DNA from: Eubacterium sp. 14-2
GTDB taxonomy: Bacteria; Bacillota; Clostridia; Lachnospirales; Lachnospiraceae
NCBI RefSeq assembly: GCF_000403845.2
Contig: NZ_KE159567.1
Location: 1,434,911-1,498,910 of the forward strand
DNA length: 64,000 nucleotides
Direction of reading: 5' to 3'
Made by a program: the position numbers and the translations under genes. Every line of letters starts with the position of its first letter. Position 1 is the stretch's first letter. Below are positions 1-64,000 of this stretch, piece by piece. Below the pieces are notes generated by a model, which did not search any database, had not been told where the DNA came from, and saw nothing but the letters and a program-made list of their open reading frames with translations.

Positions 1-54
1 AGAAACAAAGAAGTGGAATTTATTAATAAAATTGTCGAGAGGGGCAGCCGATAA
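1..54 (+). CDS. 3' end of an unknown gene (partial)
   Basis: The first 17 codons of the window are open in frame 1 and end at TAA (52-54). The tail is charged (it includes NKEVEF and IVERGSR). Too little is left to name a family. It is on the same strand as, and just upstream of, the retropepsin-like module, so it may be the first gene of that cluster. Confidence 0.35.
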   Translation, partial: RNKEVEFINKIVERGSR

Positions 55-81
55 AATTTCAAGGGAGACATTGGAGGAATT

Positions 82-168
82 TTGGAAGTTTGGGAAAAGG
101 AAGCATTAGGGATATGGCAGGCGATAAAGTATTGGCTGCATGGTAAGAAATTCGAACGTAAAATATAG
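82..168 (+). CDS. Possible 28-aa small protein
   Basis: A TTG codon at 82 follows a GGAGG at 73-77 with very short spacing and opens a 28-codon frame ending in TAG at 166-168. The peptide is rich in Trp, Lys and Glu, with an amphipathic look (EVWEKEALGIWQAIKYW). It lies just before the next gene, whose ribosome binding site is at about 179-184. It could be a real small protein or the decayed end of the upstream gene. I do not recognise it, and only the ribosome binding site supports it. Confidence 0.25.
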   Translation: MEVWEKEALGIWQAIKYWLHGKKFERKI

Positions 169-190
169 AAAAATGCAGGGAGGTTTTTGT

Positions 191-433
191 ATGTCTGAAA
201 GATTAACATGGGAAGAGATTCAGGAAAGATACCCGGACCAGTGGGTAGGATTAGCAGAGGTAGAATATGAACCAGATAATGATGCAACGATAAAGACTGC
301 AATTGTGAAATATACGGATAAGTCGAAAAATGAGCTGACAAGGATGCAGATTCAGACAAATGGAGAAATTTTGGGAAGATACACAACGCCGGATCATGTT
401 TTTCAGCTGGGAGTAGTGGGGTATTTCGGATGA
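191..433 (+). CDS. Small conserved protein coupled to a retropepsin-like protease
   Basis: This 80-aa acidic soluble protein begins MSERLTWEEIQERYPDQWVG. The ATG at 191 is preferred to the upstream ATG at 140 because GGGAGG (179-184) sits at good spacing before it. No signal peptide or membrane segment is visible. Its stop overlaps the next gene's start (ATGA at 430), so the two are translationally coupled. From memory, small proteins with a WEEI..RYPDQWVGL opening often sit beside retropepsin-like genes in Firmicutes. That pairing suggests a partner or substrate role, but its biochemical function is unknown. Confidence 0.75.
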   Translation: MSERLTWEEIQERYPDQWVGLAEVEYEPDNDATIKTAIVKYTDKSKNELTRMQIQTNGEILGRYTTPDHVFQLGVVGYFG

Positions 434-888
434 GGCAATTTACATTGAATATGAACATAAAATACCAAAGACCAATTGTTGAACTGAAGTCATGGCATAA
501 TTTTGAGGCGTTGCTGGATACGGGTGCATTTTTTCCTGTTTGGACAGTTGATGAAACGATACTTGAAATGCTGGGCGGCACATTTTTAAGGAAGGATATT
601 ACTTTTAGTGGTTTTGGAGGAAGGACGAAAGGAAATTTATATAAGCTGCAAAGTATGGTGATCGGTGATTTGATTTTCCCTAATACACATATTATAGCCT
701 GTAAAGATTTGCAGGACGTTCCTTTTCAGCTAATTTTAAGCGCGACAATGTTCCAAAACCTGATTTACGAAATTGATGATAAAAACCATAGGTTCAATGT
801 CACAATACCGGATGATGAAAGCAATGTAAGGAATCTTAGAATTGAAGATGCAAATGGAAGATTGCATATTCTGTGCCATTCTGCCTGA
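430..888 (+). CDS. Retropepsin-like aspartic protease
   Basis: The 152-aa product has a single D30-T31-G32 motif after hydrophobic residues (FEALLDTGAFFPVW), the catalytic signature of retropepsin-like aspartic proteases, which act as homodimers with one DTG per subunit. A later hydrophobic strand and ILSATMF resemble the second half of the fold, where retropepsins carry an (I/L)LGxxxL-like motif. There is no signal peptide, so it should act in the cytoplasm. It overlaps the preceding 80-aa gene by ATGA. Substrate unknown. Fold and family are inferred from the motif and length. Catalytic activity is likely but not certain. Confidence 0.7.
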   Translation: MRQFTLNMNIKYQRPIVELKSWHNFEALLDTGAFFPVWTVDETILEMLGGTFLRKDITFSGFGGRTKGNLYKLQSMVIGDLIFPNTHIIACKDLQDVPFQLILSATMFQNLIYEIDDKNHRFNVTIPDDESNVRNLRIEDANGRLHILCHSA

Positions 889-935
889 AAAAAAGCCTGG
901 TTTATAGGAATAGCAGCAGGAAAATAAGGTTTTCA

Positions 936-1025
936 ATGAGTCAGGTAAGACAGTTTGTATTTGGCAATGAAAAGTGTGAGGTTATTCTGGAACGTGCATA
1001 TTTTCAACATAATTTTGACATGTAA
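936..1025 (+). CDS. Possible 29-aa peptide or truncated gene start
   Basis: An ATG at 936 follows AAGG at about 926-929 and opens 29 codons to TAA at 1023-1025 (begins MSQVRQFVFGNEKCEVILER). It reads like the N-terminus of a longer protein, similar in style to the opening of the retropepsin-like gene, that has been cut short. No family is recognised. It may be a remnant rather than a functional peptide. Confidence 0.2.
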   Translation: MSQVRQFVFGNEKCEVILERAYFQHNFDM

Positions 1026-1055
1026 GCTGAATTTTCCGGATGTCTGCTGCTGGGG

Positions 1056-1160
1056 TATGGCTGTGTTTGCTCCGATCCTTTTGTATAGCAACGTTTGTAC
1101 ACAGCCCTTTTGGGCATAGCAGTGTTTGCTCTGCGCCTGTTATTTTAGCAACGTTTGTTC
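1056..1160. repeat. Four degenerate copies of a 15-nt motif at about 30-nt spacing
   Basis: Related words occur at about 1057-1071, 1085-1099, 1117-1131 and 1146-1160: TAGCAACGTTTGTAC, TAGCAGTGTTTGCTC and TAGCAACGTTTGTTC, plus a diverged first copy containing CTGTGTTTGCTC. Spacing is about 29-32 nt. This lies in the 889-1269 gap, which has no convincing gene beyond the small open frame at 936. A short hairpin (AAGCTG/CAGCTT near 1181-1196) follows. Purpose unknown. The copies are too degenerate and the spacers too short for a CRISPR array. Confidence 0.45.
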
Positions 1161-1269
1161 CGTGCAGCCGATCAGGCGGCGAAGCTGAGCAGCTTTGAGG
1201 ATAAGGCCTGAAAACCTTAATTTTGCCGGGTTTCCGGGGATATCGTGCTATAACGGGAATTGAATAAGT

Positions 1270-1528
1270 ATGGGAAAAAGACGGTCATGGACAGGTTCAT
1301 GGACTGTCTTTTTTGTTGCCGGGGGATTGGATGGTGTGGTATACTTATGCTATGTAGTCAGAAGAAATTTTCCTGTCAGAGCATGAAGAAGAGCATACGC
1401 CGGTGTCGGAGGCCAGCCAGAACAATGCAGAACAGGTGGAGACGACAGGGGGCAAGACAGCCAAAGCGGTGTCTTCTCTGGCTGTTCCCAACCAGATGTG
1501 GATTGTGTACGGCGCGCCGAAAAAATAA
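1270..1528 (+). pseudogene. Frameshifted small membrane protein
   Basis: Frame A starts at ATG 1270 (MGKRRSWTG), runs through a hydrophobic segment (TVFFVAGGLDGVVYLCYVV) and stops at 1384-1386. An overlapping frame, open from 1358, continues with an acidic, Ser/Thr/Gln-rich tail ending at TAA 1526-1528 (last residues MWIVYGAPKK). Together they look like one protein of about 85 aa with a single membrane helix and a polar tail, split by a +1 shift between about 1358 and 1383. No clear ribosome binding site precedes 1270. A decayed gene is the simplest reading. Programmed frameshifting or a sequencing error are alternatives. No family is recognised. Confidence 0.45.
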
Positions 1529-1641
1529 ACGGGGATAAAAAACATGCATATAACTCTGCTTTTCTGTGTGCCCCTCAGGGGAACGTACACACCTGTCGGA
1601 AGACAAAATCATAAATGAAATTGAGGGAGGAGAAGATAAGA

Positions 1642-2037
1642 GTGACTCAGGCAGAATTAAGAAGACCATATAAAATCAGTGACTTAATAGAAATGGCGGC
1701 AAAAGATTATTGGGCAGTAAATAAAGATGGTATGGAATCCGGCCATCAATGCCCGGATACAGGTATATATGATCTTTATATCTATACAGAGAATTTTCAG
1801 GACGCTGTTTTTGAAGATCTGATCTGTTATCTGGAGGAGCCGCCGGAGGTTACAGAGGAAGATGAAGAAATATTTCCGGAATTTGTTGTGAAAGAAGGAC
1901 TGAAATTTTTATATTCAGGAGAGAACTTTGAGTCGGTGATAGAAGTTGCGTTTGATCAGAAACCCCGGCCTTCTGTAAAAGAATTTATTGACTCGTTAAA
2001 TTATTACAGACAGTACGATGCATTTTTGGAATTTTAA
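1642..2037 (+). CDS. Acidic hypothetical protein, possible DUF7716/immunity-like
   Basis: This is a 131-aa acidic cytosolic protein. The GTG at 1642 is preferred because GGGAGGAG (1625-1632) lies 9 nt before it. An upstream ATG at 1615 has no ribosome binding site. The C-terminal half contains YLEEPPEVTEEDEEIFPEFV and ends in a short SLNYYRQYDAFLEF segment. From memory this resembles small DUF7716-type proteins found as orphan immunity proteins near polymorphic toxin loci, but that is a weak match by eye. No toxin gene is nearby. It is isolated, with no obvious operon partner, in an accessory-looking region. Confidence 0.55.
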   Translation: MTQAELRRPYKISDLIEMAAKDYWAVNKDGMESGHQCPDTGIYDLYIYTENFQDAVFEDLICYLEEPPEVTEEDEEIFPEFVVKEGLKFLYSGENFESVIEVAFDQKPRPSVKEFIDSLNYYRQYDAFLEF

Positions 2038-2161
2038 TTTTGTGGGTATACCTGTTGGAATTCCATACGGTATGATTCCATTGCAGCAGACTGTTAAAAA
2101 CACGAAGAAATATCTGAAATGAAAGCATCCCGGAAAAGACTCATTCGTGGAGGAATGAAAT

Positions 2162-2509
2162 ATGCCATTTACAGAAATATGTATTTATCAGGTTAAACCG
2201 CAAAAGACAGGGGAATTTGAAGCACTGAAGATGGAAGCGAAAAGTTTTCTGGAGGAACAGGAGGGACTTCTTAGGCTCCGGCTTGTCAAAAGAGGGTATC
2301 GCACAGATATGGAACAGATTGGGGAAGGACTTCCGCCTCTTAAACTCACCCGCATTGTAAAAAGTGTCAAATACATGCTTTACTGGGAATTTGAGACGAA
2401 AGAAAATTATGGAGCAGCCCAGAAAAACCTTTACGGAAGCTATTGGAAGTCCATGAAAAAGTGTTTGACAGTTCCCCATGATAAATATTTGGGAGAAGTA
2501 ATTTTTTGA
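2162..2509 (+). CDS. Dimeric alpha/beta-barrel (ABM-like) protein
   Basis: The 115-aa product has the pattern of an antibiotic-biosynthesis-monooxygenase-type ferredoxin-like fold: an opening strand (ICIYQVKP), a helix (EFEALKMEAKSFLEEQEG), a strand (LLRLRLVKRGY), a strand with YMLYWEFETKENYGAAQ, and a final helix with Trp and Met (YWKSMKKCL). Such proteins are small dimers that act as monooxygenases, haem oxygenases or ligand-binding proteins. GGAGG at about 2150 lies before ATG 2162. It is convergent with the small minus-strand gene at 2515, leaving only 5 nt between stops. The specific substrate cannot be told. Confidence 0.6.
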   Translation: MPFTEICIYQVKPQKTGEFEALKMEAKSFLEEQEGLLRLRLVKRGYRTDMEQIGEGLPPLKLTRIVKSVKYMLYWEFETKENYGAAQKNLYGSYWKSMKKCLTVPHDKYLGEVIF

Positions 2510-2514
2510 TGGAA

Positions 2515-2715
2515 TCATTTCGGTTCGGAATGGAAAGTTTTTATATAATTCCGGCCAAAAAGTATTCCTGCCAGCAGTAAGGATACGCCAGGGCCGGAAT
2601 AGAATACGGCAATGAAACGTTCCGGGGCAAGTCCGGATACCCGAAGATAAATTCCGCCGGACATCATAACTACCATAATGATAAATGCCTTTAAATCAAA
2701 AAAAGTTCCAGAAAT
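2515..2715 (-). CDS. Small membrane protein with a non-ATG (ATT) start
   Basis: A minus-strand frame of 66 codons encodes two hydrophobic stretches (KAFIIMVVMMSGGIYL and AVFYSGPGVSLLLAGILFG) separated by RVSGLAPERF, ending FHSEPK. This is typical of a two-helix membrane protein. A strong promoter (2746-2774) and an AGGAAG ribosome binding site lie just upstream. At proper spacing the in-frame codon is ATT at 2715-2713. The first in-frame ATG is 13 codons later, inside the first helix. Either ATT initiation or a downstream start is used. The protein is missed by searches for ATG/GTG/TTG. It is divergent from the reductase gene at 2853. Family not recognised. Confidence 0.65.
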   Translation of the reverse strand: MSGTFFDLKAFIIMVVMMSGGIYLRVSGLAPERFIAVFYSGPGVSLLLAGILFGRNYIKTFHSEPK

Positions 2716-2733
2716 ATCGGTATGCTTCCTTTC

Positions 2734-2746
2734 TGAACAATGTTCA
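2734..2746. promoter_or_regulatory. Palindromic operator-like site
   Basis: TGAACAATGTTCA is a palindrome with 5-bp arms and a 3-nt centre. It lies just downstream of the minus-strand -10 box and before the ribosome binding site of the small membrane protein. That position suits a repressor operator. No regulator gene is adjacent, so the cognate protein is unknown. Confidence 0.4.
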
Positions 2747-2774
2747 TTTTAGCAGAGGAAGTTTATTTTGTCAA
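2746..2774 (-). promoter_or_regulatory. Sigma-70/SigA promoter for the small membrane protein
   Basis: On the minus strand, TTGACA (2774-2769) and TAAAAT (2751-2746) are separated by exactly 17 nt. The start codon region lies about 30 nt downstream. This is one of the best promoters in the window and is the main argument that the minus-strand frame at 2515-2715 is a real gene. Confidence 0.75.
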
Positions 2775-2852
2775 GGAATACAGAAAGATATTATCGCATT
2801 TGTGTAAATCGTATTATGTCGCTCACTTTGTTCTGTTCAGGGAGGGAAGAAT

Positions 2853-3551
2853 ATGCAGATTACAATCATACATGGTCAGAGCCACAAAGGCTCCACTTAC
2901 CATGTGGCCAGACTGCTGGCCGGAAAACTGGGAGGAAAGGTTACGGAATTTTTCCTGCCAGAGGATTTTTCATCTTTTTGTGTGGGCTGTACCGGCTGTT
3001 TTGAAAAATCGGAAACCCTGTGTCCTCATTACAAAATGTTAAGGCCCATAACAGAAGCCCTGGACCAGGCAGATGTGATCATTCTGGCAAGTCCCGTTTA
3101 CGTTTATCATGCCACGGGAGCCATGAAAAATCTGCTGGATCATTACGGGTATCGCTGGATGGTACATCGTCCGGAGGAAAAAATGTTCCGCAAGCAGGCA
3201 GTCTGTATTTCCACAGCGGCAGGTGCCGGCATGAGAAGTACCAATAAGGACATGGCTGACAGTATGTTTTTCTGGGGAGTTGCCAGGACCTGGCGGTATG
3301 GCGTGGCGGTGATGGAGACGTCCTGGAAAAAGGTCAGACCAGGAATTAAACGGCGCATTGACATAAAAACCACCAGGCTGGCGAGGAAAATCAGAAAGAA
3401 TTACGGGCATGTGAAACCTTCCATAAAAACCAGAATCTTTTTCAATATTATGCGTCTGGCTCAGAAAAAGGGTTTTAACGGGGCGGATGCAGAATACTGG
3501 AAAGCGAAGGGATGGACGGGAAGAAAAAGGCCCTGGAGGAAGGATATGTGA
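2853..3551 (+). CDS. Flavodoxin-like NAD(P)H-dependent oxidoreductase
   Basis: The 232-aa protein begins with a flavodoxin-fold opening (MQITIIHGQSHKGSTYHVA) in which the Ser/Thr loop binds FMN phosphate. It continues with a Cys cluster (CVGCTGCFEKSETLCPHY) and a second FMN-contact motif, ADVIILASPVYVYHATGAMK, as in NADPH-dependent FMN reductases and iron-sulfur flavoproteins. The four Cys at about residues 43-58 could hold an Fe-S cluster or act in redox chemistry. The C-terminal 60 residues are very basic (KKVRPGIKRRIDIK and RKIRKNYG). ATG 2853 follows GGGAGGG. Divergent to the small membrane protein. Likely a cytosolic redox enzyme, substrate unknown. Confidence 0.85.
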   Translation: MQITIIHGQSHKGSTYHVARLLAGKLGGKVTEFFLPEDFSSFCVGCTGCFEKSETLCPHYKMLRPITEALDQADVIILASPVYVYHATGAMKNLLDHYGYRWMVHRPEEKMFRKQAVCISTAAGAGMRSTNKDMADSMFFWGVARTWRYGVAVMETSWKKVRPGIKRRIDIKTTRLARKIRKNYGHVKPSIKTRIFFNIMRLAQKKGFNGADAEYWKAKGWTGRKRPWRKDM

Positions 3552-3563
3552 ATTTTTCAGTAT

Positions 3564-3593
3564 TTGACAGGTGAATGGTCAGTGTGATAAAGT
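3564..3593 (+). promoter_or_regulatory. Promoter of the ATPase/nuclease pair
   Basis: TTGACA (3564-3569), an 18-nt spacer and TAAAGT (3588-3593) lie between the reductase stop and the TTG start at 3646. This gives the two-gene ATPase/nuclease unit its own promoter. Confidence 0.6.
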
Positions 3594-3645
3594 AAATTAT
3601 CATGCAGGAAAATGAAGCAAATAAAAGCATCAGGGAGTGAGATAG

Positions 3646-5028
3646 TTGCATAAAATTCAGATAAAGTATCTGGGACCTGTGAAAGAACTGGAACTGGAAG
3701 TAAAAGATTTTAACTTGCTTATTGGGGAACAGGCAACAGGGAAAAGTACCGTGGCAAAGGCAGTATATTTTTTCAGGATTATAAAAACCACGCTGGCAGA
3801 TTATCTTTGCCAGCTGTATGATACATCCCTTTACAATGGAAAAGATGCCAGCGGCGGATTTCATAAGGTTTTAAAAAGAGAACTGAAGTCAGTTCTGATT
3901 TCACTGTTTGGGTATGGCTGGGATTTGGATAAACGTCTGTATTTAAAGTATAAATATACAGATGTTATCTGGATTGAGGTAAAATTGAAAAAAGGAGATA
4001 AAAAATTTTTTAATGTTATTTATTCTCCCAAACTGAATTATGAGATAGAGAAATTAGAGAAAGAGGCGCTGGAGTTGTATCAGCAGAAGCAGGATACTAC
4101 CATTATCAGCCTTGCCTATGCCAGTAAGGAACGATTGCGGAATTACGATAATTTCAGATACAGTGTGAATCAGATATTTGATGATCATAAAGAAACCTAT
4201 TATATACCGGCAGGGCGCAGTATGATTGCATTGCTGGTCAATAACCGTTCCCTGATTGAAAATGAAAATCTGGATTTAATAACCAGACAGTTCATGCAGA
4301 TAATCGATAATATTCATGGAGCATTTTCAGATGGAATTCGAAATGTTCATAAGCGCTATCCGGATGGACAGCGAGAATTTGATGTTGAAAAAACATCAGA
4401 AATGATAATTTCTGATTTAAAAGGAGATTATCAGTATTCGGAAGGAAAAGAATATATTGTTGTACAGGGCGGTGAATCTCCGGACGAAAGGATACCCATC
4501 AATTTTGCATCGTCCGGGCAGCAGGAAGTGTTATGGTTGTTGAATCAACTGTACATTCTGATGTTAAAAAAAGAAGAAGCATTTGTAATTATTGAAGAAC
4601 CTGAGGCTCATTTATATCCGTCTCTGCAGAATAAACTGATGGAATTTATTGCTTATTTTGCAAATATCAACCACAGTTCTGTTTTGATTACGACGCACAG
4701 CCCCTATATTCTGACTTCGGTGAATACACTTTACTGTGCGGGAAAGACTATTCAGGAATTTCCTGGTCTGTCAAAGAAAGTATACGAGATAACGGGAAAC
4801 AGATGTGAGATTTTTCCGGAAAAAGTTACGGCTTTTAAGATAAACAGAGTTTCAGAAGTTCAGAATCTGATAAATGAGGAATTTGAAGAAATAAACACGG
4901 AAATGATTGATGAAATTTCAGATAGTGTAAATGAAAAATATACAGAATTGTTTTATCTTGTATCGGAAGCAGACAGGGGGAGAGAAGGCACGGATGGGAA
5001 AAAAGAAGGAGATGAAGAGGAGCAGTGA
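3646..5028 (+). CDS. AAA/ABC-type ATPase of a putative two-gene defence module
   Basis: This 460-aa ATPase starts at TTG 3646, supported by AGGGAG upstream. Walker A is GEQATGKST (27-35); a YYIPAGRS segment follows (185-192), then an ABC-like signature SSGQQE (289-294), Walker B FVIIEEPEAHLYP (313-325), and an H-loop TTHSPYIL (His351). This architecture is shared by OLD/AAA_15-type ATPases in antiphage systems such as PARIS (AriA) and Septu (PtuA), where a partner nuclease is the effector. The C-terminal 80 residues are acidic and helical. The end overlaps the next gene by 35 nt, so the two are coupled. Defence function is inferred from architecture and pairing. Confidence 0.85.
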   Translation: MHKIQIKYLGPVKELELEVKDFNLLIGEQATGKSTVAKAVYFFRIIKTTLADYLCQLYDTSLYNGKDASGGFHKVLKRELKSVLISLFGYGWDLDKRLYLKYKYTDVIWIEVKLKKGDKKFFNVIYSPKLNYEIEKLEKEALELYQQKQDTTIISLAYASKERLRNYDNFRYSVNQIFDDHKETYYIPAGRSMIALLVNNRSLIENENLDLITRQFMQIIDNIHGAFSDGIRNVHKRYPDGQREFDVEKTSEMIISDLKGDYQYSEGKEYIVVQGGESPDERIPINFASSGQQEVLWLLNQLYILMLKKEEAFVIIEEPEAHLYPSLQNKLMEFIAYFANINHSSVLITTHSPYILTSVNTLYCAGKTIQEFPGLSKKVYEITGNRCEIFPEKVTAFKINRVSEVQNLINEEFEEINTEMIDEISDSVNEKYTELFYLVSEADRGREGTDGKKEGDEEEQ

Positions 5029-5626
5029 GAAGATTTCCTGTACACTGCCGTTTGGAACATATAATGGAGAATTTACGCTTCTTAAAAAAGGAGAGAAAAG
5101 AAATATCAGAGATATGAAATCCTGTAAAAATGCTTTCATACCGATTAAGGTTAATGATGAAAGCGTATATGTTGCAGAACCGGACGGAAAACTGATTCCC
5201 AATATGGTAAATCAGCAGAAATGCGATTTTCTGATATACTGCCAGAATCAGCCGCAGACCTGTTTTATTGAACTCAAGGGAGAAAATATTTCAGCAAAAA
5301 AAGAATATAATCCCTATGACCAGATTATTGATACCATAAAATTTTTGAAGAACGAAAAAAGATTGAACAATCTGGTCAGCGGTGATGTGGAAAAACATGC
5401 ATTTATCGTTTCTCCGGGGAGACAGAAAATTCCAAGGGGAGTAGAGACGGGTGAAAGGCAGCTCTGGAAAAATCTTGTACAGCCACAAAAGAAATCCAGG
5501 ACGACCTGGGATTTGGTCCATTATGTAAAAGTGACAAAATCGGGAAGATACAGCAATAAGAAACAGATTATCTGTTCGCCTGAATCACCGATACAGATTC
5601 CATTTAACAATCAGGAAGGCAAATAA
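4994..5626 (+). CDS. Putative PD-(D/E)xK nuclease partner of the ATPase
   Basis: This 210-aa protein starts at ATG 4994 after a purine-rich GGGGGAGAGAAGG, inside the end of the ATPase gene. The core has D78 (QQKCDFLIYC) followed by a strand and E93-L-K95 (CFIELKGENIS). The D...ExK spacing and hydrophobic context match PD-(D/E)xK nucleases. The next helix (NPYDQIIDTIKFLK) holds a Gln (Q110) as in many members. The N-terminus has a Cys/Phe-rich strand and the C-terminus is basic. It is not the TOPRIM/DUF4435 (AriB) or HNH (PtuB) effector of known pairs. Likely a DNA or RNA nuclease controlled by the ATPase. Activity is inferred from the motif. Confidence 0.6.
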   Translation: MGKKKEMKRSSEKISCTLPFGTYNGEFTLLKKGEKRNIRDMKSCKNAFIPIKVNDESVYVAEPDGKLIPNMVNQQKCDFLIYCQNQPQTCFIELKGENISAKKEYNPYDQIIDTIKFLKNEKRLNNLVSGDVEKHAFIVSPGRQKIPRGVETGERQLWKNLVQPQKKSRTTWDLVHYVKVTKSGRYSNKKQIICSPESPIQIPFNNQEGK

Positions 5627-5655
5627 AAAATCTGTTTCAGATTTTACGGCGAAAA

Positions 5656-5701
5656 CTCCGGCTGCTGAAAACACAAAAATGTTTCAGCAGCCGGAGCCTT
5701 T
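5656..5701. terminator. Bidirectional rho-independent terminator
   Basis: CTCCGGCTGCTGAAAAC (5656 on) pairs with GTTTCAGCAGCCGGAG (5681-5696), followed by CCTTTT. The stem of about 16 bp lies between the converging nuclease gene and the secreted Cys/His repeat protein. A-rich sequence on the other side lets it serve both strands. Confidence 0.8.
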
Positions 5702-5723
5702 TCAAATCCTTCTTTGTCAGTGA

Positions 5724-6236
5724 CTATGCAACAGAATGTATTCTCCCGTTTGCATGAGTCGTTTTATGCACTTTACAGTATTTTTTGCAGCTCTTGAGAT
5801 TCTTATGAATCGTTTTGTGATAAGAGCAGTAGTGGCTGCAGCTTTTGAGGTTCTTATGAACCGATTTGTGGTAAGAACAGTAATGGTTGCAGCTCTTGAG
5901 GTTCTTATGAACCGTTTTGTGATAAGAACAGTAATGGTTGCAGCTCTTGAGGTTATTGTGAACCGTTTTGTGATAAGAGCAGTAGTGATTACAGTTCTTA
6001 AGGTTGCTGTGGATTTCGTGATGGTAGGAGCAGTAATTCTGGCAGCTTTCCTGACTGTTATGATTCGTATGATGGTAAGGGCAGTTGAAGCCGGAATTCG
6101 TTCCTCCGCCATTGTAGTTGTGATGTCCTCCGCCATGATGTCCGTGGGCCATTACAGGCATGGAAAAACTGCCCGTGAATATTACAGCAGCCATTACAGC
6201 GGCCAGGGCTTTTTTGCAGTTCTTAAAAAAATTCAT
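5724..6236 (-). CDS. Secreted Cys/His tandem-repeat protein (probable metal binder)
   Basis: This 170-aa protein starts at ATG 6236; GGGAGGA lies 7 nt upstream. A signal peptide (KKALAAVMAAVIFTGSFSMPVMA, cut near residue 30) is followed by a Gly/His linker (HGHHGGGHH) and seven 17-residue units from residue 52 to the end. The consensus is C-x2-H-x3-H-x5-C-x2-Y, for example CSYHKTVHKNLKSCNHY. Six units keep all Cys and His positions; the last is degenerate. The even 2 Cys + 2 His per unit suggests zinc or copper binding, or disulfide-linked repeats outside the cell. No sortase signal or membrane anchor is seen. Function unknown. Confidence 0.8.
   Translation of the reverse strand: MNFFKNCKKALAAVMAAVIFTGSFSMPVMAHGHHGGGHHNYNGGGTNSGFNCPYHHTNHNSQESCQNYCSYHHEIHSNLKNCNHYCSYHKTVHNNLKSCNHYCSYHKTVHKNLKSCNHYCSYHKSVHKNLKSCSHYCSYHKTIHKNLKSCKKYCKVHKTTHANGRIHSVA
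5727..6083 (-). repeat. 51-nt tandem repeats inside the Cys/His protein gene
   Basis: Seven in-frame 51-nt units encode the 17-residue repeats. The middle four are nearly identical at DNA level (TGAGGTTCTTATGAACCG recurs on the plus strand), which points to recent unit duplication and likely copy-number variation between strains. Confidence 0.85.
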
Positions 6237-6324
6237 TTCCAATTCCTCCCAATATTATAATCTTTTACTTATAATACGACGCGGCGGCCGAAATCCTTGC
6301 AAAATTTTCACAAAATGGAAATAA

Positions 6325-7422
6325 TTATTTTCCCAGATAGTAATGTCCATATGCATCAGCAGCCTTGATTGCTGCACATACGGTTTCCGGAGTAACTTCA
6401 AAAGGCATGTTATGTAAGGTGTCAGTTTCGGCACACGCAGCGGCAGCTACTGCCATAATTTTTTCGTCCGTTATTTCTTCCACACCTAATTCCTTCAGGG
6501 TAACAGGGAGTCCCAGATCAATACACCAGGTAATGATGTCTTCCAGTTCATCTGCAGGAATATTTTCCAGTACAAGCTGAGTGATGGTTCCAAACGCTAC
6601 TTTTTCACCGTGATACATGTGATGGCATTCTTCCAGCACAGTCAGTCCGTTGTGAATGGCATGTGCCCCTGCCAGACCGCCGCTTTCAAAACCGATACCG
6701 CTTAAGAGAGTGTTTGCTTCGATGACTTTTTCCACTGCGGGAGTACATGCGCCTGCCTCCAGGGCCAGTCTGGCCTTAATGCCTTCTTCCATCAGTGTGT
6801 TGAAACACAGTTCAGCCAGAGACATTGCGGCAGAGGTTGCAAGACCTCCGGCACAGGTGGCTGCTCCGTTGTTTTTGCAGGCTCTTGCCTCAAAATAAGT
6901 AGCCAGTGCGTCTCCCATACCGGACACAGTCAGACGAACCGGAGATTTTGTGACAATTTCTGTATCCATCAGAACCAGATTTGGATTGGCCGGAAGGAAC
7001 AGGTATTCTTCAAACACTCCTTCGTCCGTATAAATAACAGACAGTGCGCTGCAGGGAGCGTCAGTGGAGGCGATGGTAGGGCAGATCAGAACCGGAAGTG
7101 ATTTATGGTAAGCCACAGCCTTGGCAGTATCCAGAATCTTGCCGCCGCCGATACCGATAATCATATCGCACTGATTGTCCTCCGCAACTTTAATTAATCG
7201 ATTGATTTCTGTTTTGCTGCATTCCCCGTTAAAATAGTCGAAGACAGTGCTGATTTCCTTTCCCGCAAAGCTGCCTTCCACAATATCCCCAATTCTTTTA
7301 AAGCCTGATGCTGTAATCAGAATCAGCGCTTTTTTGCCGTATTTTTCAGCGTATTCCCCCAGTTTTTTCATTTCCCCTGCGCCCTGTACATATTTGTTCG
7401 GGCTGATTAAAATGTTTGCCAT
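6325..7422 (-). CDS. gldA: Glycerol dehydrogenase
   Basis: The 365-aa NAD-dependent, zinc-dependent enzyme oxidises glycerol to dihydroxyacetone in the cytoplasm (iron-containing/GldA alcohol dehydrogenase family). The N-terminal half has the NAD-binding GIGGGKILDTAKAVA motif and PTIASTDAPCS. Metal ligands are seen as Asp in SGMGDALATYFEA and two His, in GAHAIHNGL and MYHGEKVAFG. Length is typical for GldA. AAAGGAGGT lies before ATG 7422. It has a strong own promoter (7475-7503) and is monocistronic, divergent from ibrA. Confidence 0.95.
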   Translation of the reverse strand: MANILISPNKYVQGAGEMKKLGEYAEKYGKKALILITASGFKRIGDIVEGSFAGKEISTVFDYFNGECSKTEINRLIKVAEDNQCDMIIGIGGGKILDTAKAVAYHKSLPVLICPTIASTDAPCSALSVIYTDEGVFEEYLFLPANPNLVLMDTEIVTKSPVRLTVSGMGDALATYFEARACKNNGAATCAGGLATSAAMSLAELCFNTLMEEGIKARLALEAGACTPAVEKVIEANTLLSGIGFESGGLAGAHAIHNGLTVLEECHHMYHGEKVAFGTITQLVLENIPADELEDIITWCIDLGLPVTLKELGVEEITDEKIMAVAAAACAETDTLHNMPFEVTPETVCAAIKAADAYGHYYLGK

Positions 7423-7474
7423 GTAAAAGTACCTCCTTTGGTTGAGTCTGCTTTGTTATTTGCTGCATGTACTT

Positions 7475-7503
7475 ATTGTATGCTCTGTTCAGAGGCCTGT
7501 CAA
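7475..7503 (-). promoter_or_regulatory. Promoter of gldA
   Basis: On the minus strand TTGACA (7503-7498), 17 nt, TACAAT (7480-7475). The ATG is about 50 nt downstream. Confidence 0.75.
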
Positions 7504-7521
7504 CGGAGAAAGGGAAAAAGG

Positions 7522-7550
7522 TTGCAAAAAAAATTTACATGAAGTATGAT
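7522..7550 (+). promoter_or_regulatory. Promoter of ibrA-ibrB
   Basis: TTGCAA (7522-7527), 17-nt spacer, TATGAT (7545-7550), about 60 nt before the ibrA start. It is back-to-back with the gldA promoter. Confidence 0.6.
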
Positions 7551-7609
7551 ATGGAAGTATAACTGGAAAAAAATGGAAAAAAATTGGGAAAATACAGAGG
7601 ATAAAACGG

Positions 7610-8929
7610 ATGATGATTCGGGAATACCAGAAAGAAAATGTGTACGAAGCATTGCAGCAGAGATTTCATTTTCTGTTTCAGGAATTTGACAATATTTATG
7701 TTTCCTTCAGTGGAGGAAAAGACAGCGGTGTGCTTTTGAATCTGTTTTTGGATTTCAAACGCCAGCATTATCCGGCCCGGACTGTGGGGCTGTTTCATCA
7801 GGATTTTGAAGCGCAGTATACGGTGACCACAGAATATGTGGAACGGACCTTTCAGCAGCTTGAGGATGAGCTGGAGCTTTACTGGATCTGCCTTCCCATG
7901 GCGACCCGAACGGCGCTCAGCAGCTATGAAATGTACTGGTATCCATGGGATGATACCAAAGAGGAACTCTGGGTGCGGCCCATGCCCCGGCATCCTTATG
8001 TGGTAAATATGGAGCATCCTTTTAACCATTATCGTTACCGGATGCCCCAGGAAAATCTGGCGAAGCAGTTCGGAAGATTTTACAAAGAACAGCATGGGAA
8101 GAAAAAAACCGTCTGTCTTCTGGGTATACGGGCAGAAGAATCTCTGCAGCGGTACAGTGGTTTTATGAACCGGAAATACGGATACAAAGGAGAGTGCTGG
8201 ATATCCAAACAGTTTAAGGATGTCTGGTGTGCATCCCCTCTTTACGACTGGACCAACAATGATGTGTGGGCTGCCAATTCCAGATTTGGATATGATTATA
8301 ACAGGCTGTATGATTTATACTATATGGCCGGATTAAAACCCAGCCAGATGCGGGTGGCGTCTCCCTTTAATGATTATGCCAGAGACAGTCTGAACCTGTA
8401 CCGGGTGATTGACCCGGAAATCTGGACCAGACTGGTGGGCCGGGTACGGGGCGCCAATTTCAGCGCGGTTTATGCCAGAACCAAAGCCATGGCTTATCGG
8501 AACATCAGCCTTCCGGAAGGACATACCTGGGAATCCTATACAAAGTTTCTGCTGGATACCCTTCCGGTGAGAATCCGCAATAATTATGTAAAAAAATTCC
8601 GTACCTCCATGCGGTTCTGGCATGAGACCGGCGGCGGACTGTCAGAAGAAACCATCCAGGAACTGACAGACCACGGCTATCAGATCCGCAGGAACGGGAT
8701 TTCCAATTATACGGTGAACAAAAGTTCCAGAATTGTGTTTACCGGAAAGATACCGGATGATACAGATGACATTAAAACCACCAAAGATATTCCGAGCTGG
8801 AAACGCATGTGCTACTGTATCCTGAGAAATGACCATATCTGCAGATTTATGGGATTCGGACTGACCAGCAGGGAAAAAGAACAGATTGAAGCCATACGGA
8901 AAAAATATGGTGAATTTGCAGATAAATAA
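7610..8929 (+). CDS. ibrA: IbrA-like phosphoadenosine phosphosulfate reductase family protein (DUF3440)
   Basis: The 439-aa protein has a PP-loop ATP-pyrophosphatase motif SGGKDS (34-39) in VSFSGGKDSGVLLNLFL, then HQDFEAQY, the arginine-rich LLGIRAEESLQRY, and PLYDWTNNDVWA, all hallmarks of the PAPS-reductase fold. The long C-terminal extension matches DUF3440/IbrA proteins. In E. coli IbrA works with IbrB as a regulator of immunoglobulin-binding (Eib) proteins. The chemistry is unknown, and similar pairs occur on phages and islands. ibrB begins 31 nt downstream, so the two form an operon. Two ATGs (7610, 7613) are possible starts. Confidence 0.9.
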   Translation: MMIREYQKENVYEALQQRFHFLFQEFDNIYVSFSGGKDSGVLLNLFLDFKRQHYPARTVGLFHQDFEAQYTVTTEYVERTFQQLEDELELYWICLPMATRTALSSYEMYWYPWDDTKEELWVRPMPRHPYVVNMEHPFNHYRYRMPQENLAKQFGRFYKEQHGKKKTVCLLGIRAEESLQRYSGFMNRKYGYKGECWISKQFKDVWCASPLYDWTNNDVWAANSRFGYDYNRLYDLYYMAGLKPSQMRVASPFNDYARDSLNLYRVIDPEIWTRLVGRVRGANFSAVYARTKAMAYRNISLPEGHTWESYTKFLLDTLPVRIRNNYVKKFRTSMRFWHETGGGLSEETIQELTDHGYQIRRNGISNYTVNKSSRIVFTGKIPDDTDDIKTTKDIPSWKRMCYCILRNDHICRFMGFGLTSREKEQIEAIRKKYGEFADK

Positions 8930-8959
8930 GTGAAATAGAAGACACGGAGGATTTTCAGA

Positions 8960-9511
8960 ATGAACAGTACATACAAAAGTCCGGCGTATGAAGTAATACC
9001 GGTGCCCATAGAAAAAATCATACCCAATTCCTATAACCCGAATGCGGTTGCTCCGCCGGAAATGCGGCTTCTTTACGACAGCATCAAAGAGGACGGTTAT
9101 ACCATGCCAATCGTATGTTACTATTCCAAAAAGGATGATGTCTATGTGATTGTGGATGGATTTCACCGTTACCGGATTATGAAGGAACATAAGGATATTT
9201 ATGAGCGGGAAAATGGTATGCTTCCTGTAACGGTCATTGACAAGTCCATCTCCAACCGGATGGCCAGCACCATAAGGCATAACCGGGCCAGGGGCAGCCA
9301 TGATGTGGATCTGATGAGCAATATTATCAGAGAACTTCATGAAATCGGCCGGTCTGACGACTGGATTGCAAAGCACATGGGAATGAGCAAAGATGAAATT
9401 CTGCGTCTGAAACAGATTACCGGACTGGCAGCTCTGTTTCGCGATGTGAATTTCGGACAGGCCTGGAAGCCGGTGGAACGGGGAGATGGGGATGTTGATT
9501 CTTTTTCATAA
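8960..9511 (+). CDS. ibrB: IbrB-like ParB/sulfiredoxin-fold protein
   Basis: The 183-aa protein has a ParB N-terminal fold: VPIEKIIPNSYNPNAVAPPE, then DGYTMPIVCYY, then VIVDGFHRYRIMKEH, and TIRHNRARGSH, the last matching the GxxR/HNxxRG motif of ParB-like CTPase/nuclease domains. A helix-turn-helix-like segment follows (DDWIAKHMGMSKDEILRLKQ). It is the standard partner of IbrA. It may bind CTP or ATP and DNA; a direct enzymatic role is not known. AC-GGAGG precedes ATG 8960. Confidence 0.88.
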   Translation: MNSTYKSPAYEVIPVPIEKIIPNSYNPNAVAPPEMRLLYDSIKEDGYTMPIVCYYSKKDDVYVIVDGFHRYRIMKEHKDIYERENGMLPVTVIDKSISNRMASTIRHNRARGSHDVDLMSNIIRELHEIGRSDDWIAKHMGMSKDEILRLKQITGLAALFRDVNFGQAWKPVERGDGDVDSFS

Positions 9512-9535
9512 TATGTCATAAATGCGGGAAAATAA

Positions 9536-9564
9536 TTGACAGAAAATGGGGCGGATGTTAAAGT
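9536..9564 (+). promoter_or_regulatory. Promoter of the fibronectin-III protein
   Basis: TTGACA (9536-9541), 17 nt, TAAAGT (9559-9564); the start codon is 43 nt downstream. Confidence 0.65.
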
Positions 9565-9606
9565 AGTATTGTACAATATGCACGAAGGAAAGAAAGGAGA
9601 AGGTGT

Positions 9607-10866
9607 ATGAAGTGTTTCAAAGAACATATGAAATTATGTATGCTGACACTGATGTGTATCCTGTTTCTGGGCGTGGGAATCCGGGCGGAAGCTGCGCCGG
9701 AAAAGGTTACCGGATTCCGTCAGGAAGATGGGAATGATACCATTGCGGTGGTGCAGTGGGATTACATTTCGGAAGAATATGAGTACAGGCTGGAGTGGTG
9801 CGACCGGCAGGATTTTGTGGGTGCTTCGTCCATACAGTGTGGGAACAGCGCCTGTATGATTACAGATCTTACACCTGGCAGCACTTATTATGTAAGGGTG
9901 TTTGCGGTTGATAAAGACGGAAAGGAAGGGGAACCATCTCCGGTTATTGAAGTGGTAACAGCACCAGAAGCCATGGAAGGAATCTGGCAGACAGGGGCAT
10001 CAGAAAAGGAAATTTCATTTTCCTGGGAGAATATTGCCGGCGCTACCGGATATAGAATTATATATCAGAAAGTGGATGGACAGGGGAAAAAGCTGGACAG
10101 AGAAAAGTATGCTTTTGCTAAAGCGAATGAGAATTCCTTAAGTCTTTCCAATGCAGCGGGGAGTTACGAAATTGCAGTGTATCCCATCAGAGAATGCAGT
10201 ACCGGTTATGTGGCGTGGGGAGAGTCAGAGACAGTCACCATGTCTGTACTTCCTGGCAAAGTGACGTCAGTTAAGACGGAAACGAAAGTGATTTACAGTG
10301 CTTCCGGCAAAACATTCTGGGGTTTTTCCATGAATCTGAGCGATGGGGCTGAAGGGTGTGAATACGAACTTTTCGGAAGCAACGGGAAACGGGTTCTGAA
10401 GAAAAGCGTGGCTGTGAGAGATTTACAGTCAGTGTATGATAAAAATGGCAAAGCCACCTCGAAAAAAGAAGTGCTGATATCTGCCGGTAAAATAAAAAAA
10501 GGCCAGTTTATGAAGGTCCGGATACGAGGTTATATCGAAATTGATGGTAAGAAGAAAGCCGGTAAATGGTCAGATTACTGTTATTTTGCCGAAGGGCCTC
10601 AGAAGGTGAAGTCAGAGGCAGGCACCCGGCAAAGAAAGCTGAGCTGGTCTCCGGTGAAAGGTGCGAACAGCTACACGATTTATACTGCGAAAAGTCCAAA
10701 CTCAAAATGGAAGAAAGTGGGAACCACGTCAAAGACAAGGTACACGGTGAAATATGCTTCCGCTGCTTCAAAAGGAAAGGTTTACTGCAAAGTAGTGGCA
10801 AATAAAAAGGTTGAGGGAAAAACATTTACAGGTATGCCGGACGGTTATATCAGCTGGTCCTGGTGA
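9607..10866 (+). CDS. Secreted fibronectin type III repeat protein
   Basis: This 419-aa exported protein has a signal peptide (hydrophobic LCMLTLMCILFLGVGI, cut near AEAA at about 30). FN3-like domains follow: about 31-118 (with LTPGSTYYVRVFAVDKDGKEG), about 120-205 (ISFSWENIAGATGYRIIYQK), and one at about 335-410 (LSWSPVKGANSYTIYTAKSP). A less clear beta-rich region of about 215-330 links them. No catalytic domain, cell-wall anchor or SLH domain is seen. It is probably an extracellular or surface adhesion or scaffold protein. Own promoter and own terminator, so monocistronic. Confidence 0.8.
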   Translation: MKCFKEHMKLCMLTLMCILFLGVGIRAEAAPEKVTGFRQEDGNDTIAVVQWDYISEEYEYRLEWCDRQDFVGASSIQCGNSACMITDLTPGSTYYVRVFAVDKDGKEGEPSPVIEVVTAPEAMEGIWQTGASEKEISFSWENIAGATGYRIIYQKVDGQGKKLDREKYAFAKANENSLSLSNAAGSYEIAVYPIRECSTGYVAWGESETVTMSVLPGKVTSVKTETKVIYSASGKTFWGFSMNLSDGAEGCEYELFGSNGKRVLKKSVAVRDLQSVYDKNGKATSKKEVLISAGKIKKGQFMKVRIRGYIEIDGKKKAGKWSDYCYFAEGPQKVKSEAGTRQRKLSWSPVKGANSYTIYTAKSPNSKWKKVGTTSKTRYTVKYASAASKGKVYCKVVANKKVEGKTFTGMPDGYISWSW

Positions 10867-10945
10867 TTTGAGAAACAGTATGCATGATAATTTAAGTGAA
10901 AACGTAATATAAAAACAGGCTGATTTTTGCCGCCGGGTAAGAGTT

Positions 10946-11002
10946 AAGTGCCAGACTTTCTGTCGTCAGGCCAGAGAAGACAGAAAGTTCTGGCACTTTT
11001 TC
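10946..11002 (+). terminator. Rho-independent terminator after the FN3 gene
   Basis: AAGTGCCAGACTTTCTGTC pairs with GACAGAAAGTTCTGGCACTT, followed by TTTTCTC. The stem is long and nearly perfect. Confidence 0.85.
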
Positions 11003-11087
11003 TCTTATCTGATTCGTTTTCCGGTTAAAATATAAGAGTGTTCCTGACAGTTTTTTCAAAAAATACGGATGGAAAAGGAGGAGAACA

Positions 11088-12413
11088 ATGAGACATGCAG
11101 GATGCCTGAAGGAATTTATAAGATATGCTGTTCTGAATATGCTGGGAATGACAGCCCTGTCATGTTATATCCTGGCAGATACTTTTTTTGTGGCAGGAGG
11201 GCTGGGAGCAGATGGGCTGACGGCCCTGAATCTGGCAATTCCCATTTACAGTTTTATCCATGGCAGCGGTCTGATGCTTGGCATGGGAGGGGCCACCAGA
11301 TACTCCATTCTGAAAAGCCAGGGAAAAACAAAAGAGGGAGATCTTGTTTTCACCCGGACAATGCTTATGGGAGTGATTCTGGCAGTGATGTTCCAGGGGG
11401 CAGGACTTTTTGGCGCCCAGGAAATTGCCGGGCTCATGGGAGCAGAAGGGGTGATCCATGAAATGTGCGGAATGTATCTGAAAGTTCTGATGCTGTTTAC
11501 GCCGGCATTTCTGATAAATGAAATTCTTATCTGCTTTGTGCGCAATGACGGGGCGCCTCAGCTGTCCATGGCGGCCATGGTGGGAGGAAGTTTTTCCAAT
11601 ATTATAATGGACTATATTCTGATTTTTCCGCTGGACATGGGAATGTTCGGTGCGGTTCTTGCAACCGGAACGTCTCCTCTGATAAGTATGCTTCTGCTGT
11701 CCCGCCATTTTATACGGAAAAAACATGGATTTCATTTCCGAAAGGGAAAAATGTCTGTGTTCGAGAGCAGATTCATTCTGGCCGGAGGGATACCATCTCT
11801 GGTGGCAGAGCTGTCTTCCGGGATTGTAATGATTATTTTTAATATGATTATTCTTGAACTGCAGGGAAACACCGGTGTGGCTGCCTATGGGGTAATTGCC
11901 AATCTGGCGCTGGTGGTGATTGCCTTATATACAGGAATTGCCCAGGGGATTCAGCCTTTGCTGAGCAGATACTATGGAACAGGGAAAAAAGAAGAAGTAC
12001 AGGTTATATTCCGATATGGGGTGATTATGGTGGCTGTTCTGTCGGTTCTGATTTACGGACTGGTATTTGTACAGGCAGACAGCATTGTGGCGGCTTTTAA
12101 CGGAGAAGGGAATGAAAAACTGCAGGAGATTGCAGTCCGGGGAATGAAATACTATTTTACCGGCGGGTTGTTTGCAGGAATAAATATTGTGCTGTCCATG
12201 TATTTCACTTCCAGGGACTGTGCGGGCCCGGCAGGCATGATTTCCCTTCTCCGGGGATTTTTTGTGATTATTCCGCTGGCCTTTCTGCTGTCTGCACTGT
12301 GGCAGATGACGGGCCTGTGGCTTACCTTTCCCATTACGGAACTGCTGGTGGCAGTTCTGGGAACAGGATGGTATCTGAAAGAAAGAAAAAAGACTGCTTT
12401 CAGAGAGATATGA
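11088..12413 (+). CDS. MATE family efflux transporter
   Basis: The 441-aa polytopic membrane protein has about 12 hydrophobic segments and the MATE layout: an N-terminal helix with MTALSCYILADTFFV, a GADGLTALNLAIPIYSFIHG loop, and the repeated half beginning at about residue 225 with GGIPSLVAELSSGIVMIIF. MATE proteins export drugs or metabolites in exchange for H+ or Na+. AAAGGAGGAG precedes ATG 11088. It converges on aroA with 3 nt between stops. The substrate cannot be told. Confidence 0.9.
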   Translation: MRHAGCLKEFIRYAVLNMLGMTALSCYILADTFFVAGGLGADGLTALNLAIPIYSFIHGSGLMLGMGGATRYSILKSQGKTKEGDLVFTRTMLMGVILAVMFQGAGLFGAQEIAGLMGAEGVIHEMCGMYLKVLMLFTPAFLINEILICFVRNDGAPQLSMAAMVGGSFSNIIMDYILIFPLDMGMFGAVLATGTSPLISMLLLSRHFIRKKHGFHFRKGKMSVFESRFILAGGIPSLVAELSSGIVMIIFNMIILELQGNTGVAAYGVIANLALVVIALYTGIAQGIQPLLSRYYGTGKKEEVQVIFRYGVIMVAVLSVLIYGLVFVQADSIVAAFNGEGNEKLQEIAVRGMKYYFTGGLFAGINIVLSMYFTSRDCAGPAGMISLLRGFFVIIPLAFLLSALWQMTGLWLTFPITELLVAVLGTGWYLKERKKTAFREI

Positions 12414-12416
12414 AAC

Positions 12417-13727
12417 CTAATCTAACAGTTTTTCCAGATCCTGATAAAAAGAAGGATAGGAAACGGTTACACAGGCTTCATCGTCAAAGGTGGTGGCTCC
12501 CTCCGCATTCAGGGCTGCTATGGCAAAAGACATGGCAATCCGGTGGTCGCCGTAGGTTTTAATCCGGGCGCCCTGGAGGGGGCTGCCTCCGCGGATAATC
12601 ATTCCGTCCTCTGTGGGGGTGATATCAGCGCCCATGGCTTTCAGATTCTCCGTTACAGTGGCAATCCGGTCAGATTCCTTTACTTTTAATTCCCTGGCAT
12701 CCCGAATTACAGTGGTACCTTTTGCAAATGCTGCCATAACTGCAATAATGGGAAGCTCGTCGATTAAGGTGGGAATGATACTTCCCTCTATTGTGGTACC
12801 GTGAAGGCTGCTGGAGGTAACCAGAATATCAGCCACAGGCTCTCCGGAAACGGTGCGCTCATTTAAGAGGCTCAGTTTTCCTCCCATGGCATGGACTGCC
12901 TTAAGCATGCCGCTTCTGGTGGGGTTTATCCCCACATTCTGAATCAGAATTTCAGCATGGGGGCAGATAAGCCCAAGGGCGATAAAATAGGCGGCGGAGG
13001 AGATGTCTCCTGGTACATGAATCGCCTGTCCCTCCAGTTTTGGCTCCGGCCAGATAGCAGCGGTGGTATCTGTGGAGAGGATATCAGCGCCGAAGCCGGC
13101 CAGCATCAGTTCCGTATGGTTTCTGGACAGTACAGGTTCCGTTACTCTGGTAATTCCGTCTCCGTAAAGACCGGCCAGAAGGACGGCGGATTTCACCTGG
13201 GCAGAGGATACCGGTGACTGGTAGTGGATATGCTTCAGACTGCCGCCCTGGATGGTGAAAGGTGCACAGCCGGAACTGGTTTTTGTCCGGTAATCAGGAA
13301 AGGAACCGGCGTCCCAGCACTGAAACCGGGCCCCCATTTCTGTGAGAGGGATAAAAATACGTTTCATGGGGCGTTTGCGGATGGAAACGTCTCCGTTTAA
13401 GGTACTCTGGAAAGACTGGCCTGCCAGAATACCGGAAATCAACCGCAGGGTGGTGCCGCTGTTGCCCACATCCAGAATCTGCTTTGGAGGGGTCAGACCA
13501 TGGAGCCCTCTGCCATGTACCAGAACTCTGGAACCATCATTTTCAATGGAAATGCCAAGCTGGCGGAAACAGGAAATGGTGGAAAGACAGTCTGCACCCT
13601 GCAGAAAACCTGTTATTTCCGTCAGGCCGCCGGATATGGCGCCGAACATAATTCCTCTGTGGGAAATGGACTTATCGCCGGGAACAGAAAGTTCCCCATG
13701 AAAAGAATGTTTTTTTGTGAATTCCAT
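12417..13727 (-). CDS. aroA: 3-phosphoshikimate 1-carboxyvinyltransferase (EPSP synthase)
   Basis: The 436-aa cytosolic enzyme joins phosphoenolpyruvate to shikimate-3-phosphate in the common aromatic amino-acid pathway. Seen: VPGDKSISHRGIMFGAIS near the N-terminus, LDVGNSGTTLRLI, SSAQVKSAVLLAGL, TLIDELPIIAVMAAFAKG, LKVKESDRIATV and YGDHRIAMSFAIAAL at the C-terminus. All core EPSP-synthase motifs are intact. Start at ATG 13727, 6 nt after GAGAGGTG; an in-frame GTG at 13736 is less likely. tyrA ends inside the aroA leader (stop 13733), so the genes are coupled. Confidence 0.96.
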   Translation of the reverse strand: MEFTKKHSFHGELSVPGDKSISHRGIMFGAISGGLTEITGFLQGADCLSTISCFRQLGISIENDGSRVLVHGRGLHGLTPPKQILDVGNSGTTLRLISGILAGQSFQSTLNGDVSIRKRPMKRIFIPLTEMGARFQCWDAGSFPDYRTKTSSGCAPFTIQGGSLKHIHYQSPVSSAQVKSAVLLAGLYGDGITRVTEPVLSRNHTELMLAGFGADILSTDTTAAIWPEPKLEGQAIHVPGDISSAAYFIALGLICPHAEILIQNVGINPTRSGMLKAVHAMGGKLSLLNERTVSGEPVADILVTSSSLHGTTIEGSIIPTLIDELPIIAVMAAFAKGTTVIRDARELKVKESDRIATVTENLKAMGADITPTEDGMIIRGGSPLQGARIKTYGDHRIAMSFAIAALNAEGATTFDDEACVTVSYPSFYQDLEKLLD

Positions 13728-13732
13728 ATCAA

Positions 13733-14830
13733 TCACCTCTCATGTACTGTGTAATGGTATTTTCGTAATAAAACAAGAGCCTGCTGCAGAGCTTTTTCTT
13801 CATAAAATTCTATGTGAAGCACACCCTCCTGAAATTCCCGGTTGTGGATAATTCCGATATTTTTGATGCTGATCTGGTTAGTGGCCAGAATAGTGGCCAG
13901 GGCTGCAATTCCCCCGGCTTCGTCCACCATGTCGCAGTAGATTTCGTAAATCTGGGGAAGGGGGCCGGAGCCTGTGAGGGGAAGGGAATCCCGGTAGTCT
14001 TTGGCGGACTGGAAAAAGTCAAACAGGCTGTCTTCCTGTGAGGAAGCAATTTCAGTCCGTACCTGTTCCAGAGAAGCCAGAAAGGCGTCCAGGAGATTTA
14101 AAATCTGTTCCCGGTTGGTCAGGCAGATCTGCTGCCACATAATGGGGGAAGAGGAAGCGATTCTGGTGATATCCTTAAAACCTCCGGCGGCTACACGCTT
14201 CATGATTTCCTCTCTGTTGTCCAGATCTTTGATAAGATTTACCAGGCTGGAAGCCAGTATATGGGGCAGATGGCTGACAGCAGCGGTGATAAAATCGTGT
14301 TCCCGGTAATCCAGCAGAATGGGAATGGCTCCCAGAGACTGGATAAACTGCTGAAATTCTTCTGCCAGTTCCGGGTCTGCTTCCGGAGAAGGGGTCAGAA
14401 TGTAGTAAACATTTTCCAGAAGATATGGGGTTGCGTTTTTGTATCCGCTTTTTTCCGAACCGGCCATGGGATGTCCGCCGATAAAAAAAGGAGAGAGAGA
14501 CGTACCGGCAATTTTCTGATGAATGGAGGATTTAACACTTCCCACGTCTGTGATTATACAGTTTTTTCCCGCAAAAGAAGATAATCTGCAGAGAAAATCT
14601 GCATTTTTCTGCACCGGGGCACAGAGAAAGATATAGCGGCAGTCTGCAAAATCTTCCGTCAGAGTTTCGCAGGCAGCGGTAATTACCTGTTCTTCCAGGG
14701 CAAGAGCCAGAGACTGCTGTTCTACATCATATGCAATTAAGGTGATATCCGGGTGAATCCGGTGGATGGTTTTGGCGATGGAACCGCCGATCAGACCGAG
14801 ACCGACAAAACCGATTTTTTCAGGTTTCAT
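13733..14830 (-). CDS. tyrA: Prephenate dehydrogenase with ACT-like C-terminus
   Basis: The 365-aa cytosolic enzyme oxidatively decarboxylates prephenate to 4-hydroxyphenylpyruvate (tyrosine branch). The NAD-binding GLGLIGGSIAK motif is at residues 10-20, followed by IFLCAPVQ, TDVGSVKSSIHQK, GGHPMAGSEKSGY and AAVSHLPHILASSL, all family-typical. The last ~70 residues (IYCDMVDEAGGIAALATILA, ISIKNIGIIHN) form an ACT domain, suggesting tyrosine feedback control. First gene of tyrA-aroA with a long leader (see 14831-15003). Confidence 0.95.
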   Translation of the reverse strand: MKPEKIGFVGLGLIGGSIAKTIHRIHPDITLIAYDVEQQSLALALEEQVITAACETLTEDFADCRYIFLCAPVQKNADFLCRLSSFAGKNCIITDVGSVKSSIHQKIAGTSLSPFFIGGHPMAGSEKSGYKNATPYLLENVYYILTPSPEADPELAEEFQQFIQSLGAIPILLDYREHDFITAAVSHLPHILASSLVNLIKDLDNREEIMKRVAAGGFKDITRIASSSPIMWQQICLTNREQILNLLDAFLASLEQVRTEIASSQEDSLFDFFQSAKDYRDSLPLTGSGPLPQIYEIYCDMVDEAGGIAALATILATNQISIKNIGIIHNREFQEGVLHIEFYEEKALQQALVLLRKYHYTVHER

Positions 14831-15003
14831 ATGTAACTGTTCCTTTCTTTATCTGTATACAGCAGTTTATGACAAGACTGCGAAATTCTTTTTTTATTGC
14901 AGGGCCTGCTTTTTGAAGGGAGGGACCGGGACAGATATGAAAAAATACCTCAGAGGGACCGGGCTCAGGGGTCAGGTCCGGCCGGGCAGGATTCTTTCCT
15001 GCC
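14831..15003 (-). promoter_or_regulatory. Unassigned ~170-nt leader of tyrA-aroA
   Basis: This leader is transcribed from the promoter at 15008-15036. It holds a hairpin GGCAGG/CCTGCC (14985-15003) right at the expected 5' end and two exact copies of GAGGGACCGGG (plus strand, 14930-14940 and 14953-14963). No T-box (GGTGGNACCGCG) or specifier loop was found, and no clear attenuator. A regulatory role is inferred from length and structure only. Confidence 0.4.
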
Positions 15004-15007
15004 TATT

Positions 15008-15036
15008 ATCATAGTAGAAAGAGTCGAAAAAGTCAA
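15008..15036 (-). promoter_or_regulatory. Promoter of tyrA-aroA
   Basis: Minus strand: TTGACT (15036-15031), 17 nt, TATGAT (15013-15008). Confidence 0.65.
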
Positions 15037-15103
15037 TACTTTGGCGCGTCGAAGCACAAAAGTGCCTGATTGCAGGGGATTTGTAAAAAATGAATAAAAA
15101 GGG

Positions 15104-15132
15104 TTGTAAAATCACAAAAATTTTAGTAGAAT
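15104..15132 (+). promoter_or_regulatory. Promoter of the EF-G-like gene
   Basis: TTGTAA (15104-15109), 17 nt, TAGAAT (15127-15132), 39 nt before ATG 15172, in an AT-rich context. Confidence 0.6.
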
Positions 15133-15171
15133 ATATACATCACAAAATATACTTGTATTGGAGGAATTCAT

Positions 15172-17262
15172 ATGAACGTTTATACAACTGACAAGATAAG
15201 GAACGTGGTCCTTCTGGGACATGGTGGCAGTGGGAAGACGACTCTGGTGGAAGCGATGGCTTATCTGTCCGGTCTGACAAAGCGTATGGGGAAGATCAGC
15301 GACGGGAATACCATCAGCGATTATGATAAAGAAGAAACCAGACGTCTTTTTTCTGTTAATACCTCTGTGGTTCCGATTCCCTGGGAAGATACCAAGATTA
15401 ATATACTGGATACACCTGGTTATTTTGGATTTGTGGGAGAAGTGGAAGAGGCAGTGAGTGTGGCTGACGCTGCGGTTATTGTGGTATCCGGTAAGAATGG
15501 AATTGAAGTGGGAACACAGAAATCATGGGATATCTGTGAGAAATACAAGATTCCGAGAATGGTATTTGTAACAGAAATGGATGATGACAATGCAAGTTTC
15601 CGCCAGGTAGTGGCAGATTTACAGGAAATGTATGGAAAGCGGATTGCGCCGTTCCATCTTCCCATTCGTGAAAATGAGAAATTTGTGGGTTACGTCAATG
15701 TAGTGGCTCAGACCGGAAACCGCTGGGATGACAAGGGTAAGGTTGTGGAAACAGAAATTCCGGATTATTCTCAGGCCAATCTGGATATCTGCCGGGAAGC
15801 GCTGATGGAAGCTGTGGCAGAGACCAGTGAAGAATTCATGGACCGCTATTTTGCAGGTGAGGAATTTTCTGAATTTGAAATCCGTTCCGCTCTGCGTACC
15901 AATGTGGCAGACGGAAGCATCGTTCCTGTTTCCATGGGTTCCAGTACGCTGGTACAGGGTGTATATACACTGCTGGATGACATTCTCAAATATCTTCCAA
16001 GTCCGGAAAAACGCCCCTGCAAAGGTGTGAATATGAAGACGAACGAAGTGTTTGACGGAGATTATGATATTGCGAAACCAAAGAGCGCATATATTTTCAA
16101 AACCATTGCAGACCCGTTTATCGGAAAATATTCGCTGGTTAAAGTGAATTCCGGCGTTCTGAAAACAGATGATGTGCTGTTTAATTCTGAAAAGAATATG
16201 GATGACAAGATCGGCAAAATCTATGTAATGCGGGGAAATAAACCGGAGGAAGTAAAAGAGCTTCATGCAGGAGATATCGGAGCGCTGGCAAAACTGAACA
16301 AGGTTGTTACCAGAGATACACTGTCTACCAAGGCAGTGCCGGTGGTATATGGAAAAACTCAGATTTCCACTCCTTATACATATATGCGTTATAAAGCAAA
16401 GAACAAGGGAGATGAAGATAAGGTTTCCCAGGCATTGCAGAAACTGATGCAGGAAGATCTGACACTGCGGACGGAAAATGACAGCGCCAATGGACAGACA
16501 CTGATTTACGGTATCGGCGACCAGCATCTGGAAGTGGTAGTCAGCAAGCTGGCAGAGCGCTATAAGGTGGAAATTGAACTGAGCAGGCCGAAGATTGCCT
16601 TCCGGGAGACCATCCGCAAAAAATCAGATGTGGAATACAAGTATAAGAAACAGTCCGGCGGACACGGACAGTATGGACATGTTAAGATGACCTTTGAGCC
16701 CAGCGGAGACCTGGAAACCGCTTATACCTTTGAACAGCAGGTGGTGGGCGGAGCTGTGCCCAAGAACTATTTCCCGGCAGTGGAAAAGGGACTGCAGGAA
16801 TCGGTACTGAAAGGGCCCATGGCAGCTTATCCCGTAGTAGGAGTGAAAGCGGTGCTTTACGATGGCTCCTACCATCCGGTGGATTCATCTGAAATGGCAT
16901 TTAAGATGGCAACGATTCAGGCATTTAAGAAGGGCATGATGGAGGCTTCTCCGGTTCTTTTAGAGCCCATTGCCAGCATGAAAGTGGTGGTTCCGGACAA
17001 ATATACCGGAGACGTTATGGGAGATCTGAACAAACGTCGGGGACGTGTACTGGGCATGAATCCTGCAGAGACAGGCAAAACGGAAATTGCTGCAGACGTA
17101 CCGTACATGGAGATTTACGGATATATGACAGACCTTCGTTCCATGACCGGAGGAAGCGGCCTGTTTTCCTATGAATTTGCCCGTTATGAGCAGGCTCCTT
17201 CCGATATTCAGGAAAAAGAAGTTGCCGCAAGGGCAAGCAAGCTGGAAAACGGTGAAGATTAA
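15172..17262 (+). CDS. EF-G-like translation GTPase (EF-G paralogue) with altered G3 and G4 motifs
   Basis: This 696-aa protein has the five-domain EF-G layout: G1 GHGGSGKT (16-23), G3 DTPGYFGF (80-87), domain II, domain III, the domain IV QSGGHGQYGHVKM motif, and domain V with PDKYTGDVMGDLNKRRG. Canonical EF-G has DTPGHVDF; here Tyr84 replaces the catalytic His. The usual NKxD guanine motif is T-E-M-D (134-137). Such EF-G2/FusA2-type paralogues are common in Clostridia and actinobacteria, with an unclear role in translation. GGAGG precedes ATG 15172. A single gene with its own promoter; it may run on into the chemoreceptor. Confidence 0.9.
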   Translation: MNVYTTDKIRNVVLLGHGGSGKTTLVEAMAYLSGLTKRMGKISDGNTISDYDKEETRRLFSVNTSVVPIPWEDTKINILDTPGYFGFVGEVEEAVSVADAAVIVVSGKNGIEVGTQKSWDICEKYKIPRMVFVTEMDDDNASFRQVVADLQEMYGKRIAPFHLPIRENEKFVGYVNVVAQTGNRWDDKGKVVETEIPDYSQANLDICREALMEAVAETSEEFMDRYFAGEEFSEFEIRSALRTNVADGSIVPVSMGSSTLVQGVYTLLDDILKYLPSPEKRPCKGVNMKTNEVFDGDYDIAKPKSAYIFKTIADPFIGKYSLVKVNSGVLKTDDVLFNSEKNMDDKIGKIYVMRGNKPEEVKELHAGDIGALAKLNKVVTRDTLSTKAVPVVYGKTQISTPYTYMRYKAKNKGDEDKVSQALQKLMQEDLTLRTENDSANGQTLIYGIGDQHLEVVVSKLAERYKVEIELSRPKIAFRETIRKKSDVEYKYKKQSGGHGQYGHVKMTFEPSGDLETAYTFEQQVVGGAVPKNYFPAVEKGLQESVLKGPMAAYPVVGVKAVLYDGSYHPVDSSEMAFKMATIQAFKKGMMEASPVLLEPIASMKVVVPDKYTGDVMGDLNKRRGRVLGMNPAETGKTEIAADVPYMEIYGYMTDLRSMTGGSGLFSYEFARYEQAPSDIQEKEVAARASKLENGED

Positions 17263-17314
17263 GATGGCAGTCCGGTAACGTTGTTTTGGTTTCAGGAAAA
17301 GAAGGTGGGACCGT

Positions 17315-19363
17315 ATGAAAAAGATAAAAGCACATACGGACAGGAAAAAAGGAAATTTAAGTATCAATGAGTTAAAGCGGTTGTACCATGAGACGATTAA
17401 GGGAAAAATTACCATTTCTGTACTGGCGCTGGTAATTATTTCCCTGACGGTTCTGGGAATTGTCACCAGTGTGCTGAATAATCACAGTACCAATTCCACG
17501 CTGGAGCGGAATATGAAGGCCACAGCGAGAGTGGCGTCAGAGCGGGTGGAATGGGAAATGACGTCCTACCGGAATCTGGCAGCGGATCTGGGTCTTATGA
17601 CGCGGCTTTCCAGAGAAGATGTTCCTCTGGAAGAAAAGCAGGAAATCATTGACGAACGTGTGAAGGCCAATGAGCTGACCAGAGGAAATATCCTGGACAG
17701 GAATGGAATCAGTATCTTTTCCGGAGAAGATTTCAGTGACAGAAATTATTTTCAGAAAGCCATGACAGGGGAGTCCTGTGTTTCAGAGCCTGTGGTAAGC
17801 AAGGTGACGGGGAAAATAAGCATCATCATTGCCGCACCCATGTGGAAAGACGGGATTATGGGCACAGAAGTAACAGGGGTCGTATATCTTGTTCCGGATG
17901 AAAACTTTCTGAATGATATTATGGTAGCTACAAATGTGAGCAAAAACGGTTCCGCTTATATGGTGGACAGCCAGGGAACCGTGATTGCCCATAAAGATAT
18001 AAAGCTGGTGGAACAGAAGGACAATACCATCGAATCAGCGAAAACGGATTCGAAGCTGAAAGCGCTGGCAAAGCTGGAAGAAAAGATGACAGCGGGGAAA
18101 ACGGGATTTGGAACCTACCGGTACGGGGGCGTAAAAAAGATTATGGCATATGCGCCGGTGGAAAACAGCAACGGATGGAGTATTGCCATTACAGCTCCCC
18201 TTTCTGATTTCAATGTTGAAACCATTGTGGGAATTATCCTGACCATTGGAATCGTTGTGGTATCCATTGCCATTGCGGTGGTCATGGTCAGGAAGCTGGC
18301 AGACAATATCGGAACGCCCATCAGGCAGTGTGCGGAACGTCTGGAAGCTCTGGCCGGAGGGGACCTGCATTCAGAAATTCCCCGGATTGACTCAGAGGAT
18401 GAAACCCTTATGCTGGCAGATGCCACCGGAACCATTGTGGAAGGTATGGGCAAAATCATCGGAGATATCAAATATCTTCTGGGAGAAATGTCAGAGAATA
18501 ATTTTAATGTTCTTTCTCAGGCAAGGGAATATTATGTGGGAGATTTTGAAGAAATTCTGCTGGCAGTGCGCAGAATCAACCATTCCCTGTCGGATGCCCT
18601 GGGACATATCCGGGAATCGGCAGAACAGGTAGGCCTTGGTTCCTCCCAGCTTGCGGAGAGCGGCCAGTCCCTTGCAGAAGGTGCCACGGACCAGGCGGCT
18701 TCCGTGGAAGAACTTCTGGCTACGGTAAATGATGTGACTGAGCAGGTGGACCGCAACACGAAGAACGCTGTTTCCACCAGCCGGAAAGCAGATGATATCG
18801 GAAGACAGGCCCGTACCAGCAGTGAGCGCATTGCAGAGATGACAGAGGCCATGAAGAAAATCAACGATGCCTCCATGGAAATTTCAAATATTATTCAGAC
18901 CATAGAGGAAATTGCAGACCAGACCAACCTGCTTTCTCTGAACGCTTCCATTGAAGCTGCGAGAGCGGGAGAAGTGGGAAGGGGATTTGCAGTAGTTGCC
19001 GGTGAAATCGGTCATCTTGCAAACCAGAGCTCGGAAGCTGTGGTAAACACCAGACAGCTGATAGAAGCCGCTCTGAGCGAAGTAAGAAGCGGTAACCGGA
19101 TTGCTGATGATATGGCTCAGGCATTGCAGAGTGTAATTGACGGAATGTCAGAGATTGTCAGTGCAGTGGAGGAAGTGGCAGAGAATTCCAATGAGCAGAA
19201 TGGCTCCATGCAGCAGATAAACATGGCCATTGAGCAGATTTCGCAGGTGGTCCAGTCCAATTCTGCCGCAGCAGAAGAAAGTTCTGCAACCAGTCAGGAA
19301 TTATCAGCACAGGCCATAGAGCTGAATGATATGATTGACCAGTTCCGTCTGGCAGATATGTAA
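17315..19363 (+). CDS. Methyl-accepting chemotaxis protein (dCache sensor)
   Basis: The 682-aa transmembrane chemoreceptor has a first helix at about 33-55 ([19 protein letters not shown]) after an unusually long basic N-terminal tail. The extracytoplasmic domain spans about 56-303 and contains dCache-like motifs ([29 protein letters not shown], and a second [14 protein letters not shown] repeat). A second helix follows at about 304-327, then HAMP and the signalling domain with the conserved hairpin tip [20 protein letters not shown]. It should signal to CheA/CheW; no che genes are in the window. The ligand is probably a small organic molecule. Confidence 0.93.
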
Positions 19364-19393
19364 AAAGAATCCTGCTTTGCAGGATTCTTTTTA
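19363..19393. terminator. Bidirectional rho-independent terminator
   Basis: AAAAAGAATCCTGC TTT GCAGGATTCTTTTT: a short perfect stem with a T-run on each strand, between the chemoreceptor and the convergent SOD gene. Confidence 0.85.
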
Positions 19394-19401
19394 TCCCGTT
19401 T

Positions 19402-19920
19402 TTATACGGAATGGATGGTGCCGCAGGCAATTTTTGTGCCGGAATGGCCGGCAGGCTGGGTAGAAAAATCGTCCGGGCTGCTGTGGATAATAACGGTTTT
19501 GCCGATAATATCCGGGACTCTGAAGCGGTCAGTGTAATACATCATCCAGGCGGAACCATTGTTTCCGAACAGGGGCGGAAGATCTCCCTCATGGGCCGGG
19601 TGCGGACAGAGGGCGGGATTGTAATGGGCTCCTGCATTGGCGTAAGGATCACTGCTGTCTCCGGTACAGGAGTGGCCTTCGTGAATATGGAAGCCAAAAA
19701 TTTCAGAGCCGCAGGGCACTGTGCTCACAGGGAGACCGTAAATTTCCGCGTTTACCAGGACTCCGGCGCCGATGGGATAAAACCGGACCATGCCGTTGAT
19801 TTCCCCGGTTCCGGGATTTCCCATAAGCTCTGCATAGGCGGCAGGCATCTGTGAGAGGGCTGTTTCAAGGTAAAGTCTGCCGGGGTTTTCGTAGGAATTG
19901 TCTGTATGATGATCTGTCAT
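19402..19920 (-). CDS. Cu/Zn superoxide dismutase family protein
   Basis: The 172-aa protein has the Cu/Zn-SOD motifs: FHIHEGHSC (copper ligands and bridging-type His), GAHYNP, HPAHEGDLPPL (zinc ligands and Asp), VIIHSSPDDF (copper-ligand His), and C-terminal GTKIACGTI. The Cys pair for the intramolecular disulfide is plausible (HSCTG and ACGTI). No signal peptide or lipobox is present, unlike most bacterial SodC, so a cytosolic or non-classically located enzyme is implied. It removes superoxide. AGGAGA precedes ATG 19920. Monocistronic, ending at the shared terminator. Confidence 0.88.
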   Translation of the reverse strand: MTDHHTDNSYENPGRLYLETALSQMPAAYAELMGNPGTGEINGMVRFYPIGAGVLVNAEIYGLPVSTVPCGSEIFGFHIHEGHSCTGDSSDPYANAGAHYNPALCPHPAHEGDLPPLFGNNGSAWMMYYTDRFRVPDIIGKTVIIHSSPDDFSTQPAGHSGTKIACGTIHSV

Positions 19921-20087
19921 TAAAATTCTCCTGAAAATGGTTTTTATTGTAATGTTATGATTATAATATGATGGAAAGAAAGGAAAAGTGATTTTCCGGT
20001 TTTCTTTCGGAAGAATGCAGAGAAGGACTTTGTTAATTTTTCACTGACCATCTGTTGTGATGAAAAATTCACAGAATGGAGGAGATT

Positions 20088-20357
20088 ATGAACGAAAAAG
20101 TATATGTTTTCCAGGCAAAAATCAGAAAAGTACCGGATATCAATGGAGCTTATATTGAGTTTCCCTATGATGTGCGGGAGGAATTTGGAAAAGGAAGGGT
20201 GAAAGTTCACGCGGAATTTGACGGTTACCCCTATGATGGGAGCCTGGTGCGAATGAAGACGCCGGGCCATATCATCGGCATTCGCAAAGATATCCGGGAG
20301 GCCATTGGAAAACAGCCGGGAGATGTGATAGAAGTCAGGATAAAAGAACGGGAGTGA
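20088..20357 (+). CDS. DUF1905 domain protein
   Basis: An 89-aa small beta-barrel protein. It begins [20 protein letters not shown] and continues with [32 protein letters not shown] and the closing [19 protein letters not shown], the usual DUF1905 sequence (a fold related to AbrB/double-psi beta barrel-like proteins). ATG 20088 is chosen over an upstream ATG at 20076 because GGAGG lies just before it. Function unknown. It stands alone before leuS. Confidence 0.85.
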
Positions 20358-20437
20358 GGAAACCGGCAAACCACAGGGTTCAGTCCACACTGGGGGTGAA
20401 CTGCCATGCAAAATGAAGCATTCGGATTTATAAATTC

Positions 20438-20465
20438 TTGACAAATAGCGGTGGTGTGATAAAAT
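20438..20465 (+). promoter_or_regulatory. Promoter of leuS
   Basis: TTGACA (20438-20443), 16 nt, TAAAAT (20460-20465). No T-box leader was found between here and the start, so leuS is not controlled by a leucine T-box at this site. Confidence 0.7.
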
Positions 20466-20519
20466 TCTATAGTAAATGACAAATATTTAGTGACAGCGCT
20501 GAATTCAGGAGGATATAAA

Positions 20520-22928
20520 ATGGCAGTACCATATAATCACAGAGCTTTGGAAGAAAAATGGCAGAAGATTTGGGATGAGGAAAGGGCCTTTGCGGCTACG
20601 GAAGATTATTCCAGACCGAAATATTACGCACTGGTAGAATTTCCTTATCCGTCAGGGCAGGGCCTTCATGTGGGACATCCCCGGCCTTACACAGCCCTTG
20701 ACATTGTGGCGAGAAAGCGCAGAATGCAGGGGTATAACGTGCTTTATCCCATGGGCTGGGATGCATTTGGGCTTCCCACGGAAAATTATGCGATTAAGAA
20801 TAAGATCCATCCCAGGGTGGTTACGGAGAACAATGTGGAACGATTTAAAAGCCAGCTTCATGCTCTGGGATACTCTTTTGACTGGGAGCGGGAAGTAAAT
20901 ACCACAGATCCGGAATATTATCACTGGACCCAGTGGATTTTCCTGAAGTTATTTCAGGAAGGACTTGCCTACAAAACGGAAATGCCCATTAACTGGTGTA
21001 CCTCCTGTAAAGTGGGGCTTGCCAATGAGGAAGTGGTGAACGGTGTCTGCGAGCGATGCGGCGCTCCGGTGGTTCGTAAAGTGAAGAGCCAGTGGATGCT
21101 GAAAATCACCGAGTATGCGGAAAAGCTGTTAGAAGGCCTGAAGGATGTGGACTATATTGAGCGTGTAAAAGTGTCTCAGCGGAACTGGATTGGAAAGAGC
21201 CAGGGGGCGGAAGTGGATTTCCGGATTGCAGGAAAGGAAGATAAACTTACCGTATATACCACAAGACCGGATACTCTGTTTGGCGCCACCTATATGGTAG
21301 TATCTCCGGAACATCCCATTCTGGAAAAATATAAAGATGAAATTAAAAACCGGGAAGAAATTGCCGCATATCAGGAACAGGCTGCCAGAAAATCAGATTT
21401 TGAGCGTTCCGAGCTGGCAAAAGAGAAAACCGGAGTGGAAATTGACGGTCTGAGGGCCATTGATCCGGTAAATGATACGGAGATCCCAATCTGGGTGTCA
21501 GATTATGTGCTGATGAGTTATGGTACAGGTGCCATCATGGCAGTTCCGGCTCATGATACCCGTGACTGGGAATTTGCAAAGAAGTTCGGCCTTCCCATTA
21601 TTGAAGTAGTGGCAGGCGGCGAGGACGTACAGAAAGAAGCCTACACGGACGTTGCCACAGGGAAGCTGGTGAATTCCGGATTTCTGGACGGACTGGAAGT
21701 GGCAGAAGCCAAAAAGAAAATAATTGAATTTCTGGAAGAAAAAAAGATAGGAAAAGGCAAGACGAATTTCAAGCTGAGAGACTGGGTATTTTCCCGTCAG
21801 CGTTACTGGGGAGAGCCGATTCCCATTGTAAACTGCGAAAAATGCGGTTATGTGGCGCTGCCGGAAAGTGAACTTCCTCTGCAGCTGCCGGAAGTGGACA
21901 GCTATATGCCTACCGATACCGGAGAATCCCCCCTGGCTGCCATAACAGACTGGGTGAATACCACATGCCCCTGCTGCGGCGGCCCGGCAAAAAGAGAGAC
22001 GGACACCATGCCTCAGTGGGCAGGCTCTTCCTGGTATTTCCTGCGTTATACAGACCCGAAGAATACAGAAGCTCTGGCCAGTGAGGAGGCTCTGAAATAC
22101 TGGCTTCCGGTGGACTGGTACAATGGTGGAATGGAGCATACCACCCTTCACCTTCTGTATTCCAGATTCTGGCATAAATTCCTCTATGACCAGGGGATTG
22201 TGCCTACATCAGAGCCTTATAAAAAGCGTACCTCCCATGGCATGATTCTGGGAGAAAACGGGGAAAAAATGTCCAAATCCCGCGGGAATGTGGTAAACCC
22301 CGACGATATTGTCATGGAATACGGTGCAGATACGCTGCGTACTTATGAAATGTTTATCGGGGCCTTTGATCTGAGTGCTTCCTGGTCAGAAAATGGTGTA
22401 AAAGGCTGCCGCAGATTTCTGGAGCGTGTCTGGAAGCTGCAGGAGATTCTGGTGGAAGGAGATGGATACCGCTCTGAGTTTGAGACCAGAATGCATCAGC
22501 TCATTAAGAAAGTAAGTTCAGATTATGAGAATCTCAAATATAATACAGCCATTGCAGCCATGATGTCCATTTTGAATGATTTTTCAAAAGCAGGCAGCAT
22601 CAGCCGGGGAGAATTCCGGACATTCCTGATTCTTCTGAATCCCGTGGCGCCTCATATTACAGAGGAAATCTGGGAAACCTGCGGATACGAAGGAAAGGTG
22701 TACCAGTGTACCTGGCCGGAATATGACGAGGCTAAAACGGTGGAAAACACGGCAGAGCTGGCGGTTCAGATTAATGGAAGAACCAGAGCAACTGTGACCC
22801 TTCCGGTGGATGTGGATAAAGATACAGCCATTGCAGCCGGAAAAGAGGCAGTGAAAGAGAAACTGACGGGAACTGTGGTAAAAGAAATTTATGTACCCGG
22901 CCGGATTATCAATATTGTTATGAAATAA
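20520..22928 (+). CDS. leuS: Leucyl-tRNA synthetase
   Basis: The 802-aa class I aminoacyl-tRNA synthetase attaches leucine to tRNA-Leu. The HIGH-type motif is in [17 protein letters not shown] (about 43-59) and the KMSKS motif in [14 protein letters not shown] long CP1 editing insert holds [20 protein letters not shown] and [16 protein letters not shown] zinc-binding Cys set occurs in CTSCKVGL...CERCGAP. Length is normal. ATG 20520 follows AGGAGGAT; an upstream in-frame GTG (20490) lacks a ribosome binding site. Confidence 0.97.
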
Positions 22929-22945
22929 GGGAAAATAAAAGTAAT

Positions 22946-23000
22946 GCCCCGCAGTATGGCGGAAACTTCTGTTTCGGTCATACTGCGGGGTATGTATTTT
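22946..23000 (+). terminator. Terminator after leuS
   Basis: GCCCCGCAGTATGGC pairs with GTCATACTGCGGGGT across a short loop and is followed by ATGTATTTTG. It may also act on the convergent minus-strand genes. Confidence 0.75.
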
Positions 23001-23018
23001 GTTTCAGCCGGAGGAAAT

Positions 23019-23306
23019 TTATTTCCGCATATTTTTCATCATCTGCATCAGCAATTCCACTTTTTTCTGTTCCTGAGGGGGCATCCCCTGCTTTAATACT
23101 TCGATAATCAGGTCACGTTCGGCAGAGGAGAAGTTCATGCCCTGATTTTTCACACTTTCCGAGGCATTTTTCAGAGATTCTGCCATATCCTGAGGATTGG
23201 AAGTGCTGGAAGAATTGTTTCTGGCAAGCTCCAGAAGAAACTGCAGCTTGTCGGGAGAAATATTTTTCTGGAGTTCCGGGTTGTTTAATAAATCCTGTGG
23301 GTTCAT
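23019..23306 (-). CDS. Small helical protein, second of a pair
   Basis: This 95-aa soluble protein starts MNPQDLLNNPELQ, with AGAAAGGAAC before ATG 23306. It is predicted helical, rich in Gln, Met, Leu and Glu, and ends KKVELLMQMMKNMRK. It follows the 104-aa gene by 22 nt and is probably co-transcribed. I have seen such pairs in Lachnospiraceae genomes, of unknown function. No domain is recognised. Confidence 0.7.
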   Translation of the reverse strand: MNPQDLLNNPELQKNISPDKLQFLLELARNNSSSTSNPQDMAESLKNASESVKNQGMNFSSAERDLIIEVLKQGMPPQEQKKVELLMQMMKNMRK

Positions 23307-23328
23307 ATCGTTCCTTTCTGTGTGAGAT

Positions 23329-23643
23329 TCAGGTGGCGGAAAACAGAGTTCCATAGGTGGAAAACATCTGGACAAAGCCTATAATATTGTCTATTACTTC
23401 TTTTTCCCTGTCTGTGCAGTATTCCCGTATGGCGGAGAGCATCTGTACCGGGTCTTCCCGTTCTTCTTCCGAACACATTTTCAAATCATTTCCGGGGTTC
23501 TGGAACAGTGCCATGGTGCGCTGCAATTCCATAAATTTCACCAGCATTGCCATATTTTTCTGCCGGGAATTATCCAGGTAGGGAATGGCGGCTTTTATCA
23601 TTTCAAGGTGCCTATCCTGAATCAGTGTATCAATTGCTTCCAT
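23329..23643 (-). CDS. Small helical protein, first of a pair
   Basis: This 104-aa soluble helical protein starts MEAIDTLIQDRHLEMIKAAI. ATG 23643 is preferred to GTG 23652 because AAGGTG lies 6 nt upstream. It carries an acidic SEEEREDP linker and a closing helix VIDNIIGFVQMFSTYG. Directly upstream of the 95-aa gene in the same direction; the pair appears to be an operon. Function unknown. Confidence 0.7.
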   Translation of the reverse strand: MEAIDTLIQDRHLEMIKAAIPYLDNSRQKNMAMLVKFMELQRTMALFQNPGNDLKMCSEEEREDPVQMLSAIREYCTDREKEVIDNIIGFVQMFSTYGTLFSAT

Positions 23644-23734
23644 TGTGTTCACCTTTTTTATTTTAATTTATGAGAGACGGAAGCAGGATATGACAGTTTT
23701 GCACTTTCCGGCAGTTCAGAAGAAAAAGAGGAAC

Positions 23735-23769
23735 CCCCTTGAACATTAGCAGTTCAAGGGGTATATAAT
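23735..23769. promoter_or_regulatory. 10-bp inverted repeat overlapping a promoter
   Basis: CCCCTTGAAC (23735-23744) and GTTCAAGGGG (23752-23761) form a perfect 10-bp inverted repeat with a 7-nt loop. TTGAAC can be a -35 box for the TATATA/TATAAT at 23762-23769, which would serve the 47-aa gene. It may be an operator, or a terminator for minus-strand transcription. The sequence does not decide. Confidence 0.5.
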
Positions 23770-23803
23770 ATTTAAGAATGATTTATATCAGGAGATGAAA
23801 GTT

Positions 23804-23947
23804 ATGGGAAGATTAGTGATAGATGGCAACAGCGTATATGAAATAGACGAGGAATGTGTCAGGAGAAAGGAAAATCAGGAAAAAAAGCGGGAAAGCAGGA
23901 GAGGAAAAAGGCCGGAAGTTCCCTGGCTGAGAAGAGACAGAAAATAA
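23804..23947 (+). CDS. 47-aa basic small protein
   Basis: This short frame begins MGRLVIDGNSVYEIDEEC and ends in a strongly basic tail (RRGKRPEVPWLRRDRK). AGGAG at about 23790 is properly spaced before ATG 23804, and the promoter-like repeat lies 35 nt upstream. The short folded front plus Arg/Lys tail resembles small nucleic-acid-associated proteins seen in Lachnospiraceae, but no family is named with certainty. Confidence 0.6.
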   Translation: MGRLVIDGNSVYEIDEECVRRKENQEKKRESRRGKRPEVPWLRRDRK

Positions 23948-24052
23948 AAGCATATGGACATTGTATTTTCAGGGTGATAAAATAGTAAATGGTAAATATT
24001 GTATAAACCTCAGCAGAGGATTTTGATGGAACAGATAAAGGTTGTGTGAGAT

Positions 24053-26239
24053 GTGGAGAAGAAACGTAAAATTATTTGTCTGGTGACAATTATTGCGGCA
24101 CTCCTTATGGTGACTGCAGTGACAGTTTTCTTTGTGAAGGAGCTGAACCGGAATATTTCAGATAATGTGATCAGCTCAGTCAGTGAGATGGCGGAACATG
24201 ACAGGGCTACCATTCAGAACCATATTGAGGTCTGCTGGAAAGATTTATATGAGATGGAAGAGCGTCTCAGACATTATGACTGTAAGACTATCGGAGAAAT
24301 CGAGGAATATCTGAATCTGGAATGCGCTACAAGCGGATTTACACGGATTTGTCTGGTGGGAGAGGATGGCACAGTCTACACAGACAAATACCTGACCGAC
24401 AGTATGGAAGATGAAACAGGAGCTCTGGATTTTCGGCCTTATTTTTCAGATGGAGAGAAAGAAGTGTTTGCCCGGCTGGATGACGATACGGAAACGGGAT
24501 GGCTGAACAGAGAGAGTATTTTTTACGGCATCAGGCTGAAAGATTTCAGTGTGGGCGGAACTGAAATGTCTGCACTGGCGGGAGTCAGCGATATTTCTTC
24601 CATCAAACACCATATGGTGATTGACAGTTTTATTAAAAACGGGAAAAGCCGCGGCCACAGCGCTCTGATTGACCGGAACGGCAATTATATCGTAGATATC
24701 AATAAGGAGATTTACAGGAATAAAAGAAACAATCTGTATGAGCATCTGACACAGGCTCAGTACTCGGAGTTTACGAATGAAGAAGTTGCACAGAAGCTGT
24801 CGGATAAAGAAACCTTTGGTTTTTACCATTCTCACAAAGAGGAGGAAAACAGGGAGCTCTTTTACTTTATGCCCTTCGAAAATGAAATGGGCCTGTACTT
24901 TATCATGTCGGTAAACGAGGAAGTTTTTCTGGAACAGAGCAGGACATTTACGACTCTGAGCATGACCATGCTGGTATTCAGTATGCTGACTGTAATCGGT
25001 ATGCTGATGATTGTTATGGTACATCAGATTAAAACCATAGCTGCCAGAGAAAAGGCCCGGTCCCAGAAAGAATTTCTTTCTAATATGAGCCATGAAATCC
25101 GCACACCTTTAAACGGCCTGATTGGGATGAATCATCTGATGATGGTTCATATTGACGAGGAGGAACGGAAACCCCAGATAAAGGAATGGCTTAAGAAATC
25201 CAACAGTACAGCCGGTTATCTGCTGTCTCTGGTCAACGATATTCTGGATATGTCCAGAATTCAGGCAGGGAAAATGGACATTCTCAGCGAGCCGTTTCTG
25301 GTGGAAACCATGATTGATGAAATTGCTGACATGCAGGCGGACAACATAAAGAGCCGGGGTGTGGAATTTACAGTGGAAAAGAATATTACGGTACCCTGCG
25401 TGGAAGGGGATGTGACCCGTGTGAAGCAGGTGCTGATGAATATTCTGGGCAATGCTGCAAAATTTACACCCACGGGAAAATACATCAGGCTGACGGTAAA
25501 TCAGGAAAAGGCGGATGATGCTCATGTGATAACAGTTTATCGATGTGAAGATGGCGGAATCGGGATGTCCAGGGAATATCTGGAGAAAATTTTCGATTCT
25601 TTCAGTCAGGAAAAAAACCGGTTTACCGGGAGCACCAAAGGGACTGGTCTTGGCATGGCAATCAGCAAACTTCTGACCGATGCCATGAAAGGTGATATCA
25701 GAGTGGAGAGCGAGCCCGGCGTGGGCAGTACCTTTACCGTATCCATTCCTTCTGTTATTGTACAGAAGATTCCCGAAGAACTGAGCCGGAACCCGCAGGA
25801 AAATAGCACGGCTGGAAAGGCCGGTGACAGTTCCGTAACATCAGACAGGAAGGTCAGAGTTCTGGTGGCGGAAGATGTGGAGCTGAATGCGGAAGTGCTG
25901 ATGGAAATTCTGGCCCTGGAAGGATTTGAGGCGGTTCATGCCCGAAACGGGAAAGAGGCTCTGGAACTGTTTCAGTCATCGGAGGAGGGAGAGTTCAACG
26001 TTATTCTGATGGATATGAAAATGCCCGTGATGGATGGATGCGAGGCTTCCCGGTTAATTCGAAAGCTGGACAGAAAAGATGCGAAATCGGTTCTTATTTA
26101 TGCCTGCACAGCCAATACCTTTCAGGAAGACAGAGAGCTGGCGTTAAAAAGCGGCATGGATGATTTTCTGGCCAAACCTATTGATGTGTCTGTTCTGCTG
26201 CAGAAGACAGGAAAGGCGGCGGAACAGGGCCGCCTGTGA
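24053..26239 (+). CDS. Hybrid sensor histidine kinase/response regulator
   Basis: The 728-aa membrane-bound two-component protein has a helix at 8-28, an extracytoplasmic sensor at about 30-300 (Cache-like pattern, with GHSALIDRNGNYIVDINKE), a second helix at about 302-325, HisKA with His347 in SNMSHEIRTPLNG, HATPase_c with NAAKFTPTG and GTGLGMAISKLL, and a receiver with ED near the start (VLVAEDVELNA) and phosphoacceptor Asp654 in LMDMKMPVMDG. GTG 24053 is the probable start, after AAAGG. No Hpt domain or separate partner is nearby. Ligand and output unknown. Confidence 0.92.
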   Translation: MEKKRKIICLVTIIAALLMVTAVTVFFVKELNRNISDNVISSVSEMAEHDRATIQNHIEVCWKDLYEMEERLRHYDCKTIGEIEEYLNLECATSGFTRICLVGEDGTVYTDKYLTDSMEDETGALDFRPYFSDGEKEVFARLDDDTETGWLNRESIFYGIRLKDFSVGGTEMSALAGVSDISSIKHHMVIDSFIKNGKSRGHSALIDRNGNYIVDINKEIYRNKRNNLYEHLTQAQYSEFTNEEVAQKLSDKETFGFYHSHKEEENRELFYFMPFENEMGLYFIMSVNEEVFLEQSRTFTTLSMTMLVFSMLTVIGMLMIVMVHQIKTIAAREKARSQKEFLSNMSHEIRTPLNGLIGMNHLMMVHIDEEERKPQIKEWLKKSNSTAGYLLSLVNDILDMSRIQAGKMDILSEPFLVETMIDEIADMQADNIKSRGVEFTVEKNITVPCVEGDVTRVKQVLMNILGNAAKFTPTGKYIRLTVNQEKADDAHVITVYRCEDGGIGMSREYLEKIFDSFSQEKNRFTGSTKGTGLGMAISKLLTDAMKGDIRVESEPGVGSTFTVSIPSVIVQKIPEELSRNPQENSTAGKAGDSSVTSDRKVRVLVAEDVELNAEVLMEILALEGFEAVHARNGKEALELFQSSEEGEFNVILMDMKMPVMDGCEASRLIRKLDRKDAKSVLIYACTANTFQEDRELALKSGMDDFLAKPIDVSVLLQKTGKAAEQGRL

Positions 26240-26344
26240 CAGCTCCCAGAGTACCGGGACGGGAATCATATATTGAAAAGTCAGAAATTTACCGGGGGGG
26301 GGTAAAATGATAGAAAATTTAAAGCGAAAAGAGGAGGTTTTCTA

Positions 26345-26372
26345 TTGAATGTTTTGCTATGTATGCTATAAT
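26345..26372 (+). promoter_or_regulatory. Promoter of the second chemoreceptor
   Basis: TTGAAT (26345-26350), 16 nt, TATAAT (26367-26372), about 100 nt before the start. A run of nine G residues lies at 26294-26302 upstream of it. Confidence 0.65.
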
Positions 26373-26471
26373 ATTTATTGTTTGATAAAGCAATTAAAAT
26401 ACTGACGGACAGGGAGAACAGATAACGTCAGGAATATTGCAAAAGCACAGGGAGAAAGGATTGATTGAGTG

Positions 26472-28172
26472 ATGAATGGACAACAGGAGAGTATAGAAAA
26501 AAGACTCACCAGCTCTTTTTTTAAGGTGTCAGCCATTACGGTGGCGGTTGCAGCACTGGGATTGCTTGCATTATTGGTGGTATCCAACAGGTATTCCTAT
26601 GCATTGCATAATTATGGATTTGCACAGGGGGATATTGGAAAGACCATGTTTGCATTTGCAGATGTGAGATCGTCTCTGCGGGCGGCCATCGGTTATGATG
26701 ATCCGGATGCCATTGCCGCAGTGGTAGAACAGCACGAAGAAAGTAAAACAGCATTTGAAAAATCTTTTGCGGATGTGGAGAAAAGTATCGTTTCGGAAGA
26801 GGGCAGAAAAACCTACGAAGAGATTAAAGCTGAGCTGGATACATACTGGGAACTGGACCAGGAGATTATGGATATCGGAGCTACTACGGACCGGGAGCTG
26901 TGCAGACAGGCGCAGGATATTGCCCTTGGCGAGCTTGCCGGTGTTTATAACAGCATATATACGAAACTGGAAAGCCTTCTGACTGTAAAGGTAAATGAGG
27001 GAAATCAGCTGTCCACGGTTCTTAAAGTGACAGGATGGATTCTGGCGGTTGTGATCGTGGCAGTTGTTGCGGCGGCGATTATGTTTTCCACCAGAATAGG
27101 ACGTAATATTGCAAAAGGAATTTCAAGCCCTCTGGGAAAACTGGGGGAACGTCTCAAAACATTCGCAGAGGGAGACCTTTCTTCTCCGTTCCCCATGGTG
27201 GAAACCGGGGATGAGGTGGAGCATATGGAAAAAGACGCAACAGAGATGGCTGCTAACCTGAATACCATTATTCATGATATCGGGGAAATGCTGGGTGAGA
27301 TGGCAGGAGGAAATTACGCAGTTCACTCCAATGCTTCCGATAAGTATACCGGAGATTTTGGGAAATTATATGAATCCATGCGCGGATTGCGGGATCAGAT
27401 GACAGAGACACTGGTGTCTATCGGAGAAGCCTCCGAACATGTATCGGTTGGTTCCGGAGACCTGGCAACTGCTTCCCAGTGCCTTGCGGAAGGTGCTACG
27501 GAACAGGCGCAGGCAGTGCAGGAACTCCATGTTACGATTTCTGATATTACGGTTACCATGGAAAAGAGTGCGGAACGCGCAGATGAATCTTATCTGAAAG
27601 CACAGCAGTATGCTGACCAGGCAGATAACAGCCGGGAAGAAATGAAATATATGATGGCGGCCATGGAGAGAATTAATGAGGCCTCCACAAGGATTGGAAA
27701 TATTATTTCCGAAATTGAAGCCATTGCGGCTCAGACAAATCTGCTTTCCCTGAATGCTTCCATAGAAGCGGCAAGGGCAGGAGAGTCCGGAAGAGGATTT
27801 GCTGTTGTGGCAGATCAGATACGGGAACTGGCGGACCAGAGTGCTCAGGCGGCAGTAGATACCAGAGAACTGATTGAGGGGTCTGTTCAGGAAGTTACCG
27901 AAGGAAACCGTGCGGCAGAACGGGCGTCAAAAGCTATTGAATCTGTTGTGGCAGGGATTAAAGAAATTGCGGATTTTTCCAGAAGTCTCAAAGTGATGGT
28001 GGAAGACCAGACAGAAGCCATGCGTCAGGCGGAGTCAGGAGTAAATCAGATTTCTGAAGTGGTACAGAGCAATGCAGCCACTGCAGAAGAGGCTTCTGCT
28101 ACCAGCGAAGAGCTGTCAGCACAGGCCAGTATACTGGACGAGCTTGTGGGCCAGTTTGTACTGTCGGAGTAA
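26472..28172 (+). CDS. Methyl-accepting chemotaxis protein (four-helix-bundle sensor)
   Basis: The 566-aa chemoreceptor has a helix at about 18-38, a helical extracytoplasmic region of about 150 residues (probable 4HB_MCP type), a second helix at about 186-208, HAMP, and a signalling domain with [20 protein letters not shown]. The first in-frame codon is GTG 26469; ATG 26472 is preferred. Both this protein and the one at 17315 have the [14 protein letters not shown] tip, suggesting a common origin, unlike the receptor at 53322. No che genes nearby. Confidence 0.92.
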   Translation: MNGQQESIEKRLTSSFFKVSAITVAVAALGLLALLVVSNRYSYALHNYGFAQGDIGKTMFAFADVRSSLRAAIGYDDPDAIAAVVEQHEESKTAFEKSFADVEKSIVSEEGRKTYEEIKAELDTYWELDQEIMDIGATTDRELCRQAQDIALGELAGVYNSIYTKLESLLTVKVNEGNQLSTVLKVTGWILAVVIVAVVAAAIMFSTRIGRNIAKGISSPLGKLGERLKTFAEGDLSSPFPMVETGDEVEHMEKDATEMAANLNTIIHDIGEMLGEMAGGNYAVHSNASDKYTGDFGKLYESMRGLRDQMTETLVSIGEASEHVSVGSGDLATASQCLAEGATEQAQAVQELHVTISDITVTMEKSAERADESYLKAQQYADQADNSREEMKYMMAAMERINEASTRIGNIISEIEAIAAQTNLLSLNASIEAARAGESGRGFAVVADQIRELADQSAQAAVDTRELIEGSVQEVTEGNRAAERASKAIESVVAGIKEIADFSRSLKVMVEDQTEAMRQAESGVNQISEVVQSNAATAEEASATSEELSAQASILDELVGQFVLSE

Positions 28173-28208
28173 AACTTTATATCAGCAGATATTAATAAAT
28201 AATCAGGC

Positions 28209-28260
28209 AGAATGCGGCGGCTTCCCGAATTTGATTCGAGAAGCCGCCGCATTCTGTTTT
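28209..28260 (+). terminator. Terminator after the second chemoreceptor
   Basis: AGAATGCGGCGGCTTC pairs with GAAGCCGCCGCATTCT around a 13-nt loop, followed by GTTTTAT. Confidence 0.85.
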
Positions 28261-28289
28261 ATCGCACTGAGGCGATCCGCCGCAGGCGG

Positions 28290-28316
28290 AGAATGCGCTA
28301 TGCGCATTCTTTTTTA
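28290..28316. terminator. Second stem-loop with T-run
   Basis: AGAATGCGC TAT GCGCATTCT TTTTTAA; the loop is 3 nt. It lies just before the stop of the minus-strand Cys/Gly protein, so the pair of hairpins separates two convergent genes. Confidence 0.7.
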
Positions 28317-28317
28317 A

Positions 28318-28557
28318 TTAGCAGCAGAAGCCGCCGCCGAATCCATTGCTGTTACCGCCGCAGCAGAAAAGCAGAAGGATAATCCACAGACAGCTGTTAC
28401 CGCCGCATCCGCATCCGTCGTTTCCGCCGAAGAATCCGTTACCACATCCGCCGCCGCAGCAGCAAAGCAGGATAATTAACCAGATAATAGAGGAACATCC
28501 TCCGTTGTTATTTCCTTCGCATCCACATCCACAGTTTGTTGCAGCTAAATCACTCAT
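28318..28557 (-). CDS. Cys/Gly-rich small protein (chorion-like high-cysteine type)
   Basis: This 79-aa protein has about 17 Cys and many Gly and Asn, arranged as alternating polar Cys/Gly clusters (CGCGCEGNNNGGC, GGCGNGFFGGNDGCGCGG) and short hydrophobic runs (IIWLIILL and LWIILLLF). No signal peptide precedes it. ATG 28557 follows GGAGG; the earlier TTG-like start is less likely. It resembles the high-cysteine 'chorion-class' small proteins annotated in some Lachnospiraceae. Possibly envelope or spore-coat related, but this is inference. Unusual Cys content makes disulfide or metal binding plausible. Confidence 0.7.
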   Translation of the reverse strand: MSDLAATNCGCGCEGNNNGGCSSIIWLIILLCCCGGGCGNGFFGGNDGCGCGGNSCLWIILLLFCCGGNSNGFGGGFCC

Positions 28558-28638
28558 GTTCAAATCCTCCAATATTTTGATTACAATGTATCATATGTGG
28601 GCAGCTTGTATGTGTTTCGCATTGTTTTGAAAAAAATT

Positions 28639-28667
28639 TTGTAAAATGGCCCGGAGCGTGTTATAAT
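28639..28667 (+). promoter_or_regulatory. Promoter of the response-regulator/V-ATPase operon
   Basis: TTGTAA (28639-28644), 17-nt spacer, TATAAT (28662-28667), 73 nt before the first gene. No convincing second promoter or terminator was seen between the following genes up to about 42.59 kb, so it may drive them all. Confidence 0.65.
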
Positions 28668-28739
28668 CTAAGGTAAAGCGAAAAGGGTAACAGAATAAAG
28701 AAGGGAAGCAATCTGAATTCCCCTGAAGGGAGAATAGTT

Positions 28740-29783
28740 ATGAAGACAGTGGTGATTTTAGATTACGACAGCAAAAGTATGGAAGGCTACAAACGGATGC
28801 TGAATTCTGTTCAGGGTCAGTTTGAATGCAAATTTTTTCAGATGCCGGAACAGGCTATGGAATATGTGAGAAGTTATCCGGTGGCAGTATTAATCAGTGA
28901 ACTGGATATGCCTGTCATGTCGGGAAAAGAAGTGTTTGACATGGTGGAGATGCTTTCGCCTTTAACGGTCAGGATTGCCATGACCCAGATAAAGGATGTA
29001 ACCCGGACACTGGAGATTTTCAATCATGCCAGGTTGTTTAAGCTGATTTTAAAGCCCTTTTTTCTGGCAGAAGATATTGTGAATCCCATAAAGGAAGCAT
29101 TGAAGTATCATGAAGCGCTGGAGAAAGAAGAAAGTCAGCGGAAGAAAATGGAAGATGAGCTGCAGCGGCTGAACGGAATTATCCGGGAACTTTCCCAAAG
29201 GCTGGAAGAAAAGAAATGGAAGCATACAGGAATCTATAATGTGGCTGTGGGAGTTATCAAGGGAAATCTGAATTCAGAAATGAAAGGAATGGACGCGGCG
29301 GCAAGCGGTTATGCGGCGGCTGCCTGCGAAGAACTGCTGCAGGAATTCATGCGTTATTATATGTATGAGGAGCATGGATACCAGTTTTATACGGAACATC
29401 TGCAGAAACTGTTTCACCTTCCCAGAGAGGGCTGTGTATTTCAGATACAGAATAAAACAGAACGTCCGGTGCCCAGAGAACTTATGCCTCAGATTGCCTA
29501 CGGCATGTTTCTGGGAGGATATCTCTGTCAGCAGTTACTTATCTCGTATCGGGCCATTATGCTCATAGAGACAGAAAAGTCAGATTATGTGCTGCGCATG
29601 TTCTGTCAGTTTTCCGGAAAAGGGGAAATGTACCGGATTCCGGACGTAAAAACACGGCAGGCAGTCAGGGAAGTCATAGAAGAAATAGCAAAGGCTCTGG
29701 CCACCGATATGGTCAGAGGCAGCAGGGATCAGCAGTTCGCGCTGAAACTGTATTTCCGGAGGGAGGATGGACTAAGTGAATGA
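28740..29783 (+). CDS. Response-regulator-like protein with Glu in the phosphoacceptor position
   Basis: The 347-aa protein has an N-terminal receiver fold (TVVILDYDSKSMEGY, then VAVLISELDMPVMSGKEV, then FKLILKPF), a coiled-coil linker (EKEESQRKKMEDELQRLNGI), and a C-terminal helical domain of about 200 residues that I do not recognise. Aligning the D-x-x-M-P motif puts Glu54, not Asp, at the phosphorylation site, so it may be locked in an active-like state or unphosphorylated. The last 8 nt overlap the V-ATPase G-like gene. An input or assembly role for the V-ATPase operon is suggested by position only. Confidence 0.75.
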   Translation: MKTVVILDYDSKSMEGYKRMLNSVQGQFECKFFQMPEQAMEYVRSYPVAVLISELDMPVMSGKEVFDMVEMLSPLTVRIAMTQIKDVTRTLEIFNHARLFKLILKPFFLAEDIVNPIKEALKYHEALEKEESQRKKMEDELQRLNGIIRELSQRLEEKKWKHTGIYNVAVGVIKGNLNSEMKGMDAAASGYAAAACEELLQEFMRYYMYEEHGYQFYTEHLQKLFHLPREGCVFQIQNKTERPVPRELMPQIAYGMFLGGYLCQQLLISYRAIMLIETEKSDYVLRMFCQFSGKGEMYRIPDVKTRQAVREVIEEIAKALATDMVRGSRDQQFALKLYFRREDGLSE

Positions 29784-30087
29784 GATTATTATGGGCCTCT
29801 ACGAGATAGAAGAACAGGCGGGAAAAATGATGGAGAAAGCAGCTGTGCGCCGGCAGGAACTGCAGGAAGAGAATCGAAAGAAAATGGAAGATTCTGCCAT
29901 GGAGATGGAAAAGGAACTGGAGGGGCGGCTTGCCATTCTCAGGTCTCAGCTGGAGGAACAGAGTGCCCAGGAGGCAAAGCAGCTTGCGGCCGGAAATCAG
30001 GAAGAAATTACCCGCCTGAATGAAAATTATGAGAAAAACCTGGACCGGTTTGCACAGGAAATCGTAGAGAAAATAACAGAGGTGTAG
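29776..30087 (+). CDS. V-type ATPase subunit G/H-like (peripheral stalk)
   Basis: This 103-aa helical, Glu/Lys/Gln-rich protein (IEEQAGKMMEKAAVRRQELQ...) has a long coiled coil, typical of the small peripheral-stalk subunit G/H that pairs with subunit E. GTG 29776 is the likely start, supported by GGAGGGAGG upstream. It overlaps the response-regulator gene and precedes subunit C by 2 nt. Confidence 0.75.
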   Translation: MNEIIMGLYEIEEQAGKMMEKAAVRRQELQEENRKKMEDSAMEMEKELEGRLAILRSQLEEQSAQEAKQLAAGNQEEITRLNENYEKNLDRFAQEIVEKITEV

Positions 30088-30089
30088 CC

Positions 30090-30926
30090 ATGGCGGGAGA
30101 ATTGCTGCAGTACAGCGGGCTGATTACGAAAACCAGGGCAATGCGCAGCCGGCTGTTAAAAAGAGAAGATTTTGAACGGATTACGGAATTTCTGACGGTG
30201 GAGGAAACCATAGCATTTCTCAGAGAACAGGAAAGCTACGGCAGGATATATGGAGGACGGGAAGAAATCAGGCACCGTGGACAGGTAGAAGAGCTGATCC
30301 ATAATTCCATTCTGGAAGATTACCGGAAGCTGTACCTGTTTGGAAACAGCCAGCAGCGAAAAGCGCTGGAACTCTATCAGGCTCAGCTCCAGTACGGAGA
30401 TTCTGTTCCGAATGTGGAAATATCCTATTTTGTAAACGCCTGGAAACAGATTGATAAATTTTCCGGCAGCCAGATGAAAAAAGTTCTCCGGGAAGTGTTC
30501 GGAACTCAGATTGACTGGCTGAATATCATGTGGATGTACCGGGGCAAACAGTTTTTCCATCAGAGACCGGAAGAGCTGGAACAAATGCTGATACCGGTAC
30601 AGTATAAGCTGAAGAAAAGAGAGTGGAAGAAGCTGCTGGAGGCAGAGCAGGGAGAGGAATTCTGCCGGATACTGGCAGATACGGTATATTTTAAAGGAAA
30701 AGATGCGCTGGTTAGGATGCAGGATGAGGTTTCCTTTCATCAGGTGATGGAGAAAATGTATCAGAGAATCTGTCGGAAATATCCCGCCTCCATGGCTCCG
30801 GTATTCTGTTATTTTTACGAAAAGGAACAGGAAATTGAACACCTGACCACTGCGCTGGAGGGGATACGCTATCAGGTTCCGGCGCGGGATATACGTCAGC
30901 TGATTTTACCTGGTACGGGCGCTTAG
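30090..30926 (+). CDS. ntpC: V-type ATPase subunit C
   Basis: The 278-aa protein matches the V-ATPase C/d subunit: LLQYSGLITKTRAMRSRLL at the start, EVSYF/FVNAWKQIDKF-type helical repeats, and the three-fold helical arrangement expected of the funnel-shaped subunit that connects the central stalk to the membrane ring. It follows the G-like gene by 2 nt and precedes subunit I. ATG 30090 follows AGAGGTG. Confidence 0.85.
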   Translation: MAGELLQYSGLITKTRAMRSRLLKREDFERITEFLTVEETIAFLREQESYGRIYGGREEIRHRGQVEELIHNSILEDYRKLYLFGNSQQRKALELYQAQLQYGDSVPNVEISYFVNAWKQIDKFSGSQMKKVLREVFGTQIDWLNIMWMYRGKQFFHQRPEELEQMLIPVQYKLKKREWKKLLEAEQGEEFCRILADTVYFKGKDALVRMQDEVSFHQVMEKMYQRICRKYPASMAPVFCYFYEKEQEIEHLTTALEGIRYQVPARDIRQLILPGTGA

Positions 30927-30976
30927 CCATCAGGCAGCGTACGGTAACATAAAACATAAGGAACGGAGGAGACGCT

Positions 30977-32884
30977 TTGATTGAGAAAATGAAGTTGTTG
31001 CATATTACCGGGCCAAGAAATGATATTGACCGGGTGGTGAAGCTGTATCTTGATAAGTACGACATTCACTTTGAAAATGCAATGACAAGTCTGAATAACC
31101 TGAAAAATGTACGTCCCTTTGTGGAAACGAATCTCTACAAAGAGACAGACCGAAAAGGGGAAGAACTGAAACAGTATCTGGAAGTTTCCAGGAGAACGGA
31201 TCTGGAGGTGACTCCAAAACAGGCGGAGGAAATTGTCCTTGAAGTATACGGGCAGTTAGAAGAGGTGGTCCGCAGCAGGGAGGAGCTGAACGGAAAAATA
31301 CGTCAGCTCAGAGAATGGATGGCCCAGACCGCTCCTTTTATCGGCCTGGATTTTGAACTCTGCAAGCTGCGGGATTTCCACTTTATTGATTTCCGGTTTG
31401 GTCGGATTAAGGTGGATAATTATCACAAGCTGGAGCAGTATGTATTTCACAATCCCTATACCCTGTTTTATGAATGCAATAATGACAGTGAATACGTGTG
31501 GGGAGTTTATTTTGTACCCCATACCCATCTGGAGGAAATTGAAGCAGTCTATGCTTCTTTCCAGTTTGAAGATTTTCAGGTTCCGGAAGATCTGGAGGAT
31601 ACCCCGCTGCATGCCTTTGAACAGGCGGAAAAACACCTGAGAGAACGGGAACAGGAGCTGGAAAGCCTTCAGATGCAGGCAGTGGAACTGGTAAAAGCCA
31701 GAGAACAGGAACTGCTGGCAGCCTGTGAATGCCTGGACTGCTATTGCAGGAATTTTGAAATTCGTAAATTTGCGGCATGTACCGGCTCAGGGGGCGGAGG
31801 AGAGGAACGCTACATACTTTATGGCTGGATGTCAAAAGGGGATGCGGAGAAACTTCAGCGTGAAATTGCCATGGATGAGAAAATCAACTGTGTGGAGGAA
31901 GAACCGGGAGATGATCCTGGCAGCAAACCGCCCACCAGGCTGAAAAATCCTGGAATTCTGAAACCTTTTGAGATGTTTGTGGAAATGTACGGGCTTCCCG
32001 GCTACAATGAAATGGACCCCACCCTGTTTATTGCCCTGACCTATACCTTTATGTTTGGCGTTATGTTCGGAGATGTGGGACAGGGAGCCTGTCTGGTCGT
32101 GGCAGGAATACTTCTCTATAAATTTAAAAATATGCGCCTTGCAGGTATTGTGGCAGTGGCAGGAGTCTGGTCTGTAATCTTCGGATTTCTGTATGGAAGT
32201 TTCTTTGGATTTGAGGAAACCATACCTGCACTCTGGATGAAGCCCATGGATAATATTATGACCACTCTGATGCTGGCCATCGGATTCGGCGCCGGATTAA
32301 TTCTGATTGCCATGGTTCTGAATATGATTAATGCAGTCCGTGCCAGGGAATACGGAAGGCTTTTGTTTAACCAGAGCGGTCTGGCCGGATTAATCTGCTA
32401 TGGGTTTGTGGTAATCTGTGTACTGTTGTTTGCAACGGGAAACGGCCTTCCGGCCACCATCCTGATTGGAGCGGCAGTGGGAATTCCGCTGATTGCCATT
32501 CTGATGAAAGAGCCTCTGAGCCATCTGGTGGAGAAAAAGAGCCGGATTTTCCCGGAGGGCAGCAAGGTAATGTTTTTTGTGGAAGCGCTGGTGGAAGGAT
32601 TTGACGTGGTACTGAGTTATGCCACCAACACCATTTCCTTTGTGCGCGTGGGCGCTTTTGCCCTGAGCCATGCAGGCATGATGGGTGTGGTTATGACCCT
32701 TGCCGGTCTGGAAAAGGGAAATCCCAACTGGATTATTATTGTACTGGGCAATATCCTGGTGGCCTGTCTGGAAGGACTGGTTGTGGGAATTCAGGTGCTT
32801 CGTCTGGAATATTACGAGATGTTCAGCCGTTTTTATACAGGAAATGGAAAACCCTTTGTTTCATTCAAAAAAAGAGAACAGTAG
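30977..32884 (+). CDS. ntpI: V-type ATPase subunit I
   Basis: This 635-aa a/I-subunit has an N-terminal cytosolic arm (about 1-350) with coiled coils (ELKQYLEVSRR, AEKHLREREQELE) and a C-terminal membrane half with multiple helices (TYTFMFGVMFGDVGQGACLVV, LVEGFDVVLSYATNTISFVRVGAFALSH). The conserved Arg of the proton/sodium path is in SFVRVGAFALSHA. It begins at TTG 30977, with GGAGGAG just upstream at a slightly short spacing. Confidence 0.92.
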   Translation: MIEKMKLLHITGPRNDIDRVVKLYLDKYDIHFENAMTSLNNLKNVRPFVETNLYKETDRKGEELKQYLEVSRRTDLEVTPKQAEEIVLEVYGQLEEVVRSREELNGKIRQLREWMAQTAPFIGLDFELCKLRDFHFIDFRFGRIKVDNYHKLEQYVFHNPYTLFYECNNDSEYVWGVYFVPHTHLEEIEAVYASFQFEDFQVPEDLEDTPLHAFEQAEKHLREREQELESLQMQAVELVKAREQELLAACECLDCYCRNFEIRKFAACTGSGGGGEERYILYGWMSKGDAEKLQREIAMDEKINCVEEEPGDDPGSKPPTRLKNPGILKPFEMFVEMYGLPGYNEMDPTLFIALTYTFMFGVMFGDVGQGACLVVAGILLYKFKNMRLAGIVAVAGVWSVIFGFLYGSFFGFEETIPALWMKPMDNIMTTLMLAIGFGAGLILIAMVLNMINAVRAREYGRLLFNQSGLAGLICYGFVVICVLLFATGNGLPATILIGAAVGIPLIAILMKEPLSHLVEKKSRIFPEGSKVMFFVEALVEGFDVVLSYATNTISFVRVGAFALSHAGMMGVVMTLAGLEKGNPNWIIIVLGNILVACLEGLVVGIQVLRLEYYEMFSRFYTGNGKPFVSFKKREQ

Positions 32885-32896
32885 GAGGAAATGATA

Positions 32897-33316
32897 ATGA
32901 TAACAAAAATTATATTAGTGGTGATTTTACTTTGCAGCATGATTATTCCCGTAGGCGGATTTTTACTCAGCAAACGGAAAGAGGGAGGTTTTAAAGCGGC
33001 TCTGGCCAGCAACATTTTCTTTTTCTTTGGCACGGTTCTGGTGGCAGATGTGCTTTTGTTTAACGGGAATGTACAGGCTGCCGGAGAGGCTGCGCAGGCA
33101 GCGGCAAATGTGGAAGGATGGCGCTATCTGGCAGCGGCATTGTCCACAGGCCTTTCCTGTATCGGTGCGGGTATTGCGGTGGCAAGTGCGGCAAGCGCGG
33201 CTCTGGGTGCTTTGAGCGAGGACTCCGGTATTATGGGTAAAGCGCTGATTTTTGTGGCGCTGGCAGAATCCATTGCTCTCTACGGTCTGCTGATTTCTTT
33301 TTCCATTCTTGGATAA
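32897..33316 (+). CDS. ntpK: V-type ATPase subunit K (proteolipid)
   Basis: This 139-aa membrane protein starts at ATG 32897; an earlier ATG at 32891 would leave only 2 nt from AGGAGG. Four hydrophobic segments: about 3-20, 33-55, 68-98 (CIGAGIAVASAASAALGAL) and 108-135 (FVALAESIALYGLLISFS). The ion-binding Glu is in ALAESIALYG. Only the second hairpin looks like a c-subunit repeat; the first lacks the glycine pattern and the Glu, so there is one ion site per four helices. Whether H+ or Na+ is carried cannot be settled by eye. Confidence 0.85.
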   Translation: MITKIILVVILLCSMIIPVGGFLLSKRKEGGFKAALASNIFFFFGTVLVADVLLFNGNVQAAGEAAQAAANVEGWRYLAAALSTGLSCIGAGIAVASAASAALGALSEDSGIMGKALIFVALAESIALYGLLISFSILG

Positions 33317-33330
33317 ACAGGAGACAGGCC

Positions 33331-33639
33331 ATGAAAATGTATTTGATCAGTGACAATAAGGATACCTGGACGGGTATGCGGCTGGCCGGTGTGGAAGGCG
33401 TTGTGGTGCACGAGCGCCAGGAACTGAAAGATGCGCTGGATGCGGTATTTCAGGATAAAGAAATCGGAATTGTACTGCTGACAGAAAAGTTCGGCAGGGA
33501 ATTTCCGGATCTGATCGACGACGTGAAGCTGAACCGGCGGCTGCCGCTTCTGATTGAAATTCCGGACCGTCATGGAACCGGACGGAATGAAAATTTCATT
33601 ACAGATTATGTCAGTGAGGCCATTGGGCTGAAACTTTAG
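33331..33639 (+). CDS. ntpG: V-type ATPase subunit F
   Basis: The 102-aa protein begins MKMYLISDNKDTWTGMRLAG, contains IGIVLLTEKFGREFPDLIDD, and matches the small Rossmann-like F subunit of the central stalk (called NtpG in Enterococcus). It follows subunit K by 14 nt. Confidence 0.88.
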   Translation: MKMYLISDNKDTWTGMRLAGVEGVVVHERQELKDALDAVFQDKEIGIVLLTEKFGREFPDLIDDVKLNRRLPLLIEIPDRHGTGRNENFITDYVSEAIGLKL

Positions 33640-33654
33640 GCAGGAGGCAGAGGA

Positions 33655-34215
33655 ATGCAGATAAAGGAAAAGCTGGAGGTGTTTCAGAAGTTTACCATCA
33701 ACGTGGCAAACAGTGAAAGCGAGGCCATGATTCAGGAATACCGGGAATCCTGTGAGAAAGAACTGGAGGAATACCGGAAAAGCAGACAGGCAGAGATGGA
33801 ACACAGATTCCAGATAGAAGAAATCAAAATTCGCAGGCAGGTAAGGAAAAAAGTATCGGAGGAATCCATACGCCAGAAAAGGCTTCTGGATAACTGCAGG
33901 CAGGAGTGGAAGAAAAAGCTGATGGAGCGGGTACAGGAACTGCTGACAGAGTATCAGCAGACAGAAGACTATCAGAATTATCTGACAGCTAAGATCAGAA
34001 TGGCAAAAAAAGTGGCCGGTACGGAAGAGGTCATTATCTATATCAATCCCTCCGATGCAGACAAGAAGGAAGAACTGGAAAAGCAGACAGGGGCGCAGCT
34101 GACTGTCAGCACGCTGGATTTCGGCGGAGGAATCCGTGCGGTCATTCGTTCCAGAAATATTCTGATTGATGAATCCTTTGTGACGAAATTAGAGCAGGAG
34201 GAGACTTATCTATGA
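33655..34215 (+). CDS. ntpE: V-type ATPase subunit E
   Basis: The 186-aa protein has a long coiled-coil N-terminus (YRESCEKELEEYRKSRQAEMEH) and a globular C-terminus ending LDFGGGIRAVIRSRNILIDE, typical of the peripheral-stalk E subunit. It overlaps subunit A by the ATGA start/stop junction at 34212-34215. Confidence 0.88.
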   Translation: MQIKEKLEVFQKFTINVANSESEAMIQEYRESCEKELEEYRKSRQAEMEHRFQIEEIKIRRQVRKKVSEESIRQKRLLDNCRQEWKKKLMERVQELLTEYQQTEDYQNYLTAKIRMAKKVAGTEEVIIYINPSDADKKEELEKQTGAQLTVSTLDFGGGIRAVIRSRNILIDESFVTKLEQEETYL

Positions 34216-35978
34216 ATATAACAGGTAAAATATATGGAATCAACGGGCCGATTATTACCATAAAAGGCAACCTGGGATTTAAAATGTCAGAGATGGTCTA
34301 TGTGGGAGAACACCGTCTGGTAGGAGAAGTGATTGGACTGACCAAAGAGCAGACTACCATTCAGGTATTTGAAGAAACTACGGGACTGCGGCCCGGAGAA
34401 CTGGTGGAAGGGGCCGGAAGGGCCCTGTGCGTTACCCTTGCACCAGGCATTATCACCAATATTTTTGATGGAATAGAACGTCCCCTGCAATTAATCGGAC
34501 AGCAGGCCGGTGCCTATATCCCCAGAGGCGTCAGTGTGGATTTACTGGACCGGGAGAAAAAATGGGAGACGAAAATCACTGTAAAACCGGGAGACGTGGT
34601 TATCGGAGGAACGGTCATTGCCGAAGTGCCGGAAACGCCGGCCATTGTGCATAAGGTGATGGTGCCGCCGGATCTGGAAGGCACAGTGGTAAGGACTGTG
34701 GAAAACGGAACTTACACCATAGAAGAAACACTGGTGGTTATCCGTCGCCAGGACGGAGAAGAGAAAGAGCTTACCATGACCCAGCAGTGGCCCATCCGTA
34801 TTCCAAGGCCTGTTCAGAAACGTTATCCTGCGGACAGGCTTCTGGTGACGGGGCAGCGTATTCTGGACACGCTGTTTCCCATAGCAAAGGGGGGAACTGC
34901 GGCCATTCCGGGGGGATTCGGAACAGGCAAAACCATGACCCAGCATCAGCTTGCCAAGTGGTCGGATGCAGATATTATTATCTACATTGGCTGCGGGGAG
35001 CGGGGAAACGAGATGACCAACGTGCTGGAGGAATTTTCTCATCTGGTGGATCCGAAAACAGGAAATCTTCTGATGGACCGGACCACGCTGATTGCCAATA
35101 CCTCCAATATGCCGGTGGCGGCCCGTGAGGCAAGTATCTACACCGGACTGACTCTGGCAGAATATTACCGTGATATGGGGTATCATGTGGCTATTATGGC
35201 AGATTCCACCTCCCGGTGGGCGGAGGCTCTGCGCGAGCTTTCCGGACGACTGGAAGAAATGCCGGCAGAAGAAGGATTTCCGGCTTATCTGGCTTCCAGG
35301 CTGTCTGCATTCTATGAGCGGGCGGGATATGTGGAAAACCTGAATGGAACTGACGGAAGCGTAACGATTATCGGTGCGGTTTCTCCCCAGGGCGGGGATT
35401 TTTCCGAACCTGTCACCCAGAATACCAAACGGTTTGTCCGCTGTTTTCTGGCGTTGGACAAATCTCTGGCTTATGCGAGACATTATCCTGCCATTAACTG
35501 GCTCACCAGCTATACGGAGTATCTCAATGACCTGGAGGACTGGTATGTGACCAACGTGGGGGCAGACTACATTCCCTGTCGGAATGAAATGCTGAATATC
35601 CTCACCACGGAAAGCCGGCTGAATGAGATTGTAAAACTGATTGGAAGCGACGTGCTGCCCGACGATCAGAAGCTGATTCTGGAGATTGCAAGGGTGATAC
35701 GTCTGGGATTTCTGCAGCAGAATGCCTTTCATGCGGAAGATACTTTTGTACCGCTGGAAAAACAGCTCCAGATGATGAAAGTTATTCTGTACCTCTATGA
35801 AAAGTGCAGAGAACTGATTGAAATGGGAATGCCCATGGCGCTGCTTCGGGAGGACCGGATTTTTGAAAAAATTATTGCCGTGAAATATGATGTGGCAAAT
35901 AAGGATTTATATAAATTCGAAGAATACCGGCAGATGATTGACAGATTCTACCGTCGCCTGCTGGAAACCAATGCATAG
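34212..35978 (+). CDS. ntpA: V-type ATPase catalytic subunit A
   Basis: The 588-aa protein hydrolyses or makes ATP. The P-loop is in [19 protein letters not shown], followed by [18 protein letters not shown] and the [29 protein letters not shown] catalytic segment (shown in full family form over about 330-360). It has the A-type bulge domain after the beta barrel. Length normal for subunit A. Starts at ATG 34212 overlapping subunit E. Confidence 0.96.
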
Positions 35979-35988
35979 GAGGGTGGAT

Positions 35989-37356
35989 ATGTCAATTGAA
36001 TATTTAGGATTAAGTGAAATCAACGGCCCCCTGATTGCACTGGAAGGGGTACGCGATGCGTTTTACGAAGAGATGGTGGAATTTGTGGTGGAAGGCGGCC
36101 GCCGGAAAAAGGGAAGAATTATTGCGGTGGACGAAGACAAGGCAGTTATCCAGGTATTTGACAATACGGATGAAATGTCTCTGAAAAACACCCACACCAG
36201 ATTAAGCGGACATCCCATGGAAATCGGTCTGTCTCTGGACATTCTGGGACGTACCTTTAACGGGCTGGGAGAGCCCATTGACGGTCTTGGAAAAATCAAT
36301 CCGGAAGTGACACTGGATGTAAACGGACTGCCCTTAAATCCCTGTGTCAGAGAATATCCCAGAAATTATATCCAGACCGGAGTTTCCGCTATTGACTGTC
36401 TGACTACGTTAATCCGGGGACAGAAACTCCCTATTTTCTCAGGAAACGGACTGCCCCATGACCAGCTTGCGGCACAGATTGTGGAGCAGGCTTCTCTGGG
36501 AGAAGGATCGGACGAAGAATTCGGTATTGTGTTTGCCGCCATGGGAGTGAAATACGATGTGGCAGAATTTTTCCGCCGGAAGTTTGAGGACAGCGGCGTA
36601 AGTTCTCATGTGACCATGTTTCTGAATCTGTCTAATGACCCGGTGGCAGAACGTCTGATTACGCCGAAGGTGGCACTGACAGCAGCGGAATATCTGGCCT
36701 TTGAGAAGGATATGCATATTCTGGTGATTCTCACAGATATGACTTCCTATGCGGAGGCCATGCGGGAGGTATCCGCTTCCAAAGGAGAAATCCCCAGCAG
36801 GAAAGGCTATCCTGGGTACCTCTACAGTGAACTGGCCACTCTTTATGAACGGGCCGGGATTGTGCAGGGCCGGAAGGGAAGCGTAACGCAGATTCCCATT
36901 CTCACCATGCCAAACGACGACATCACCCACCCGATTCCGGATCTGACCGGATATATTACTGAGGGACAGATTGTGCTGGAGCGATCCCTTCACCAGAAAA
37001 ACGTCTATCCCCCCATCAATGTACTGCCTTCCCTGTCACGTCTGATGAAGGATGGAATTGGTGCGGAATATACCAGGGAAGACCATCAGGATGTGGCAAA
37101 CCAGCTTTTTTCTTCCTATGCCCGCGTGGGAGAGGCAAGAGATCTGGCAAGCGTAATCGGAGAGGATGAGCTTTCAGAAACAGATAAGAAATACCTTCAG
37201 TTCGGCGTGAAATTTGAACAGGAGTTTGTGGCTCAGGGAGACAGCGAGAACCGTACCATTGAAGAAACACTGGATATCGGCTGGCGCCTGCTGCACATTC
37301 TGCCCAAAGAAGAATTGGATCGTATTGATACGAAAATATTAGAAAAACACTGGTGA
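35989..37356 (+). CDS. ntpB: V-type ATPase subunit B
   Basis: This 455-aa regulatory nucleotide-binding subunit begins [20 protein letters not shown], contains [20 protein letters not shown] in place of a P-loop, and carries [20 protein letters not shown] and [23 protein letters not shown] 35989 is chosen because AGGAGGG is just upstream; the longer frame from 35938 has no ribosome binding site. 10 nt from subunit A and 10 nt to subunit D. Confidence 0.96.
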
Positions 37357-37366
37357 GGTGACCTGA

Positions 37367-37984
37367 ATGGATCCGAATACATTTCCAACCAAAGGTAATT
37401 TAATACTTGCCAAAAATTCTCTGGCCCTGTCCCGTCAGGGCTATGAACTGATGGATAAGAAACGGAATATCCTGATTCGCGAGCTGATGGATCTGATTGA
37501 ACAGGCCACGGATATTCAGCGGGAAATTGACGTGACCTTTACCAGTGCCTATCAGGCTCTGCAGAAAGCAAATATTCAGATGGGAATCCATGAGGTGGAG
37601 GCCTTAAGCCAGAGCGTACCGGTGGAAAATTCCATTTCCATTAAGCGCCGGAGCGTTATGGGAGCAGAGATTCCCAAAGTGGAATACGAGAAACAGGAGA
37701 TGAAACCCACCTATCCGTTTTACGGTACGAAGATGTCTCTGGATGAAGCCTGTGAGCAATTCCAGAAAGTGAAGGAGCTTACCATACGTCTGGCCCAGAT
37801 CGAGACTGCCGCCTACCGTCTTGCCTACAACATCAAGAAAACCCAGAAACGGGCCAATGCACTGCAGAATATTACTATTCCCAAATATGAAATGCTTTCC
37901 AAAAGTATCCAGAGCGCTCTGGAGGAAAAAGAGAGGGAAGAATTTACCAGGCTCAAAGTCATCAAACGGATGAAAAGCCGCTGA
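37367..37984 (+). CDS. ntpD: V-type ATPase subunit D
   Basis: The 205-aa central-stalk protein is almost all helix, with the expected motif FPTKGNLILAKNSLALSRQG at the start and YNIKKTQKRANALQNITIPK near the end. These two coiled-coil ends rotate within the A/B hexamer. GAGGTGACC precedes ATG 37367. Last of the V-ATPase genes. Confidence 0.94.
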   Translation: MDPNTFPTKGNLILAKNSLALSRQGYELMDKKRNILIRELMDLIEQATDIQREIDVTFTSAYQALQKANIQMGIHEVEALSQSVPVENSISIKRRSVMGAEIPKVEYEKQEMKPTYPFYGTKMSLDEACEQFQKVKELTIRLAQIETAAYRLAYNIKKTQKRANALQNITIPKYEMLSKSIQSALEEKEREEFTRLKVIKRMKSR

Positions 37985-38026
37985 TGGCCAGGTATGATTT
38001 TTCCTGCGGGAAGAAAGGGCGGAAAG

Positions 38027-38974
38027 ATGGAAAGAGAGACTTATACGGAGCAGATTCCTGCATTTGAAGTGATTCATGAAATAAAGAAAGCGATTATCGG
38101 AAAAGACGACTGTATTGTAAAAACGGTGACGGCTGTTCTGGCAGGGGGCCATATTCTGTTGAACGACATTCCGGGAGTAGGGAAAACCACCCTTGCCATG
38201 GCTCTGTCAAAATCCATGTCCCTTAAGCAGAACCGGGTACAGTTTACACCCGATGTGCTGCCCTCGGATCTGGTGGGATTTTCCATTTATCAGAAGGAGA
38301 CGGGGAAATTTGTCTATCAGCCGGGCAGCGTTATGTGCAACCTGCTTCTAGCGGATGAAATCAACCGGACGTCTCCAAAGACCCAGTCTGCCCTTCTGGA
38401 GGTGATGGAGGAACAGAAAGTTACGGTAGACGGGGTCAGCCGGGAGGTTCCCAGTCCGTTTATTGTGATAGCCACCCAGAATCCCTTTGGAAGCGCCGGA
38501 ACCTGGATGCTGCCGGAAGCTCAGCTTGACCGTTTTATGATCTGCCTTCGGCCTGGATATCCTGATATGGAAGATGAAATCAGAATTCTGAAAGGCAGAC
38601 AGTTAAAAGAAGAAGTACAGGCGGTGATTTCCGGAGAAGAACTGCTTCGGATGCGCAAAAAAGCAGATGAAGTATTTGTTCAGGAGGAAATTTACCGCTA
38701 TGTGGGGGAACTGGTACACCGTACCCGTACCCATGCCATGATAGATCTGGGTATTAGCCCAAGAGGCGCCATTCATATTCTGCAGATGGCCAAATCCCTT
38801 GCATTTTTAAGACAGAGAGATTATGCGGTGCCGGAGGACGTGAAAGATGTGTTTCCCTGTGTCTGCGTTCACAGAATTATTCTGAATGCAAAGGCAAGAG
38901 CGGCCCATATGGATGAAGAACAGATTTTAGGGGAAATACTGAAAGAAATCTCTCCGCCGAAAGCAGTGAAATAA
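38027..38974 (+). CDS. MoxR-family AAA ATPase
   Basis: A 315-aa AAA+ chaperone-type ATPase. Walker A GVGKTT, Walker B LLADEINRTSPKTQSALLEVM, sensor ATQNPFGSAGTWMLPEAQLDRF. MoxR ATPases commonly work with the next DUF58 protein in maturation or assembly of complexes. ATG 38027 follows AAAGGG. The gene is 42 nt after subunit D, so it is probably in the same transcript. Confidence 0.92.
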   Translation: MERETYTEQIPAFEVIHEIKKAIIGKDDCIVKTVTAVLAGGHILLNDIPGVGKTTLAMALSKSMSLKQNRVQFTPDVLPSDLVGFSIYQKETGKFVYQPGSVMCNLLLADEINRTSPKTQSALLEVMEEQKVTVDGVSREVPSPFIVIATQNPFGSAGTWMLPEAQLDRFMICLRPGYPDMEDEIRILKGRQLKEEVQAVISGEELLRMRKKADEVFVQEEIYRYVGELVHRTRTHAMIDLGISPRGAIHILQMAKSLAFLRQRDYAVPEDVKDVFPCVCVHRIILNAKARAAHMDEEQILGEILKEISPPKAVK

Positions 38975-38983
38975 GGTGATACA

Positions 38984-40066
38984 ATGAGAAACTTTTTTCT
39001 GTATGTACCTGTGGGGGCAGGTATGGTTTACGCGGCAATTCTTTATAACAGCAGAGGACTTCTGACACTGGCCGGGGCGGCAATGCTGCTGCCGCCTTTT
39101 TTCTTATGTATGCTGTGGTCTGTGCGGAGGCATCTGGAGGGCAGAATTACTGTCTCTCTCTTGCCTGGGACAGGAGATTACCGCATCCGATTTTGCCTTG
39201 AAAATAAAAGTCCTTTTTATCTGCCGGATATCCGTATGAAAATCTTACTGAAAAATAAAGGGAATGGGAAGAAGCATAAGATCAGGCTTGCCGGTGATGT
39301 CTGCCCAGGACAAAAAGCAGAACTGACGGGAATATTTCAGAGCCCGGAGTTCGGTCTGTGGCAGGCAGAGTGCAGGAAATGTTTCTGCTATGACTGCCTG
39401 GGGCTGTTCCGTCTGAAAAAAGAATGGAAGGAAACGCTGCAGTTTATGGTGTTTCCTTCCTGTTATGAGACAAATCTCAAAGTGGGAATCCGCACCAGAT
39501 TATTTCAGTCAGACAGTTCCTGGTATCATCCCCGAACCGGAGGAGATGATCCCGCAGAAGTTCTGAAACTGCGGGAATACCGCAGAGGCGACCGGATGAA
39601 CCAGATTCACTGGAAGCTGTCAGCCAAAAATGAAGAATTGATTGTGGCGGAAACAAGTATGCCCATGGGTTGTAATGTGGTGGTTTTTCTGGATGTGGAT
39701 ACGGGGAAAATGGACAGAAAAACAGGAATTGCCTGCTGGGAGGTGCTGCACACCCTTTCTCAGGAAATGGTGAATCAGGAGTGCTTTCATTTTCTGGTGT
39801 GGTATGAAAAAGAAACCGGCAGACTGCGGCGCAGAGCCATCCGGGAGCAGGAGGACTTAACGGAATTCTGGAATGAAATCCTGCAGCATGAAACAGGACG
39901 CTGTCTGTTTTTACAGGAATACGAACAGGAGTTTCGGGGAGAATCCTTTGCATCAGTGATATTGTGGAAGCAGGAGCTGGAATTATATGTGAATGACAGA
40001 TTTCTGATTCAGATCATACCGGAACAGGTGAAAAGGCAGCTGCTGGAGCTGGAACTGATAGTGTAA
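38984..40066 (+). CDS. DUF58 domain protein
   Basis: The 360-aa protein has two N-terminal membrane helices (about 3-40), a beta-rich middle region, and the DUF58 hallmark RTGGDDPAEVLKLREYRRGD followed by MNQIHWKLSAKNEELIVAE. A C-terminal vWA-like strand pattern follows (NVVVFLDVDTG). In the standard MoxR-DUF58-transglutaminase gene order. Function probably chaperone-like or in cell-surface assembly. GTGATACA precedes ATG 38984. Confidence 0.88.
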   Translation: MRNFFLYVPVGAGMVYAAILYNSRGLLTLAGAAMLLPPFFLCMLWSVRRHLEGRITVSLLPGTGDYRIRFCLENKSPFYLPDIRMKILLKNKGNGKKHKIRLAGDVCPGQKAELTGIFQSPEFGLWQAECRKCFCYDCLGLFRLKKEWKETLQFMVFPSCYETNLKVGIRTRLFQSDSSWYHPRTGGDDPAEVLKLREYRRGDRMNQIHWKLSAKNEELIVAETSMPMGCNVVVFLDVDTGKMDRKTGIACWEVLHTLSQEMVNQECFHFLVWYEKETGRLRRRAIREQEDLTEFWNEILQHETGRCLFLQEYEQEFRGESFASVILWKQELELYVNDRFLIQIIPEQVKRQLLELELIV

Positions 40067-40077
40067 CAGGGCAGAGT

Positions 40078-42591
40078 ATGACAGCACTGTTTCAGGTCGG
40101 CCTCAAAAGCCGGCTGTATGGATGTCATGCAGGAAAGGCAGAAGAAATGGCAAAGGTTTTGACAGAAAACAAACGTGAGAAGATACCGGCAGTCCGTGGG
40201 ATTTATACGGCAATCTGTCTGTTTTTTGTGCTGTCTGGAGCGTTTCTGTGGGGGAAGAAACTTCTGGCTGCAGAGGTAACGCCGATGGTTCTGGTGCTGA
40301 CGGCTGGAGGCCTTTCTCTCTGCCTGGAAATTTTATATCTGGGAAAAAAACAGAAAATTTTTCTCAGTCTGGTGTTTTTCCTTCTTTTTGGCTTTGTGGT
40401 TATCCGTGAGGGTTTCGCGTTGGCGGAAGGGGTAAAAGAACTGGCCAATCGTTTTCTGGAGCTGATTAATCTATATCAGAGAACGGATTTTCTGCTGTGG
40501 TATGTGGAAGGAAAAAGCAGCGGAGCAGAGCAGGCGTTTCTGTTGCTGTGTATTTTCCTGGGATTTTTGGAAGTGCTGCTGGTATCCTGTGCCGGAAAAA
40601 AATGGAGCCGGAACCTGTCAGTTCTGTGTCTTCCCGTGCTGACGGGGGCAGTGGGATTTCTGGCAGGAAAATCTCCTTCTCAGGAAGGCATGGTGCTGAT
40701 ACTGGCAGGATTTCTGGCTTTACAGCCAGAGCCAGGGAAAAAAGGTACAATGCCAATGGCTGCAGGCATGGGAGTGCTCATTGGAATTGCCGCTGCATTT
40801 TCCGTCAGCGGTAAAGGAGACCAGATTTTAGCCAGATATCATAAATCCTGGCTGGAACGTCAGCTTCGACTGGAAAATCAGATGCTGGAGAGGGTCAGGC
40901 AACTGGGAGCCGGGGAGTTTTTTTTCAGGAACCAGGAGCAGCCGGAATACACCCTGGATAACGAAGAACCCAGGCAGACCGGGGCAGAGATCTTTCATAT
41001 AACAGTGGACAGGGTCCCGGAACAGCCCGCTTATATCCGGGGATTTATCGGGGGAGATTACAGCGGAAAAAGCTGGGAAAAGGTATCCCGGCAGGAATTC
41101 TCTGACTGGGCGGGGAGTTTTGGAAAGCCGGTGCAGGACTGCCAGGAGGCAGTTCAGAATTTTTCCTGTGAACAGTTAAAAAAAATGTCGGAGGAGACAG
41201 GGCTGAAATCTCAGAACGTGACCATAAAATTGAAAGAGCCGGCAGAGAGTTATATGCTGATTCCCTATTATACCAGAATTTCAGGGGAACGGTATGTGGA
41301 AGGAGATGGTTCTCTGGCTCCCAGGAAACAGAAGGAACTTCAGTGGGAGAGTTTTCTGACTTTGACAAGCTGGCAGCGGGATGGGGCGGCGGCTTTCCAG
41401 GAGAAAAATCCATCAGGGGAAATCTGGGAACAGTATCAGTCCTATGTACAGAAGACTTATACCCGTCTTCCGGAACAGGGGCTGAAACGGCTGAGAGCTC
41501 TGGCGGATGGTTTTGACAGAGAATCTTTTCGCGTTCTTTATCCGGAATCTGATGATTACGGAGCGTCCCTTTCCCAGGAAGATTTTTCAGGAGGGCTGAT
41601 GAGGGCGGCCTGGCAGGTACAAAACCGGATGTGGAAGGATACTTATTACAGCTGGGATCTGGAGCCTGTGCCGGAAGGAAAGGATTTCGCAGAATATTTT
41701 CTGCTGGAACAGAAAAAGGGATACTGTGTGCATTACGCCACAGCCGGAACGCTGCTGCTTCGGATGTGCGGCATTCCGGCCCGGTATGTGAGCGGATATA
41801 TTGTGTTTCCGGAGGATTTTCAAAAGAATAAAGACGGCACCTGGACCGCCAGAGTGACAGACCGGCGGGGCCATGCCTGGACAGAAATTTTTCAGAAGGG
41901 ACTGGGGTTTCTTCCCGTGGAAATGACGCCGCCTGCCTATACGGATCTGCTGGCAGAGGTGAGATCAGAAGAAGATATGAAAGAGACGCTGCAGCAGCTG
42001 GACCGGCAGGAGGAATCTGTTAAAAAGCAGGAAGAAGAACGGAAAAAGGAGATGGATATTCCAAAAGAGCAGCCTGCCAAAAATCAGCAGCAGGAAGAAC
42101 CTCAGAATCAAAGACAGAATCCAAAACCTGAGGATACTGCCAAAAATACCAAAATACCGGAAAAATCAGGTCTGACAGATGCAGAAAAGGGAAGGACTGC
42201 AATGGCTGCCTCAGCTTCTCTGGCGGGAGGAGGAACTCTGTTTTTTCTGCTGTGGTGTCTGAAAAAGAGCAGACGCAGGAAACGACAGGCAGCTTTCTTT
42301 CAGGAAGACCGCGCCCAGGGGGCACTTGCCATGGGAAAGGCCATGAAACCTATGCTGAAAAGTCTGGGACTGGAACAGAAGCTGCCGGGAGAACTGGAAT
42401 ACGCTGCATTTCTGGAAGAGAAGCTGCCGGGCATGGGCTGGCGCCGGGGGATGTTCCTGCTTCAGAAATCAGCATTTTCCCGACAGGGAATTACGGATGT
42501 GGAATTTCAGGAAGTGGAAAAACTGTATGGGAATCTGGTGCAGAAGGTTCTGGAGGAAAAAGGAAGACTCTGGAAGTGGTTTCTGACATAA
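40078..42591 (+). CDS. Membrane transglutaminase-like protein
   Basis: The 837-aa protein has about six N-terminal helices (to about residue 250), a large soluble region, and a transglutaminase-like core with Cys550 ([20 protein letters not shown]) and His599 ([10 protein letters not shown]). The usual third Asp is replaced by Glu615 in LPVEMTPP. A Gln/Lys/Glu-rich linker (about 645-700) and a further helix ([15 protein letters not shown]) precede a helical C-terminal domain. ATG 40147 (MAKVL...) is a possible alternative start. Last gene of the MoxR-DUF58 group. Likely acts outside the membrane; a role as a protease or cross-linker is inferred. Confidence 0.85.
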
Positions 42592-42621
42592 GACTGCCAG
42601 TTGACGGAGAGAAAATTTTCC

Positions 42622-42651
42622 TTGACAGAAAAACCCATAAATGTGTACAAT
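42622..42651 (+). promoter_or_regulatory. Promoter of icd
   Basis: TTGACA (42622-42627), 18-nt spacer, TACAAT (42646-42651), 72 nt before the start of icd. Confidence 0.65.
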
Positions 42652-42722
42652 TATCAAAGATTTTATATATGGCCGGAAGCAGCATTTCAGGCTGCAGCAG
42701 GACAAAGACAGGAGGAACCACT

Positions 42723-43931
42723 ATGGAAAAAATTAATATGACAACACCTCTGGTAGAGATGGACGGAGACGAAATGACCCGTATTCTCTGGAAAATGATT
42801 AAAGATGAACTGATTTGCCCTTTTGTGGATTTAAAGACAGAATATTATGATCTGGGTCTGGAACACCGGAATGAGACGGACGACCAGGTGACCTTTGATT
42901 CTGCCAGCGCCACAAAAAAATACGGTGTGGCAGTGAAATGTGCCACAATTACTCCAAACGCGGCCCGTATGACGGAATATAACCTAAAGCAGATGTGGAA
43001 GAGTCCCAACGGAACTATCCGTGCCATTCTGGACGGAACGGTATTTCGGGCTCCCATTACAGTTAAGGGCATTGAGCCCTGTGTAAGGAACTGGAAAAAA
43101 CCAATCACCATTGCCCGTCATGCCTACGGGGATGTGTACAAAGCCAGTGAAATGAAAATTCCGGGGCCTGGAAAGTGCGAGCTGGTATACACCGGGGAAG
43201 ATGGAAGGGAAACCAGAGAATTAATCCATGAGTTTGCCGGAGCTGGTATTGTACAGGGACAGCATAACCTGAACGAGTCCATTGAGAGCTTTGCAAGAAG
43301 CTGCTTTAATTTTGCACTGGATACGAAACAGGATTTGTGGTTTGCCACAAAAGACACTATTTCCAAGAAGTATGACCATACCTTTAAAGATATTTTCCAG
43401 GATATCTACGATAAGGAATACGATGAAAAATTCAAGGCAGCAGGCATAGAGTATTTCTATACCCTGATTGACGATGCTGTGGCGCGTATCATGAAAGCGG
43501 AAGGCGGTTTTATCTGGGCATGCAAAAATTATGACGGAGACGTTATGAGCGATATGGTAAGCTCTGCTTTCGGTTCCCTTGCCATGATGACTTCCGTACT
43601 GGTATCTCCGGAAGGCTACTATGAGTATGAGGCGGCCCATGGTACGGTGCAGCGTCATTACTATAAACATTTAAAGGGAGAAGAAACCTCCACCAACTCA
43701 GTGGCTACGATTTTTGCATGGACAGGCGCTCTTCGCAAACGTGGAGAACTGGACAGCCTGCCGGAACTTTCCGCATTTGCGGACAAGCTGGAACAGGCCT
43801 GCCTTTCCACCATTGAATCTGGAAAAATGACGAAAGACCTGGCTCTGATTACAACACTGGAACATCCCACAGTATTAAACAGCGAGGGATTTATCAAAGC
43901 AATCCGGGAGACGCTGGAGGGGTTGCTGTAA
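42723..43931 (+). CDS. icd: NADP-dependent isocitrate dehydrogenase
   Basis: A 402-aa cytosolic enzyme converting isocitrate to 2-oxoglutarate. The sequence has [19 protein letters not shown] at the start, [20 protein letters not shown], the isocitrate-binding [19 protein letters not shown], and [17 protein letters not shown]. These are typical of the eukaryote-like NADP-dependent group II form (about 400 aa). ATG 42723 with AGGAGG. A much longer in-frame extension back to 42252 lies over the end of the transglutaminase gene and is not used. Confidence 0.95.
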
Positions 43932-43944
43932 AGGAGAGAGAACG

Positions 43945-45852
43945 ATGATTTTAGCCTGCCAGAATATCAGCAAAGCCTTTGGCACCGATGAAATCATACA
44001 ACATGCGTCCTTTCATATAGAAGAAAATGAGAAGGCGGCAATTGTAGGCATTAACGGAGCAGGAAAGACCACCCTGCTTCGTATCATTATGGGAGAACTG
44101 GAGGCGGACCAGGGAGAAGTGATACTTGCAAAAAACAGGACCATCGGCTATCTGCCCCAGAACCCGGATATTGCCGGAAACCGTACTGTTTATGAGGAGG
44201 TTCTTTCTGCCAGAGACGATCTGACTGCCATGCAGCAGGAACTGATTGAAATGGAGCAAAGTATGAGCAGCCTGCAGGGAGAAGAACTGGAAAAGCTGAT
44301 GGATACTTATAACCGCCGGAATCTGGAATTTGAACAGAGAGGCGGAGCTTCCTATAAAAGTGAAATTACCGGCGTGCTGAAAGGGCTGGGATTTACGGAA
44401 GAGGAATTCGGGAAACATATGCAGACTCTGTCCGGCGGCCAGCGCACCAGAGTGTGTCTGGGAAAACTGCTGGTGACAAGGCCGGATGTGATTCTGCTGG
44501 ATGAGCCCACCAACCATCTGGATATCGGTTCTATTACCTGGCTGGAAACCTTTCTTTTGAATTACAGAGGAGCGGTGGTTATTGTAAGCCATGACCGCTA
44601 TTTTCTGGACAGGGTGGTGCGCAAAGTGGTGGAACTGGACCGCAGCCAGGTATCGGTCTTTTCCGGTAATTACAGCGATTATGCCGTAAAAAAAGCTCAG
44701 GTGCGGGAAGCTCAGCTGAAACAGTATTACAATCAGCAGCGGGAAATCAGGCATCAGGAGGAAGTCATTGCAAAACTGAAATCTTTCAACCGGGAGAAAT
44801 CCATCCGGCGGGCGGAGAGCCGGGAAAAAATGCTGGATAAAATAGAGCGGCTGGAGAAGCCTGTGGAAGAAAACACAGATATCCATCTGAATCTGGAGCC
44901 CAGGACAGTTAGCGGAAATGATGTTCTTTCCGTGGAACACCTTGCCAAATCCTATCCCGGACAGAGACTTTTTAAGGATTTGTTTTTTGAATTGAAACGA
45001 GGCGAACGGGTGGCCCTGATTGGCGATAACGGAACGGGAAAAACCACAATCCTGAAAATCATCAACGAGATGGTGGAGGCGGACCAGGGCACAGTGAAGC
45101 TGGGAACCAACGTGCATATCGGGTATTACGACCAGGAACATCAGGTACTTCATCCGGAAAAAACACTGGTGGAGGAAATCTCAGATGCTTATCCGGACTT
45201 GACCAACACGGAAATCCGGAACGTACTGGCAGCCTTTCTTTTTACCGGGGATGAGGTGTTTAAGCGGATTTCGGAACTGAGCGGCGGAGAGCGGGGACGG
45301 GTATCTCTGGCGAAGCTGATGCTTTCGGAGGCTAATTTTCTGATACTGGACGAGCCCACCAACCATCTGGATATTACTTCAAAAGAAATCCTGGAGCAGG
45401 CGTTAAACCATTATACCGGGACTGTACTTTTTGTGTCTCATGACCGATATTTTATTAATAAAACAGCAACCAGAATTCTGGACCTGACGGGGGAAACCCT
45501 GGTAAATTACATCGGCAATTACGACTATTATCTGGAAAAATGCAGGGAGCTGACCAGGATTTATGCACCGGAAAAGGAAGCACAGCAGAAAGCGGAGCCT
45601 GTAAGCAGCAGCAAAGCAGACTGGAAACAGATGAAAGAAGAACAGGCCAGGCAGCGGAAGCTGGAAAATGACAGAAAACGCACAGAGGAACAGATTGAAG
45701 AGACGGAACAGCGGATTCAGGAGCTGGAAGAGGCTTTTTCGGACAGCGAAATTGCTACCAATTCGGCCAGACTGCAGGAACTCCATCAGGAATATCAGGA
45801 AAAACAGAAAGAGCTGGAACACTTATATGAACAGTGGGAGGCTCTGATGTAA
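43945..45852 (+). CDS. ABC-F family ATPase
   Basis: A 635-aa soluble twin-ATPase protein without membrane parts. First ATPase: GINGAGKTTLLRIIMGEL, LSGGQRTRVCLGKLL, VILLDEPTNHLD. Linker with basic coiled-coil region (REIRHQEEVIAKLKSFNREK). Second ATPase: GDNGTGKTTILKIINEM, LSGGERGRVSLAKLML, FLILDEPTNHLDI. Ends in a coiled coil. ABC-F proteins bind the ribosome as translation or antibiotic-protection factors. No resistance context is visible, so a housekeeping Uup/EttA-like role is likely. GGAGAG precedes ATG; 13 nt after icd. Confidence 0.94.
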   Translation: MILACQNISKAFGTDEIIQHASFHIEENEKAAIVGINGAGKTTLLRIIMGELEADQGEVILAKNRTIGYLPQNPDIAGNRTVYEEVLSARDDLTAMQQELIEMEQSMSSLQGEELEKLMDTYNRRNLEFEQRGGASYKSEITGVLKGLGFTEEEFGKHMQTLSGGQRTRVCLGKLLVTRPDVILLDEPTNHLDIGSITWLETFLLNYRGAVVIVSHDRYFLDRVVRKVVELDRSQVSVFSGNYSDYAVKKAQVREAQLKQYYNQQREIRHQEEVIAKLKSFNREKSIRRAESREKMLDKIERLEKPVEENTDIHLNLEPRTVSGNDVLSVEHLAKSYPGQRLFKDLFFELKRGERVALIGDNGTGKTTILKIINEMVEADQGTVKLGTNVHIGYYDQEHQVLHPEKTLVEEISDAYPDLTNTEIRNVLAAFLFTGDEVFKRISELSGGERGRVSLAKLMLSEANFLILDEPTNHLDITSKEILEQALNHYTGTVLFVSHDRYFINKTATRILDLTGETLVNYIGNYDYYLEKCRELTRIYAPEKEAQQKAEPVSSSKADWKQMKEEQARQRKLENDRKRTEEQIEETEQRIQELEEAFSDSEIATNSARLQELHQEYQEKQKELEHLYEQWEALM

Positions 45853-45925
45853 GGCGGAGGCAGAAAGAATCGCTCCGTGGTTCGTACTGAGGCGGCAGGC
45901 ACAGGTGCGTTAAAATTTTCACACA

Positions 45926-45954
45926 TTGACATCTGTTATCCCATTTATTATAAT
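45926..45954 (+). promoter_or_regulatory. Promoter of rex
   Basis: TTGACA (45926-45931), 17 nt, TATAAT (45949-45954). This consensus promoter lies 41 nt before rex. A clear Rex operator (TTGTTAA..TTAACAA) was not found near it. Confidence 0.8.
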
Positions 45955-45994
45955 AAAACAGGAGAGAAGCCGGCGCAGAGCAGGAGGAAAATAA

Positions 45995-46639
45995 ATGGAA
46001 AAAGAAATATCACAGGCGGTTGTCCGCAGAATGCCCAGGTATTACCGATATCTGGGAGAACTTCTGGACGATGGGGTGGAGCGGATTTCCTCCAATGAAC
46101 TTAGTACGAGAATGCGTGTCACTGCTTCCCAGATTCGACAGGATCTGAATAATTTCGGCGGCTTTGGCCAGCAGGGATATGGCTATAATGTAAAATACCT
46201 CTATGATGAAATCGGCAAAATTCTGGGAATCAACCATCAGCATAATATCATTGTGGTGGGGGCCGGAAATCTGGGCCAGGCGCTTGCCAATTATATCAGG
46301 TTTGAAAAAAGAGGCTTTGTGATTATCGGCCTGTTTGATGTGAATCCCGCCCTGAAAGGGATTTCCGTCAGAGGGATTAAAGTGCGGATGATGGAAGAAC
46401 TGGAGGAATTTCTTAAGGAAAACCAGGTGGATATTGCCGCCCTTACCCTGCCCAAGGAAAAAGCCGACCAGGTGGCAAATATGCTGGTGCGCCTTGGAAT
46501 CAACGCCATCTGGAATTTCGCGCATCTGGATCTGGAACTGCCGGAACATGTGGTAGTGGAGAATGTGCATCTTTCTGACAGTCTGATGCAGTTATCTTAC
46601 AACATTGCCAAACAACGAAAACCAAAAGATAAGAAGTGA
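45995..46639 (+). CDS. rex: Redox-sensing transcriptional repressor Rex
   Basis: The 214-aa regulator has a winged helix (VRRMPRYYRYLGELLDDGVE...MRVTASQIRQDLNNFGGFG) and a Rossmann NAD-binding core (IIVVGAGNLGQALANYI, IIGLFDVNPALKG) with the C-terminal helix for dimer exchange. Rex senses NADH/NAD ratio and represses fermentation genes in low-NADH conditions. Own consensus promoter. The next gene starts 4 nt after its stop, so they are co-transcribed. Confidence 0.95.
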   Translation: MEKEISQAVVRRMPRYYRYLGELLDDGVERISSNELSTRMRVTASQIRQDLNNFGGFGQQGYGYNVKYLYDEIGKILGINHQHNIIVVGAGNLGQALANYIRFEKRGFVIIGLFDVNPALKGISVRGIKVRMMEELEEFLKENQVDIAALTLPKEKADQVANMLVRLGINAIWNFAHLDLELPEHVVVENVHLSDSLMQLSYNIAKQRKPKDKK

Positions 46640-46643
46640 TAGA

Positions 46644-47270
46644 ATGGGGAAAAGAAAAAAAACGGACCATGGATTTGACGTGATCGTACAGGAGAAAAAT
46701 CTTCCTCCGCTGGTACTGGATCAGAAATGGCATCAGCTGTTTTCAGAAGACGGAAAACCTGCAAAAATTGCCAGACTGGAACAGAAAGTCAGCGGCCATC
46801 TGTCGAGGCAGGGTCATTTGAATCAGGAAAAGAAGGATTTAAAAGCGCTGAAAAACAAACTGATGAAAAATATTGTGGCAAATATGGATGAAATCGGGGA
46901 AGAGGGGCAGGAAACCCCAAGGCTGCAGGAGAACAGAAGGCTGATTACGGAAATCAATCAGCGCATGGAGGCCTGCCGGCAGGAACTGGAGGATTTGCAG
47001 GACCTGATGCAGACGGACAACGAGCAGCTTATGATTGAGACCATGGAATACTGTTACGGTATTATGAGCAGCAACGAGGCGGAACGGGAAGAACTTGCTG
47101 ACTGGATTGTGAGAACCCGTGTGGAACTGAAGAAAAAGATCATACGCAAGGACATCATTGAAGATAAGAACCGGGAAATCTATACTTATCTCCATGATGT
47201 ATTCGGAGGCCAGGTAATCGGGGCCTTTGATTTGAAGTATGGAGATGAATATAAAAAAGCGAAGAAATAG
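46644..47270 (+). CDS. Coiled-coil hypothetical protein
   Basis: This 208-aa soluble protein has a basic N-terminus (MGKRKKTDHGFDVIVQEKN), a strand/loop with LPPLVLDQKWHQLF, and a long helical section (KKDLKALKNKLMKNIVANMD, INQRMEACRQELEDLQDLM) typical of a coiled coil, ending in a short basic tail. ATG 46644 is chosen near AAGAAGTG. Commonly found next to rex in Lachnospiraceae, from memory. Function unknown. Confidence 0.7.
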   Translation: MGKRKKTDHGFDVIVQEKNLPPLVLDQKWHQLFSEDGKPAKIARLEQKVSGHLSRQGHLNQEKKDLKALKNKLMKNIVANMDEIGEEGQETPRLQENRRLITEINQRMEACRQELEDLQDLMQTDNEQLMIETMEYCYGIMSSNEAEREELADWIVRTRVELKKKIIRKDIIEDKNREIYTYLHDVFGGQVIGAFDLKYGDEYKKAKK

Positions 47271-47271
47271 A

Positions 47272-47308
47272 AGACAGTCCTGGCAGAGCCGGCCAGGGGT
47301 GTCTTTTT
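47272..47308 (+). terminator. Terminator after the coiled-coil gene
   Basis: AGACAGTCCTGGC and GCCAGGGGTGTCT form an imperfect stem followed by TTTTTAT. Confidence 0.65.
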
Positions 47309-47377
47309 ATCAACGGGGAAAATTTGTTTTGCGATTTGGCAGGCCCGTAAAACGGGCAGCATTACAGGAGGAAAGGT

Positions 47378-48925
47378 ATGAAAATTCTGGTTGATGGAAA
47401 ACAGATGAAACAGTGTGACAAAAACACCATGGAACATTTCAAAATTCCGTCGCTGGTACTGATGGAGCGGGCGGCACTGGAAACCACGGAAGAAATTATA
47501 TCCTGTTTTCCAGGGAAAGAGCAGGTTTCTGTTCTGGTGGTCTGCGGATACGGCAATAATGGCGGGGACGGGCTGGCCATTGTGCGTATGCTCTGGCAGA
47601 AAGGGTATGATGTTGCAGCAGTAATGCCGGAGGAAGGGCGTCCGTCCCAGGAAACCGCAGCCCAGCTGGAAATTCTGGATGCTTTTGGAATTGCAGTCGG
47701 CCATGAACTGCCGAAACGGGATTTTGACGTGATTGTGGACGCGCTGTTTGGCATTGGGCTCAGCAGAAATCCGGAGGGGATTTACAGGGAATACATCACG
47801 GAAATGAACGGATTAAAGGGGCTGAAAATTGCTGTGGATATTCCCTCCGGTGTGCATGCAGATACCGGCGCAGTGATGGGGACAGCTTTTCGGGCAGACA
47901 AAACCATTACCTTTGCCTTTGCCAAACCGGGACTTTTGCTGTATCCGGGCGCCGCCTGTGCCGGAACCGTTCTGGTGAAAGATATCGGCATCGGGAAACA
48001 GAGTTTTCTGGAAGAAAAACCTTCCCTGTATTGTATGGAAAAGAAAGATTTAAGCAGGCTTCCCAGGCGCAGGCCTGATTCCAATAAGGGGACTTATGGA
48101 AAGGTACTGACGGTGGCAGGCCATAAAAATATGGCCGGGGCGGCTTTTCTGAGTGCAAAGGCCGCTTATGTGACAGGCGCAGGCCTTGTGCGGGTGTTTA
48201 CGGAAGAATCCAACCGGATAATTTTGCAGCAGCTTCTGCCGGAAGCCATTCTCACTACCTTTGAGGGCACAAAATTTCTGCCGGAGCTTTTGCCGGAGGC
48301 GCTGCACTGGCCTTCTGTGATTGTGGCAGGGCCGGGGCTTGGCACCGGAAAAACAGCCAGAAAGCTGGTCAGGCTGGTCTTAAAGTATGCAGAGGCTCCG
48401 GTGATTCTGGATGCCGACGGGCTGAATGTGACAGCAGAGCATCCGGAATGGCTGAAAACGGCGAAAGTTCCGATTATAGTAACACCCCATCCGGGCGAAA
48501 TGGCCAGGCTGACGGGAAAAAGCATTTCAGATATTCAGAAACAGATTTTACAGGTTGCGCGTGATTTCGCCAGAGAATATAATGTAATATGTGTGCTGAA
48601 AGATGCAGGAACTGTAACTGCACTGCCTGACGGGACAGCATGGATTAATACCAGCGGAAATAACGGTATGGCCACAGCAGGTTCCGGTGATGTACTTACG
48701 GGTATTCTGGCAGGACTGATTGCCCAGGGAATGTCACCACAGAAAGCTGCGGCCCTGGGGGTGTATCTCCATGGAGCGGCGGCGGACAGGCAGGTATCAG
48801 AAACAGGAGCCAGGGCCATGATGGCGCAGGATATTATAGAAGGAACAGCCGCTGTACTCCGGGAATACGATTCAGAGCAGCAGGCAGAAAAGGTTCCGGA
48901 ATACAGACAGAATGAAAGAAGGTAA
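47378..48925 (+). CDS. nnr: Bifunctional NAD(P)HX epimerase/ADP-dependent dehydratase
   Basis: A 515-aa repair enzyme. N-terminal epimerase domain (about 1-215: MERAALETTEEI, VVCGYGNNGGDGLAIVRML, AVDIPSGVHADTG) and C-terminal dehydratase domain (about 230-500: NKGTYGKVLTVAGHKNMAGAA, VAGPGLGTGKTARKLV, TPHPGEMARLTG, NNGMATAGSGDVLTGILAGL). It recovers hydrated NADH and NADPH. Length is normal for the fused form. The next gene, alr, begins 4 nt after its stop. Confidence 0.94.
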   Translation: MKILVDGKQMKQCDKNTMEHFKIPSLVLMERAALETTEEIISCFPGKEQVSVLVVCGYGNNGGDGLAIVRMLWQKGYDVAAVMPEEGRPSQETAAQLEILDAFGIAVGHELPKRDFDVIVDALFGIGLSRNPEGIYREYITEMNGLKGLKIAVDIPSGVHADTGAVMGTAFRADKTITFAFAKPGLLLYPGAACAGTVLVKDIGIGKQSFLEEKPSLYCMEKKDLSRLPRRRPDSNKGTYGKVLTVAGHKNMAGAAFLSAKAAYVTGAGLVRVFTEESNRIILQQLLPEAILTTFEGTKFLPELLPEALHWPSVIVAGPGLGTGKTARKLVRLVLKYAEAPVILDADGLNVTAEHPEWLKTAKVPIIVTPHPGEMARLTGKSISDIQKQILQVARDFAREYNVICVLKDAGTVTALPDGTAWINTSGNNGMATAGSGDVLTGILAGLIAQGMSPQKAAALGVYLHGAAADRQVSETGARAMMAQDIIEGTAAVLREYDSEQQAEKVPEYRQNERR

Positions 48926-48929
48926 AAAT

Positions 48930-50099
48930 ATGAAATCATACAGCAGGGTCCATGCAGACGTTAATCTGGATGCAGTGCTCCATAATGTGGCCGGCATGCA
49001 GAAAATAATCGGGCCGGACACCAGGATTATGGCAGTCATCAAAACAGATGGATACGGCCACGGAGCGGTTCCCATCGGAAAAGAGCTGGAAGAACTGGAG
49101 GTAATCTGGGGATATGCTGTTGCAACGGTGGAAGAAGGGGAAATTCTGCGCAGGCACAGCCTGAAAAAGCCCATACTGGTGCTGGGAGCAGTGTTTCCGG
49201 AGCAGTATCAGTCCCTGGCGGATTTGAATATCCGCCCTGCGGTTTACTCTCTGAAACAGGCGCGGGAGCTTTTTGCATTTGCAGCAAAGACTGGAAAAGA
49301 TATTACCTTTCACATAAAAATTGACACAGGACTGAGCCGCCTTGGATTTCAGGTCACAGCGGAAGCGGCAGATGAAATAGCACAGATTGCAGGTATGCCG
49401 CATATGATAGCAGAAGGGGTATTTACACATTTTGCCACATCGGACGCCAGAGACAAGACCATGGCACAGGAACAGATGAATCAGTTTCGGAAAATGACGG
49501 AAATGCTGGCTGAGCGGAAGGTATCGGTTCCGGTTCATCACTGTTCTAACAGTGCGGCTATTATTGATCTGCCGCAGGCCAATATGAACCTGGTCCGGGC
49601 AGGAATCAGCCTGTACGGTATGTGGCCTTCCGATGAAGTGGAGAAAAAACATCTGGATCTGCAGCCGGTTCTGTCTTTAAAGAGCAGGATTGTGTTTCTG
49701 AAAGAGCTGGAGGAAGGCAGAACCATCAGTTACGGAGCAACCTATAAGACGAAGGGCAGTCAGAAAATAGCCACTGTTCCGGTAGGGTATGGGGACGGAT
49801 ATCCCAGAAGCCTTTCTAACCGGGGGTATGTTCTGATTCGCGGCAGGAAGGCTCCCATCTGCGGACGTATCTGTATGGATCAGTTTATGGTGGATGTAAC
49901 CGGGATTCCGCAGGTACAGGAAGGAGATGTGGTAACTCTGGTGGGTACTGACGGAGAAGAGAGCATTACCATGGAGGAAATCGGGGATTTGTCCGGCCGG
50001 TTCAATTATGAATTTGCCTGTGATCTGGGCAGACGCATTCCCAGAGTATACCGGAAAGAAGGGAAAATTACCGAGACCAGAGACTGTTTCGGAGAATAG
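48930..50099 (+). CDS. alr: Alanine racemase
   Basis: The 389-aa PLP enzyme makes D-alanine for peptidoglycan. The PLP lysine region is AVIKTDGYGHGAVPIGKELE (K at about 39). The opposing tyrosine is in TISYGATYKTKGSQKIATV, and CGRICMDQFMVDVT is conserved. ATG 48930 is preferred over an upstream ATG at 48912 due to GAAGGT spacing. Downstream is the PemK-type toxin gene, as in many Firmicutes (alr-ndoAI-ndoA). Confidence 0.95.
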   Translation: MKSYSRVHADVNLDAVLHNVAGMQKIIGPDTRIMAVIKTDGYGHGAVPIGKELEELEVIWGYAVATVEEGEILRRHSLKKPILVLGAVFPEQYQSLADLNIRPAVYSLKQARELFAFAAKTGKDITFHIKIDTGLSRLGFQVTAEAADEIAQIAGMPHMIAEGVFTHFATSDARDKTMAQEQMNQFRKMTEMLAERKVSVPVHHCSNSAAIIDLPQANMNLVRAGISLYGMWPSDEVEKKHLDLQPVLSLKSRIVFLKELEEGRTISYGATYKTKGSQKIATVPVGYGDGYPRSLSNRGYVLIRGRKAPICGRICMDQFMVDVTGIPQVQEGDVVTLVGTDGEESITMEEIGDLSGRFNYEFACDLGRRIPRVYRKEGKITETRDCFGE

Positions 50100-50151
50100 A
50101 ATACTTTTGGAATAAACTGTATACACACGAAAAAATTGGGAAGAATAGGAA

Positions 50152-50229
50152 ATGAAATCACAGCCGGATGTTTCGGCAGTGGAAATAACCTATAAAGTTT
50201 TGGAGTGTGAGAAAAGTGATTATTCATAG
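50152..50229 (+). CDS. Possible 25-aa peptide overlapping the mazF-like start
   Basis: A short frame begins [15 protein letters not shown], preceded by a weak AAGAATAGGAA, and its stop (TAG 50227-50229) lies inside the toxin gene. It lies where the antitoxin (EndoAI, about 93 aa) is normally found in Bacillus. It may be a translational-coupling leader, a degraded antitoxin remnant, or chance. Confidence 0.3.
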
Positions 50230-50563
50230 AGGAGATATTTATTATGCGGATCTGCGTCCGGTGGTAGGGTCTGAGCAGGGAGGAATCCGTCCGGTCCTGA
50301 TTATCCAGAATGATGTGGGAAACCGGCACAGTCCCACGGTAATCTGTGCGGCAATTACCTCTAAGATGAACAAGGCAAAACTTCCCACCCATGTGGAGCT
50401 GGAAGCAGGAAAATATGATCTGATGAAAGATTCCGTGGTGCTGTTAGAACAGCTCCGCACAATTGACAAACAGCGTCTGAAGGACAGAGTCTGCCGGCTG
50501 GACAGCGATATTTTGAAAAAAGTAGACAGAGCACTTGAAATCAGTTTGGAATTGTATACATAA
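50216..50563 (+). CDS. ndoA: PemK/MazF-type mRNA interferase toxin
   Basis: The 115-aa toxin has the conserved start [45 protein letters not shown], and [20 protein letters not shown]. It cleaves RNA at specific sites. GTG 50216 is the best start, 10 nt after TGGAG; an upstream GTG at 50207 is less likely. No complete antitoxin gene precedes it. In Bacillus subtilis the order is alr-ndoAI-ndoA, so the antitoxin appears missing or replaced here. Confidence 0.85.
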
Positions 50564-50636
50564 ATCTTGACTAATATACCTTAAAATGGTATATTTCAAG
50601 TGTTTGAGAATACAAATGCAAAAGGAGTAGAAAGGA

Positions 50637-52010
50637 ATGGACGATGGCGGGAGTCCGGTCATAGGACTGATAGTATTTTTTTTGTTGGTGGCAGTAAACG
50701 GAGGTCTGTACGGATTTCTGACGGCTCTGGAGGAAATTTCGGAGAGCCGGGTGGCAAAACGGGCGGAGGAAGGCAGTAAACAGGCTGTCTGGCTGCTGAA
50801 GGTAATGGATTCGCCGTATAAGACCAGACATACCATACAGATCATGGTAACTTTTGTCAGCGGTGTGTTTGGAATTTATCAGATTCGCCTTCTGGGAAAT
50901 ATTCTGATTCACAGCTTTCTGAAACAGGGAACAGAGCCGGTGCTCAGGGTTCTGTGTTTTGGACTGGCGGCGGTGGCCGGAATTTTCCTTTTTGCGGTGA
51001 TGGGAATTATCGCTCCACAGAAAATTGCTGCCAGACGACCGGAACGATGGCTGTTTGCCCTGGCAGGCATCATTCATGGAATTACAGATATCCTGAAAGT
51101 ATATATGTATCCGGCAGAAAAGCTGTCCAATCTGGTGGTAAGGCTTGCAGGCATGGACCCCAATGCCAGCTTTGATGATGTGACGGAGGAAGAAATTATT
51201 TCCATGGTAAAAGAAGGGCATGAGCAGGGGGTACTGCAGGCCAGCGAAGCAGAGATGATTCACAATATTTTTGCTTTTGACGATAAGGAAGCCAGGGATA
51301 TTATGACCCATCGGAAGCATGTGGCCGCCATTGAGGGAAGAATGCAGCTTAAGGATGTGCTGGAATTTATTCTGGAGGGAAGCAATTCCAGATTTCCGGT
51401 ATATCGGGAGGATATTGATAATATTATCGGTATCATACATATGAAGGATGTTATGATAGAGAGCCGGAAGGGAGAACGTCTGGACTGGGCGGTGGAAGAT
51501 ATTCCAGGCCTGGTGCGGGAAGCGGTTTTCATTCCGGAGACGAGAAATATCAACGATTTGTTTAAGGGGATGCAGTCCAGAAAAAATCACATGGTAATCG
51601 TGGTGGATGAATACGGACAGACAGCCGGAATTGTGGCTATGGAGGATATTCTGGAAGAAATTGTGGGAAATATTTTTGACGAATATGACGAAGAGGAAAC
51701 CATGATTGTCAGCCAGCCAGACGGCAGCTTTCTGATGAATGGTATGGCCCCCTTTGACGAGGTATGTGCAATTCTGGAGATAACGCTGGAAGGAGCGGAA
51801 TATGAGACGCTGAACGGATTTCTGATTTCACTGATTGGAAAAATACCGGGAGAAAATGAACAGTTTGAACTGGACAGCCAGGGATGGCGTTTTCAGGTAT
51901 TTTCCGTAAGGGACAAGATTATTCACACGGTGAAAGTCACAAAATGTCCGGAGGCGGAAGAAAAGCAGTCAGCAGAATCTTGCCAGAACGGCGGGAACGT
52001 GGTAAAATAG
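50637..52010 (+). CDS. CNNM/CBS-domain (CorC/TlyC-like) membrane protein
   Basis: The 457-aa protein has an N-terminal DUF21 domain with four hydrophobic segments (LIVFFLLVAVNGGLYGFLTA at the start, and others to about 160), then a CBS pair (IMTHRKHVAAIEGRMQLKDV and PGLVREAVFIPETRNINDLF) and a CorC_HlyC domain with MVIVVDEYGQTAGIVAMEDI and EETMIVSQPDGSFLMNG. It is likely a magnesium or cobalt efflux protein. AAAGGAG precedes ATG 50637. Confidence 0.92.
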   Translation: MDDGGSPVIGLIVFFLLVAVNGGLYGFLTALEEISESRVAKRAEEGSKQAVWLLKVMDSPYKTRHTIQIMVTFVSGVFGIYQIRLLGNILIHSFLKQGTEPVLRVLCFGLAAVAGIFLFAVMGIIAPQKIAARRPERWLFALAGIIHGITDILKVYMYPAEKLSNLVVRLAGMDPNASFDDVTEEEIISMVKEGHEQGVLQASEAEMIHNIFAFDDKEARDIMTHRKHVAAIEGRMQLKDVLEFILEGSNSRFPVYREDIDNIIGIIHMKDVMIESRKGERLDWAVEDIPGLVREAVFIPETRNINDLFKGMQSRKNHMVIVVDEYGQTAGIVAMEDILEEIVGNIFDEYDEEETMIVSQPDGSFLMNGMAPFDEVCAILEITLEGAEYETLNGFLISLIGKIPGENEQFELDSQGWRFQVFSVRDKIIHTVKVTKCPEAEEKQSAESCQNGGNVVK

Positions 52011-52177
52011 CAAAATATAAAGTGAACGTGTGTATTTTGCTGAAACAGACAGGATTTTCAGCAGGTATGCGGATGTCAGGCAGTTATGCCCCAGAGTGAC
52101 GTTGCTGTACCCGGAGCGGGCAGTGATACACTGACAGCAGGAAACAGCAGAAAAAGAAACAGAAAAGAGGAAACCAT

Positions 52178-52906
52178 ATGTCAGGACATTCTAAATTTGC
52201 CAATATCAAGCACAAAAAAGAGAAAAATGATGCGGCAAAAGGAAAGATTTTTACAATTATCGGAAGGGAACTTGCAGTTGCGGTAAAAGAAGGCGGACCT
52301 GATCCGGCCAATAACAGCAGACTCCGGGATGTGATTGCGAAAGCCAAGGCAAATAACATGCCCAATGATACCATTGACCGAGGTATTAAAAAGGCGGCCG
52401 GGGATGCCGGGTCTGTCAATTATGAATTTGTATCTTACGAAGGGTACGGACCCAACGGAACGGCTATTATCGTAGATGCTCTGACTGATAATAAAAACCG
52501 TACTGCTGCCAATGTAAGAAGCGCATTTACCAAAGGATACGGAAACGTGGGAACGCCGGGATGCGTATCTTACATGTTTGACAAAAAGGGACAGATTATC
52601 ATAGATAAGGAAGAGTGTGACATGGACGCCGATGATCTGATGATGACAGCCCTGGATGCGGGAGCAGAAGATTTTTCCGAAGAGGAAGACAGTTTTGAAG
52701 TTATCACTGATCCGGATGTTTTCAGTGAGGTACGTCAGAAACTGGAAGAGGCGGGAATTGCCATGGCCTCCGCAGAAGTTACCATGATACCCCAGACCTG
52801 GGTGGAGCTGACAGACGAGACAGCCATTAAGAATCTTCAGAAAACCCTGGACCTTCTGGAAGAAGACGATGATGTACAGGCAGTATATCATAACTGGGAC
52901 GAGTAA
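52178..52906 (+). CDS. yebC: YebC/PmpR family regulator or translation factor
   Basis: The 242-aa protein is canonical: [20 protein letters not shown] at the start, [29 protein letters not shown] and [36 protein letters not shown]. Known as a DNA-binding regulator; some members are now viewed as ribosome-assisting factors for proline-rich sequences. AGAGGAAACC precedes ATG 52178. Followed by a terminator. Confidence 0.95.
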
Positions 52907-52932
52907 AAAATCACCGCTCGCGAGTGATTTTT
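52907..52932 (+). terminator. Terminator after yebC
   Basis: AAAAAATCAC and GTGATTTTTT pair around a short CGCTCGCGA loop, right at the yebC stop. The T-run is the descending part of the stem. The sequence AGTGATTTTTTACGAGG is itself reused in the downstream repeats. Confidence 0.7.
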
Positions 52933-53170
52933 TACGAGGACCTGCTTACAGAAGCGATAGCTTCTGTAAGGGGGACGCCGCCTGGGAGTGATTTTTTACG
53001 AGGACCTGCTTACAGAAGCGACAGCTTCTGTAAGGGGGACGTTGCCTGGGAATGATACTTTACGAGGACCTGCTTACAGAAGCGACAGCTTCTGTAAGGG
53101 GGACGCCGGTTTCTGTAAAAAGGATATGATATGCTGGTATTTTTTTACAGGGACCTGTTTCCGGAAGCAA
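52922..53170. repeat. Three 64-nt direct repeats each with an 11-bp hairpin, plus a degenerate fourth
   Basis: Units with GTGATTTTTTACGAGGACCT at the front (the third front diverged) have their ACGAGGACCTG at 52932, 52996 and 53060 (64 nt apart) and then CTTACAGAAGC-GAYA-GCTTCTGTAAG, an exact 11-bp hairpin with a 4-nt loop, then GGGGGACG. A fourth, decayed front part follows at about 53137-53170 (ACAGGGACCTGTTTCCGGAAGC). The hairpin loop varies only at one base (GATA/GACA), so compensatory conservation of structure is implied. No protein-coding frame is supported here. The unit may be a mobile/REP-like element, an RNA or a DNA structure. Confidence 0.8.
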
Positions 53171-53185
53171 TTTTAAGAATTTTGG

Positions 53186-53214
53186 TAGACAGATTACAAT
53201 TAATCTATTATAAT
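53186..53214 (+). promoter_or_regulatory. Promoter of the third chemoreceptor
   Basis: TAGACA (53186-53191), 17 nt, TATAAT (53209-53214). About 107 nt before the start at 53322. Confidence 0.6.
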
Positions 53215-53321
53215 TTAATACATGAAATAAAATAACAAAACTATAGAATCATGAACAGCCCATCTGCCATGCGGTGCAGAGGCAGCAGATGGTTGTTATG
53301 ATGAAGTATAGGGGGATAAAG

Positions 53322-55070
53322 ATGCGAAATTTAAAGATCGGCACAAAACTTTTAGTAACATTTATGATCATTATCGTTATGTTCTGTACGACAGTGGCCA
53401 CAGCCATCTCAGGTCTGCGGGAAAATGAGGAAAAGTATTCTGAATTTTATAAAGTAGGGTATCAGATTACCCATAAAGTTATGAGTATGCGCCGCGGACT
53501 GCAGATTATTGTTAAAGACCTTTCTTTTGTTACCATTGCGGATGATGAAGAGAAAATTGAGTCTTATCTGGCAGACATGGATAAGGAAATGGCTCTGCTG
53601 CAGGAGAACGGGGACTGGCTTTTCAGCCATTTTACCGGTGATGCGGAACTGCTGAATACCTTTGCTGATCAGATTACAGAAGCGGTGGAGTTGCAGGAAT
53701 CTGTAATCAGTACCAGCAAGGTGAATATGGATGCGGCCAGAACCATGCTGTTTGATGAATATCAGCCTCTGGTGGACGGTGCTGTGGATACGCTGATACA
53801 GATCAGTACGATTGCAGAAGAAAACGCGGAGAAAGACTATCAGGAGACCACAGAAATGCAGAAAACGCTGATTAACCTTCAGCTGGGGCTGGCAGCAGGA
53901 GCACTGGTCATTACTCTGATTCTTTCTTTCTATCTGACAAGAGCTATTACGAAACCCCTTCGTGAGGTGGAAAAGGCAGCGGAACAGATTGTGGAAGGTC
54001 ATTTTGATATTGATGTTACATATAAGTCAAAAGATGAACTGGGCAGTCTCGTAAAAACGTTTAAAAATATGACTGATATTCTGGAGGATGTTATTTCAGA
54101 TGCTTCCAGACTGTTAAGTGAAATGGCGAATGGTAACTTTGACGTGCGTACACATGCGGAAGAACGTTATGTGGGAGAATTCCAGGGGCTTCTGTTATCT
54201 ATTCGTAAATTAAACCGTGATCTGAGTTCCACACTGGGACAGATCAACCGCAGTGCGGATCAGGTGGCATCCGGTTCTGACCAGGTATCCATCGGTGCTC
54301 AGGCTCTTTCTCAGGGTGCTACGGAGCAGGCGGCTGCAGTGGAAGAACTTGCAACTACCATTGCAGGTATTTCCCATCAGGTAAAAGATACTGCAGATAA
54401 TGCTTTACTGGCCAGAGACCAGTCAAGTGCTGCCGGTGATGAAGTGGAAGTATGCAATAATCAGATGCAGGATATGATGAATGCCATGGAAGAAATTACC
54501 CGTACTTCCAATGAAATCGGTAAGATTATCAAAACCATTGAAGATATTGCTTTTCAGACCAATATACTGGCACTTAATGCTGCTGTGGAGGCGTCCCGTG
54601 CCGGAATTGCAGGAAAAGGCTTTGCAGTTGTGGCAGATGAGGTTCGTAATCTGGCCAGCAAGAGTTCTGCGGCTTCCAAGGATACAGCAGAGCTGATTGA
54701 AAGTTCTATCAAGGCTGTGGCCCGCGGTACGGAAATTGCAGATTCTACCGCTCAGTCTCTGGTGAAGGTAGTGGAAGAAGTCCGCACAGCTTCCACCAAG
54801 GTAGATCAGATTGCAGATGCAGCCGAAGACCAGGCAAGCGCTATCGAACAGGTAACACTGGGTGTAGACCAGATTTCCAGCGTGGTACAGACAAACTCTG
54901 CAACTGCAGAAGAGAGTGCGGCAGCCAGCCAGGAGCTTTCCAATCAGGCAGAGATGCTCAAGGAACTGGTGGCAAAATTCATTTTGCGTGCAGAATATGC
55001 CATGGGATCTTCCAATACAGACGGATATGGGAATGCTCCATCATCTGTCAGTCATATAGATTTGGATTAA
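53322..55070 (+). CDS. Methyl-accepting chemotaxis protein (four-helix-bundle sensor)
   Basis: The 582-aa chemoreceptor has a helix at about 10-32 ([19 protein letters not shown]), a helical extracytoplasmic domain of 4HB type (about 33-185), a second helix at about 186-208, HAMP, and a signalling domain with [19 protein letters not shown], which differs from the other two receptors. A flexible C-terminal tail (about 20 aa) without a clear CheR-binding pentapeptide follows. ATG 53322 is chosen due to AGGGGGA; earlier ATGs in frame lie to 53274. Confidence 0.92.
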
Positions 55071-55083
55071 AAGCAGAAAAGGG

Positions 55084-55117
55084 GCTGTTACACCTGATGG
55101 TGTGGCAGTCTTTTTTA
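55084..55117 (+). terminator. Terminator after the third chemoreceptor
   Basis: CTGTTACACC pairs with GGTGTGGCAG (with G:T pairs) around TGAT, followed by TCTTTTTT. Confidence 0.8.
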
Positions 55118-55154
55118 ATTCTATAGGAAATTCCTCTGGATTTCCTATAGAATT
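55117..55154. repeat. Perfect 15-bp inverted repeat
   Basis: AATTCTATAGGAAAT (55117-55131) and ATTTCCTATAGAATT (55140-55154) are exact inverses with an 8-nt loop. It lies between the chemoreceptor terminator and the permease remnant and overlaps the remnant's end, so it may mark the border of an inserted fragment. Confidence 0.6.
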
Positions 55155-55445
55155 GAAAACAATGATGTGCAGCTCGCGGGGGCGATGTTTATTGCTGCGT
55201 AATCCATTCCGCACCCTTCATTGTAATCAACTGTTCCGGCGATCAAGTTTTCCTCTAATACAGAAACATCTTCTTTGGCAAATCCGTAAATCCAGTTGTC
55301 ATCATAATCATTTACACGATATTTGCGTCCGTGTAATACCAGCGTTTAGTTCCTGTAACGCCATCAACAGATTCTACGGCATTAACAAAATCAGTATTTA
55401 GCAAATTCTTTTGCTGTAATCCTACAAGGAAATTTACAGGAAAAG
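55145..55445 (-). pseudogene. Fragment of a membrane permease (FtsX/MacB-like), frameshifted
   Basis: On the minus strand one frame reads NFLVGLQQKNLLNTDFVNAVE and then SVDGVTGTKRWYYTDAN before a stop at about 55312, and a neighbouring frame continues with KYRVNDYDDNWIYGFAKEDV and SVLEENLIAGTVDYN to a TAG at 55145-55147. Together they look like a piece of the extracytoplasmic domain of an FtsX-like ABC-transporter permease, broken by one frameshift and lacking both ends. The family call is by resemblance only. It overlaps a perfect 15-bp inverted repeat. Confidence 0.5.
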
Positions 55446-55466
55446 GGAAGAAAGTATGGCATATAT

Positions 55467-55495
55467 TTGACAAATGTGCTAAAATTGTATAAAAG
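55467..55495 (+). promoter_or_regulatory. Promoter of metY
   Basis: TTGACA (55467-55472), 17 nt, TAAAAG (55490-55495). A 9-bp inverted repeat CAGCCATCT/AGATGGCTG (55506-55534) follows it in the leader, a possible operator or hairpin. Confidence 0.55.
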
Positions 55496-55558
55496 AAATT
55501 TCTGGCAGCCATCTGCAATTGGAAAAGATGGCTGTACATATGCAGGAGGAAGCGGCAC

Positions 55559-56845
55559 ATGAGTAATTACCAGACAGAGACAAAATGCATTCAGTCCGGC
55601 TGGCATCCGAAACGGGGGGAACCCAGGGTGCTTCCCATTTATCAGAGTACCACCTTTAAGTATGATACCAGCGATCAGATGGGCAGACTGTTTGATTTGG
55701 AGGACAGCGGATATTTTTATACCAGATTGCAGAATCCTACCAACGATGCGGTTGCAGAGAAAATCTGTGAACTGGAAGGGGGTGTGGCAGCTATGCTTAC
55801 ATCTTCCGGACAGGCTGCAAATTATTATGCAGTATTTAATATCTGCGAATCAGGAGACCATATGGTGTGTTCTTCCACAGTTTATGGGGGAACCTTTAAC
55901 CTGTTTGGAGCAACTCTGAAGAAGCAGGGGATAGAATGTACTTTTATAGATCCGGATGCAGGAGAGGAAGAGCTTGCACAGGCGTTCCGGCCCAATACAA
56001 AGCTGCTGTTTGCAGAGACCATTGCGAATCCTGCACTGGTGGTTCTGGATATTGAGAAATTTGCAAAGGCGGCTCACGAACACGGGGTTCCCCTGATTGT
56101 GGATAATACCTTTGCGACTCCCATCAATTGCCGGCCTTTTGAATGGGGTGCGGATATTGTTACGCATTCCACCACCAAATATATGGACGGCCATGCCATG
56201 TGTGTGGGCGGATGTATTGTGGACAGCGGGAATTTTGACTGGAATCAGTACAAAGATAAATTTCCGGGGCTGACTCAGCCGGACCCCACTTATCACGGAA
56301 TTGTTTATACGGAGAAATTTGGGAAAGGGGCCTATATTACCAAGGCGACTGCCCAGATTATGAGAGATCTGGGCTCCATCCAGTCTCCTCAGAATGCATT
56401 TTTGCTGAACGTGGGTCTGGAGACCCTGCATCTTAGGATGCCCAGACACTGTGAGAATGCCGCAAAAGTGGCGGAATTTTTAAACAGCCATGAGAAAGTG
56501 GCATGGGTAAACTTTGCAGGGCTGAAAGACAACAAATATTATGAACTGGCTCAGAAATATATGCCGAATGGTACCTGCGGTGTGATTTCCTTTGGATTAA
56601 AAGGCGGCAGGGACGTATCGGTGGAATTTATGGATAAGCTGAATATGATTGCTATTGTCACCCATGTGGCGGATGCCAGAACCTGCGTGCTCCATCCGGC
56701 CAGCCATACCCACAGGCAGATGACAGATGAGCAGCTTGTGGAAGCTGGTGTGGCGCCGGATCTGATTCGTCTGTCTGTCGGAATTGAGAGTGCAAAAGAT
56801 ATCATTGAAGATCTGGCACAGGCACTGGAGACAATATCCTGCTGA
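55559..56845 (+). CDS. metY: O-acetylhomoserine sulfhydrylase/Cys-Met metabolism PLP enzyme
   Basis: The 428-aa enzyme belongs to the Cys/Met metabolism PLP family. Seen are YQSTTFKYDTSDQMGRLFDL, TSSGQAANYYAVFNICESGD, IVDNTFATPINCRPFEWGAD and HSTTKYMDGHAMCVGGCIVD, where the Lys forms the PLP imine. The length and the SVGIESAKDIIEDLAQAL end fit MetY (O-acetylhomoserine + sulfide to homocysteine). AGGAGG precedes ATG 55559. A SAM riboswitch was looked for and not seen. Confidence 0.93.
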   Translation: MSNYQTETKCIQSGWHPKRGEPRVLPIYQSTTFKYDTSDQMGRLFDLEDSGYFYTRLQNPTNDAVAEKICELEGGVAAMLTSSGQAANYYAVFNICESGDHMVCSSTVYGGTFNLFGATLKKQGIECTFIDPDAGEEELAQAFRPNTKLLFAETIANPALVVLDIEKFAKAAHEHGVPLIVDNTFATPINCRPFEWGADIVTHSTTKYMDGHAMCVGGCIVDSGNFDWNQYKDKFPGLTQPDPTYHGIVYTEKFGKGAYITKATAQIMRDLGSIQSPQNAFLLNVGLETLHLRMPRHCENAAKVAEFLNSHEKVAWVNFAGLKDNKYYELAQKYMPNGTCGVISFGLKGGRDVSVEFMDKLNMIAIVTHVADARTCVLHPASHTHRQMTDEQLVEAGVAPDLIRLSVGIESAKDIIEDLAQALETISC

Positions 56846-56896
56846 GCAGGAAATGTTTGAAAGATACAGAAAATAACCGATTTTGGAGGAGTAGCT

Positions 56897-58351
56897 ATGA
56901 GAAAAATTCTGTTTGCAGCATCAGAGTGCGTACCTTTTATCAAAACAGGAGGACTGGCCGACGTTTGCGGTGCACTTCCGAAAGAATTTGACAAAAATGA
57001 CTGGGATATCAGAGTGGTAATCCCGAATTATACCTGTATACCGGAAAAATGGCGGAATCAGTTCGAGTATGTGACTCATTTCTATATGAGCTGCGGAAGT
57101 TATATTCAGAATAAATATGTGGGGGTCCTGCGGTATAAACTGGATGGAATCACCTATTATTTCATTGACAACCAGGAATATTTTGACTGCTTCCTGCCTT
57201 ATGGTGATATCCGGTTTGATGTGGAAAAATTTGTATTTTTCGATAAAGCGGTACTTTCCATGCTTCCGCTGATTAATTTTCAGCCGCAGATTATCCACTG
57301 TCATGACTGGGAGACCGGTTTCATTCCGGTTTACCTGAGAACAGAATTTCAGGGAGACATGTTCTTCTGGGGCATGAAGTCCATTATGACCATTCACAAT
57401 CTGAAATTCCAGGGAATCTGGGATACCAAAACCATGAAGGGTCTGACCGGGTTCCCCACGGATTTGTTTGTGCCGGATAAGCTGGAGTTCAAAAAAGATG
57501 CCAATATGTTAAAAGGCGGACTGGTATACGCAGATTATATTACCACAGTAAGCGATACCTATGCACAGGAAATACAGACCAATTACTATGGAGAAGGGCT
57601 GAACGGCCTGCTTTCCGCAAGACATATGGATATGCAGGGCATTGTCAATGGAATTGACTATGATGTTTATAATCCGGCAACGGACGGAAAACTTTATGTA
57701 AATTATGATGCTGAGAGCCACAGGAAGAAGAAAGCACTGAATAAAGAGCGGCTGCAGCAGGAGCTGGGACTTGCAGTGGATAAGAAACGTTACATGATCG
57801 GACTGATTTCCCGGCTTACGGACCAGAAGGGCCTGGATTTGATTAATTATGTGATTGAGCGTATTATTGACGATTATACTCAGCTTGTTGTGATTGGAAC
57901 AGGAGACGCACAGTATGAAAATATGTTCCGTCATTTTGCCTGGAAGTATCCGGATAAGATTTCAGCTAATATCTGTTATTCCGATGATCTGGCCCACAAG
58001 CTGTACGGCGCGGCAGATGCTTTCCTGATGCCCTCCAGATTTGAACCCTGCGGACTGACCCAGATGATTTCTTTCCGTTATGGAACTATCCCCATTGTAC
58101 GTGAGACCGGCGGACTTAAAGATACGGTTCAGCCTTATAATGAATATGATAATGTGGGAGACGGATTCTCCTTTACCAACTATAACGGCGAGGAGATGCT
58201 GAACATCATCAACTATTCCAAACATATTTTCTTTGATAAGAAACGTCAGTGGAATCAGATGATAGACCGTGCCATGGCAAATGATTATTCCTGGAATGCT
58301 TCCAAGTTCCGCTATGAGGGACTGTACAAATATCTGATGGGCGAGTGTTAG
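56897..58351 (+). CDS. glgA: Glycogen synthase
   Basis: The 484-aa GT-B-fold enzyme extends alpha-1,4-glucan from ADP-glucose. Seen are ECVPFIKTGGLADVCGALPK near the start (K-x-G-G-L nucleotide-sugar contact), HCHDWETGFIPVYLR, ITTVSDTYAQEI, GIVNGIDYDVYNPATD, LISRLTDQKGLDLI and LMPSRFEPCGLTQM. TTGGAGGAG precedes ATG 56897, 51 nt after metY. No other glg genes are in the window. Confidence 0.95.
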   Translation: MRKILFAASECVPFIKTGGLADVCGALPKEFDKNDWDIRVVIPNYTCIPEKWRNQFEYVTHFYMSCGSYIQNKYVGVLRYKLDGITYYFIDNQEYFDCFLPYGDIRFDVEKFVFFDKAVLSMLPLINFQPQIIHCHDWETGFIPVYLRTEFQGDMFFWGMKSIMTIHNLKFQGIWDTKTMKGLTGFPTDLFVPDKLEFKKDANMLKGGLVYADYITTVSDTYAQEIQTNYYGEGLNGLLSARHMDMQGIVNGIDYDVYNPATDGKLYVNYDAESHRKKKALNKERLQQELGLAVDKKRYMIGLISRLTDQKGLDLINYVIERIIDDYTQLVVIGTGDAQYENMFRHFAWKYPDKISANICYSDDLAHKLYGAADAFLMPSRFEPCGLTQMISFRYGTIPIVRETGGLKDTVQPYNEYDNVGDGFSFTNYNGEEMLNIINYSKHIFFDKKRQWNQMIDRAMANDYSWNASKFRYEGLYKYLMGEC

Positions 58352-58476
58352 GAATTTCATAAAAAAATCATTGCCTCTGAAAGGCATACAGTTTCCTGTA
58401 TAAATTTCCATGCAAATTCCCATACTAATGCAGAATAAGAAAATTATGCCATCTGCATACAGGAAAGGGAATTTGT

Positions 58477-59184
58477 ATGGAAGAGAATTTAAAAAAACAG
58501 GAAAAAGAAAAAAATGAAAATGAAGAAATCAAAGATATGGGGCAGCTTACCCTGGAACAGGGAGAATCCAGACACAGGATTCATCTGCTTTCCATAATAG
58601 GAGAGATTGAGGGTCATGAGACTCTTTCACCCAATGCCAAAACTACCAAATACGAACATGTGCTGCCGAAGCTGGCATCCATCGAGGATGACAGCAGTGT
58701 GGACGGAGTGCTGGTGATTATCAATACCGTAGGCGGAGATGTGGAATCGGGCCTTGCCATTGCAGAGATGATTGCTTCTCTGAGCAAGCCTTCCGTTTCC
58801 CTGGTACTGGGCGGCAGTCATTCTATCGGAGTTCCTCTGGCAGTTTCCACCGATTATTCCTATATTGTTCCCACAGGAACTATGGTGATACATCCGGTAC
58901 GTCTGAACGGTCTGGTAATTGGAGCGCCTCAGACTTATGATTATTTTCAGCAGATGCAGGACAGAATTACAGGTTTTGTGGCCAGTCATTGTTTTGCCAC
59001 TCAGGAACAGCTGGAAAAAATGATGATGAATACCAGTATGCTCACCAAAGATCTGGGAACCATACTGGTGGGCAGCCAGGCAGTGGCAGAGGGCATAATC
59101 AACGAGGTGGGCGGTATTGACGAAGCCATGCGAAAACTGCATCAGATGATTGATGAAAAGAAAGAGAACAGTGAACCTGCGTGA
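58477..59184 (+). CDS. ClpP-like (TepA/YmfB-type) protease
   Basis: This 235-aa protein is a ClpP-fold serine protease: LLSIIGEIEGHETL, VIINTVGGDVESGLAIAEMI, LVLGGSHSIGVPLAVSTD (nucleophile Ser and oxyanion region), and TGTMVIHPVRLNGL (catalytic His). The first ~30 residues are charged (MEENLKKQEKEKNENEEIKD). It resembles translocation-enhancing protein TepA rather than true ClpP. It is followed by a 99-aa gene 36 nt later. Confidence 0.9.
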   Translation: MEENLKKQEKEKNENEEIKDMGQLTLEQGESRHRIHLLSIIGEIEGHETLSPNAKTTKYEHVLPKLASIEDDSSVDGVLVIINTVGGDVESGLAIAEMIASLSKPSVSLVLGGSHSIGVPLAVSTDYSYIVPTGTMVIHPVRLNGLVIGAPQTYDYFQQMQDRITGFVASHCFATQEQLEKMMMNTSMLTKDLGTILVGSQAVAEGIINEVGGIDEAMRKLHQMIDEKKENSEPA

Positions 59185-59220
59185 TAAAACGCAGAAGAGA
59201 GTAAAGGACAGGTGACGCAT

Positions 59221-59520
59221 ATGAAGAAGTATAAAAGAGCTTCTCTGGAAATTGAAGCCGTGGAGTATGAGCTGGGGAAAGGGATGGAGGATGGCTTTAT
59301 GCCATGGACTTCTGTGGTAACCATCGGTTGGATTTCAACAGAAAAATTAATCAAAATTACCCGTGAAGACGGTGTGGTGGTGTGTCCCTTTGTTCAGAAC
59401 CGGAGAGGCCTTATTTTCCTGAGAGAGGGAGACTATATTATACAGGAAAAGGATATGGAGCGTCATGTGTGCGGAAAGGATAAGTTTTTTAAACGGTTCC
59501 TCCCGATAGAAGAAGCATAG
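59221..59520 (+). CDS. Small conserved hypothetical protein
   Basis: This 99-aa protein starts MKKYKRASLEIEAVEYELGK, with AAAGGACAGGTG properly spaced before ATG 59221. It continues with GFMPWTSVVTIGWI, CPFVQNRRGLIFLREGDYII and HVCGKDKFFKRFLPIEEA. Beta-rich and soluble. Family unclear to me; possibly a phage-derived fold. Co-directional with the protease gene. Confidence 0.6.
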   Translation: MKKYKRASLEIEAVEYELGKGMEDGFMPWTSVVTIGWISTEKLIKITREDGVVVCPFVQNRRGLIFLREGDYIIQEKDMERHVCGKDKFFKRFLPIEEA

Positions 59521-59528
59521 TTTCATAT

Positions 59529-59577
59529 ATTACTCCGGCGGTTCATGAGAAGATCTGACCGCCGGAGTAAATATATC
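59529..59577. terminator. Terminator-like hairpin before the Septu pair
   Basis: ATATATTACTCCGGCGGT and ACCGCCGGAGTAAATATAT form a near-perfect stem. The T-run is short (TCTGTTTTG), so it is likely, but not certain, to stop transcription before ptuA. Confidence 0.65.
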
Positions 59578-59683
59578 TGTTTTGTAACATTCCGGGCAAA
59601 TGGAGCAGTTTCGTCAGATTCGGCTGTTTGTCCGGATTTTGTTGTATAATATTTGAGGAAAACGATGTATCGCCCGATGGTTA

Positions 59684-59692
59684 TGGTATAAT
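59684..59692 (+). promoter_or_regulatory. Extended -10 promoter of ptuA-ptuB
   Basis: TGGTATAAT (TGnTATAAT) lies 46 nt before ATG 59739. No good -35 box is seen at standard distance. Confidence 0.45.
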
Positions 59693-59738
59693 AAATGATG
59701 TTGGGCAAAGAGCGTAAAAACAGAATGGGAGAGTTAGT

Positions 59739-60995
59739 ATGGAACAGCTGTTTATAACAAATCTGACAATCAGGAATGTCAGGCATTTAAAAGATGTTTC
59801 TATTCCATTATCATCAGAGCAGAGAAAGCATCTGATTATGACAGGCAAAAATGGAAGTGGGAAAACAAGCGTAGTGGAAGCGCTGGCAGAACATTTGAAT
59901 CATGTCTTTACAGATCAGAACTTTGGACTGAGAGAAGCAGGGCTACGTGCAGCAGAGGAGTTAAGAAGTAAGGCTGTTCAGAACGGGGAAGACAGGGATA
60001 AACTTTTACAACTGGAGAGAAGTGTCAAACAGCAGACAAAATTTTTGGAGGACAGCAGAAAGGGACTGGAAGTACAATTTAATCATAAATCAGAAAGTAT
60101 TATTGCGCTCTCAGAAAAATATCATTATATTTTAGCATATTATCCGGCAGACAGAATATTTCAGGCAGAACAGCCGAAGCATGTTGAAAAGGTACAGTTT
60201 AAAGATTACTATGAGTTGCAGGAATTTCCCCGTAATGAATTTGTGAAATATTTATTAGACTTAAAAATGACAGAGGCACTGGCGCGAAGTAATAAAAAGG
60301 CGGAAAAAGCAGATGAGATTGGGGTGTGGTTTGAAAAGTTAGAACAGCTTTTGAAACAGATATTTGATGATGAGACAGTACGAATAATATTTGATGAAGA
60401 TACTTTTGAATTTCACATTTTACAGCAGGGAAAAGAGCCTTTTGATTTTAACACCTTATCCAGTGGATATCAGGCAGTATTGGATATTGTGCTGGATATC
60501 ATAATGCGAATGCAACATCAGACGAAACGTTCTTTTGATTTTAATCTTCCTGGAATTGTACTGATTGATGAAATTGAAACACATCTGCATCTGGAATTGC
60601 AGAGAAATATTGTTCCGTTACTGACAACCGTTTTTCCAAACATTCAGTTTATTATGACGACTCATTCACCTTTTATATTAAACAGTCTGGAAAAGGTTGT
60701 GATTTATGATTTGGAGAATCATTTTCTGGTTGAAAACGGACTGGATGATGTACCATATGATGGTATTGTGGAAGGATATTTTGGCGCCGAAAAAATGTCC
60801 GGTATTTTAAAAGAAAAATTTGAGCGGTATAAAACTCTTACAGGAAAAAAGAATCTGACGGACGATGAATTGTGTGAAATTGCAGAAGCAGAGGTATATC
60901 TGGATGAAATTCCTGATTATCTTGCCATTGGGATTGCAACAGAATACAGGAGACGGAAGCTGGAATTTAACAGTCGGGAGGAAACAGATGGTTAA
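59739..60995 (+). CDS. ptuA: Septu-type ATPase PtuA
   Basis: The 418-aa AAA/ABC-type ATPase has Walker A GKNGSGKTS (36-44), a coiled coil (about 75-130: RAAEELRSKAVQNGEDRDKL), an ABC-like signature SSGYQAVLDI (241-250), Walker B IVLIDEIETHLH (273-284) and His309 in TTHSPFILNS. It matches PtuA of Septu. In Septu, PtuA forms an oligomer that controls the HNH nuclease PtuB. The 3' end overlaps ptuB by 8 nt. Base composition is AT-rich relative to addB, suggesting the pair was acquired. Confidence 0.85.
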   Translation: MEQLFITNLTIRNVRHLKDVSIPLSSEQRKHLIMTGKNGSGKTSVVEALAEHLNHVFTDQNFGLREAGLRAAEELRSKAVQNGEDRDKLLQLERSVKQQTKFLEDSRKGLEVQFNHKSESIIALSEKYHYILAYYPADRIFQAEQPKHVEKVQFKDYYELQEFPRNEFVKYLLDLKMTEALARSNKKAEKADEIGVWFEKLEQLLKQIFDDETVRIIFDEDTFEFHILQQGKEPFDFNTLSSGYQAVLDIVLDIIMRMQHQTKRSFDFNLPGIVLIDEIETHLHLELQRNIVPLLTTVFPNIQFIMTTHSPFILNSLEKVVIYDLENHFLVENGLDDVPYDGIVEGYFGAEKMSGILKEKFERYKTLTGKKNLTDDELCEIAEAEVYLDEIPDYLAIGIATEYRRRKLEFNSREETDG

Positions 60996-61656
60996 AGTGA
61001 GGCGTTCTTTTCCTGCACCGGAATCTCTGGCAGAAGAAGCCAGGAAAAAAACAGGAAGATATGATAAGCCGGATGTGATAGAACGTCTGAAAAAGGATTT
61101 TCATAATAAATGTTACATTTGTGAGATGAAAGAATTACAGGATCCAAATGTAGAACACCTGCTTCCCCATAAAAACGGGAAATATCCGGAGCGGAAATTT
61201 GACTGGGAAAATCTTTTCTGGTCATGTGCACATTGCAACAGTGTGAAAAATAACGAAAAATATGATACAGGAATTATAGATTGCTGTAAACAGGATCCGG
61301 AGAAGTGTCTGAATTTTCGGATTGAAAGTGAAGATGTGGAAATTAGTGTGAAAAATTTTGAGGATGAGCTGCAAAGAAGAACAGCTTCATTAACAGAGGA
61401 GGTTTTTTCACTGAAAAATACCGGGATGAGGACGTACACCAGTGATATGAGACTGAAACTGCTCCAAAAGGAAATGAATGTTTTATACAGACAGCTGGAA
61501 AAAATACATAATAATCCTGAATCCAAAATAGCAGGAAGAACCATACGCAGTTTGCTGAGACGAGAATCTGCGTTTGCAGCATTTAAAAGATGTTATGTAC
61601 GGGAACATGCTGCAGAATATCCGGAGTTGCAGCAATATGTAGAAATAGAAAGTTAG
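60988..61656 (+). CDS. ptuB: Septu-type HNH nuclease PtuB
   Basis: The 222-aa protein has an HNH fold with zinc Cys pairs C42/C45 (NKCYICEMKEL) and C80/C83 (FWSCAHCNSVKN), a catalytic His57 in VEHLLPHKNG, and Asn75 in WENLFWS. The start VKVRRSFPAPESLAEEARKK and the final helices fit the PtuB/TIGR02646-like HNH effectors also paired with retron Ec78. No reverse transcriptase is in the window. ATG 60988 follows GGGAGG, inside the end of ptuA. It probably cleaves phage or host DNA (or tRNA) when the pair is activated. Confidence 0.85.
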   Translation: MVKVRRSFPAPESLAEEARKKTGRYDKPDVIERLKKDFHNKCYICEMKELQDPNVEHLLPHKNGKYPERKFDWENLFWSCAHCNSVKNNEKYDTGIIDCCKQDPEKCLNFRIESEDVEISVKNFEDELQRRTASLTEEVFSLKNTGMRTYTSDMRLKLLQKEMNVLYRQLEKIHNNPESKIAGRTIRSLLRRESAFAAFKRCYVREHAAEYPELQQYVEIES

Positions 61657-61730
61657 AATATAAATTTCTGTTTTCTCCTGAATCAGGAGTATCAGATTAC
61701 AAAGTCAACCCATTACAAAGGAGAATACCT

Positions 61731-64000
61731 ATGTCCCTGCAGTTGATTTTCGGAGGCTCCGGCAGCGGAAAATCCGATTATGTATATGAAAAAATTTTAG
61801 AGCAGTCCGGGCGGGAACAGGACCGAACCTTTTTTGTTCTGGTGCCGGAGCAGTTTACCATGCAGACCCAGAGGGAGTTGGTAAGGCGCCAGGAAAACCA
61901 CAGCATTATGAATGTGGACGTGGTAAGTTTTCCAAGGCTGGCCTGGCGGATTTTTGACGAGCTGGGAATGGATCATGTAAATATTCTGGAAGAGACCGGG
62001 AAAAACCTGCTGCTGCGCCGGGTGGCGGAGGAACAGCAGGAAAATCTGCAGCTGATCAAAGCCAGCATGAAGAAAACGGGATATATCAGCGAGGTGAAAT
62101 CAGTGATTTCTGAGCTGACCCAGTACCGAATCCTGCCGGAGCAGCTTGACATTTTTGTGCAGGATGAGGAACAGTCTCCACTGTTCCGCTATAAAATTCA
62201 GGATATCCAGACCATGTATCAGGGATTTGTGGATTATCTGGAAGGACGGTTCATCACAGCAGAGGAACTTCTGGAAGTGCTGGCGCGGGAAGCAGGAAAA
62301 TCCTGGATTCTGAAGGATTCCGTACTGGTTCTGGACGGTTTCACCGGATTTACGCCGGTACAGTATCACTTACTGGAAACGCTGCTGAGACTTACAAAGG
62401 AAATTCAGGTGACCATAACACTGGATGAGCGGGAAGACCCTTTCCGCTGCGAAGGCATTCAGGAATTATTTTACATGAGCAAAAAAACAGTCGGAACGCT
62501 TCTGAAAATTGCAGAGGACAACCGGATTGAAGTGAAGGAACCCTGCTGGATACGCCATACACAAAGGAGCCGTTTTTCCGGCTCTCCGGCGCTTTTGTGG
62601 TTAGAGCAGAACCTGTTCCGGCCTAAGCCAGGCGCCTGCTGCCGGGATGTGAGTCAGGAAATAAAACTGTATTCTCTGGCAAATCCCAGACAGGAGCTGC
62701 AGTTTATTGCCAGGGAAATCCATCGGCTGGTGCGGGAACATGAATATCGTTACAAAGATATTGCCATCGTGTGCGGAGACGTGGAAATGTACGGGAATTA
62801 TGCCGGAGAAATTTTTGATATATACGAAATTCCCCTGTTTCTGGATGCCAGAAAAAATATAGTATTTCATCCCATGACAGAATTTTTAAAACAGTCTCTG
62901 AGTCTCATAGAGCAGGATTTTTCCTATGAGGCGGTATTGGGCTATCTGCGGTGCGGCCTTTGCGGCTGGGATGTGGAGGACGTGGATTTACTGGAAAATT
63001 ATCTGCTGGCAGAGAATATCCGCGGATTGAAAAAATGGCAGAAATCCTGGGTGCGGCGGGGGCCGGTGCAGTGTCAGGAAGAACTGGAACGTATCAATGG
63101 ACTGCGGGCCAGACTGGTGGAAGAATTTGAACCTTTATGGGAGGTTTTTCATAAAAAAGAGGGGAAATATCACACCGTTCTGGAATCATCCAGAGCCCTG
63201 TATCTGCTGCTGTGCCAACTGGAGGTGGAGGAGCAGTTAAAAGAGTATGAGGAGCGTTTTCAGGCAGAAGGAGAAACCGCCCTGGCAAAAGAATATGCTC
63301 AGATTTATAAGATTGTCATGGATTTGCTGGATAAAATGGTGGAACTTCTGGGAGACGAGCGAATGAGTGTCCGGGAGTACCGGGAGATACTGGAGGCAGG
63401 ACTGGAGGCTGCCGCGGTAGGCATTATTCCGCCGGGATATGACAGAGTGGTGTTCGGTGACATTGAGCGGACCAGGCTTTCAAATATTAAAGTGCTGTTT
63501 TTTGCAGGCGTCAATGACGGGCTGATTCCAAAAGCAGCGGAGCATGGGGGGATTATTTCCCAGGCGGACCGGGAATGGTTTGCAGCCCACGGCATGGAAC
63601 TGGCTCCCACAGACCGGGAACGGAGCTTTATTCAGAAATTTTATTTATATCTGAATCTCACCAAGCCTTCGGAAAAACTCTATATCACCTGGTTTCGGGT
63701 CAGCCAGGACGGTAAAGAAACCAGAAAATCCTATCTGGTCAGCGCAATTCTGAAAATGTTTCCGGAGCAGAATCCTGTGCGGGTGGAGGAAACCTTTGGC
63801 CTGCAGCAGATTGTCACGCCGGGAAGCAGCCTGAAATTCTTTGTGGAAGGGCTGAAACTGGCCAGAAAGGGAAAGATTTATCCGGAATGGAAAGGGCTGT
63901 ATCAGTGGTATATGAGGCAGGAGGCCTGGAGGGAAAAGCTGCTTCCCTTTCTGGATGCGGTGTTTTATCAGTATCAGTCCAGGCCCATGGCTCCGGAAAT
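61731..64000 (+). CDS. addB: AddB, ATP-dependent helicase/nuclease subunit B (partial)
   Basis: The open frame runs from ATG 61731 (after AAAGGAG) through 756 codons to the end of the window without a stop. It starts MSLQLIFGGSGSGKSDYVYE (Walker A, 8-15) and continues with RTFFVLVPEQFTMQTQRELV, NVDVVSFPRLAWRIFDELGM, LVLDGFTGFTPVQYHLLETL and YRYKDIAIVCGDVEMYGNYA, all characteristic of AddB, the RecB-like partner of AddA. The C-terminal nuclease domain and Fe-S cysteines lie beyond the window. AddAB processes double-strand breaks and degrades foreign linear DNA. Confidence 0.95.
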   Translation, partial: MSLQLIFGGSGSGKSDYVYEKILEQSGREQDRTFFVLVPEQFTMQTQRELVRRQENHSIMNVDVVSFPRLAWRIFDELGMDHVNILEETGKNLLLRRVAEEQQENLQLIKASMKKTGYISEVKSVISELTQYRILPEQLDIFVQDEEQSPLFRYKIQDIQTMYQGFVDYLEGRFITAEELLEVLAREAGKSWILKDSVLVLDGFTGFTPVQYHLLETLLRLTKEIQVTITLDEREDPFRCEGIQELFYMSKKTVGTLLKIAEDNRIEVKEPCWIRHTQRSRFSGSPALLWLEQNLFRPKPGACCRDVSQEIKLYSLANPRQELQFIAREIHRLVREHEYRYKDIAIVCGDVEMYGNYAGEIFDIYEIPLFLDARKNIVFHPMTEFLKQSLSLIEQDFSYEAVLGYLRCGLCGWDVEDVDLLENYLLAENIRGLKKWQKSWVRRGPVQCQEELERINGLRARLVEEFEPLWEVFHKKEGKYHTVLESSRALYLLLCQLEVEEQLKEYEERFQAEGETALAKEYAQIYKIVMDLLDKMVELLGDERMSVREYREILEAGLEAAAVGIIPPGYDRVVFGDIERTRLSNIKVLFFAGVNDGLIPKAAEHGGIISQADREWFAAHGMELAPTDRERSFIQKFYLYLNLTKPSEKLYITWFRVSQDGKETRKSYLVSAILKMFPEQNPVRVEETFGLQQIVTPGSSLKFFVEGLKLARKGKIYPEWKGLYQWYMRQEAWREKLLPFLDAVFYQYQSRPMAPE

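Follow-up and report, generated by a model that had tools for sequence, protein, structure and literature searches.

What does a small secreted protein built of tandem Cys/His units do for the cell that exports it, and what controls its gene? We asked this of a repeat gene from Eubacterium sp. 14-2 (Lachnospiraceae), using the 64,000-nucleotide stretch of DNA in which it lies (the window), the genome to which it belongs, and related genomes. The features of the gene and its flanks are as follows.

5724..6236, minus strand: coding sequence of a 170-aa secreted CHHC-repeat protein (ATG at 6236, stop at 5724-5726)
6147..6236, minus strand: predicted signal peptide, residues 1-30 (cleavage after PVMA, a V-x-A site placed by eye; the border is alike in relatives)
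6120..6146, minus strand: HGHHGGGHH, the predicted mature start, with His at positions 1 and 3 (read from the sequence)
6033..6083, minus strand: unit 1, CPYHHTNHNSQESCQNY
5982..6032, minus strand: unit 2, CSYHHEIHSNLKNCNHY
5931..5981, minus strand: unit 3
5880..5930, minus strand: unit 4
5829..5879, minus strand: unit 5
5778..5828, minus strand: unit 6
5736..5777, minus strand: unit 7, CKVHKTTHANGRIH, the closing unit, C-x2-H-x3-H-x5-H
6245-6250, minus strand: putative ribosome-binding site GGGAGG (by eye)
6272..6301, minus strand: putative ECF-type promoter TGCAAGGATTTCGGCCGCCGCGTCGTATTA (sequence shared with a sigma operon)
5652..5700, minus strand: terminator-like hairpin, its long stem GC-rich and followed by a brief run of U (from folding energy)

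The hairpin at 5652-5700 has a folding energy of -35.6 kcal/mol (z -5.57), which none of 200 shuffled sequences equaled, and it was absent from the list returned by a consensus scan. The upstream gene on the same strand (6325-7422) presumably encodes a glycerol-dehydrogenase-like protein, a name given by reading the sequence. The genes downstream of the repeat gene lie on the opposite strand; two overlapping plus-strand genes at 3646-5626 encode a 460-aa protein and a 231-aa partner. From reading its sequence, we take the 460-aa protein to have the look of an ABC/AAA-ATPase, possibly forming an OLD/RecF-like pair with its partner.

The 170-aa open reading frame, with its strict 17-residue register, bore out the preliminary description of an exported protein with a His/Gly linker and seven units of 17 residues. 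The same description assigned two Cys and two His to each unit, which holds for units 1-6 (C-x2-H-x3-H-x5-C-x2-Y) and fails for unit 7, where there are one Cys and three His. Tandem Repeats Finder independently detected the 51-bp period, as an array spanning 5785-6005 with 4.3 copies and a score of 330. High DNA identity between units, also claimed, was found among units 3-6 (0.80-0.94) and not for units 1, 2, and 7: units 1 and 2 compared with each other and with units 3-6 gave 0.57-0.71, and unit 7 gave 0.31-0.41 against the remaining units, values that are partly a result of its early end. The suggestion that copy number changes rapidly found no support among the closest relatives, which are all alike, with seven units in the window's genome, G018, and G028. 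Across species, the number of strict units ranges from 2 to 13 in the 22 proteins parsed, the window's included (116 strict units, 92 of them internal); in L050, additional units interrupted by insertions escaped the strict count of 10. The window protein is 88% and 87% identical to copies in two species of the genus, and comparison with the G028 copy gave dN/dS values of 0.064/0.78 (NG86) and 0.079/0.31 (YN00), so that selection on the gene looks purifying.

Several positions of the unit are fixed. Tyr17 is invariant in the 92 internal units, and the search pattern made no demand for it. The fourth residue of the closing unit is His in all 22 proteins, including the window's, and a Gly stands between its third and fourth ligand positions in 22 of 22. 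All 22 also carry H-x-H at the predicted mature start, where the pattern used to place the border itself required His; we take this amino end to resemble the copper/nickel-binding ATCUN motif. In L053 and L054 a C-H-H-C unit paired with a C-H-H-H unit occurs twice, so this pair looks like the minimal module, of which the long forms would repeat the first half. Neighboring Cys within the array are spaced C-x3-C and C-x12-C. The number of Cys in the mature chain is odd in 13 of the 22 proteins (13 Cys in the window's) and even in nine; Cys in the linker or additional Cys shift the parity, as do the two closing units of L053 and L054.

Searches for known families agreed with the earlier statement that the repeat is unlike any named one: nothing exceeded the cut-off in Pfam or NCBIfam, and a three-unit structural model had no Foldseek match in the PDB. 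The best Pfam match of the whole protein was DUF7140 (17.1 bits against a cut-off of 27), the sole NCBIfam match scored 6.2 against a cut-off of 400, and the best E-value among 17 two-unit segments searched against Pfam was 0.021. We rejected the matches to DUF7140, BAR_3, and zf-FCS as sub-threshold or weak. Profile A4 matched a single PDB sequence, zinc finger protein 473 (E 1.7). AlphaFold2 modeled the last three units with a mean pLDDT of 82 and a pTM of 0.56, from 61 register-matched rows that are overlapping segments of nine proteins and hence not independent; in the model every unit has two short strands of two residues, and the first two units each add a helical turn of three residues. 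A full-length model from nine rows reached a pLDDT of 37. Neither the repeat motif nor the His-tailed regulator considered below was described in the titles and abstract beginnings covered by our literature search.

A protein search placed the repeat gene in 13 of 61 genomes, all within its own genus, and an alignment search found it in 14 of the genus's 29 genomes. In wider samples, counting the window's genome each time, a two-unit profile matched 6 of 397 genomes at family level, 3 of 392 at order level, and 2 of 398 at phylum level; the second phylum match is weak (E 6.7e-4), contains a stop codon, and had no such frame at its locus. A scan of named organisms gave 17 loci, including those of Petralouisia muris, Lachnospiraceae bacteria 3-1 and A2, and Hominisplanchenecus murintestinalis, with names or titles indicating a mouse association for L044, L051, and L055. 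A mobile or phage origin was rejected, as no relative was confirmed in viral contigs and none was found in phages or plasmids.

The control of the gene can be approached through its upstream sequence. The site at 6272-6301 reads TGCAAGGATT-N13-CGTATTA, which we take to be a promoter of ECF type, and a similar promoter precedes 20 of the 22 parsed proteins (for L050 it was seen in a longer upstream sequence). The genes of the other two (L053 5872-6237, L054 5863-6222) have no such site upstream and no sigma gene in the flanks examined. A house-keeping-like promoter stands in place of the ECF-type site in both. In the 4 Mb genome of the window the exact pattern occurs twice, before the repeat gene and at one other place, and a reversed-pattern control occurs nowhere; allowing up to three mismatches added nine sites, all at three mismatches, against five for the reversed control. 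Relaxing the pattern across the 29 genus genomes produced 22 sites, spread over 20 of them (11 before the repeat gene, 9 before a sigma operon, 2 elsewhere), and its reversed control gave 12, so chance matches must be reckoned with for so loose a pattern. No promoter site occurred in the six genomes that yielded neither repeat gene nor regulator (G006, G007, G009, G010, G011, G026). G014, G017, and G019 have the regulator and lack the exact site; G014 and G019 have variant sites, and the regulator locus of G017 is cut by a contig end. A scan for the house-keeping consensus returned three matches over both strands, against 1.4 expected, with one minus-strand match near the gene start: a weak sigma-70-like TGGACA-17-AATTAT at 6349-6321, on the strand of the repeat gene, with 9 of 12 positions matched. 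We prefer the conserved site at 6272-6301 as the promoter; this match may also serve, and transcription may read through from the upstream gene.

The second exact site (G000:C1:84164-84193) lies upstream of a three-gene operon. Its first gene encodes an exported protein of 228 aa that has three DxNGDGxCD loops and the end GHHGGGHHGGRHW. The second encodes P0003 (160 aa), which matches PF04542 (40.2 bits, cut-off 24), PF08281 (47.9 bits, cut-off 25.7), and, as a member of the ECF superfamily, TIGR02937 (72.6 bits, cut-off 42.9); with Sigma70 regions 2 and 4 and an adjoining anti-sigma gene, P0003 has what is expected of an ECF sigma factor. The third product, P0004, contains the RsgI_M domain (PF23750, 85.2 bits against 25.3, E 7.7e-24) and has a His-rich end, CGHDGGSHHSQKGHHNGKGHHNVN. 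RsgI_M was its sole Pfam match up to E 1, with the N-terminal sigma-binding domain of RsgI not detected. Because the two genes are adjacent, the partner of P0004 is probably the ECF sigma factor P0003 rather than SigI. By the promoter shared with this operon, the repeat gene would be a member of the same ECF regulon; the preliminary description made no mention of such control. A BioY-like gene starts about 80 bases past the operon on the same strand and could be co-transcribed with it; within the flanks examined, a bioY gene comes next in 4 of the 21 anti-sigma loci. We take BioY to be a biotin transporter, and the genes that come after the operon in the window's genome (L071 7239-9578), named by reading the sequence, to be bioY-, bioB-, and bioD-like.

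We examined 22 loci and parsed promoter and payload in 21, the payload being the candidate richest in Cys and His as chosen by a script. In 17 of the 21 loci the payload differs from the window repeat, and in G001, G004, G019, and G027 the site found stands before the window-type repeat itself. The 17 separate payloads comprise ten with DxNGDGxC loops, three with 18-residue C-x-H-x4-H-x3-C units, and four with C-x6-H-x3-C; all 17 have 9-19 His, 4-14 Cys, and an end containing HH. Four payload proteins of the genus had no Pfam match up to E 0.1. The DxNGDGxCD loops of the ten look more like calcium sites, which counts against a role as metal sponge. The 18-residue form is a second C-H-H-C repeat (L104, L083, and L108, in G002, G005, and G012; for example CGHTDGNHPTDCPNWDGN), and in these three genomes the window repeat was not found.

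Among the 20 anti-sigma tails parsed from 21 loci, the final 40 residues contain 5-8 His in 19, the exception being L108, which runs off its contig. Eight other RsgI-like proteins of the same genomes, one of which runs off its locus, have 0-1 His there, and a ninth was unparsed. Anti-sigma relatives at E <= 1e-20 occur in 43 of 397 sampled family genomes (37 of 334 genera). We scripted 28 of the 30 best matches (L142-L169, some genes repeating earlier loci) and parsed 27; among these best matches 21 of 27 have at least four His in the last 50 residues, L159-L162, L165, and L166 have 0-3, and L169 is cut by a contig end. By reading, about 16 of the 27 loci (L142-L168) have a small secreted Cys/His or DxDxDGxCD protein adjoining the anti-sigma gene. 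Such proteins neighbor both ECF sigma and RsgI_M-type anti-sigma genes in many of the family's genomes.

Repeat gene and regulator are also associated by position and by occurrence. A sigma gene, an anti-sigma gene, or both adjoin the repeat gene in 7 of the 17 named loci (L051, with anti-sigma only, and L052, L055, L056, L057, L058, L059), with both sigma and anti-sigma genes coming after it on its own strand in L052 and L057. Outside the genus, five of seven further loci are linked (L123, L124, L125, L127, and L140, the last with the same protein as L055) and L126 and L141 are not. Within the genus, G004 and G019 have a sigma gene, an anti-sigma gene, or both beside the repeat gene, and G008 has a weak match there to an anti-sigma end (E 2.6e-4). 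The linked proteins have two strict units each and those of nine genus members with the sigma operon elsewhere have seven or more, a contrast with few independent events behind it. The 29 genus genomes divide into 14 with repeat and regulator, none with the repeat only, nine with the regulator only, and six with neither (Fisher p 0.011, with G005 and G008 assigned on partial evidence); a strict tally of 13, 1, 8, and 7 gives p 0.022, and in both cases the species are not independent. The co-occurrence within the genus is modest.

From these patterns of residues and promoters, we infer metal binding by the repeat protein, the nature of the inducing signal, and the dependence on P0003. As a whole, we think it fairly probable that the protein acts outside the cell as a sponge or buffer for metal and that a dedicated metal-sensing ECF switch controls it. 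Metal would bind the outer His tail of the anti-sigma factor P0004, which would then free the sigma factor, perhaps after cleavage in the membrane as in RsgI systems, and the freed sigma factor would transcribe its own operon and the repeat gene. Each unit would coordinate about one ion of a transition metal, with two Cys and two His as ligands, and the closing unit would coordinate one with one Cys and three His; the secreted chains would lower the free metal around the cell. Zinc and copper are the candidate metals, with zinc placed first. The link to metal rests on residue composition, because the genes seen at both exact promoter sites of the genome include no recognized transporter or regulator of metal.

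More tentatively, and with chances that we put slightly below even, the same parts may form an extracellular metal-homeostasis system of Lachnospiraceae. Here a His-tailed RsgI_M sensor and an ECF sigma factor would have secreted multi-site Cys/His metal buffers as their main output, and the array would be a new metal-binding repeat, lengthened from two to as many as 13 strict units in some lineages and encoded apart from the sigma locus. If this is true, some gut bacteria answer outside metal by secreting chelators rather than by pumping, a shared ("public") metal buffer is added to the gut, and the His-tailed RsgI_M anti-sigma factor is a new type of metal sensor. An uncharacterized sigma/anti-sigma group would gain a concrete, testable signal and output, and a repeat of tunable length would be simple material for work on metal sites.

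The same observations can be read in other ways. The protein could be a scavenger of the zincophore kind, made when metal is short and returning it to the cell; secretion and many sites per chain would suit such a role, zinc is withheld by hosts in the gut, and the absence of metal might equally be what a His-tailed anti-sigma factor reports. We nevertheless regard this as unlikely. No cell-wall anchor is visible in the sequence of the repeat protein, and with no recognized metal-uptake gene behind either exact promoter site of the genome, sequestration is a better fit than uptake; scavenging, the role named in the preliminary description, is thus the less well supported. A little less likely still is a part in envelope or acid stress, in which the His tail and the payloads would sense or buffer protons or coat the cell and metal would be incidental. 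The pH of the gut is close to that at which His side chains titrate, envelope stress is what many ECF systems respond to, and the payload types are diverse except for their His and Cys. The His tails could sense pH, which counts against the metal reading. However, proton buffering needs neither Cys nor the fixed Cys/His spacing that is kept across 2 to 13 strict units.

That the array is a structural repeat linked by disulfides, with its His as surface residues, seems to us improbable. Extracellular Cys-rich repeats are often disulfide-bonded, and both the two Cys per internal unit and the nine mature chains with an even Cys number agree with this; the 13 chains with an odd number, the window's among them, agree less well, and the motif His are conserved together with the Cys. 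A metal site is also the likelier of the two because a disulfide forbids the exchange of Cys for His seen in every closing unit. In addition, searches of the genome for the oxidase families DSBA and VKOR gave no match at E 0.001 (controls matched in 8 and 3 of 14 genomes), so the thiols of the repeat protein may stay reduced. This result, together with control shared with His/Cys-rich secreted proteins and a His-tailed anti-sigma factor, makes metal binding likelier. Lastly, we give very little credence to a carrier of haem or another cofactor, bound through C-x2-H or paired His. Its one point of support is a weak phmmer match to a multihaem cytochrome chain in the PDB (E 0.037, residues 9-63), which falls mostly outside the repeats, on the signal peptide, the linker, and unit 1 as far as its twelfth residue, and the protein is without the haem motif C-x2-C-H; we therefore rejected this match as a sign of a haem protein.

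The favored reading, a secreted metal buffer under an ECF switch, has partial counterparts among known systems. The parts are ordinary (an ECF pair and exported proteins rich in His and Cys), and their combination was not found in the literature searched. Like the window protein, SilE and PcoE are exported and His-rich. SilE is disordered without metal, folds on Ag+, and is proposed as a first-line metal sponge outside the cytoplasm (PMC5008109). It binds through His and Met, belongs to a silver-efflux operon, and acts in the periplasm. In contrast, the window protein has tandem C-H-H-C units, ECF-type control, and no metal pump at the two exact promoter sites. The membrane complex CnrYXH of Cupriavidus senses outside metal and releases an ECF sigma factor (PMC7689651). 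It has a separate sensor protein, CnrX, and an efflux pump as output. Here, instead, the RsgI_M anti-sigma factor itself bears the His tail, the outputs are secreted Cys/His proteins, and metal would trigger the release. CorE and CorE2 of Myxococcus are metal-responsive ECF sigma factors (PMC8999054). CorE senses through its own Cys-rich C-terminal domain. P0003, at 160 aa and consisting of regions 2 and 4, has no such extension.

Carbohydrate-binding modules are known at the outer ends of RsgI proteins. P0004 shares the central RsgI_M domain with RsgI of the clostridial RsgI/SigI systems but differs in its probable ECF partner in place of SigI, its His-rich outer tail, and the N-terminal RsgI domain, which was not detected. 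RsgI signals through cleavage within its membrane helix (PMC12203970). With metallothioneins and classical zinc fingers the window array has in common short repeated units and Cys and His as presumed ligands, but the window protein is exported. Metallothioneins are defined by CxC or CC clusters. The window array has neither and so falls outside that definition, and with no Pfam match above cut-off, a best PDB profile match at E 1.7, and no Foldseek match for the three-unit model it likewise lacks the detectable similarity expected of a classical zinc finger.

Elsewhere in the window, at 52922-53108, there is a second tandem array, with a 64-bp unit in 2.9 copies (93% matches) that holds the inverted repeat CAGAAGC...GCTTCTG.
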